Shown here piece after piece: positions 1 to 20,016 of a stretch of 20,016 nt of DNA. The DNA lies in the IMG/VR virus record IMGVR_UViG_3300015263_000213, positions 1 through 20,016 of that record; one strand, given 5' to 3'. Under the pieces are notes generated by a model. The model was not told where the DNA came from. It made no database searches and saw only the letters and a list, made by a program, of their open reading frames with translations. Origin of the DNA: a virus. The translations under genes and the position numbers were made by a program. Position 1 is the stretch's first letter, and the number at the start of each line of letters is the position of its first letter.

Positions 1-1
1 A

Positions 2-562
2 GAGCTAAAAGACTATTTCCCATATCGTGTAATCCATGTTGCTGATGCAGAAGCCGATGATATCATTGGTACGCTTGTGCAAAACTTCGGCAACTCTATG
101 GAAAAGATTCTCATCCTATCAGGCGATAAGGACTTCCGTCAACTTCATTCATACATGAATGTTCGCCAGTATGATCCTACTCGTAAGAAGTGGATCGAAG
201 AGAATAATCCATCACGCTATCTTCGTGAGCATATCATGCGCGGGGATCGTGGTGACGGTATTCCAAACTTCCTATCACGAGACGATACATTCGTTCTAGC
301 TGGCCGTCAGAAGCAGATTCGCCAGACAAAGCTTGACGTATGGCTAGAGCATACCAATCCAGAAGAATTCTGTGATGAAAATATGCTGCGTGGATGGAAG
401 CGCAATGAACAGCTTGTAGACCTGAATTTCATTCCTGAAAACATCAAGGAAGAAATCATGGTCCAGTATGAAGCACAAGCTGGCAAAACCAAAGGCAAGC
501 TATTCGACTACTTTATTCAGCATAGGCTAAAGAACCTTATGTCTGATCTTGACCAATTCTGA
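2..562 (+). CDS. rnh: T4-type RNase H / flap 5'-3' exonuclease, 5'-truncated by the window
   Basis: The reading frame is open from the window edge, so only the last 186 residues are present; T4 RNase H is about 305 residues. In T4 this FEN-family nuclease removes RNA primers from Okazaki fragments. Seen here: the metal-binding motif AEADDIIG, then ILSGDKDFRQL, a hallmark of FEN/5' nuclease domains, then RKKWIEENNP and RGDRGDGIPN, which match the helix-hairpin-helix-type region of the phage enzymes. The C-terminus HRLKNLMSDLDQF also resembles T4 RNase H. The stop codon TGA overlaps the ribosome site of the next gene, indicating translational coupling. The catalytic N-terminal aspartates lie outside the window and cannot be checked. 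Confidence 0.9.
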   Translation, partial: ELKDYFPYRVIHVADAEADDIIGTLVQNFGNSMEKILILSGDKDFRQLHSYMNVRQYDPTRKKWIEENNPSRYLREHIMRGDRGDGIPNFLSRDDTFVLAGRQKQIRQTKLDVWLEHTNPEEFCDENMLRGWKRNEQLVDLNFIPENIKEEIMVQYEAQAGKTKGKLFDYFIQHRLKNLMSDLDQF

Positions 563-569
563 GGTAATT

Positions 570-977
570 ATGACTATCAAAGCCATTTCATGGATTCTAG
601 ACTTTACTGCTAAGCTTCCCGAAGAAGAGCAGGTAAAGTGCCTACAGGCCAATGATGTAGACGCAATCAAAATAATTCTCAAAGCATGTTTTGATCCTAA
701 CATCGAATTTCTTCTTCCTGAAGGCGAACCACCATACACACCAACTGATCTTGACGATCAGGAAAATATGTTGTATAGAGAGTCGAGAAAGTTACATCAC
801 TTCATTCGTGGAGGAAATGATAACCTTCCGCAAATCAAGCGTGAGAAGATGTTTATCGATCTGCTTGAATCCGTAACGCCAGAAGACGCAAAGCTTCTGG
901 TTTCCATCAAGGACAAGAAATTGCCATATTCAATTTCTCCGTCCACAGTACTAAAGGCTTATCCGGGACTATTCTAA
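570..977 (+). CDS. DUF6433-like phage protein
   Basis: This 135-residue acidic protein resembles a family common in T4-like phages, especially cyanophages (DUF6433, recognised from memory). Recognisable blocks are ILKACFDPNIEFLLPEGEPPYTP, read in pieces around residues 40-62, and then a region with RKLHHFIRGG and KREKMFIDLLES. The C-terminal part, LLVSIKDKKLPYSISPSTVLKAYPGLF in pieces, is also typical. Its biochemical role is unknown; in related phages it sits near replication and late-transcription genes, as it does here next to RNase H. The ATG at 570 was chosen because GAGGT at 561-565 precedes it; an upstream TTG at 549 lies inside the preceding gene and has no such site. Confidence 0.72.
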   Translation: MTIKAISWILDFTAKLPEEEQVKCLQANDVDAIKIILKACFDPNIEFLLPEGEPPYTPTDLDDQENMLYRESRKLHHFIRGGNDNLPQIKREKMFIDLLESVTPEDAKLLVSIKDKKLPYSISPSTVLKAYPGLF

Positions 978-978
978 T

Positions 979-1152
979 ATGAGCAAGAAGCACAATCGCA
1001 ATTTCCACGTTGAAGAAGAATTTGATGGCTACAATGACCGTGGTTATCACGATCAACTCAAGGAACGCCGCAAGCTAAAGCGAATGAAGAATGCTTTAAA
1101 GACACGTAACATTGATGACCTAATGCATCTTGACGATGACGGTTGGAATTGA
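979..1152 (+). CDS. Small charged protein, unknown function
   Basis: A 57-residue ORF begins one base after the stop of the preceding gene, so the two are probably co-translated. It has an acidic N-terminal stretch (HVEEEFDGYNDRG), then a strongly basic helix-forming segment (ERRKLKRMKNALKTRNIDDL) and an acidic end (HLDDDGWN). The KRMKNALKTRNID block is reminiscent of small conserved proteins next to this neighbourhood in T4-like phages, but I cannot name the family. T4 has gene 33 (late transcription co-activator) in the equivalent area; this protein is much shorter and I do not assign that function. No obvious ribosome site beyond coupling. Confidence 0.6.
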   Translation: MSKKHNRNFHVEEEFDGYNDRGYHDQLKERRKLKRMKNALKTRNIDDLMHLDDDGWN

Positions 1153-1164
1153 ATAAATACAGTC

Positions 1165-1476
1165 ATGCCAATATACGAATTTTATAACACCAAAACTGGC
1201 GAGGCATGGGAAGAATTGTGTTCCATGTCTCGCCGCGAAGAAATACTACAGGACCCTGATATTCAACAGGTTGTCACTGCACCCGCTATCATTTCTGGTA
1301 TAGCCGGGGTTACTCACAAAAACGATTCTGGATTCAATGATATGTTGTCGCGTGTAGCGGCAGCAAACCCTTACTCGCCTCTTGCAGATAAGCATGGAAG
1401 TAAGGGAATCAAAGAATCCAAAGTACGAGAAGCCGTCAAACGAGTCAAAAAGAAAGTTGGTGGCCCTCTAGGATAA
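1165..1476 (+). CDS. FmdB-like phage protein without zinc-ribbon cysteines
   Basis: This 103-residue protein starts MPIYEFYNTKTGEAWEE, the opening seen in FmdB-type zinc-ribbon regulators and in a related group of T4-like phage proteins. The two CxxC pairs of a true zinc ribbon are absent: only one cysteine (LCSMS) is present. The middle has SAVAAANPYSPLADKHG-like residues (RVAAANPYSPLADKHGSK) and the C-terminus is lysine-rich (ESKVREAVKRVKKKVGG), suggesting nucleic-acid contact, which is inference only. Function unknown in phages. The start at 1165 lacks a strong Shine-Dalgarno site, but the MPxYEF opening supports it. Confidence 0.62.
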   Translation: MPIYEFYNTKTGEAWEELCSMSRREEILQDPDIQQVVTAPAIISGIAGVTHKNDSGFNDMLSRVAAANPYSPLADKHGSKGIKESKVREAVKRVKKKVGGPLG

Positions 1477-1522
1477 TTCTATATTATGTTCCTGTGACTA
1501 CTCTAACCAATCAGGAGCTTCA

Positions 1523-2278
1523 ATGGCCGACAGAAGTCAACGCTTAACCAAGAGACAACAGAGACTAGCAGAAAAGGGACAGCAAAATAACAGAATTCCA
1601 AGTGTCAAACAATTGAATCTTGAACTTCGTTATATTCAACCCATTACTGATCACCAAGTAGCCACATTTGTAGCATACGAAAAAGGTGAAAATCTGTTTC
1701 TTCATGGTTGCGCTGGTACAGGGAAGACATTCATTTCCATGTACTTGGCATTAAAAGAAATTGAAACCGGTAAAACAAGACGCAACAAACTTGTTATTAT
1801 TAGGTCAGCACAATCGTCAAAGGATATCGGATTCCTACCCGGAGACGAGAAGCGTAAACTAGAAGTCTATGAAGCTGCATACCGTGCCATTTGTGCGGAT
1901 ATTTACCACAGGGACGATGCATATGACATACTCAAACAGAGGGGAATCATTGAATTCCACTCAACCTCCTTCCTCAGAGGAACAACCATTGATGACGCGA
2001 TCATCCTTGTCGATGAGGTACAGAACTGCCGCTATGTCGAACTCAGAACAGTACTTACTAGAACGGGGGATCGTTCACGAGTCGTTCTCTGTGGAGATAC
2101 TAAGCAAGATGACTTGACTTCTCCACGATATAAAGAAACTTCTGGACTTTCTGACATGATGATGGTATTCTCTAGAATGGATCACATGTCAACCATTCAG
2201 TTTGACGTTGATGATATTGTGCGTAGTGGCTTTGTTCGTGACTTCATCATTGCGGAGAACGAACTAGGTCTTTATTGA
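1523..2278 (+). CDS. phoH: PhoH-like P-loop ATPase
   Basis: This 251-residue protein has the Walker A motif GCAGTGKT at residues 62-69 and a Walker B-type strand IILVDEVQN at 160-168. A further conserved block, RVVLCGDTKQDDL, is typical of PhoH-family ATPases related to superfamily I helicases. PhoH genes are widespread in T4-like and marine phages; the cellular role is unsettled (phosphate-starvation inducible in bacteria, possible RNA or DNA helicase). The N-terminus is basic (RSQRLTKRQQRLAEKG). AGGAG at 1513-1517 lies six bases before the ATG. The length fits phage PhoH proteins, which are shorter than PhoH2 toxin-antitoxin fusions, and no PIN domain is present. Confidence 0.9.
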   Translation: MADRSQRLTKRQQRLAEKGQQNNRIPSVKQLNLELRYIQPITDHQVATFVAYEKGENLFLHGCAGTGKTFISMYLALKEIETGKTRRNKLVIIRSAQSSKDIGFLPGDEKRKLEVYEAAYRAICADIYHRDDAYDILKQRGIIEFHSTSFLRGTTIDDAIILVDEVQNCRYVELRTVLTRTGDRSRVVLCGDTKQDDLTSPRYKETSGLSDMMMVFSRMDHMSTIQFDVDDIVRSGFVRDFIIAENELGLY

Positions 2279-2292
2279 AAGTAAATTTTGTT

Positions 2293-2664
2293 ATGAGTAA
2301 TCTTGATATGACTTGTATCAGTAGTAGGGAGGAAGACGATTATGATCTTCCTTCCTACAGTGAATATGGTAAGATCATTGTCGAAATCCTAGGCAAGGTC
2401 GATGTATCTTGGCACCCAAAATGGGAATGGGAAATTGATCGATATACATATGAAGGTTCTGCCTTCTGGATCAATGAAGGGATGGGTATCGATTATTTTG
2501 TCAATAGCCACATCCTTGACGATATTCCCCATGAAGGTATTTGGGTAATTGATAATATCAAGGGAGCCTACTTTAAAGGTGAATGGGGCTTTACAGACGA
2601 TGATGAAGAATGGGAGTGGGGCGAAATCCGGCTTGCTACCGAAGATGAAATTAATGAACTATAA
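2293..2664 (+). CDS. Acidic, tryptophan-rich protein of unknown function
   Basis: A 123-residue protein from ATG 2293. It is very acidic and rich in aromatic residues: SWHPKWEWEIDRYTYEG, then GEWGFTDDDEEWEWGEIRL. No motif or family is recognised. GAAAG at 2277-2281 is a possible but distant ribosome site. An in-frame TTG at 2275 overlaps the phoH stop and would add six residues; coupling from phoH could favour it, so the start is uncertain. The high acidity recalls phage proteins that mimic DNA, but nothing specific supports that role. Confidence 0.65.
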   Translation: MSNLDMTCISSREEDDYDLPSYSEYGKIIVEILGKVDVSWHPKWEWEIDRYTYEGSAFWINEGMGIDYFVNSHILDDIPHEGIWVIDNIKGAYFKGEWGFTDDDEEWEWGEIRLATEDEINEL

Positions 2665-2675
2665 GGAAAATTGTT

Positions 2676-2867
2676 ATGGATAAGAAAGAGTTTGTACAGC
2701 AATATATTTTAAAGCTGGCATTAACTGGTTATGATCTGAATGATGCAGGTGATTTGGATGCGTTCAATGATTATGTTGATGAAGCTATCAAGCAGTATGA
2801 TGCTATTGAAAAGAAGTTCGAAGTGACTCCTACTAAGGACCTTTGGGACTACAACGATAGAAACTGA
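2676..2867 (+). CDS. Small acidic protein, unknown function
   Basis: A 63-residue protein preceded by AAGGAAA at 2663-2669. It is predicted to be mostly helical (KEFVQQYILKLALTGYDLNDAG, then DAFNDYVDEAIKQYDAIEKKFE). No family recognised. Its stop TGA (2865-2867) shares a base with the ATG of the next gene, so it is probably co-translated with the exonuclease and could be a small partner of it; that link rests on gene order alone. Confidence 0.65.
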   Translation: MDKKEFVQQYILKLALTGYDLNDAGDLDAFNDYVDEAIKQYDAIEKKFEVTPTKDLWDYNDRN

Positions 2868-3529
2868 TGTTTAATCTTGATCTAATCGAACTCCCGTCTA
2901 TTGTACGCATAGATGGTGCTCATAGACATTATGAGACACCTACGGGAGAAAAGTATCCTTCTGTTACCACTGTCCTTAGCAACACTACGGACAAGACAGC
3001 ACTGGTAAACTGGCAGAACCGTATTGGTCATGATGAAGCTAAACGTGTTGCTGGTCGTGCATCTTCTCGTGGTAATAATGTGCATAGACTTTGCGAAGAT
3101 TTTGTGCTAAACAGGCCGATTGATCTTACGAATGAAATGCCTCTCAGTGCCCATATGTTTAGGCAGCTACAGCGTTTTCTCACTGCCAATGTAAATGATA
3201 TCAGGGCATCAGAAGGTGCACTTTATTCACATAAACTTAAAGTTGCTGGCTCTTGTGACTTGATTGCAAATTATCAAGGTAAGCCAGCCATTATCGACTT
3301 CAAGACTTCCAATCGTAACAAACGTAAGGAATGGATTGAAAATTATTTCCTACAGGCATCTATGTACTCATTCATGTTCTGGGAAATGACAGGTATTATG
3401 CATCCTACAATCGTCATCGCTATCTCTGTCGAAGAAGAGGATGAAGCACAGATATTTGTCGAGAAAGCAAGCAACTATATCGATAAAGCCAAAAAGCTAT
3501 GTGAGACATACCACAAAAAGTTTGCATAA
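2867..3529 (+). CDS. PD-(D/E)XK exonuclease (Cas4/MGME1-like)
   Basis: A 220-residue protein with the layout of RecB-type PD-(D/E)XK nucleases. It has an N-terminal KYPSVTTVLS block, a helix with GNNVHRLCEDF (H73) and E116. The core is GSCDLIANYQGKPAIIDFKTS with D131 and D144-F-K146, followed by a QASMYSFMF helix (Q163, Y167). These match motifs I to IV of Cas4/MGME1-like exonucleases, which degrade single-stranded or free DNA ends using two metal ions. Similar proteins occur in T4-like phages. No cysteine cluster is seen, so an iron-sulphur cluster like that of Cas4 is unlikely. Probable role: DNA end processing in recombination or host DNA breakdown (inference). The ATG overlaps the preceding stop. 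Confidence 0.82.
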   Translation: MFNLDLIELPSIVRIDGAHRHYETPTGEKYPSVTTVLSNTTDKTALVNWQNRIGHDEAKRVAGRASSRGNNVHRLCEDFVLNRPIDLTNEMPLSAHMFRQLQRFLTANVNDIRASEGALYSHKLKVAGSCDLIANYQGKPAIIDFKTSNRNKRKEWIENYFLQASMYSFMFWEMTGIMHPTIVIAISVEEEDEAQIFVEKASNYIDKAKKLCETYHKKFA

Positions 3530-3550
3530 TCATACACATAAAAATATTTC

Positions 3551-3589
3551 ATAAAGGGTGTTGACATTATCGTTGGCACCCTTTATTTG
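3551..3589 (+). promoter_or_regulatory. Promoter-like site inside a 10-bp inverted repeat
   Basis: TTGACA lies at 3561-3566 in the context GGTGTTGACATT. Seventeen bases downstream is TATTTG (3584-3589), a weak -10. Perfect 10-bp inverted repeat arms (ATAAAGGGTG at 3551-3560 and CACCCTTTAT at 3577-3586) bracket the -35 and reach into the -10. They could act as an operator, or as a terminator hairpin for the upstream exonuclease transcript, since the right arm continues into a T-rich run. Confidence 0.5.
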
Positions 3590-3611
3590 TGTCCGTCGAA
3601 GGAGATTTTTT

Positions 3612-3779
3612 ATGAAAACAGTTATTAGCAGCATTCTCATGTTCATTGGGTTCTTCATCATCGCTGGCACTGCCGGTGCATCTGATAACGATCCGTTCAT
3701 GAGTCAGGCACAGATTAATCTACAGCTTCTGTTAGGTATCTCGATTTTTGCTAACGGATATCTTTTTTTGAAAAAGTAG
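3612..3779 (+). CDS. Small membrane protein
   Basis: A 55-residue protein from ATG 3612, chosen because AAGGAG (3599-3604) sits seven to eight bases before it; a longer in-frame version from 3558 would start inside the promoter. Residues 4-22 (VISSILMFIGFFIIAGTAG) form a hydrophobic segment ending in small residues, which could be a signal peptide or membrane helix. A polar loop (ASDNDPFMSQAQ) follows, then a second hydrophobic stretch (LQLLLGISIFANGYLFL) and KK. The likely topology is a two-helix inner-membrane protein. Function unknown. Confidence 0.7.
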   Translation: MKTVISSILMFIGFFIIAGTAGASDNDPFMSQAQINLQLLLGISIFANGYLFLKK

Positions 3780-3808
3780 TTGACAGACAGATTTAAATCC
3801 ACTATAAG
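3780..3808 (+). promoter_or_regulatory. Sigma70-type promoter with palindromic spacer
   Basis: TTGACA at 3780-3785, a 17-base spacer and TATAAG at 3803-3808. The spacer contains a perfect 10-bp palindrome, GATTTAAATC (3790-3799). It precedes the gene at 3835 and directly follows the stop of the small membrane protein. Confidence 0.75.
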
Positions 3809-3834
3809 CAGGGCATAGACGAAAGGAAATCAAC

Positions 3835-4143
3835 ATGACTATCAACACCGCTTATAAGTTTTACTCTGATCCGGGTCACGGCTGGATGGCTGTCAGCTTC
3901 AAGAATTTCTTTGCTGTCGGTGCCAAGCTTGAAGACGTTTCGAACTACTCATATGCTCGTGGCAAGACTCTCTATCTTGAAGAAGATTGTGATGCCGCCG
4001 TGTTCATTAAGGCATTCGAAAAGAAGATGGGTCATTCCATTGTCTTTGTCGAAAAGTTCCATGAACGTACTCCTATTCGGTCTTACAAGTCTTTGTATCA
4101 GAATGGTGTTCGTGAAGCTATCCTCGCTGGTCAGGCTGTTTAA
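3835..4143 (+). CDS. Conserved phage/plasmid-type protein, unknown function
   Basis: A 102-residue protein preceded by AAAGGA (3822-3827) at the standard spacing used in this region. The opening YKFYSDPGHGWMAVSF, followed by NYSYARGKTLYLEEDCDAAVFIKAF, resembles a small family seen in phages and plasmids, recognised only as a pattern. Conserved acidic, aromatic and histidine residues (DPGHGW, LEEDCD) suggest a compact folded domain. Function unknown. Its promoter lies at 3780-3808, and it is followed after ten bases by the next gene, so the two are probably one transcript. Confidence 0.72.
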   Translation: MTINTAYKFYSDPGHGWMAVSFKNFFAVGAKLEDVSNYSYARGKTLYLEEDCDAAVFIKAFEKKMGHSIVFVEKFHERTPIRSYKSLYQNGVREAILAGQAV

Positions 4144-4153
4144 GGAATTTGAT

Positions 4154-4378
4154 ATGATTACTGAAACTGGCGATTACCTGACTCGTGATGGTACTAGGGT
4201 AACTATTTTCGAAATTCGTCCCGGAACCTCCACATTCGAAGCCAAGGGCAGTGTATGGAAAGAGTTTCGCGGAAAGATTCGTCCTCGTGAATTTAATATC
4301 TGGAAGACCAATGGACAACATATGGCTGTTGGCGAACATCGTCTGGATATTGTGAAAAAAGTTCAGCCGGGGTGTTGA
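4154..4378 (+). CDS. Small protein, unknown function
   Basis: A 74-residue protein from ATG 4154 with AAGGAA at 4142-4147. The content is beta-rich: GDYLTRDGTRVTIFEI, TFEAKGSVWKEFRGK and QHMAVGEHRLDIVKKV, consistent with a small barrel-like fold (inference). Basic overall. Its stop codon (4376-4378) lies inside the -35 box of the next promoter, so the coding sequence and promoter are tightly packed. A longer in-frame start at 3911 would overlap the preceding gene by more than 200 bases and is rejected. Confidence 0.68.
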   Translation: MITETGDYLTRDGTRVTIFEIRPGTSTFEAKGSVWKEFRGKIRPREFNIWKTNGQHMAVGEHRLDIVKKVQPGC

Positions 4379-4403
4379 CATTGTTTTGAAGATAGATTAT
4401 TAC
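4375..4403 (+). promoter_or_regulatory. Sigma70-type promoter (GTGTTGACATT context)
   Basis: TTGACA at 4375-4380, 17-base spacer, TATTAC at 4398-4403. The upstream context GGGGTGTTGACATT matches the site at 3561. It precedes the gene at 4433. Confidence 0.6.
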
Positions 4404-4432
4404 TCTCTTCATCAAGACGAAAGGATTTAAGT

Positions 4433-4771
4433 ATGATCGAAGTTCTCGTAGCCCACCTTGACCGTGAAACTGGTAAGAAGGTTCCTGTTGCTCTGGTAGA
4501 GTTTGATGGTGACGATATTGACGCTGCCATGAACTATGCATACCGGTGGACCAATAACATTGATGGTTCGTGGTCGCAGGGTGAAGAATTTTCTATGGAT
4601 GGCCGTCTCTACGACAATCCTGATTTCAATCCGAATGTTCACGTTCTTGCTCCGCTCCCGAATCATCTTGGTCGGACTTATGGCATTCGTTCTACTTCGG
4701 TAGGCGATTTTATGGTTACAAAGGACGGTGCATATACGGTTGCATCGTTTGGTTTCGAAAAGGTAAATTGA
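4433..4771 (+). CDS. Unknown protein, 112 residues
   Basis: Preceded by AAAGGA (4421-4426) seven bases before the ATG. The protein is rich in aromatic and acidic residues, with DDIDAAMNYAYRWTNNIDGSWSQGEEF and later GRLYDNPDFNPNVHVLAPLPNH. No family recognised. It ends one base before the next gene's ATG (4773), so it is co-transcribed with the two genes that follow, under the promoter at 4375-4403. Confidence 0.68.
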   Translation: MIEVLVAHLDRETGKKVPVALVEFDGDDIDAAMNYAYRWTNNIDGSWSQGEEFSMDGRLYDNPDFNPNVHVLAPLPNHLGRTYGIRSTSVGDFMVTKDGAYTVASFGFEKVN

Positions 4772-4772
4772 T

Positions 4773-4988
4773 ATGAAGTTTTGGTTGCTAATTTTTCTAT
4801 TCACTACAGACGGTGAATTCATTGCGAAGAAGGAATTCCAGTATGCTAGCAAGCGTGATTGTATCATAGCTGCTGGTTCTACTGCACAGACCATGGTTAA
4901 TAAGCCATATGCAATCACACAGTTTTGTGTGTCTGATAATCATTACAACGGGATTTCTCAGGACCCCGGTGTTCCTCTGGACTTTTAA
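4773..4988 (+). CDS. Small secreted or membrane-anchored protein
   Basis: A 71-residue protein whose N-terminus (MKFWLLIFLFTTDGEF) is a short hydrophobic stretch, possibly a weak signal or anchor. Two or three cysteines (RDCIIAAG, TQFCVSD) could form a disulphide if the protein is exported. The pattern MKFWLLIFLFTxDGEFIAKKEF resembles small phage proteins I have seen as unnamed hypotheticals. Function unknown. It is coupled to the upstream gene by a one-base gap. Confidence 0.6.
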   Translation: MKFWLLIFLFTTDGEFIAKKEFQYASKRDCIIAAGSTAQTMVNKPYAITQFCVSDNHYNGISQDPGVPLDF

Positions 4989-4999
4989 GGAAATATATT

Positions 5000-5221
5000 A
5001 TGACTACTGTTGGCGAACTAATTAAGGAACTTCAACAATTTGATCCAGATATGGAAGTGGATATTCCTGTAGCATTTAATAAACATTTTAAGGAAATTGA
5101 TTTTACTACAGAATTTAACGTCGATCAGATTTGTTGTTATGATCCTTCCTTGAAAGATGGAGAATTGTGGGTCATACAAATATGTCCTGATAGAACAGAA
5201 ATTTTCGGTGATGAAGAATAA
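5000..5221 (+). CDS. Small acidic protein with TVGELIKELQQFDPDMEV opening
   Basis: A 73-residue acidic protein preceded by AAGGAAA (4987-4993). The start MTTVGELIKELQQFDPDMEVDIP is a recurrent opening among small phage and bacterial proteins (VxELIxxLxxxDPDxxV). I know of no biochemical role for it. The middle has two adjacent cysteines (QICCYDPSLKDGE). It is the last gene of the unit that starts at 4433. Confidence 0.68.
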   Translation: MTTVGELIKELQQFDPDMEVDIPVAFNKHFKEIDFTTEFNVDQICCYDPSLKDGELWVIQICPDRTEIFGDEE

Positions 5222-5236
5222 TTTTCAAAACAAGTG

Positions 5237-5265
5237 TTGACATGGTGGTTCCTTTTGATTATAAG
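5237..5265 (+). promoter_or_regulatory. Strong sigma70-type promoter
   Basis: TTGACA at 5237-5242, 17-base spacer, TATAAG at 5260-5265. The 21 bases ending in TTGACA (5222-5242) differ at only one position from those of the promoter at 6222, suggesting a phage-specific extended element upstream of the -35. Confidence 0.78.
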
Positions 5266-5288
5266 TCGATCAACAAGAAAGGAACCAC
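5245..5288 (+). repeat. 11-bp inverted repeat pairing promoter spacer with ribosome site
   Basis: GTGGTTCCTTT (5245-5255) is the exact reverse complement of AAAGGAACCAC (5278-5288). The right arm contains the AAAGGA ribosome site of the gene at 5291. The left arm lies upstream of the expected transcription start (about 5272), so only read-through transcripts could form the hairpin. Confidence 0.7.
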
Positions 5289-5290
5289 AC

Positions 5291-5581
5291 ATGTTCAAGA
5301 CCGTCAAAGAAGAAAGCAACTTCAAGCACCAGTACAAGATTGTTGGCCGGAATAACCCCAACTATGTCTTTGGTCGTGTGCGCTTTGAACCCAATGGCTG
5401 GAATGTTCGTTGCAGCGAATGTGATGAACATATTGAACGCCTTGCTCGTGCTAAGTTTGTAAAACATGGTCGTAAGTTTCCTCTGAAGACGGCAGTTGCT
5501 CTTTTCTCGGAAGCTATTGAAGAACTTGAGCGTGACCTTGATGCAGATGCTGCACGTTACGCATATGATAATCAGTTTTAA
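5291..5581 (+). CDS. Unknown protein with CxxC motif, 96 residues
   Basis: The ATG at 5291 follows AAAGGA (5278-5283) at the standard spacing; a longer in-frame start at 5234 would begin upstream of the promoter. The protein is basic in its N-terminal half (HQYKIVGRNNPNYVFGRVRFEPNGW) and has VRCSECDEH, a single CxxC that might bind metal as part of a dimer or form a disulphide. The C-terminal half is an acidic helix (EAIEELERDLDADAARYAYD). Family not recognised. It is probably co-transcribed with the gene at 5600. Confidence 0.7.
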   Translation: MFKTVKEESNFKHQYKIVGRNNPNYVFGRVRFEPNGWNVRCSECDEHIERLARAKFVKHGRKFPLKTAVALFSEAIEELERDLDADAARYAYDNQF

Positions 5582-5599
5582 TTGAAAGGAATTTATATT

Positions 5600-6196
5600 A
5601 TGGGTACTCGTAATATTACCGCCGTAGCTATCGACAATGGTTACAAGATCGCACAGTATTGTCAGTGGGATGGTTATCCTACTGGTCAGGGTCATACGAT
5701 CCTTGAATTTTTGAAGAACGCTGATCTTGATACGTTTAAGCGTCAGGTTCGTGAAAAGACTTTCTACGGCACCAGTGCTGAAATTGATGCCGCTTATGCA
5801 AAGTTCAGCAACAATGGCTGGATGAACATGGAACAGGCAGAAGCCTTTAAGAAGTCCGAATATGGTTATCTTAGCCGTGATACTGGTGCTAAGATTCTTG
5901 AAGTGGTCTACAATGCTTCTGATTCTGTCATGCTTTGTGATAGCATCGATTTCGCTAAGGATTCGCTGTTCTGTGAATATGCCTACGTGATCGATCTTAA
6001 CCGTGACGTTCTTGAAGTCTACACTGGCTTCAACAAGGAACCGCTTGAACCGGGTAGCCGTTTCTATAGCGATGAGCCTAAGGACGATGAATATTATCCT
6101 GTTCGTCTGTTCAAGGAATATAGCCTTCACGATCTTCCTGAGGATTTTGAAGAGCTTGAAGCAGAAATGAACAAGCGTTGGGAAGAAGTCGAATAA
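5600..6196 (+). CDS. Conserved MGTRN-type protein, unknown function
   Basis: A 198-residue acidic protein beginning MGTRNITAVAIDNGYKIAQY and continuing CQWDGYPTGQG (to residue 31). This opening, MGTR(N/H)xT...YKxAQYxQWDGYPxGQG, is shared by a family found in many bacteria and phages with no known function. The middle carries a cysteine-containing segment (VMLCDSIDFAKDSLFCEYAYVIDL). The C-terminus is strongly acidic (LPEDFEELEAEMNKRWEEVE). ATG 5600 is preceded by GAAAGGA (5584-5590); the in-frame TTG at 5582 is ignored. The broad occurrence suggests a conserved enzyme-like or sensor role, but no catalytic motif is evident. Confidence 0.75.
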   Translation: MGTRNITAVAIDNGYKIAQYCQWDGYPTGQGHTILEFLKNADLDTFKRQVREKTFYGTSAEIDAAYAKFSNNGWMNMEQAEAFKKSEYGYLSRDTGAKILEVVYNASDSVMLCDSIDFAKDSLFCEYAYVIDLNRDVLEVYTGFNKEPLEPGSRFYSDEPKDDEYYPVRLFKEYSLHDLPEDFEELEAEMNKRWEEVE

Positions 6197-6221
6197 TTTT
6201 TCACTTTTTTCAAAATAAGTG

Positions 6222-6250
6222 TTGACAGGCCGGTTTGTTTCGACTAGAAC
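6222..6250 (+). promoter_or_regulatory. Sigma70-type promoter with inverted repeat around -10
   Basis: TTGACA at 6222-6227, 17-base spacer, TAGAAC at 6245-6250. GTTTGTT (6233-6239) and AACAAAC (6248-6254) flank and enter the -10, with outer GCCG/CGGC (6229-6232, 6259-6262) also complementary. The upstream 15 bases nearly repeat those of the promoter at 5237. Confidence 0.68.
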
Positions 6251-6297
6251 AAACTCATCGGCGGGACACATTGCCCTAACTCAGAAAGGAAATGAAT

Positions 6298-6492
6298 ATG
6301 CGTATTGGTCAAAAGTATACTTTCAAGCGTTTTGCTAAGGTTCGTGGGCGGCGTCCCGTTGGTGAAGTGGTCCGTAAGGCTGGCGCACTCACCTACATGA
6401 AGAAGAGCGATGGTACCATTGTTCCTGTACAGACTCGCTTCATCGAAAACTACTATGTTTTCATCCCCTACAAGAAGCGTAAGGTAGCGTAA
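6298..6492 (+). CDS. Small basic protein
   Basis: A 64-residue, very basic protein (MRIGQKYTFKRFAKVRGRRP, ending PYKKRKVA). Two ATGs lie six bases apart. AAAGGA (6285-6290) is one base from the first (6292) but seven from the second, the same spacing as in neighbouring genes, so 6298 is taken as the start. The charge and small beta-rich content suggest nucleic-acid binding or another host-polymer interaction, which is inference only. It has its own promoter (6222-6250). Confidence 0.72.
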   Translation: MRIGQKYTFKRFAKVRGRRPVGEVVRKAGALTYMKKSDGTIVPVQTRFIENYYVFIPYKKRKVA

Positions 6493-6512
6493 AAAAATTT
6501 TGAAAAAAGTTC

Positions 6513-6541
6513 TTGACTAGTTTTCAAAACTAACCTATAAC
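6513..6541 (+). promoter_or_regulatory. Promoter of the DUF932 gene, palindromic spacer
   Basis: TTGACT at 6513-6518, 17-base spacer, TATAAC at 6536-6541. The spacer holds TAGTTTT-C-AAAACTA (6518-6532). TTTTGAAAA (6498-6506) is also the reverse complement of TTTTCAAAA (6521-6529), so two alternative inverted repeats overlap the promoter. Confidence 0.75.
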
Positions 6542-6591
6542 CAACTCATCAAGCGGCACGGTGCTGCTGACACTGAAAAGGAAATTACATT

Positions 6592-7557
6592 ATGGCTCAC
6601 AATCTCGAAATCATCAACGGTCAGGCTCAGATGGCTTACGTTGGCGAAACTCCTTGGCACGGTCTTGGCACCAAGGTTCCTCACGATCTTACCCCCGAAC
6701 AGATGCTGAAGGCTGCTGGTCTTGATTGGACCGTTGAAGCTATCCCTGCTTACGCTAACATCAACGGCAAGCAGGTCAACGTTGGTCACTCTGCTCTGGT
6801 CCGTTCTAGCGATGACGCAGTTCTCGACGTTATCACGAATGACTGGAATCCCATGCAGAACCATGACGCTTTCGAATTCTTCAACGACTTCGTTGGTGCT
6901 GGTGACATGGAAATGCATACCGCTGGTTCGCTCCGTGATGGTCGCATTGTGTGGGCACTTGCCAAGGTGAACGAATCCTTCGAACTCTTTGGTGGTCGTG
7001 ATCAGGTTGACAACTATCTGCTCTTCACCAACCCTCACCAGTACGGTCAGTCCATCGATGTTCGCATGACTCCGATCCGTGTTGTCTGCAACAACACTCT
7101 GACCCTCTCGCTGAACAGTCAGTCGAAGTCGATGGTCAAGGTTTCGCATCGCCGCGAATTCGATGCTGATCTTGTCAAGGAAACTCTGGGTGTTGCTAAG
7201 GAAAAGCTGACCAAGTACAAGGAAATGGCTCAGTTCCTCTCGCAGAAGCGTTTCAATGATGAAAACATCGTTGACTACTTCAAGCGTGTTTTCCCGGTCA
7301 TCACCACCAAGGAAGACAGCCAGAAGGAACTTTCGAAGTCTGCTAAGGCCGCTCTTGAAGAGCACCTGCACGATCAGCCGGGTTCTGAGTTTGGTGAAGG
7401 TACTTGGTGGCAAGCTTTCAACACCGTGACCTTCATGACCGACCACATCATTGGTCGCAGTGTCGATAGCCGCTTGACCTCGGCTTGGTACGGTGCTAAC
7501 AAGAACCTCAAGACCAAGGCTCTTGAGACTGCGGTGGAATTCGCTAACGCCGCTTAA
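6592..7557 (+). CDS. DUF932 / TIGR03299-type phage-plasmid protein
   Basis: A 321-residue protein recognised as DUF932 by its opening, MAYVGETPWHGLGTKV, then LTPEQMLKAAGLDWTVE. Also present are WNPMQNHDAFEFFNDFVGAG, TAGSLRDGRIVWALAKV and YLLFTNPHQYGQSIDVRMTPIRVVCNNTL, all characteristic blocks. The family is common on phages and plasmids and its function is not established. Codons are strikingly restricted and cytosine-ending compared with its neighbours (AAG for Lys, CTC/CTT for Leu, TTC for Phe), a sign of high expression. A dedicated promoter (6513-6541), AAAAGGAAA ribosome site and UUCG-hairpin terminator (7563-7582) make it a single-gene unit. Confidence 0.88.
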   Translation: MAHNLEIINGQAQMAYVGETPWHGLGTKVPHDLTPEQMLKAAGLDWTVEAIPAYANINGKQVNVGHSALVRSSDDAVLDVITNDWNPMQNHDAFEFFNDFVGAGDMEMHTAGSLRDGRIVWALAKVNESFELFGGRDQVDNYLLFTNPHQYGQSIDVRMTPIRVVCNNTLTLSLNSQSKSMVKVSHRREFDADLVKETLGVAKEKLTKYKEMAQFLSQKRFNDENIVDYFKRVFPVITTKEDSQKELSKSAKAALEEHLHDQPGSEFGEGTWWQAFNTVTFMTDHIIGRSVDSRLTSAWYGANKNLKTKALETAVEFANAA

Positions 7558-7562
7558 TGTTG

Positions 7563-7582
7563 GAGGGGGCTTCGGCCCCCTT
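7563..7582 (+). terminator. Hairpin with UUCG tetraloop after the DUF932 gene
   Basis: GGGGGC-TTCG-GCCCCC at 7565-7580, extended by A-T and G-T pairs, followed by TTCTTCAATT. The stem is very stable; the T tract is short and interrupted, so termination may be partial, or the hairpin may instead protect the 3' end. Confidence 0.75.
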
Positions 7583-7607
7583 CTTCAATTAATGAAAGGT
7601 GATTTAA

Positions 7608-7844
7608 ATGAAGTGTCTTAGCAAGATCGACAATCCAAACCTAGAAAAAGAACTCAGGAAATGGAAAAACGTTGACATTCGATTGGAAAGTGGTAAGCAC
7701 TACAAACTGTATTTGACGGTAAACGGAAAGAGTAAGTTTGTCCTACTGTCAAAGACACCAAGCGATTGGCGTGGTAAGCTTCGCCAAGTTTCAGATGTAC
7801 GAAAGACCCTGATTGATTTGGGTGCAGAAAAGGTTGACAAATGA
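7608..7844 (+). CDS. Small basic protein, possibly HicA-like fold
   Basis: A 78-residue basic protein preceded by GAAAGG (7594-7599). The middle reads ESGKHYKLYLTVNGKSKFVLLSKTPSD and the end RQVSDVRKTLIDLGAEK. This order (basic strand, G-x-H-Y, strands, then a helix starting with DVRK) recalls the double-stranded-RNA-binding-like fold of HicA toxins, but the match is loose and no HicB antitoxin gene follows. I treat it as a hypothetical protein. Its TGA overlaps the next ATG by four bases (ATGA), so translation is coupled. Confidence 0.65.
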   Translation: MKCLSKIDNPNLEKELRKWKNVDIRLESGKHYKLYLTVNGKSKFVLLSKTPSDWRGKLRQVSDVRKTLIDLGAEKVDK

Positions 7845-8050
7845 CAGACGAAGAAACAATCGAATTACTTAAAGGTAGCAATGCACTGAATGCGGCGAGA
7901 TTGGTATTCGATCTGTATTCAGGTAGGCTTGAAGATGCACAACATGATAATATCACTTACTTAGAGCAATGCAAGCTACAGTTTGAAGCCGTAAGTAAAA
8001 TTCGTGATATTTTTAGGGACTATTATAAAGATGCAACCAAATTTATTTGA
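7841..8050 (+). CDS. Small helical protein, paralogue A of a tandem pair
   Basis: A 69-residue protein that overlaps both its neighbours. It shares the pattern ELL(K/R)G...LN.AR..F..YSG...(L/R)...FEAV.KIR(D/E)IF with the following protein (8031-8237), so the two arose by tandem duplication. It is predicted helical with no catalytic motif. Start ATG 7841 in the ATGA overlap. Function unknown; the phage may use the pair as a heterodimer or as diverged copies. Confidence 0.68.
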   Translation: MTDEETIELLKGSNALNAARLVFDLYSGRLEDAQHDNITYLEQCKLQFEAVSKIRDIFRDYYKDATKFI

Positions 8051-8237
8051 TGACAGTGAAGTTATTGAACTTCTCAGGGGTGACAGTCCTCTGAATAAGG
8101 CAAGGCAAATCTTCTCTTCATATTCAGGTATGATCGAACAAGGATACCAACAGGGAAAGCCAATTGGTCCTATCGATATGCGTAGGCTGGAATTTGAAGC
8201 TGTACAGAAGATTCGTGAAATTTTTGAAAAGGAATAA
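8031..8237 (+). CDS. Small helical protein, paralogue B of a tandem pair
   Basis: A 68-residue protein from ATG 8031, which overlaps the previous gene by 20 bases; a GTG at 8004 would extend it but lies deeper in the neighbour. It aligns along its length with the previous protein: EVIELLRGDSPLNKARQIF and RRLEFEAVQKIREIFEKE correspond to ETIELLKGSNALNAARLVF and CKLQFEAVSKIRDIF. The insert between the conserved ends is longer here (GYQQGKPIGPID). Function unknown. Confidence 0.66.
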   Translation: MQPNLFDDSEVIELLRGDSPLNKARQIFSSYSGMIEQGYQQGKPIGPIDMRRLEFEAVQKIREIFEKE

Positions 8238-8239
8238 TT

Positions 8240-8404
8240 ATGCGTAATATTAACAAGATTGATGCAGAAGACTTTCGTATTTGGGTTGAAGAGGCAGATG
8301 ATTATGATATAGACCTTTTCATCGATGCTATCAAGGAAACCATTCTGGAACTAGAAGCAGATGACTTTTTTGGTACCGAAGGTCTCAACAAGCGTTTCGC
8401 ATAA
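8240..8404 (+). CDS. Small acidic protein
   Basis: A 54-residue, strongly acidic protein (IDAEDFRIWVEEADDYDID, then AIKETILELEADDFFG) that begins two bases after the stop of the preceding gene. AAAAGGAA (8227-8234) precedes the ATG. It is predicted as two helices. No family recognised. It is part of the run of tightly packed genes from 7608 to 9322. Confidence 0.62.
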   Translation: MRNINKIDAEDFRIWVEEADDYDIDLFIDAIKETILELEADDFFGTEGLNKRFA

Positions 8405-8414
8405 GGATAAAACA

Positions 8415-8945
8415 ATGAGTCTATACAATATGCTTTTCGGTGTCAATCCTCTTGCTGGCATCGTTCTCGAATCTCTTGGTCTTACTCCCACTGATGTTCC
8501 CCGTTTTCGTGATGCTTATTATGATGCAGAACTAAACCGTCTGGTCATCTACACTCGCACTGGCGGCGGCAATCGTGACTACTACGATAGTGAACAGTCT
8601 CGCCGTGCAGAATATGGTTCATATGATGACGTTGATCCTGATACCTATGCTGGTCCCTACAATGACGATCTTCGTGATATCGTAGGGTTCATGTTCGATG
8701 AGGATGACGATTTCGACTGCACCTATGCATACTTCTATTTTGCCGTTCCTGTGGCTTTTGAGCCTATCTTCGACACTCTGAGGGACCTTGGTGCCGGTAA
8801 GGACCTTAACCCTACAGAACGCTTCCAGAAGATGATTACAGACCTTCAGAACGGTAATGTGAACGAGGATACGGAACGTGCCCTTAAGGTAGGTCAGGCT
8901 ATCTTTGATCAGATTTCAGGAGCAATTGACAATGGCACTGTATGA
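8415..8945 (+). CDS. Phage protein with YTRTGGGNR motif, unknown function
   Basis: A 176-residue acidic protein. The start MSLYNMLFGVNPLAGIVLESLGL and the motif VIYTRTGGGNRDYY (residues 44-57), followed by DEDDDFDCTYAYFYFAVP, match a recurring family of uncharacterised phage proteins known to me only by this pattern. The glycine-rich TRTGGGNR turn looks like a possible ligand or nucleotide loop (inference). ATG 8415 follows AAGGA at 8403-8407. A longer in-frame start (8361) would overlap the preceding gene and is not used. The end overlaps the next gene by 14 bases. Confidence 0.74.
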   Translation: MSLYNMLFGVNPLAGIVLESLGLTPTDVPRFRDAYYDAELNRLVIYTRTGGGNRDYYDSEQSRRAEYGSYDDVDPDTYAGPYNDDLRDIVGFMFDEDDDFDCTYAYFYFAVPVAFEPIFDTLRDLGAGKDLNPTERFQKMITDLQNGNVNEDTERALKVGQAIFDQISGAIDNGTV

Positions 8946-9141
8946 CGGTACATATCAGGACATAGCTAATCGTCTTCGTGATGATGATCTAATTTCGGTA
9001 AACCTTCTACGTACAGCCGCTGCCATGCTTGAACGTTATGGTATGGCACTGGAAAAGATTGAAGCTTTAGGTCACTCACACGGTCATGGTCGTGGATATA
9101 GCTGTGCTAATATTGCAGAAGAGGCTTTGAAAAATGAATGA
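8932..9141 (+). CDS. Small protein with HxHGHGRG histidine cluster
   Basis: A 69-residue protein starting at ATG 8932 with AGGAG at 8918-8922; a TTG further upstream (8905) is rejected. The first 45 residues are helical (DIANRLRDDDLISVNLLRTAAAMLERYGMALEKIEAL), followed by GHSHGHGRGYSCAN, a histidine and glycine cluster that could bind metal. Function unknown. It overlaps its neighbours at both ends, so translation is probably coupled. Confidence 0.66.
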   Translation: MALYDGTYQDIANRLRDDDLISVNLLRTAAAMLERYGMALEKIEALGHSHGHGRGYSCANIAEEALKNE

Positions 9142-9322
9142 AGAAATCAAAAAGCTGATCACTATTTTTGAAAACAAGGTGATCGCTGCTTGGGTATATG
9201 ATACGGAGCTAAGCTTCAAAGACTACCCTAGCGGTCTACAATTCAACAAGGCTAAGGCAAAGTATGCAGAAGCTGATGAGGCTAGAGCAAATCTTTATGC
9301 TGCGATAGAAAAACTATCTTGA
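9134..9322 (+). CDS. Small helical protein
   Basis: A 62-residue protein overlapping the previous gene by eight bases. It is largely alpha-helical: EEIKKLITIFENKVIAAWVYD and NKAKAKYAEADEARANLYAAIEKLS. No family recognised. Its stop codon falls within the -35 box of the strong promoter at 9319-9346 and ends the gene run that began at 7608. Confidence 0.65.
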   Translation: MNEEIKKLITIFENKVIAAWVYDTELSFKDYPSGLQFNKAKAKYAEADEARANLYAAIEKLS

Positions 9323-9346
9323 CAGCACTCATAAACTCTGTATAAT
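9319..9346 (+). promoter_or_regulatory. Consensus sigma70 promoter of the membrane operon
   Basis: TTGACA (9319-9324) and TATAAT (9341-9346) both match the bacterial consensus exactly, with a 16-base spacer. It precedes the membrane-protein operon. Confidence 0.85.
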
Positions 9347-9393
9347 CACTGTGTGGTATTATAGTTACCATATATTATAAAGGATATTGACTT

Positions 9394-9786
9394 ATGTGGA
9401 AATACGTTCTCATTGGTACTGGTCTTCTTATTGCTGTACCAGTAGGTCTTAATGCTATTGGTGTATTCAATAGTGTTGCTACTGCTCCCGGTAGAGTAAT
9501 CAACAAGACACTCGAAACAAACAACATCATCTTCAACTATGAACGATTCTTCAACGTGAATGCTAACTACAAGTCACGTGTTGCACAAATTGAAGAGTAT
9601 CGTCCTCTTATTGCTGGTGAAACTGATCCGGCTGAAAAGGCTCGTCTTCGTACTGAATTGTCAGCTATGAAGCAGTCTTGCCGTGAACTTGCTAATGGCT
9701 ACAATGCTGATGCTGGTAAGATGAACCGTTCACTATTTCGTGATCGTGATCTTCCTGAACAGCTTGACGTAGCTGCTTGTGAATGA
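9394..9786 (+). CDS. Membrane-anchored protein, first gene of SPFH operon
   Basis: A 130-residue protein. Residues 4-24 (YVLIGTGLLIAVPVGLNAIGV) form one membrane helix or uncleaved signal anchor. The rest, TAPGRVINKTLETNNIIFNYERFF and then NANYKSRVAQIEEYRPLIAGE, is charged and probably periplasmic and coiled. The PGRVINKTL..NNIIxNYExF block is shared by uncharacterised proteins I recall from bacteria and phages. A late cysteine pair (SCRELA, VAACE) could form a disulphide. AAAGGA (9379-9384) precedes the ATG. With the lipoprotein and SPFH genes downstream it probably forms a membrane complex; the function is not known. Confidence 0.72.
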   Translation: MWKYVLIGTGLLIAVPVGLNAIGVFNSVATAPGRVINKTLETNNIIFNYERFFNVNANYKSRVAQIEEYRPLIAGETDPAEKARLRTELSAMKQSCRELANGYNADAGKMNRSLFRDRDLPEQLDVAACE

Positions 9787-9792
9787 TATAAT
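9764..9792 (+). promoter_or_regulatory. Internal promoter for the lipoprotein gene
   Basis: TTGACG at 9764-9769, 17-base spacer, TATAAT at 9787-9792, with TG one base upstream of the -10 (extended -10). It lies over the end of the preceding gene, so lipoprotein and SPFH genes can be transcribed separately from the anchor protein. Confidence 0.72.
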
Positions 9793-9816
9793 CGAACCCT
9801 AGAAAAGGAATATATT

Positions 9817-10326
9817 ATGAAGCGTATTACAATGGCCATTCTGGCTGCTACTTCACTCACTCTTGCTGGTTGTGGTCAGCCTTCTCCTACTGCACCACAG
9901 CCTGTAAAGCAGGATCAGGCACAGAAGGCAGCAGAAGCAGCAAATTCAATTCAGTATTCAGAAAATGCTGAAATTGACAATATTAAGCGCCGTCTTGAAC
10001 TTACCTCTAATCCGGGACAGATTGGCTTTATCCTGCTCATGAATGAAATGGGTCAGCCTGTCATGTATGCATCCGTAAAGGGTAAGGTTACTTCTGGTGC
10101 CAAGCGTCTTACTGCCCCCGAACAGCGTTGGTCTGTAGATACAGGTGAATGGCAGGGTGAACAGCTTGGTTCTGCCCCGTCTGATGAAGGTACTTGGGGT
10201 AGCTCAGGTGAATATATCTTCTTCTGGACCGTAGATGGCCAGTATATCCAGTGGAACGGCAAGTACATGTACAGCGACAAGCCATTCCGCACATCAATCC
10301 AACCACTCGTTATTAACGTAAAGTAA
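9817..10326 (+). CDS. Lipoprotein
   Basis: A 169-residue protein with a lipoprotein signal peptide: positive start (MKR), hydrophobic core and lipobox LAGC at residues 16-19, so lipidation is expected at C19. The following segment is proline- and glutamine-rich (GQPSPTAPQPVKQDQAQKAAE), a flexible tether. The globular part carries FILLMNEMGQPVMYASVKGKV and later WGSSGEYIFFWTVDGQYIQWNGKYMY. I recall similar lipoproteins with a SVKGKVTS block from bacteria and phages, without a known role. The residue after the cysteine is G, not D, so an outer-membrane destination is plausible. It is followed after ten bases by the SPFH gene. Confidence 0.8.
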   Translation: MKRITMAILAATSLTLAGCGQPSPTAPQPVKQDQAQKAAEAANSIQYSENAEIDNIKRRLELTSNPGQIGFILLMNEMGQPVMYASVKGKVTSGAKRLTAPEQRWSVDTGEWQGEQLGSAPSDEGTWGSSGEYIFFWTVDGQYIQWNGKYMYSDKPFRTSIQPLVINVK

Positions 10327-10336
10327 AGGTATTATT

Positions 10337-11740
10337 ATGATTTATGCTATCGCTGCACTAGCAGTTGTTGGTGTACTACTTGGTCTTGGTTTGTTCCTTG
10401 CCCTGCTATTCCGTAGGGTTGTTCCGACCAACATGGTACACATTGTACAGTCCTCAAAGAAGACCATTTCATATGGTCGTGGTCGTGAAGCTGGAAACAC
10501 TTATTACGAGATTCCTTCCTTCATTCCCGTCTTTGGTGTCACTGTAACTCAGTTCCCAGAATCGATCTTTGACATTTCACTTCGTGATTATGAAGCATAC
10601 GATACTGGCCGTCTACCATTCGTGGTTGACATTAAGGCATTCTTCCGTATTGCTGACTCACAGATTGCCGCACAACGTGTTGCAAACTTCAGTGAACTAC
10701 AGAATCAGCTAATGGGTGTTCTACAGGGTGCTGTTCGTGGTATTCTTGGCAATAACAAGCTAGAGAATATCATGCAGGATCGTTCAAATCTTGGTGAACA
10801 GTTCACTAAGGAAGTCAATGATCAGCTACAGGAATGGGGTGTTACTACTGCCAAGATGATCGAATTCATGGATATTCGTGACTCAAGTGGTTCACAGGTT
10901 ATTCAGAATATGATGGCTAAGGAAAAGTCACGTATTGAAAAGGAAAGCCGTGTTACCGTTGCTGATAACATTCGTGAAGCTGAAATGAAGGAAATCGAAG
11001 CCAAGCGTGAAATCGCTCTGACTCGTACTCAGGCAGAACAGCAGGTTGGCATTCGTCAGGCGGAAGCCGAAAAGGAAGTCGGTATTGCCAAGGAAAAGTC
11101 AAATCAGCAGGTTCAGACCGAAGCCAAGATTACCACTGAAAAGGTAATGGAAGTCCAGAAGGTCCAGAACGTTAAGCAAGCTGAAATTGACAAGGAAGTT
11201 GCTATCGTTAAGGCTAACGAACAGAAGCAGGTTCAGGTTGTCAATGCTCAGGCTACTAAGGAAGCCCAGATCATTAAGGCACAGGCTGAAAAGGAAGCTA
11301 CCGTACAGATTGCTGATGGTAATCTACAGGCTACTCTAAAGCAAGCTGAAGGCATTCAGGCTGAAGGTCTAGCTAAGGCAGAAGCTGAAAAGGCTATCCT
11401 ACTTGCTCCTGTTAATGCTCAGATTACCCTTGCTACTGAAATCGGTTCAAATGAGAACTATCAGAAGTACCTCATTGAAATCCGTAAGGTCGAAGCTACC
11501 GAAAACGTTGGTAAGGAAATGGCTGGTGCTATGAAGACCGCAGACCTTAAGATCATTGCCAATAGCGGTGACGTACAGTCTGGTGTCGGTAAGCTAGCTG
11601 ATGTATTCAGCCCTTCCGGTGGCACTTCAATCGCTGGTATGCTGACTGCACTATCACAGACTGAAGAAGGTCAGGCTCTGGTGAATGGTGTTGTTTCTAA
11701 GCTTGGTGGTACTCCACCAAAGGATGCACCAAAGAAGTGA
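10337..11740 (+). CDS. SPFH/band 7 (flotillin-like) membrane protein
   Basis: A 467-residue protein. Residues 2-26 form an N-terminal membrane helix (IYAIAALAVVGVLLGLGLFLALLF). From about 28 to 200 is an SPFH domain (RRVVPTNMVHIVQSSKKTISYG, then LPFVVDIKAFFRI, VRGILGNNKLENIM and WGVTTAKMIEFMDI). Residues about 205-370 form a long alanine/glutamate/lysine coiled coil rich in QAEAEKE- and KAQAEKEA-type repeats. The C-terminal part (AGMLTALSQTEEGQALVNG) is glycine-rich. This is the flotillin layout, in which oligomers organise membrane microdomains. Phage copies are uncommon and have no established function; changing the host envelope or blocking superinfection are guesses. It is the last gene of its operon, with a strong terminator 25 bases downstream. 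Confidence 0.88.
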   Translation: MIYAIAALAVVGVLLGLGLFLALLFRRVVPTNMVHIVQSSKKTISYGRGREAGNTYYEIPSFIPVFGVTVTQFPESIFDISLRDYEAYDTGRLPFVVDIKAFFRIADSQIAAQRVANFSELQNQLMGVLQGAVRGILGNNKLENIMQDRSNLGEQFTKEVNDQLQEWGVTTAKMIEFMDIRDSSGSQVIQNMMAKEKSRIEKESRVTVADNIREAEMKEIEAKREIALTRTQAEQQVGIRQAEAEKEVGIAKEKSNQQVQTEAKITTEKVMEVQKVQNVKQAEIDKEVAIVKANEQKQVQVVNAQATKEAQIIKAQAEKEATVQIADGNLQATLKQAEGIQAEGLAKAEAEKAILLAPVNAQITLATEIGSNENYQKYLIEIRKVEATENVGKEMAGAMKTADLKIIANSGDVQSGVGKLADVFSPSGGTSIAGMLTALSQTEEGQALVNGVVSKLGGTPPKDAPKK

Positions 11741-11765
11741 TATAGCCGTGGTTGGCTGATGGTGG

Positions 11766-11798
11766 GAAAGGGGATCGTAACTGGTCCCCTTTCTTTTT
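11766..11798 (+). terminator. Rho-independent terminator of the SPFH operon
   Basis: GAAAGGGGA (11766-11774) pairs exactly with TCCCCTTTC (11785-11793), with a ten-base loop, followed by TTTTT (11794-11798). The next promoter's -35 box starts five bases later. Confidence 0.9.
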
Positions 11799-11802
11799 GG
11801 TG

Positions 11803-11831
11803 TTGACAGCCTAGTTTTTATGATATAGAGA
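11803..11831 (+). promoter_or_regulatory. Sigma70-type promoter (GTGTTGACAGC context)
   Basis: TTGACA at 11803-11808 in the shared GTGTTGACA context. The -10 is either TATAGA (11824-11829, 15-base spacer) or TAGAGA (11826-11831, 17-base spacer). It precedes the gene at 11858 and follows a terminator, so it must be the start of a new unit. Confidence 0.65.
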
Positions 11832-11857
11832 AGCGTCATCAACGAAAGGAAATCGCT

Positions 11858-12133
11858 ATGACTGTCAAGGTTAAGGTCGGACCCACCAATGAAGAATTCC
11901 ACGAAGGCTCTGCAACGTGGCTTATGGAAGCTTTTGGATATGAATTTTCCATTCACTTTAAGGCTGGTGAGTTTGTGGTATATGGTACACAGTCTCTTGC
12001 TTATGATCGTCGCCCCCGGTGGCAGTTTACTGGTGCGATGAAGAAGTGTGTGGAATTTGCCAAGCAGCATGTTGAACTGTTTGGTCCTGAATTCATGGCT
12101 CGTCATCGTGCACTTTATGAAATGGATAAATAA
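11858..12133 (+). CDS. Unknown protein, 91 residues
   Basis: Preceded by AAAGGA (11845-11850). Beta-rich N-terminal half (TVKVKVGPTNEEFHEGSATWLMEAFGYEFSIHF in pieces), then a basic patch (DRRPRWQFTGAMKKCVEFAKQH) and a helical end (PEFMARHRALYEMDK). No family recognised. It resembles the other short single-domain genes of the accessory region in ribosome site and promoter style, so it is probably an early-expressed host-takeover candidate (inference). Confidence 0.68.
   Translation: MTVKVKVGPTNEEFHEGSATWLMEAFGYEFSIHFKAGEFVVYGTQSLAYDRRPRWQFTGAMKKCVEFAKQHVELFGPEFMARHRALYEMDK
12125..12132 (+). promoter_or_regulatory. Possible T4-type late promoter box (GATAAATA)
   Basis: GATAAATA differs by one base from the T4 late promoter consensus TATAAATA. 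It overlaps the end of the preceding gene and lies 25 bases before the next ATG, a suitable distance for a late transcript leader. Confidence 0.45.
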
Positions 12134-12157
12134 AAGAAACTTTCGTGAGGATTCCTA

Positions 12158-13030
12158 ATGAACATTACCAACTTTAAAGATTTTCTTGATAACGTAATTG
12201 TAGAAAACCTTCATCCAGAGCTACAAAATATCGTCACCAGTAAGGCCAATCAAAAGGCTAAGCAGACACAACTAGCAAACAAGATTAAAGACCTTTCTGC
12301 TCGTGGTGAAACTACTGGCATCGAAGGTAATATGCCTAAGGGTTCTTCTCGTGCATATCTCCATCACAGTGAACCAGAGAACGTTATTGTTGACAAGAAA
12401 ATTGTTCCTATGAGAGTTGGTACCAAGGTTGCTATTCGTGCCAAGCTTGATAAGTATCACAACGCAAAAGAACATGATGGTATGGGATTAGGAGCACTAC
12501 AGAATCATGCAGAAGGCGGCGACCATTGGGTAAACAATAACTATCGTGTTCTTACTCACACTGGTCATGGACATTTTGAAACAAACACAGACCGTGGTAT
12601 TTTCCCGCCTCTGGTGGACCATGATCATGAACACCACGAATGGACCAAGGTAGGACATGCTCGTGATATCAAGTCATCTGACTGGAAAAGACTGACCAAA
12701 ACGGAAGATCATCCACAGGGCATTACCCATAAAGATTTTGGTGACGCACTTATTCGTTTTCACGAAAGAAATAATGGAAAATATTGGGAAGGCTCACCTG
12801 CTAAAGAAGCACATTTGAATAAGGTCGAAGAACATCCTCTTGTTCAAAAATTTATTGACTATCATGGTAATACCGCTAATCCGCCACATGACTATAGACA
12901 GCAAAAGAACCTTGGTGTATGGAAGCACCCTGTCGATGGTTCAGAGCATATTGTTGCTCGTGACCATGGTTTCAGTCATGAAGTTTCCGGTGCTTATCGT
13001 GCCGCAAACAAGAAATATATGGGCTGGTAA
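12158..13030 (+). CDS. Histidine-rich protein with capsid-targeting-like leader
   Basis: A 290-residue protein of unknown function. GAGGA (12147-12151) precedes ATG 12158. The start NFKDFLDNVIVENLHPELQ resembles capsid-targeting leaders of T4-like phages, with I14-V15-E16 fitting the (I/L)-x-E cleavage rule of the prohead protease. The body is rich in histidine and charged residues (HDGMGLGALQNHAEGGDHW, HDHEHHEWTKVGHARD, HDYRQQKNLGVWKHP). No catalytic family is recognised. Together with the late-type promoter box upstream, the leader suggests a protein packed in the head and delivered with the DNA, possibly an ejected effector; this is inference. Confidence 0.72.
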   Translation: MNITNFKDFLDNVIVENLHPELQNIVTSKANQKAKQTQLANKIKDLSARGETTGIEGNMPKGSSRAYLHHSEPENVIVDKKIVPMRVGTKVAIRAKLDKYHNAKEHDGMGLGALQNHAEGGDHWVNNNYRVLTHTGHGHFETNTDRGIFPPLVDHDHEHHEWTKVGHARDIKSSDWKRLTKTEDHPQGITHKDFGDALIRFHERNNGKYWEGSPAKEAHLNKVEEHPLVQKFIDYHGNTANPPHDYRQQKNLGVWKHPVDGSEHIVARDHGFSHEVSGAYRAANKKYMGW

Positions 13031-13038
13031 TCAATTAT

Positions 13039-13046
13039 TATAAATA
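13039..13046 (+). promoter_or_regulatory. T4-type late promoter box (TATAAATA)
   Basis: An exact TATAAATA followed by CTCTAG, in the short gap between two genes and 36 bases before the ATG at 13083. T4 late promoters use only this -10 box and no -35. Confidence 0.75.
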
Positions 13047-13082
13047 CTCTAGAATTCAAACCATTTCATTAAGGGACAAATT

Positions 13083-14282
13083 ATGTTTTCATTTAAGCAA
13101 TTCATCACCGAAACCAGAGAAGAAAGCGAACTACCGGGTCTTTCAAAAACTCATCACGATTTTCTCTTTCATCTAAGCGGTCCTTCAGACGATACCATTT
13201 CTGGTAAGGCTTTAAAGGAAGAAGTAGAAGAGCTTGATGAACAGGTTGATGTTGATAAGGTTGCCCATAAGGCTATGAATATGCCTAGAACTCGTGGCAT
13301 GATCGAACAGGGTAATGCTGATCCTGAATTGAAGAACGCTTCACATAAGTCAATGGGTTCCAAGCTTCGTTCTACTTTTGACGCTATGGAAAAGGAAAGC
13401 CCAGAAGAGTCCAAGGCTAATCTTTCTCATTCTAAGAAAGTATTCCAAGAATTTGCACAGTCACGTGGTTACAAAAATGCTCCTAAGCTTCTAGGCGAAA
13501 ATGGTAAGACTCGTAAGTCAACTGGTGAAAACGTACACACCAAGGGTCTTGCTCTTGCACCACATGCTACAGGCGGTCTACATAAGTTTGACGTATGTCC
13601 TCGTGCTTCTAAGGAATGCCGTAAGAATTGCCTAGGTACAGAGGCTGGTGGTAACAAGCAGTATCCAGACTTTGCCCTATCATCTAAGGTTCTTCGTACA
13701 CACTTCCTAGCTAAGCATCCTGAACATGCTGCACGTATTCTTGATCATGAAATTGGTCAACATGCTAAGTCAGCTTCAAAGAAGGGTTATAAGCCCGGTG
13801 TACGTCTAAACGTTACATCTGATATTTCATGGGAACATCATGCTCCACAGCTATTCAAGCGTCATCCCGGAGTACAGTTCTATGACTATACCAAGATGCA
13901 TAACCGTGTAGGTCATCCAAATCTACCAGAAAACTATCACTTGACTCTATCACACACTGGTACCGGTCATGATGAGTCTAACGATCATCATGCAGTAAAG
14001 GCACTTGAAAAGGGTCATACTGTTGCTATGGTTTATGCCAAGGATAAGAAGACACCAAACCCAACACACGTTGAAGACGTTAAGTCTGGTCGCCGCTATC
14101 CTATTATCAATGGAGACCATGACGATAATACATTTGACCGTCACGCACAAGCTGGTAAGACAGAAGGACAGCCACACCATGGCGTTGTTTCTGGTCTAAA
14201 GCTTAAGGGTGTTTCCGCTGCTAGTGCTGGACACTTTGCAAATAAGGTTGATCCAGACGGGGTTATTCGTATCAATAAGTAA
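13083..14282 (+). CDS. GP88-family protein with capsid-targeting-like leader
   Basis: A 399-residue protein. The first ten residues, MFSFKQFITE, closely parallel the T4 internal-protein leader MKTYQEFIAE, and I8-T9-E10 fits the prohead protease site. Residues about 15-135 are charged and helical. From about 145 the sequence matches the GP88 domain first named in mycobacteriophages: a cysteine cluster (C172, C179, C183 in DVCPRASKECRKNCLG), VRLNVTSDISWE (240-251), VQFYDYTKM, NYHLTLSHTGTG, AMVYAK and INGDHDDNTFD. The GP88 function is unknown; the cysteines suggest bound metal or an iron-sulphur site. It is the second head-packaging candidate, with an exact late promoter box upstream and AAGGGA as ribosome site. 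Confidence 0.82.
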   Translation: MFSFKQFITETREESELPGLSKTHHDFLFHLSGPSDDTISGKALKEEVEELDEQVDVDKVAHKAMNMPRTRGMIEQGNADPELKNASHKSMGSKLRSTFDAMEKESPEESKANLSHSKKVFQEFAQSRGYKNAPKLLGENGKTRKSTGENVHTKGLALAPHATGGLHKFDVCPRASKECRKNCLGTEAGGNKQYPDFALSSKVLRTHFLAKHPEHAARILDHEIGQHAKSASKKGYKPGVRLNVTSDISWEHHAPQLFKRHPGVQFYDYTKMHNRVGHPNLPENYHLTLSHTGTGHDESNDHHAVKALEKGHTVAMVYAKDKKTPNPTHVEDVKSGRRYPIINGDHDDNTFDRHAQAGKTEGQPHHGVVSGLKLKGVSAASAGHFANKVDPDGVIRINK

Positions 14283-14288
14283 GGTGGT

Positions 14289-14489
14289 ATGAAAAAGAAA
14301 AAGGTCAAATATGCAGTACCTTGCGCTTTCACCACTGAAGGCGACTTCGATATAGAAGATGTATTCTTTTTGACCTTTCATACCAAAGATGAAGTTGAAG
14401 CATTAAAATTAGCACAGTGCGTTTGTGGCGATATGGCTGAAAAGGCACTGTGCATAATATCAGAGGATGGAGAACTTTTCCAACTTTGA
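14289..14489 (+). CDS. Small protein, unknown function
   Basis: A 66-residue protein six bases after the GP88 gene, with AAGGTGG just before the ATG. It has a basic start (MKKKKVKYAVPCAFTTEGDF), then a ferredoxin-like alternation of strands and helix (DVFFLTFHTKDEVEALKLAQCVCGDMAEKALCIIS). Three cysteines, two as CVC. No family recognised. It is probably co-transcribed with the GP88 gene; the NAD-cassette promoter lies immediately downstream of its stop. Confidence 0.65.
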   Translation: MKKKKVKYAVPCAFTTEGDFDIEDVFFLTFHTKDEVEALKLAQCVCGDMAEKALCIISEDGELFQL

Positions 14490-14491
14490 TA

Positions 14492-14520
14492 TTGACATTC
14501 TACCAACATTGAGGTAGAGT
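14492..14520 (+). promoter_or_regulatory. Promoter of the NAD cassette, palindromic spacer
   Basis: TTGACA at 14492-14497, 17-base spacer, TAGAGT at 14515-14520. TCTACC (14499-14504) and GGTAGA (14513-14518) form an inverted repeat spanning the spacer and -10, which would suit an operator. Confidence 0.68.
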
Positions 14521-14525
14521 GCACC

Positions 14526-14550
14526 AACTAACCGGAAAGACCGGATAGTT
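14526..14550 (+). promoter_or_regulatory. Leader hairpin upstream of the NAD cassette
   Basis: AACTA-a-CCGG (14526-14535) pairs with CCGG-a-TAGTT (14541-14550) around an AAAGA loop, with one A/A mismatch. It lies immediately after the expected transcription start, in a leader of about 55 nt before the gene at 14581. It could stabilise the message or act as a regulatory element; I do not recognise a known riboswitch class. Confidence 0.6.
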
Positions 14551-14580
14551 CACATTATAGCCACAAAGGAGTTTTGGGCA

Positions 14581-15675
14581 ATGGAATATGATCTACTAGT
14601 TTTCATTGGGCGTTTTCAGCCCTTTCACGTACAGCATAAGCGCATTATTGATGTTGCGCTAACCAAGGCAAAGAAGGTTCTTGTCCTTGTAGGTTCTTCG
14701 GGTAAAGCCCGCACTGTACGCAATCCCTTCACATTTGATGAACGCCGCCGCATGATTCATGATTCGTTTCTTGCGATGGACCTAGACCGCGACAATGATG
14801 TTGACGGTGTTCCTACTACTTCGCGTATCATCATCAAGCCTCTCTTTGATAAGACCTATAACGATATCGCATGGATCAATCAGGTCCAGACTGTCGTTAA
14901 GGAAACTGCACTTGACGTAATCAACAATTTTGGTTTTCGTGCCGCTGGTCTTAAAGATGCCAAGATTGGTCTGATCGGTGCTGCGAAGGATCATACTAGC
15001 TATTATTTGAAGCTGTTCCCACAGTGGGATTCGGTTGACGTTCCTATTCAGAGTTTCATGAATGCTACTGCTATTCGTGAAGGATTCCTTGCGGGTACTA
15101 TGCAGAAGCACGAGATTGTGACTAATGAAGTTACTGCTGCTGTCGCCAATTTCATGTTCAATGATTTCAAGAATGGCGAACATTATGCTCAGCTTCGCCG
15201 TGAGCTTGAACATGTGAAGAAGTACAAGGAATCGTGGAAAGCTGCACCATATGCCGTAAAGCATGTGACGGTTGATGCTGTTGTAGAACAGAGTGGTCAT
15301 ATCCTTGTCGTAAAGCGCCGTAGTGAACCGGGTAAGGGTTTGTTTGCGCTACCGGGTGGTCATCTTGAAGAATTTGAACGTCTTGAAGATGGTGTTATTC
15401 GTGAGCTAAAGGAAGAAACCAAGATCAAGGTTCCTGATCCTGTCCTTCGTGGTTCGATTCATGCTACTCATATGTTTGATGATCCTCATCGTTCAAACAT
15501 TGGTCGTGTTATTACCTATGCTGCCTACATTAAGCTTGCCGATGATACCAAGCTTCCTAAGGTAAAGGGTGCTGATGATGCTGAAAAGGCATTTTGGATG
15601 CCCATTGGCGATATGCGTGAAGACATGTTCTTTGACGATCATTTTCATATCGTCCAGTATTTCTTGGGGGTTTGA
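14581..15675 (+). CDS. nadM: Bifunctional NMN adenylyltransferase / Nudix hydrolase
   Basis: A 364-residue fusion. The N-terminal nucleotidyltransferase domain (about 1-190) has GRFQPFHVQH (10-19, the GxxxPxHxxH motif), NPFTFDERRRMI and an NATAIREGF block (161-169) in place of the usual ISSTxxR. It should join NMN and ATP to give NAD. The C-terminal Nudix domain (about 225-364) has a box at 260-282 (GHLEEFE...REL-EET-I) with the catalytic REUxEE residues; the usual glycine near its end is K281. Bacterial and KVP40-type homologues with this layout hydrolyse ADP-ribose to AMP and ribose 5-phosphate. AAAGGAG (14567-14573) gives the ribosome site. It opens the operon that also encodes a macro domain and ends with nicotinamide phosphoribosyltransferase. 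Confidence 0.92.
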   Translation: MEYDLLVFIGRFQPFHVQHKRIIDVALTKAKKVLVLVGSSGKARTVRNPFTFDERRRMIHDSFLAMDLDRDNDVDGVPTTSRIIIKPLFDKTYNDIAWINQVQTVVKETALDVINNFGFRAAGLKDAKIGLIGAAKDHTSYYLKLFPQWDSVDVPIQSFMNATAIREGFLAGTMQKHEIVTNEVTAAVANFMFNDFKNGEHYAQLRRELEHVKKYKESWKAAPYAVKHVTVDAVVEQSGHILVVKRRSEPGKGLFALPGGHLEEFERLEDGVIRELKEETKIKVPDPVLRGSIHATHMFDDPHRSNIGRVITYAAYIKLADDTKLPKVKGADDAEKAFWMPIGDMREDMFFDDHFHIVQYFLGV

Positions 15676-15677
15676 TT

Positions 15678-16166
15678 ATGCTACATCGTGTTAAAGGTAA
15701 TCTAATTGACATGGCGGAACAGGGACAGTTTAATATTATTGTCCATGGTTGTAATTGTCAAAACACAATGGGTTCTGGTATTGCCAAGGAACTTCGTACT
15801 CGTTATCCCGGTGTATATGAAGCCGACACACTAGCAGGAAAAACATGGCAGACACCAGTAGCAAAGCTTGGTAACTTTAGTACCTATGCTACGGTTGGTA
15901 AGCAAGGCAATCCATTTGTAGTGATCAATGCCTACACACAGTTGCACTATCTGCCTCGTGGTGTTGATCATTTTGAATATGAAAGCTTTTATGTTATTTT
16001 GAGAAAGCTTGAACATATTGTGAAGGATAATGTTAGTATCGGATTTCCATATATTGGAATGGGATTAGCTGGCGGAAATTCTGCTGTCATCCTTGACATG
16101 CTAGAGACATTCGCCTATAATGTGACGAAGAAGGGTGGAAAGGCTACCCTAGTGGAGTTTGGATAA
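15678..16166 (+). CDS. Macro domain ADP-ribose-processing protein
   Basis: A 162-residue single macro domain. The ADP-ribose loop reads IVHGCNCQNTMGSGIAKELRTRYPG (residues 21-45, in pieces) and the second loop IGFPYIGMGLAGGN (121-134). This layout matches Poa1p-like/phage ADP-ribose-1''-phosphate phosphatases and related ADP-ribosyl hydrolases. GGGGG (15666-15670) and a two-base gap from the nadM stop indicate coupled translation; the in-frame TTG at 15672 is not used. In context it may clear ADP-ribose-1''-phosphate from RNA ligation, reverse ADP-ribosylation, or bind NAD-derived signals. Substrate cannot be told from sequence. Confidence 0.88.
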   Translation: MLHRVKGNLIDMAEQGQFNIIVHGCNCQNTMGSGIAKELRTRYPGVYEADTLAGKTWQTPVAKLGNFSTYATVGKQGNPFVVINAYTQLHYLPRGVDHFEYESFYVILRKLEHIVKDNVSIGFPYIGMGLAGGNSAVILDMLETFAYNVTKKGGKATLVEFG

Positions 16167-16345
16167 TGATTGAAGATATTTCAGAAGAAGACAATGTGAT
16201 GCTAACTGAGTTTTCACAGGCTGTAAACAATGCCAGCCGTGAACAACTTATGTATCTCGTGGTTAACCTTACGATTGACGGTTCTCAGGAAGAGGCTCGT
16301 GGTCGTATCAAAATCGTAAAGGACTTTCTAGAAAGGGAAGTCTAA
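16166..16345 (+). CDS. Small acidic protein in the NAD operon
   Basis: A 59-residue protein whose ATG overlaps the macro-domain stop (TAATG) and whose own stop overlaps the next ATG in the same way. It is predicted helical: ISEEDNVMLTEFSQAVNNAS, EQLMYLVVNLTI and EARGRIKIVKDFLEREV. No family recognised. Its place between NAD genes, with overlaps at both ends, ensures co-translation and suggests a role linked to them, but this rests on position only. Confidence 0.68.
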   Translation: MIEDISEEDNVMLTEFSQAVNNASREQLMYLVVNLTIDGSQEEARGRIKIVKDFLEREV

Positions 16346-16695
16346 TGATTGTAATTTGTGATGATGAATTGAGTGAAAACGATTGGAATCTTTTAGTCGA
16401 TTCATCAATGCGTGATCATACATCGCAATTGTTGTTTGTGTTGGGCAGTAGAGAAAAATTCAAGGTCGCCTCAGTTGAAGGTACCAATTGGGCTTATAAT
16501 ACTCGCCGCCCAACATATTTTGAATATATGTTGTCTGATGATAATGTTGGTGAAGAAGACGCAGATTTTATTCGTGACTCTCTCAATCCAGACTATTTTA
16601 CGGCAACGTTTTCAGAACGCAATGACCGACTAGATTTGGTTGTTGACTTTTCCAAAAAACTCTCTATAAGGGGGTTCAACGTATTACAGCTTTAG
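16345..16695 (+). CDS. Unknown protein in the NAD operon
   Basis: A 116-residue acidic protein starting in a TAATG overlap. Sequence highlights: MIVICDDELSENDWNLLVDSS, LLFVLGSREKFKVASVEGTNW, TYFEYMLSDDNVGEEDADFI and NDRLDLVVDFSKKLSIRGF. No family recognised; the mixture of strands and acidic loops suggests a small folded domain. The promoter for the following nadV gene is embedded in its last 50 bases. Confidence 0.68.
   Translation: MIVICDDELSENDWNLLVDSSMRDHTSQLLFVLGSREKFKVASVEGTNWAYNTRRPTYFEYMLSDDNVGEEDADFIRDSLNPDYFTATFSERNDRLDLVVDFSKKLSIRGFNVLQL
16643..16670 (+). promoter_or_regulatory. Internal promoter for nadV
   Basis: TTGACT at 16643-16648, 16-base spacer, TATAAG at 16665-16670. It lies inside the end of the preceding gene and gives the nicotinamide phosphoribosyltransferase its own transcript with a leader of about 60 nt. 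Confidence 0.65.
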
Positions 16696-16736
16696 GATAG
16701 ACCTTTAGCTTTTAATGATTAAGGAGTTTAATCAAA

Positions 16737-18134
16737 ATGAAAAACATTATTCTCAATAGCGACAGCTACAAGTACAGCCAGTTTAACCAGTATCCTGAGG
16801 GTACTGAATACATCTACAGCTACATCGAAAGCCGTGGTGGTAAGTATGATGAGACCGTATTCTTTGGTCTACAGGCTTTCATCAAGGAATATCTTTGTGG
16901 TCCAGTAGTAACTATGGAAATGATTGATGAAGCGGAAGCTATCATCACTGCCCATGGTGAACCTTTTAACCGCGAAGGATGGGAATACATTGTGAAGGAA
17001 CACGGTGGTAATCTTCCTGTCATTATCAAGGCTGTTCCAGAAGGCACGGTTGTTGGTGTACATAATGTTCTTGCAACTATTGTCAACAATGATCCTAAGT
17101 GCTACTGGTTGACTTCGTTCCTTGAAACTGCTCTACTTCGTGCTATCTGGTATCCGACTACTGTTGCTACCAATAGCCGTGAAATTAAGAAGGTGATCCT
17201 TGATGCATTGGTACGCACTGGTAATCCAGACGATATTGGCTTTAAGCTTCATGATTTCGGTGCGCGAGGCGTATCGAGTCTTGAGTCGGCTGGCATCGGT
17301 GGAACTGCCCACCTCGTTAACTTCATGGGAACGGATACAGTCGAGGCTCTACTTTTTGCTCGTCGCTACTACGGCGCTGATATGGCTGGCTTCTCTGTTC
17401 CAGCTATGGAACACAGCACTGTAACCAGTTGGGGCCGTGAACGTGAAGTTGACAGCTATCGCAACATGGTTAAGAAGAACGGTAAGCCCGGTGGTATTGT
17501 ATCTGCTGTAAGTGACAGCTACGATATTTTCAATGCCTGTAAGCTGTGGGGTACTGAACTAAAACAAGATATCCTTGACAGCGGTGCTACTCTCGTGGTA
17601 CGTCCTGATAGTGGTCATCCGGCAACTGTTGTCCTTAAGTGCATCCAGATTCTTGACGAACACTTTGGAAGTGAAGTCAACGAAAAGGGGTACAAGGTTC
17701 TCAGCAATGTCCGTGTGCTACAGGGTGATGGTATCAATATCGATTCTGTGAAAGAAATCCTTGACACCATTATCGCAGAAGGTTATAGTGCAGATAACGT
17801 TGTCTTCGGACAAGGTGGTGCTCTTCTACAGATTGTCAATCGTGATGATCAGAAGTTTGCTATGAAGTGTTCGGCTGCTTTTGTGAATGGTGAATGGGTT
17901 GATGTTTTCAAAGACCCTATCACTGATCAGGGTAAGCAAAGCAAGAAGGGACAATTGAAGCTTGTTAAGAATGGCGGTATTGACAAGGACGGAAATCCTT
18001 GCTACATTACGGTCAATCATCACGACAAGATGTTCAACGTCCTGCATGATGAACTAGAAGTTGTTTTTAGTAACGGTAAGCTGATTCGTGACTTGACTTT
18101 CGATGAAGTCCGTGCTAATGTAGAAAAAATGTAA
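16737..18134 (+). CDS. nadV: Nicotinamide phosphoribosyltransferase (NAMPT)
   Basis: A 465-residue protein of full NAMPT length. It converts nicotinamide and PRPP to NMN. Key positions align with the human enzyme: LHDFGARGVSSLESAGIGG (171-189; R177), MGTDTV with D200 (the residue selecting nicotinamide), PAMEHST with the phosphorylated histidine H226, VSDSYDIFNAC, RPDSG (R289, D291) and FKDPITDQGKQSKKG. No catalytic residue is missing. AAGGAG (16722-16727) precedes the ATG. Together with nadM it gives the two-step nicotinamide-to-NAD route also seen in Vibrio phage KVP40 (nadV/natV) and in phage NAD-reconstitution systems that counter NAD-depleting defences. Confidence 0.95.
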   Translation: MKNIILNSDSYKYSQFNQYPEGTEYIYSYIESRGGKYDETVFFGLQAFIKEYLCGPVVTMEMIDEAEAIITAHGEPFNREGWEYIVKEHGGNLPVIIKAVPEGTVVGVHNVLATIVNNDPKCYWLTSFLETALLRAIWYPTTVATNSREIKKVILDALVRTGNPDDIGFKLHDFGARGVSSLESAGIGGTAHLVNFMGTDTVEALLFARRYYGADMAGFSVPAMEHSTVTSWGREREVDSYRNMVKKNGKPGGIVSAVSDSYDIFNACKLWGTELKQDILDSGATLVVRPDSGHPATVVLKCIQILDEHFGSEVNEKGYKVLSNVRVLQGDGINIDSVKEILDTIIAEGYSADNVVFGQGGALLQIVNRDDQKFAMKCSAAFVNGEWVDVFKDPITDQGKQSKKGQLKLVKNGGIDKDGNPCYITVNHHDKMFNVLHDELEVVFSNGKLIRDLTFDEVRANVEKM

Positions 18135-18162
18135 GAAAGTTTTCGTTTTTTAAACATTTTTC

Positions 18163-18191
18163 TTGCATTTTTCCTAAATGTTGTATATATA
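18163..18191 (+). promoter_or_regulatory. Possible weak promoter upstream of the structured RNA region
   Basis: TTGCAT at 18163-18168, 17-base spacer, TATATA at 18186-18191, in an A/T-rich gap after nadV. It could transcribe the structured segment 18254-18509 and the tRNA-Asp beyond it. Confidence 0.38.
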
Positions 18192-18253
18192 GTAACACAA
18201 GTTTGTAATATAATTACAACGCTCTTTGACATTGTAGGTAAAGAAGTTCTTAT

Positions 18254-18509
18254 TCCCTAGGAATAAAGCATGGGTAAACTGTGCCTTGTTCCTAGGGAGT
18301 TAGACTCAACAAGTATACTCTGCTAAGGGTAGCGCATATAGACGTATATGCTTGATCGGGATAGGGCCATCTTGCCCCGATGAGATAACTTTGGCAATGG
18401 CTTAGGACGGGAAGCACCCGACTCCGAAATTCGCCTGAGTGAAAAAGATTGAACAATCCGCAAGGTTGTTCTTGACAGTTCACAGGAAGCAGAGTATATT
18501 TGTTGAGTC
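18254..18509 (+). ncRNA. Candidate structured noncoding RNA upstream of tRNA-Asp
   Basis: The 381 bases between nadV and tRNA-Asp hold no supportable gene but show dense pairing. TCCCTAGGAA (18254-18263) pairs with TTCCTAGGGA (18289-18298). Arms of 22 bases (18303-18324 and 18488-18509) pair with 21 Watson-Crick pairs and one G-U. Inside them are GCATATA-GACG-TATATGC (18334-18351), ATCGGG/CCCGAT (18355-18360, 18376-18381), CGGG/CCCG (18408-18420) and GAACAA-t-CC-GCAA-GG-TTGTTC (18451-18471, GNRA loop). TCGCCTG (18431-18437) also complements CAGGCGA in the tRNA (18561-18567). No known RNA family was recognised; group I intron, tmRNA and 6S signatures were looked for and not found. Confidence 0.6.
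18472..18500 (+). promoter_or_regulatory. Strong promoter for tRNA-Asp
   Basis: TTGACA at 18472-18477, 17-base spacer, TATATT at 18495-18500. The expected start (about 18507) is some nine bases before tRNA-Asp. The -10 lies inside the right arm of the 22-bp inverted repeat, so promoter and RNA stem share sequence. Confidence 0.78.
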
Positions 18510-18515
18510 ATTATT

Positions 18516-18591
18516 GGCCTTGGAGTCGTCTGGTGACGACACCTGTCTGTCTAACAGGTTCAGGCGAGTTCGATCCTCGTCAAGGTCGCCA
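18516..18591 (+). tRNA. tRNA-Asp (anticodon GUC), CCA encoded
   Basis: Acceptor GGCCTTG pairs with CAAGGTC (one G-U), D arm GTCG/CGAC, anticodon stem CCTGT/ACAGG with loop CTGTCTA (anticodon GTC), T arm GCGAG-TTCGATC-CTCGT, discriminator G and encoded CCA. Length 76. A normal cloverleaf; position 8 is G instead of the usual U. Confidence 0.93.
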
Positions 18592-18593
18592 AG

Positions 18594-18657
18594 TTTTAGG
18601 TTCCATTCCGCAATTCGAAAAATCTTTTTTGCATAAAGACCAAAACGGAACCTGTAG
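18594..18657 (+). repeat. TTTTAGG...CCTGTAGA stem element, copy 1
   Basis: TTTTAGGTTCC opens and GGAACCTGTAGA closes this element; AGGTTCC (18598-18604) pairs with GGAACCT (18647-18653). The interior includes GCAA...TTGC around AAAAATCTTTTT. It lies between the convergent tRNA-Asp and oxygenase genes, so it might also serve as a terminator. Two further copies are at 19292 and 19369. Confidence 0.6.
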
Positions 18658-18659
18658 AA

Positions 18660-19232
18660 TTAACGCCACTTTGGTCCATCAAACCATGCGGCTAGAGAGT
18701 ATCTTACTCCCTGTGTCACTGGATTTGCTTTGTGTCTGAATAGTGACGGAAAGAATATAATAGTGCCTTGCTCCTTTATCTCATCAGGTAAAGGTGTTAG
18801 ACCTTCGGTAAGTTCTAGTTCACCGCCTGTATAAGTTGCAGGGTCTGATAGCTGAACTACTGCCGTAATCTTACGATGATAGTATGGATCGTTATTCATC
18901 CAGAAAACGTCATGGTGCTCTTTATATTCACCCTTGTAAGCAGAATCATACTCTGCTAATTGTATGTAATCGAGTTTTGAGATTTGGATATCAAACCAAT
19001 CTCTGTTTGCTTGTTGGACAGTTTTCCACATAGCATCAAAGAGGTATTCAAATTTCTGGTTGTTTGAAGTCAAAAACTTTACCGATGATCTACGGTAGTC
19101 TTTGTCTAGTCCAATACCACCATTGACACCAATGACGGCATCGCTAGCACTGATATCCTTAGCATCATTGATAATCTGTTGACAAATCTCTTTTGAGAAG
19201 TAAGACTTGAAATAACACCATTCACCCTTCAT
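18660..19232 (-). CDS. 2-oxoglutarate/Fe(II)-dependent dioxygenase
   Basis: A 190-residue leftward protein of the 2OG-Fe(II) oxygenase superfamily, a type common in T4-like phages. Iron ligands are visible as H106-H107-D108 (HxD in KEHHDVFW) and H167 (FRHKANPV), and R177 (GVRYSLAAWF) is the expected 2-oxoglutarate anchor. ITAVVQLSDPATYTGGELEL is the typical strand pair before the second histidine. The substrate is unknown; protein, nucleic acid and lipid hydroxylation are all possible. The start at 19232 is preferred over the ATG twelve bases upstream because GGAG sits seven bases before it. It is the only leftward gene, divergent from a tRNA promoter. Confidence 0.88.
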   Translation of the reverse strand: MKGEWCYFKSYFSKEICQQIINDAKDISASDAVIGVNGGIGLDKDYRRSSVKFLTSNNQKFEYLFDAMWKTVQQANRDWFDIQISKLDYIQLAEYDSAYKGEYKEHHDVFWMNNDPYYHRKITAVVQLSDPATYTGGELELTEGLTPLPDEIKEQGTIIFFPSLFRHKANPVTQGVRYSLAAWFDGPKWR

Positions 19233-19251
19233 AATATTCTCCATAATACGG

Positions 19252-19280
19252 TTGACATACCTATTTATGGTTGCTATAAT
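19252..19280 (+). promoter_or_regulatory. Consensus sigma70 promoter for the right tRNA cluster
   Basis: TTGACA (19252-19257) and TATAAT (19275-19280) with exactly 17 bases between: a perfect bacterial consensus. Transcription would begin near 19287, just before the element at 19292, and run through the permuted tRNA and tRNA-Thr. Confidence 0.88.
19262..19269 (-). promoter_or_regulatory. Possible late promoter box for the oxygenase gene
   Basis: On the minus strand this reads CATAAATA, one base from the T4 late consensus TATAAATA. It lies 30 bases before the oxygenase ATG and inside the spacer of the rightward promoter at 19252-19280, so the two could not easily be used at once. Confidence 0.45.
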
Positions 19281-19291
19281 GAGGGCAAGAG

Positions 19292-19368
19292 TTTTAGGGT
19301 TGTTACAGCAAAACTTTTACGCTAAACTAATGTTGGATTGTCTTAGCGGACAAAAACAACCCTGTAGA
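19292..19368 (+). repeat. TTTTAGG...CCTGTAGA stem element, copy 2
   Basis: TTTTAGGGTTGTT opens it; AGGGTTGTT (19296-19304) pairs exactly with AACAACCCT (19355-19363), followed by GTAGATT. An inner stem CGCTAA/TTAGCG (19320-19325, 19343-19348) caps it. The interior (ACAGCAAAAC..., ATGTTGGATTG) loosely resembles the permuted-tRNA element that follows, but no tRNA arms are found in it. Confidence 0.6.
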
Positions 19369-19372
19369 TTTT

Positions 19373-19494
19373 AGGAAACTTGCAGCAAACGCAACTTTGT
19401 TGTATGTTGGTTCGATTCCAACTTTTTCCGTTTTGGAAAAATCGCTCAATGGTAGAGCATCTGACTCATAATCAGACAAACAAAATGGTTTCCT
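19373..19494 (+). tRNA. Candidate circularly permuted tRNA-Met (anticodon CAU)
   Basis: The tRNA parts occur in rotated order. First comes T stem GTTGG (19406-19410), loop TTCGATT, CCAAC (19418-19422), 3' acceptor strand TTTTTCC (19423-19429) and G. A four-base TTTT follows, then 5' acceptor strand GGAAAAA (19435-19441), TC, D arm GCTC-AATGGTA-GAGC (19444-19458), A and anticodon arm TCTGA-CTCATAA-TCAGA (19460-19476; anticodon CAT 19467-19469). Acceptor 7/7, D 4/4, anticodon 5/5 and T 5/5 pairs are all Watson-Crick. The flanks pair too: TTTGTTG (19396-19402) with CAAaCAAA (19477-19484) and AGGAAAC (19373-19379) with GTTTCCT (19488-19494), making an extended variable arm. CCA is not encoded. 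The coordinates include this arm; it is also copy 3 of the TTTTAGG element. Confidence 0.8.
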
Positions 19495-19504
19495 GTTGAA
19501 TAAT

Positions 19505-19580
19505 GCCGTATTAGCTCAGTCGGTAGAGCAGTTGCCTTGTAAGCATCAGGTCTGGGGTTCGATTCCTCAATGCGGCACCA
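19505..19580 (+). tRNA. tRNA-Thr (anticodon UGU), CCA encoded
   Basis: Acceptor GCCGTAT/ATGCGGC (one G-U), D arm GCTC-AGTCGGTA-GAGC, anticodon stem GTTGC/GCATC with one T-T mismatch, loop CTTGTAA (anticodon TGT), variable AGGTC, T arm TGGGG-TTCGATT-CCTCA, discriminator A and encoded CCA. Length 76. It starts ten bases after the permuted tRNA element. Confidence 0.92.
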
Positions 19581-19780
19581 GAATACCCGTCTATGGTAAA
19601 ATGACGTTAAAGTTACCCGGCGTTTGTTTTGGTTAGGCCGTATAACGCACACCAAACGGGTTCTATAAGCCCTAACTTTTATAGTGGTGCTATCTTGAGC
19701 CAAAGAGTCAGGATCGAAGTCCCGCAGTGGCATAGCTTGTGTCCGAGCTATGATCGCAAGATCGCAAGTGATGAAAATGG
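19581..19780 (+). ncRNA. Structured spacer between tRNA-Thr and tRNA-Ala
   Basis: No gene is seen. Complementary segments include ACCCGT (19585-19590)/ACGGGT (19656-19661) enclosing GCGTT (19620-19624)/AACGC (19644-19648), then CTATAA (19663-19668)/TTATAG (19679-19684), CATAGCT (19731-19737)/AGCTATG (19746-19752) and GATC-GCAA-GATC (19752-19763, GNRA-type loop). This could be one or two structured RNAs or processing hairpins of the tRNA precursor. No family recognised and no hidden tRNA arms found. Confidence 0.45.
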
Positions 19781-19788
19781 TATAAATA
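19781..19788 (+). promoter_or_regulatory. TATAAATA box upstream of tRNA-Ala
   Basis: An exact match to the T4 late promoter consensus, 20 bases before the tRNA-Ala-like gene. If functional, this tRNA would be transcribed late, unlike the tRNAs behind sigma70 promoters. Confidence 0.5.
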
Positions 19789-19808
19789 GTCACAGGCAGT
19801 AATTTATT

Positions 19809-19880
19809 GGGGTACCAGATGGGTGCTGACTCTGCCCTTGCACGGCGGAAGACGGGGTTCGATTCCCCGGTACTCCACCA
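19809..19880 (+). tRNA. tRNA-Ala-like gene (anticodon UGC) with reduced D arm
   Basis: Acceptor GGGGTAC/GTACTCC (one G-U), anticodon stem CTGCC/GGCGG (one G-U) with loop CTTGCAC (anticodon TGC), variable AAGA, perfect T arm CGGGG-TTCGATT-CCCCG, discriminator A and encoded CCA. Only 16 bases (19816-19831) lie between acceptor and anticodon stem, about three fewer than normal. The best D stem is CAG/CTG with loop ATGGGTG, leaving no normal positions 8-9. Total 72 nt. Confidence 0.8.
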
Positions 19881-19885
19881 AGATT

Positions 19886-20011
19886 ACACATTGTCCTGAC
19901 CGTAAGGAAGGAAGCTCGTAACTCTGAAAGAAACTAGTTGACTTATAATCCTAGTTACGCTATAATGGCGGTGAGAAAAGTTGGTACAAGGATGCGAGAC
20001 CAACAATGTGT
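19886..20011 (+). repeat. 9-bp inverted repeat bracketing the right-hand end
   Basis: ACACATTGT (19886-19894) is the exact reverse complement of ACAATGTGT (20003-20011). Between them is an inner GTTGGT/ACCAAC pair (19980-20003 region) and the promoter at 19938. It resembles the other outer stems of this region but lacks the TTTTAGG/CCTGTAGA ends. No tRNA arms are recognised; the partner gene may lie beyond the window. Confidence 0.45.
19938..19966 (+). promoter_or_regulatory. Strong promoter at the right edge
   Basis: TTGACT at 19938-19943, 17-base spacer, TATAAT at 19961-19966. AACTAG (19932-19937) and CTAGTT (19951-19956) form an inverted repeat around the -35. It probably drives further RNA genes outside the window. 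Confidence 0.75.
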
Positions 20012-20016
20012 ATAAC

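Follow-up and report, generated by a model that had tools for sequence, protein, structure and literature searches.

A phage operon predicted to rebuild NAD carries a macrodomain gene conserved between nadM and nadV in a group of related phages

In phage KVP40, NAD salvage is reportedly carried out by nadV-natV, and NARP2, from what Osterman is said to have reported in 2024, consists of a nicotinamide phosphoribosyltransferase (NAMPT) and an NMN adenylyltransferase. In excerpts of two papers (PMC12028318, PMC11984713), NARP2 is an NAD-replenishing counter-defence that overcomes NAD depletion. Excerpts from the work of Iyer (PMC7824862, PMC9503650) describe a phage NAD synthesis system and propose that Macro, NADAR and Nudix domains process host-made ADP-ribose derivatives; within the excerpted text of PMC9503650 it is NADAR, not Macro, that occurs in neighbourhoods with NadM and NadV. 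According to part of a 2026 preprint (PMC13232231), a NARP1 operon includes an enzyme that opens cADPR signals, yielding ADP-ribose from which NAD is made. The counter-NADase reading of such genes is already published (Iyer 2021, 2022; NARP2), and no nadM-macro-nadV operon is reported in the titles and abstract openings of the open-licence papers that literature searches listed.

Layout of the locus and its NAD enzymes

The window, the whole stretch of DNA analysed here, is a 20,016-base IMG/VR virus record from an uncultured bacterial virus. Five genes lie on its + strand in the order nadM-Nudix, macrodomain, ORF59, ORF116 and nadV/NAMPT (14581-18134). The block had been proposed from the sequence alone and is real, every gene being found at its place and on that strand, while the coupled starts claimed for it hold for the first four genes, whose stops and starts touch or overlap, and not for nadV: as read from the sequence, nadM stops at 15673-15675 and the macro ATG is at 15678, at 16166 the start of ORF59 overlaps the stop of macro, as the start of ORF116 does the stop of ORF59 at 16345. 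The nadV gene stands apart from these four, since it follows a 41-base gap and has its own AAGGAG. A promoter-like TTGACA-17-TAGAGT lies ahead of nadM on the + strand (14492-14520; consensus scan only, 10 of 12 matches), its TTGACA standing at the start proposed for the block, 14492; the match alone proves nothing because the scan gave 17 sites against 10.3 expected. An Rfam scan found no match inside the operon, with tRNAs and sub-threshold matches elsewhere; the operon adjoins tRNA genes.

Just 3′ of nadV, and followed by tRNA-Asp, is a structured RNA (18303-18509) with a 22-pair closing stem, a minimum free energy of -81.0 kcal/mol and a z of -6.58. Its six distinct core sequences, 106-108 nt long, come from the window, L009, L050, L051, L052 and L058; in their alignment 12 of 21 pairs have changed on both sides, and 96% of cells can pair. 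Covariation scores 0.663, compared with 0.238 after shuffling and no more than 0.149 after sliding, a result that from six sequences is supportive, not final. The RNA has no Rfam 15 match at E up to 5 and no blastn match in named phages. Its model recovers only the six known copies and near-copies from 56 sources and matches two of 21 whole records, both already known copies; the search pattern also hits 11 bacterial or archaeal contigs, apparently by chance, with scores no higher than 16.7 bits. Contigs with tRNA genes hold five of the six copies (window, L009, L050, L051, L052), and that of L058 is near a tmRNA. The leader CTCTTTGACATTGT at 18222-18235, which resembles an rRNA boxA, also precedes the L051 and L052 copies, not those of L050 or L058. 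Since the stretches fetched for L050-L061 hold no NAD genes, the RNA occurs independently of the operon.

The nadM-Nudix gene (14581-15675, + strand) encodes a 364-aa protein assigned as a bifunctional NMN adenylyltransferase and Nudix enzyme, the latter a predicted ADP-ribose pyrophosphatase. The protein scores 415.3 bits against NCBIfam NF003786 ("bifunctional NMN adenylyltransferase/Nudix"; equivalog cut-off 397) and aligns end to end with 2qjo (E 1.9e-75) and 2qjt (E 1.8e-58), presumably the Slr0787-type and Francisella NadM-Nudix enzymes. These are the same two-domain protein, from which the present one differs in being phage-borne and in sharing an operon with nadV and a macrodomain gene. 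The alignment to both structures retains GRFQPFH..H, T-x-x-R and the Nudix-box glutamates, that to 2qjo has both the nucleotidyltransferase motif and the Nudix box intact, and close to the Nudix-box end a glycine is replaced by K in the phage protein and by R in 2qjo.

The nadV gene (16737-18134, + strand) encodes a 465-aa nicotinamide phosphoribosyltransferase that reaches 637.8 bits against NCBIfam NF006629 (equivalog cut-off 405) and lies well above cut-off for Pfam NAPRTase and NAMPT_N. Its nearest solved relatives are NAMPTs (7yqo, E 2.3e-169; NAMPT chain 6tac, E 4.4e-133), and the alignment to both includes the GTDT and EHST stretches, where the aspartate that selects nicotinamide and the catalytic histidine reside. 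Homology is strong support for the prediction that NadV and NadM together rebuild NAD from nicotinamide. The route from nicotinamide through NMN to NAD that the sequence-only reading had proposed agrees with two full-length enzymes whose motifs align with those of solved homologues, and its appeal to a phage NAD reconstitution logic is matched by the recurrence of nadM and nadV side by side in many named phages.

Family, fold and likely substrate of the macrodomain

The macro gene (15678-16166, + strand) encodes 162 aa counted from its ATG, and its first in-frame TTG is at 15672. The protein scores 17.5 bits against Pfam Macro, below the cut-off of 22, and matches PHROG_335 with an E of 3.5e-43, a family that we take to be the phage T4 Tk.4-like macro family (the T4 name also appears in named-phage annotations). 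A structure predicted from an alignment of 20 relatives (mean pLDDT 88.2) matches solved macrodomains, the 16 best rows having Z scores of 16.5-19.5 and covering 138-151 residues. The earlier macrodomain call, weak by sequence given the sub-threshold Pfam score, is sustained by a predicted fold that is clearly that of a macrodomain. The best structural matches are macrodomains of the BT1257, DarG, Poa1p and TARG1 types, and because their scores are close together the fold cannot choose the substrate. Macrodomains are very common in phages, with matches in 2,729 of 50,697 named records, and a search of open-licence papers returned no literature on Tk.4 as a macrodomain or on phage macrodomains.

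The best PDB sequence match is Poa1p (6lfq-6lfu; E 6e-7 with a profile), an ADP-ribose-1''-phosphate phosphatase. His23 of the phage protein is invariant in 20 of 20 aligned relatives and aligns with Poa1p His23, the residue mutated in 6lfs (H23A), a chain that scores below the other Poa1p chains against the macrodomain. The two proteins share the His23 column and a CNC....GGIA stretch, whereas identity over the fold is about 21%. His23 is one residue and not proof, and Poa1p-type phosphatase activity on ADP-ribose-1''-phosphate is putative.

Another reading would make the macrodomain a DarG-like remover of ADP-ribose from DNA, acting against DarT-type toxins. The PADLOC DarG profile matches at E 1.7e-6 and DarG macrodomains are among the best matches of the predicted structure; the NCBIfam DarG model, however, gives 22.3 bits against a cut-off of 250. 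The lysine of the DarG T-K-K stretch is the catalytic residue in DarG and TARG1. The phage family has T-Q-x where DarG has the lysine pair of N-F-P-T-K-K, and neither of these positions holds a lysine in any of the 20 aligned sequences, on which ground we set this role aside as very improbable. No DarT toxin gene lies beside macro, whose neighbours are nadM and two orphan ORFs that have no PADLOC or Pfam matches. Since His23 is kept and the DarG/TARG1-type lysine is absent, ADP-ribose-1''-phosphate or a free ADP-ribose derivative is favoured over ADP-ribosylated DNA as the putative substrate; for the exact reaction this evidence is weak.

Conservation of the macro gene in related phages

As a viral-contig query, NadM returned the identical contig alone, and relatives were therefore gathered with NAMPT, in a scan that needs short peptides in common and favours near relatives. 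Without L001, which is the window, and L003, which shares its contig with L002, the collection counts 44 loci; the window is represented by L002, whose contig matches it with 100% identity across the matched genes. In five loci (L005, L006, L024, L026, L045) the fragment does not include nadM; the remaining 39 have both genes, always with nadM upstream of nadV. In 25 of these 39 loci of related uncultured phages macro occupies the slot between the two, as it does, when the loci are grouped at 95% NAMPT identity, in 18 of 31 clusters, none of them mixed. It is the only insert so widely shared, the next commonest slot family being present in eight loci.

In the other 14 loci macro is outside the slot: L004 has it downstream of nadV, and the stretches fetched for the remaining 13 lack it; in two of these, L034 and L042, another part of the record gives a weak macro match (22 records searched). 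The gene is not essential to the pathway, because it is missing from the slot in these 14, including L004, L008 and L018, whose NAMPTs are 78-84% identical to that of the window; L030, by comparison, has macro between despite only 62% NAMPT identity. On an NAMPT tree of 30 rows, several with very long branches, the macro label is clustered, needing four changes against a shuffled mean of 10 (one of 500 shuffles is as low), and at least two changes are forced by well-supported branches. The tree took 30 of the 31 clusters, the cluster of L039, which has macro, being left off because its NAMPT hit was split. In the present phage group the nadM-nadV unit includes macro as a conserved member.

A joined nadM+macro+nadV query was run against the 50,697 named phage records, and the best 60 of 3,242 records were examined. 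All 60 give two aligned pieces with nadM and nadV as neighbours, and none has macro between them. At the joined query's sensitivity and joining distance, the macro insert is absent among the best-ranked named phages, a reading that rests on the expectation that a record with all three genes in reach would rank high.

The two small genes of the slot behave differently. ORF59 (16166-16345, + strand, 59 aa) falls into no family of Pfam, NCBIfam or PADLOC at E 0.1 and has a single PHROG match at 0.086 and no relative among the fetched loci except the identical contig. For ORF116 (16345-16695, + strand, 116 aa; no family), the viral-contig scan returned the identical contig only, and named phages gave partial weak matches, the best with E 5e-3 over 61%. 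The genes beside macro in the slot differ in each relative. The suggestion that the two small proteins are cassette parts does not survive: they are orphans outside the conserved unit, were set aside as pathway parts, and may be lineage-specific passengers.

This pattern bears on whether macro serves the NAD enzymes at all. It could be a functionally separate Tk.4-like gene, for example one clearing ADP-ribose-1''-phosphate from KptA-type RNA repair, and owe its slot to inheritance. Its family is that of a protein found in very many phages, the L004 copy is found among tRNA genes 4.3 kb downstream of nadV, and other genes also enter the slot, all of which would suit such independence; yet in 18 clusters macro alone has persisted in the slot, with changing neighbours around it. 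We regard functional separation as possible though rather unlikely.

Proposed function and comparison with known systems

We consider it probable that the locus is a macrodomain-extended phage operon of the NARP2/NAD-salvage kind, which would keep NAD up and ADP-ribose products down under NAD destruction. NadV would join nicotinamide and PRPP to give NMN, and NadM would adenylate NMN to NAD. A host NADase would convert NAD to nicotinamide and ADP-ribose, and phosphorolysis would yield nicotinamide and ADP-ribose-1''-phosphate. The macrodomain may convert blocked ADP-ribose species, most likely ADP-ribose-1''-phosphate, or bind free ADP-ribose derivatives, and would probably feed or relieve the Nudix step. 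Solved NadM-Nudix relatives split ADP-ribose, and the Nudix half of the phage protein probably splits it into AMP and ribose-5-phosphate, which host PRPP synthase could return to PRPP. Disposal or recycling of ADP-ribose by macro and Nudix is plausible, and the net effect would come into play once NAD is destroyed during infection by a host defence or toxin. The host PRPP synthase would be needed for the return because no such enzyme (PF13793, also the Adps test for NARP1) was found in 19 related records, all possibly fragments. NADAR matches occur in four of the 19 related records, all outside the stretches fetched around nadV, and NADAR was set aside as an operon part.

The enzymes might instead give a plain metabolic boost, raising NAD for replication or takeover with Nudix and macro as housekeeping and no defence countered, a reading that we hold to be somewhat doubtful. 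KVP40 NAD salvage is described as metabolism (cited in the part of PMC6715854 at hand), and the adjoining tRNA genes are another host-independence feature. Against this, NARP2 is cited in the excerpts as overcoming NAD depletion (PMC12028318, PMC11984713), and NAD-dependent DNA ligase, an obvious phage NAD user, was found in only one of 19 related records, a weak argument since these are fragments; the ligase was set aside as the source of NAD demand.

Beyond the macrodomain-extended salvage operon that we prefer, the three genes could form a closed NAD repair loop, the NARP2 counterpart of RyDEP-NARP1, countering defences beyond plain NARP2; this we judge unlikely. In such a loop ADP-ribose would be formed by the macrodomain, either from ADP-ribose-1''-phosphate, which RES-type phosphorolysis of NAD produces, or from a cyclic ADP-ribose immune signal. 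The Nudix domain would cleave this ADP-ribose into AMP and ribose-5-phosphate, with NAMPT and NadM making NAD anew from the nicotinamide set free. If true, the loop could act against defences whose damage plain NARP2 would repair only in part. Should the macrodomain cooperate with the NAD enzymes, phages would possess a recycling module for both the rebuilding of NAD and the removal of what its breakdown leaves, and the very common uncharacterised Tk.4-like phage macrodomains would gain a testable substrate and role.

The pathway itself is known and this is not a new kind of system; what is new here is the macro gene kept between nadM and nadV. With NARP2 and phage NAD salvage the locus shares the two steps from nicotinamide to NMN to NAD, NAMPT and NMN adenylyltransferase both being encoded; nadM and nadV are adjacent in many phages, whereas here a macrodomain gene, kept in 18 of 31 clusters, lies between them. 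With the T4 Tk.4-like family (PHROG_335) the macrodomain shares sequence, and it differs in its placement between nadM and nadV. The NARP1 operon with RyDEP, as far as the excerpt of PMC13232231 describes it, likewise combines genes for NAD rebuilding with an enzyme that processes ADP-ribose; there ADP-ribose is used directly (Adps, Namat) and the extra enzyme is a RyR domain, whereas the present operon uses NAMPT and NadM and carries a macrodomain.

A structured RNA between nadV and tRNA-Asp

The interval between nadV and tRNA-Asp contains a structured RNA (window 18303-18509), which combines a 22-pair closing stem with a conserved core. Six distinct copies of the core were recovered, all in phage contigs, and their alignment revealed changes on both sides in 12 of the 21 core pairs. 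A search of Rfam 15 with E values up to 5 returned no match to this RNA, which is possibly a new phage RNA family of tRNA arrays.

Within L051, a phage contig stretch examined for structured RNA, a GOLLD RNA (RF02032; 1177-1643, minus strand, 187.5 bits) and the structured RNA share one tRNA array, lying about 1.1 kb apart.

Additional ORFs and a split NAMPT gene

ORF66, a small ORF directly 5′ of nadM (window 14289-14489), was found again in seven other loci, where its strand and its position around the operon vary. The 467-aa ORF (window 10337-11740), without a match in a PHROG search, looks by eye like an SPFH/flotillin-type protein; relatives are carried by L009 and L019, two of the related phage loci collected with NAMPT as query. 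Among these loci, L039 (10001-12511), L043 and L044 contain the NAMPT gene in two pieces, with approximately 1.15 kb, perhaps an intron or intein, separating residues 1-231 from 244-461.

Elements around the tRNA region

Long imperfect inverted repeats, perhaps processing stems, lie around the tRNA region in L004, L007, L009, L013, L019, L025 and L033, and an ACT..TTAGATGA-like arm is common to them. A CTCTTTGACATTGT-like leader precedes phage tRNA arrays, located in the window at 18222-18235 with an accompanying hairpin (18255-18297), and elsewhere in L013 (11582), L019 (11362), L051 (3021, minus strand) and the further contig stretch L052 (840, minus strand). This leader resembles rRNA boxA antitermination sites.

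What the first reader, a model, noticed from the sequence alone, without database searches (positions are those of the whole stretch)
19373..19494. Circularly permuted tRNA-Met gene in a phage
The 3' half (T arm and 3' acceptor strand) precedes the 5' half (5' acceptor strand, D arm, anticodon arm) with a GTTTT loop between the two acceptor strands. All 21 expected stem pairs are Watson-Crick, the conserved TTCGA and GG of T and D loops are present, and the outer flanks pair as a long variable arm, so the whole RNA folds as a tRNA opened at the variable region. Permuted tRNAs are established in some red and green algae and a few archaea, and two-piece tmRNA in alphaproteobacteria uses the same trick. 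I know of no classical phage example. Without ligation the product would be a two-piece tRNA held by helices; T4-like phages often carry RNA ligases that might close it. Standard linear tRNA scans would miss it.
Basis: partly seen in the sequence, partly recalled or inferred. Interest (0 to 1): 0.95.

Follow-up and report, generated by a model that had tools for sequence, protein, structure and literature searches.

The report
Phage RNA hairpin mimicking opened tRNA
The stretch holds a tRNA-Met shape written in scrambled order inside a hairpin RNA, one of hundreds of related hairpins between the tRNA genes of large phages that display whole or partial tRNA shapes; most lack the tail a working tRNA needs, so they look like tRNA look-alikes rather than tRNAs.

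Summary
Window 19406-19476 holds T arm, 3' acceptor strand, GTTTT, 5' acceptor strand, D arm and CAU anticodon arm in permuted order, all 21 pairs Watson-Crick, closed by AGGAAAC/GTTTCCT. ARAGORN reads it as tRNA-Met only after re-ordering. A homologue (L010) keeps every helix through compensatory changes.

It is not a lone permuted gene. It is the apical part of an RNA cassette, absent from Rfam, found inside phage tRNA arrays. I mined 288 cassettes. Closing arms are complementary in 247 of 271 (33 when swapped). Inserts vary: lone anticodon stem-loops, T-acceptor-D modules without an anticodon arm, D-anticodon-T modules without an acceptor, or whole tRNAs opened at different joints. Isolates CBB and XbC2 carry a divergent form.

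Most permuted acceptors are capped by short loops; 21 of 94 encode CCA against 1160 of 1206 linear tRNAs beside them. Best reading: a tRNA-mimicking RNA that displays tRNA parts on a common scaffold, perhaps as bait for host enzymes that cut or handle tRNA. The mimic identity is well supported; the decoy function is inferred. Closest known: bacterial Y RNA YrlA, but TROVE and RtcB genes were not found and the closing motif differs. No expression data.

The parts
19369..19503 (+). whole RNA cassette carrying the permuted tRNA-Met-shaped insert
   Evidence: motif and fold; 127.3 bits with model R1, which includes it
19373..19379 (+). 5' arm of the closing stem (AGGAAAC)
   Evidence: complementary to 19488-19494; arms co-vary across the family, 247/271 versus 33 swapped
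19380..19388 (+). conserved internal motif TTGCAGCAA (family: (N)TNCAGCAA)
   Evidence: shared by cassettes, mostly invariant columns in A1
19406..19422 (+). T arm (GTTGG-TTCGATT-CCAAC)
   Evidence: T stem co-varies across family, 94 real versus 22 swapped
19423..19429 (+). 3' acceptor strand TTTTTCC, no CCA follows
   Evidence: pairs with 19435-19441; 6 of 7 acceptor pairs change on both sides in A1
19430..19434 (+). acceptor cap loop GTTTT
   Evidence: most family members have 2-6 nt caps
19435..19441 (+). 5' acceptor strand GGAAAAA
19444..19458 (+). D arm (GCTC-AATGGTA-GAGC)
19460..19476 (+). anticodon arm TCTGA-CTCATAA-TCAGA, anticodon CAT
   Evidence: the L010 homologue has a different stem and the same loop
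19488..19494 (+). 3' arm of the closing stem (GTTTCCT), continuing into the conserved GTT
19292..19370 (+). second cassette directly upstream, insert with CGCTAA..TTAGCG and TGTC..GACA complements
   Evidence: motif; orthologues at L007:3945 and L020:9252; fold z -2.07
18594..18664 (+). third, divergent cassette (CCGCAA instead of CAGCAA) right after tRNA-Asp; insert can form TCTTT-TTTGCAT-AAAGA
   Evidence: 28.3 bits with model R1, E 0.0003; sequence; fold not better than shuffles, z -0.70

Best explanation
The locus encodes a non-coding RNA hairpin, released from or transcribed within the phage tRNA array, whose apex folds into a tRNA-Met shape. The order is permuted because the tRNA is grafted onto the scaffold at its variable region: the two strands of the closing stem leave where the variable loop would be, and the acceptor end is sealed by a small loop. 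It is one of a family of cassettes that use the same closing motif to display different tRNA parts. Shown by sequence: the cassette, its covariation, the variety of inserts, the location in tRNA arrays, and the usual lack of CCA. Inferred: the RNA stays as a capped tRNA mimic rather than becoming a charged tRNA (about 0.75), and acts as bait or competitor for host proteins that bind tRNA, most plausibly tRNA-cutting defence enzymes such as anticodon nucleases (about 0.4). The conserved (N)TNCAGCAA stem may bind a protein or be a processing site.
For: Closing arms complementary in 247/271 motif hits, 33 after swapping, 55 arm pairs. Acceptor partners 64/105 versus 4.2 swapped. 18 of 28 pairs changed on both sides in A1, 0/500 shuffles, lost on sliding. 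Cassettes lie a median 3 nt from a linear tRNA, same strand in 276/277. In 15 phage records of 147-524 kb the 5' motif gives 51 hits, one strand per record, and 0 for the reversed control. Inserts are modular: 65 lone anticodon stem-loops, with loops CTTGTAA (16) and CTTTTAA (13) kept on several different stems. CCA in 21/94 permuted versus 1160/1206 linear. Anticodon loops vary within otherwise conserved members. [quoted passage not shown]).
Against: No RNA or protein-binding data. Nothing ties a given insert to a given host nuclease. Some inserts (21 of 94) keep CCA and might be charged. The re-ordered window sequence is a flawless tRNA-Met, more than a crude decoy needs. Some cassettes hold 100-200 nt inserts of unknown kind that are not obviously tRNA mimics.
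Confidence: 0.45

Rival explanations
1. A true circularly permuted tRNA-Met gene: RNase P and 3' processing open the GTTTT loop, CCA is added, and the nicked or ligated product works as tRNA-Met.
For: Perfect tRNA-Met after re-ordering; L010 keeps the CAU anticodon with changed stems; no linear tRNA-Met on the partial window and L010 contigs; RNA ligase genes in about 10 of 18 large records.
Against: No CCA, 5-nt cap; family members carry only parts of tRNA or unlikely decoders (anticodon AAA, loops of changed length); the anticodon of 9 of 28 intact permuted ones is already served by a linear tRNA on the same fragment; no RtcB above cut-off in 18 records.
Confidence: 0.17
2. A Y-RNA-like scaffold: the tRNA-like apex recruits or tethers a protein bound to the conserved stem, as YrlA with Rsr/Ro60.
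For: Same T-acceptor-D order and closed acceptor as YrlA; weak RF02553 match 26.2 bits at 19405-19458.
Against: Below the gathering score of 69; TROVE absent in 24 records; anticodon arms kept or shown alone, which the YrlA model does not have.
Confidence: 0.2
3. The cassette is a selfish or processing element of tRNA arrays that picks up tRNA fragments by recombination; inserts have no function of their own.
For: Many different inserts in one frame; nearly always next to tRNA genes; endonuclease genes of homing type match such arrays.
Against: Insert helices keep pairing through double changes and anticodon loops stay constant on changing stems, which indicates selection on the insert RNA.
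Confidence: 0.13
4. A linear tRNA-Met lacking a T arm at 19435-19494, as the Rfam partial hit suggests.
For: 30.3 bits, above the gathering score of 29; a similar hit in L010 at 31.5 bits.
Against: Its acceptor would use the 3' cassette strand with mismatches; L074 and L329 cannot form it, while T arm and permuted acceptor are conserved in all aligned members.
Confidence: 0.03

Closest known systems
Bacterial Y RNA YrlA (Rfam RF02553)
   Same: Non-coding hairpin whose apex has T arm, capped acceptor stem and D arm in the same permuted order, closed by a stem of the two RNA ends.
   Different: Below Rfam threshold; closing motif TTTTAGR...CAGCAA/YCTGTT; no TROVE gene found; carries anticodon arms; many other insert types; lies in phage tRNA arrays.
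Circularly permuted tRNA genes of red and green algae and some archaea
   Same: 3' half precedes 5' half with a linker between acceptor strands; tRNA recognised after re-ordering.
   Different: From general knowledge those form a bulge-helix-bulge for a splicing endonuclease and yield mature tRNA; here bacteria-infecting phage, short caps, mostly no CCA, a shared hairpin motif at the opening, partial tRNAs in sister cassettes.
Permuted two-piece tmRNA of alphaproteobacteria
   Same: T arm and 3' acceptor before 5' acceptor and D arm; cassettes with CCA and no anticodon arm look alike.
   Different: No tmRNA match at the cassette; window insert has an anticodon arm; only the tRNA-Ala next door gave a weak tmRNA score (24.4 bits, below threshold).
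Phage T4 stable RNAs C and D (species 1 and 2)
   Same: Small non-coding RNAs beside a phage tRNA cluster; species 1 ends in a T arm.
   Different: No cassette motif, not permuted.

Membership tests
tRNA gene (RF00005) | linear order 5' acceptor, D, anticodon, T, 3' acceptor | tested here: not met
   ARAGORN negative in native order; Rfam partial hit without T arm
Permuted tRNA gene | tRNA recognised when halves are re-ordered | tested here: met
   tRNA-Met(cat); 26/27 family members recognised re-ordered, 0/28 native, 0/300 shuffles
Permuted tRNA gene | conserved helices with compensatory change in relatives | tested here: met
   18/28 pairs changed on both sides, 0/500 shuffles
Permuted tRNA gene | processing into a mature, charged tRNA | not testable with these tools
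   no RNA data; CCA absent here and in 73/94 permuted modules speaks against it
YrlA / bacterial Y RNA | passes the RF02553 gathering score | tested here: not met
   26.2 bits against 69
YrlA / bacterial Y RNA | partner Ro60/Rsr (TROVE) in the same genome | tested here: not met
   0 of 24 cassette-bearing records, some partial; the host could supply it
YrlA / bacterial Y RNA | T arm, capped acceptor, D arm in that order on a closing stem | tested here: met
Two-piece tmRNA | tmRNA covariance or ARAGORN match | tested here: not met
   no tmRNA match at the cassette; ARAGORN reported no tmRNA in the window
Any other Rfam 15 family | covariance match over the cassette at gathering score | tested here: not met
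   only tRNA matches over the window and eight cassette-bearing loci

The most novel reading that the evidence does not exclude
Large phages carry a modular system of non-coding RNAs that present interchangeable pieces of tRNA (anticodon stem-loops, elbow and acceptor modules, or whole tRNAs opened at different joints) on one conserved hairpin scaffold, to absorb or block host enzymes that attack tRNA: a set of tRNA decoys evolving alongside tRNA-cutting immunity.
Probability: 0.35. Interest if true: 0.95.

Novelty: new variant of a known kind. Interest (0 to 1): 0.85.

Why it matters
To my knowledge and in the papers searched, permuted tRNA shapes have not been reported in phages, and standard tRNA scans miss them. 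A common scaffold that shows different tRNA parts would be an RNA class found in many large phages. It would make the question of what phages gain from tRNA arrays directly testable, since each cassette predicts which part of which tRNA is under attack or being bound.

Tried and rejected
Linear tRNA without T arm: rejected by the alignment. Tandem linear tRNAs posing as permuted (L005, L007, L020, L148 and others): removed by checking linear tRNA overlap. Known Rfam RNA: none. Y RNA operon: no TROVE, no RtcB. T4 RNAs C and D: no motif. Bacterial chromosomes: the cassette pattern gave 9 hits in 257 Gb and none gave a convincing cassette. BLAST against isolate phages with whole cassettes mostly returned ordinary tRNAs or homing endonuclease genes; an anticodon-arm cassette led to CBB and XbC2. 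U33 in all 28 intact anticodon loops is partly built into the parser and is not used as evidence.

Full report
The observation. RNAfold gives this structure without constraints, z -3.78. ARAGORN misses it in native order and calls tRNA-Met after re-ordering; 0 of 300 shuffles are called. The window is a phage fragment (PhoH, T4-type RNase H, NAMPT, cytidylyltransferase-Nudix) ending in a tRNA array.

A homologue with compensatory change. From phages related through the NAMPT gene, L010 holds the same permuted tRNA-Met with changed acceptor, D and anticodon stems, all still paired, and nearly identical flanks. Those flanks led to the main finding.

The flanks are a family. A repeated cassette, TTTTAGR + 4-5 variable bases + (T)NCAGCAA ... 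complementary bases + YCTGTT, recurs in the tRNA arrays of related and unrelated phages. I mined 288 distinct cassettes on 122 fetched sequences; a few listed ones, such as L154:1749 and L370:4540, look spurious. To avoid circularity I took the 5' motif alone: 247 of 271 have a complementary 3' arm with the GTT-like tail, against a mean of 33 (maximum 52) when arms are swapped between cassettes; there are 55 distinct arm pairs. Cassettes sit a median 3 nt from a linear tRNA and share its strand in 276 of 277 cases. In 15 phage records of 147-524 kb the 5' motif occurs about 50 times, on one strand per record, and 0 times for the reversed pattern. A scan of 84,980 bacterial and archaeal genomes found 9 pattern hits and no convincing cassette. 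Rfam 15 has no matching family.

What the cassettes carry. (a) Lone anticodon stem-loops, 65 by a selective parser; loops CTTGTAA (Thr UGU, 16) and CTTTTAA (Lys UUU, 13) recur on several different stems. (b) T arm, acceptor, D arm without an anticodon arm, often with ACCA, for example L061:3753 and L173:3106. (c) Whole permuted tRNAs, opened at the variable region (window, L010, L074, L287, L288, L329) or between D and anticodon arms (L079 and others). (d) D, anticodon and T arms without an acceptor (L074:7696, L267:7231). (e) Other inserts up to about 250 nt. In all, 94 cassettes hold T arm, acceptor and D arm in permuted order. Anchoring only on the T loop, 64 of 105 have a 7-bp acceptor partner within 45 nt, against 4.2 (maximum 12) after swapping. 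ARAGORN recognises 26 of 27 re-ordered family members and 0 of 28 in native order. On alignment A1 of 13 variable-region-opened cassettes, 18 of 28 pairs change on both sides, 90.4% of cells pair, no shuffle reaches this, and sliding the partners destroys it.

Isolates. Pectobacterium phage CBB (NC_041878) and Xanthomonas phage XbC2 (OP292654) carry a divergent form, for example GGAATCTNNCAGCAA...AGATTCC: 11 of 18 and 13 of 22 forward CAGCAA sites have a complementary arm, against 1 of 4 and 1 of 9 on the other strand. The control strand numbers are small. XbC2 L374:7670-7799 matches model R1 at E 5e-6 without being in it. So the cassettes are not a metagenome assembly artefact.

Working tRNA or mimic? 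Against maturation: most caps are 2-6 nt; CCA is encoded in 21 of 94 permuted modules but 1160 of 1206 linear tRNAs on the same loci; sister cassettes have only fragments; and in a close sub-family (L265, L268, L274, L288, L348, L351, L359) the body is nearly constant while the anticodon loop varies in sequence and length. For maturation: the window member is a perfect tRNA-Met, and neither its contig nor L010's shows a linear tRNA-Met, though both are fragments. I therefore favour a mimic and leave maturation at 0.17.

What it resembles. YrlA has the same T-acceptor-D order with a capped acceptor; the window scores 26.2 bits against a threshold of 69. TROVE is absent from 24 records and RtcB from 18; T4-type RNA ligases occur in about 10 of 18. 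It works like a YrlA-type mimic in architecture but is not a member by the tests run. The decoy idea rests on precedent: YrlA's tRNA-like domain was proposed as a competitive inhibitor of an anticodon nuclease (PMC7790460), and phage tRNAs counter tRNA-cutting defences (PMC10264068, PMC11555353).

Limits.

Noticed in passing
window 18594-18664: Third cassette directly after tRNA-Asp, with CCGCAA in place of CAGCAA; insert can form an anticodon-like hairpin TCTTT-TTTGCAT-AAAGA.
   Followed up: partly
window 19292-19370; L007:3945, L020:9252, L061:3019, L080:7690: A cassette sub-family whose insert has complements CGCTAA..TTAGCG and TGTC..GACA arranged like a pseudoknot, with conserved GGATGTC.TAGCG.GACA.
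   Followed up: partly
L254:3011, L260:2712, L285:8423, L331:7024, L349:7824 (-), L358:12650 (-): Cassettes with long inserts that share GTGAGTTTCGATTTCTCAC-like hairpins and AAAAAGTAG near the 3' end; an unknown RNA of its own.
   Followed up: no
L077:1137, L173:3344 (-), L314:279 (-): Cassettes with about 200 nt inserts sharing GACTCTGGAAAGACAGAAA and several hairpins; identity unknown.
   Followed up: no
L074:10239, L329:6849, L264:5472, L326:3465: Permuted modules whose acceptor strands are separated by about 100 nt of structured-looking RNA rather than a short cap; T loop TGCAA instead of TTCGA.
   Followed up: no
window 19578-19808: Long spacer between tRNA-Thr and tRNA-Ala with a T-arm-like GTCAGGATCGAAGTCCCGC; no cassette recognised.
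   Followed up: no
window 19896-19940; L010:9402-9440: TCCTGACCG...GGAAG-like element shared by both arrays, outside the cassettes.
   Followed up: no
L374:5330-5451 (XbC2), L373:3965-4083 (CBB): Annotated tRNA-Lys(TTT) of 122 nt and tRNA-Ser(AGA) of 119 nt overlap CAGCAA motifs and may be misannotated mimic cassettes.
   Followed up: partly
L376:2409-2547 (-) (T4 rnaC): T4 stable RNA species 1 ends in a perfect T arm CCGGGTTCGAATCCCGG; tRNA-like, but without the cassette motif.
   Followed up: partly
L036:9446-9571: A permuted tRNA-Met-like module closed by AAACAG/CTGTTT without the CAGCAA motif, 54 bits with R1: a possible more distant family branch.
   Followed up: partly
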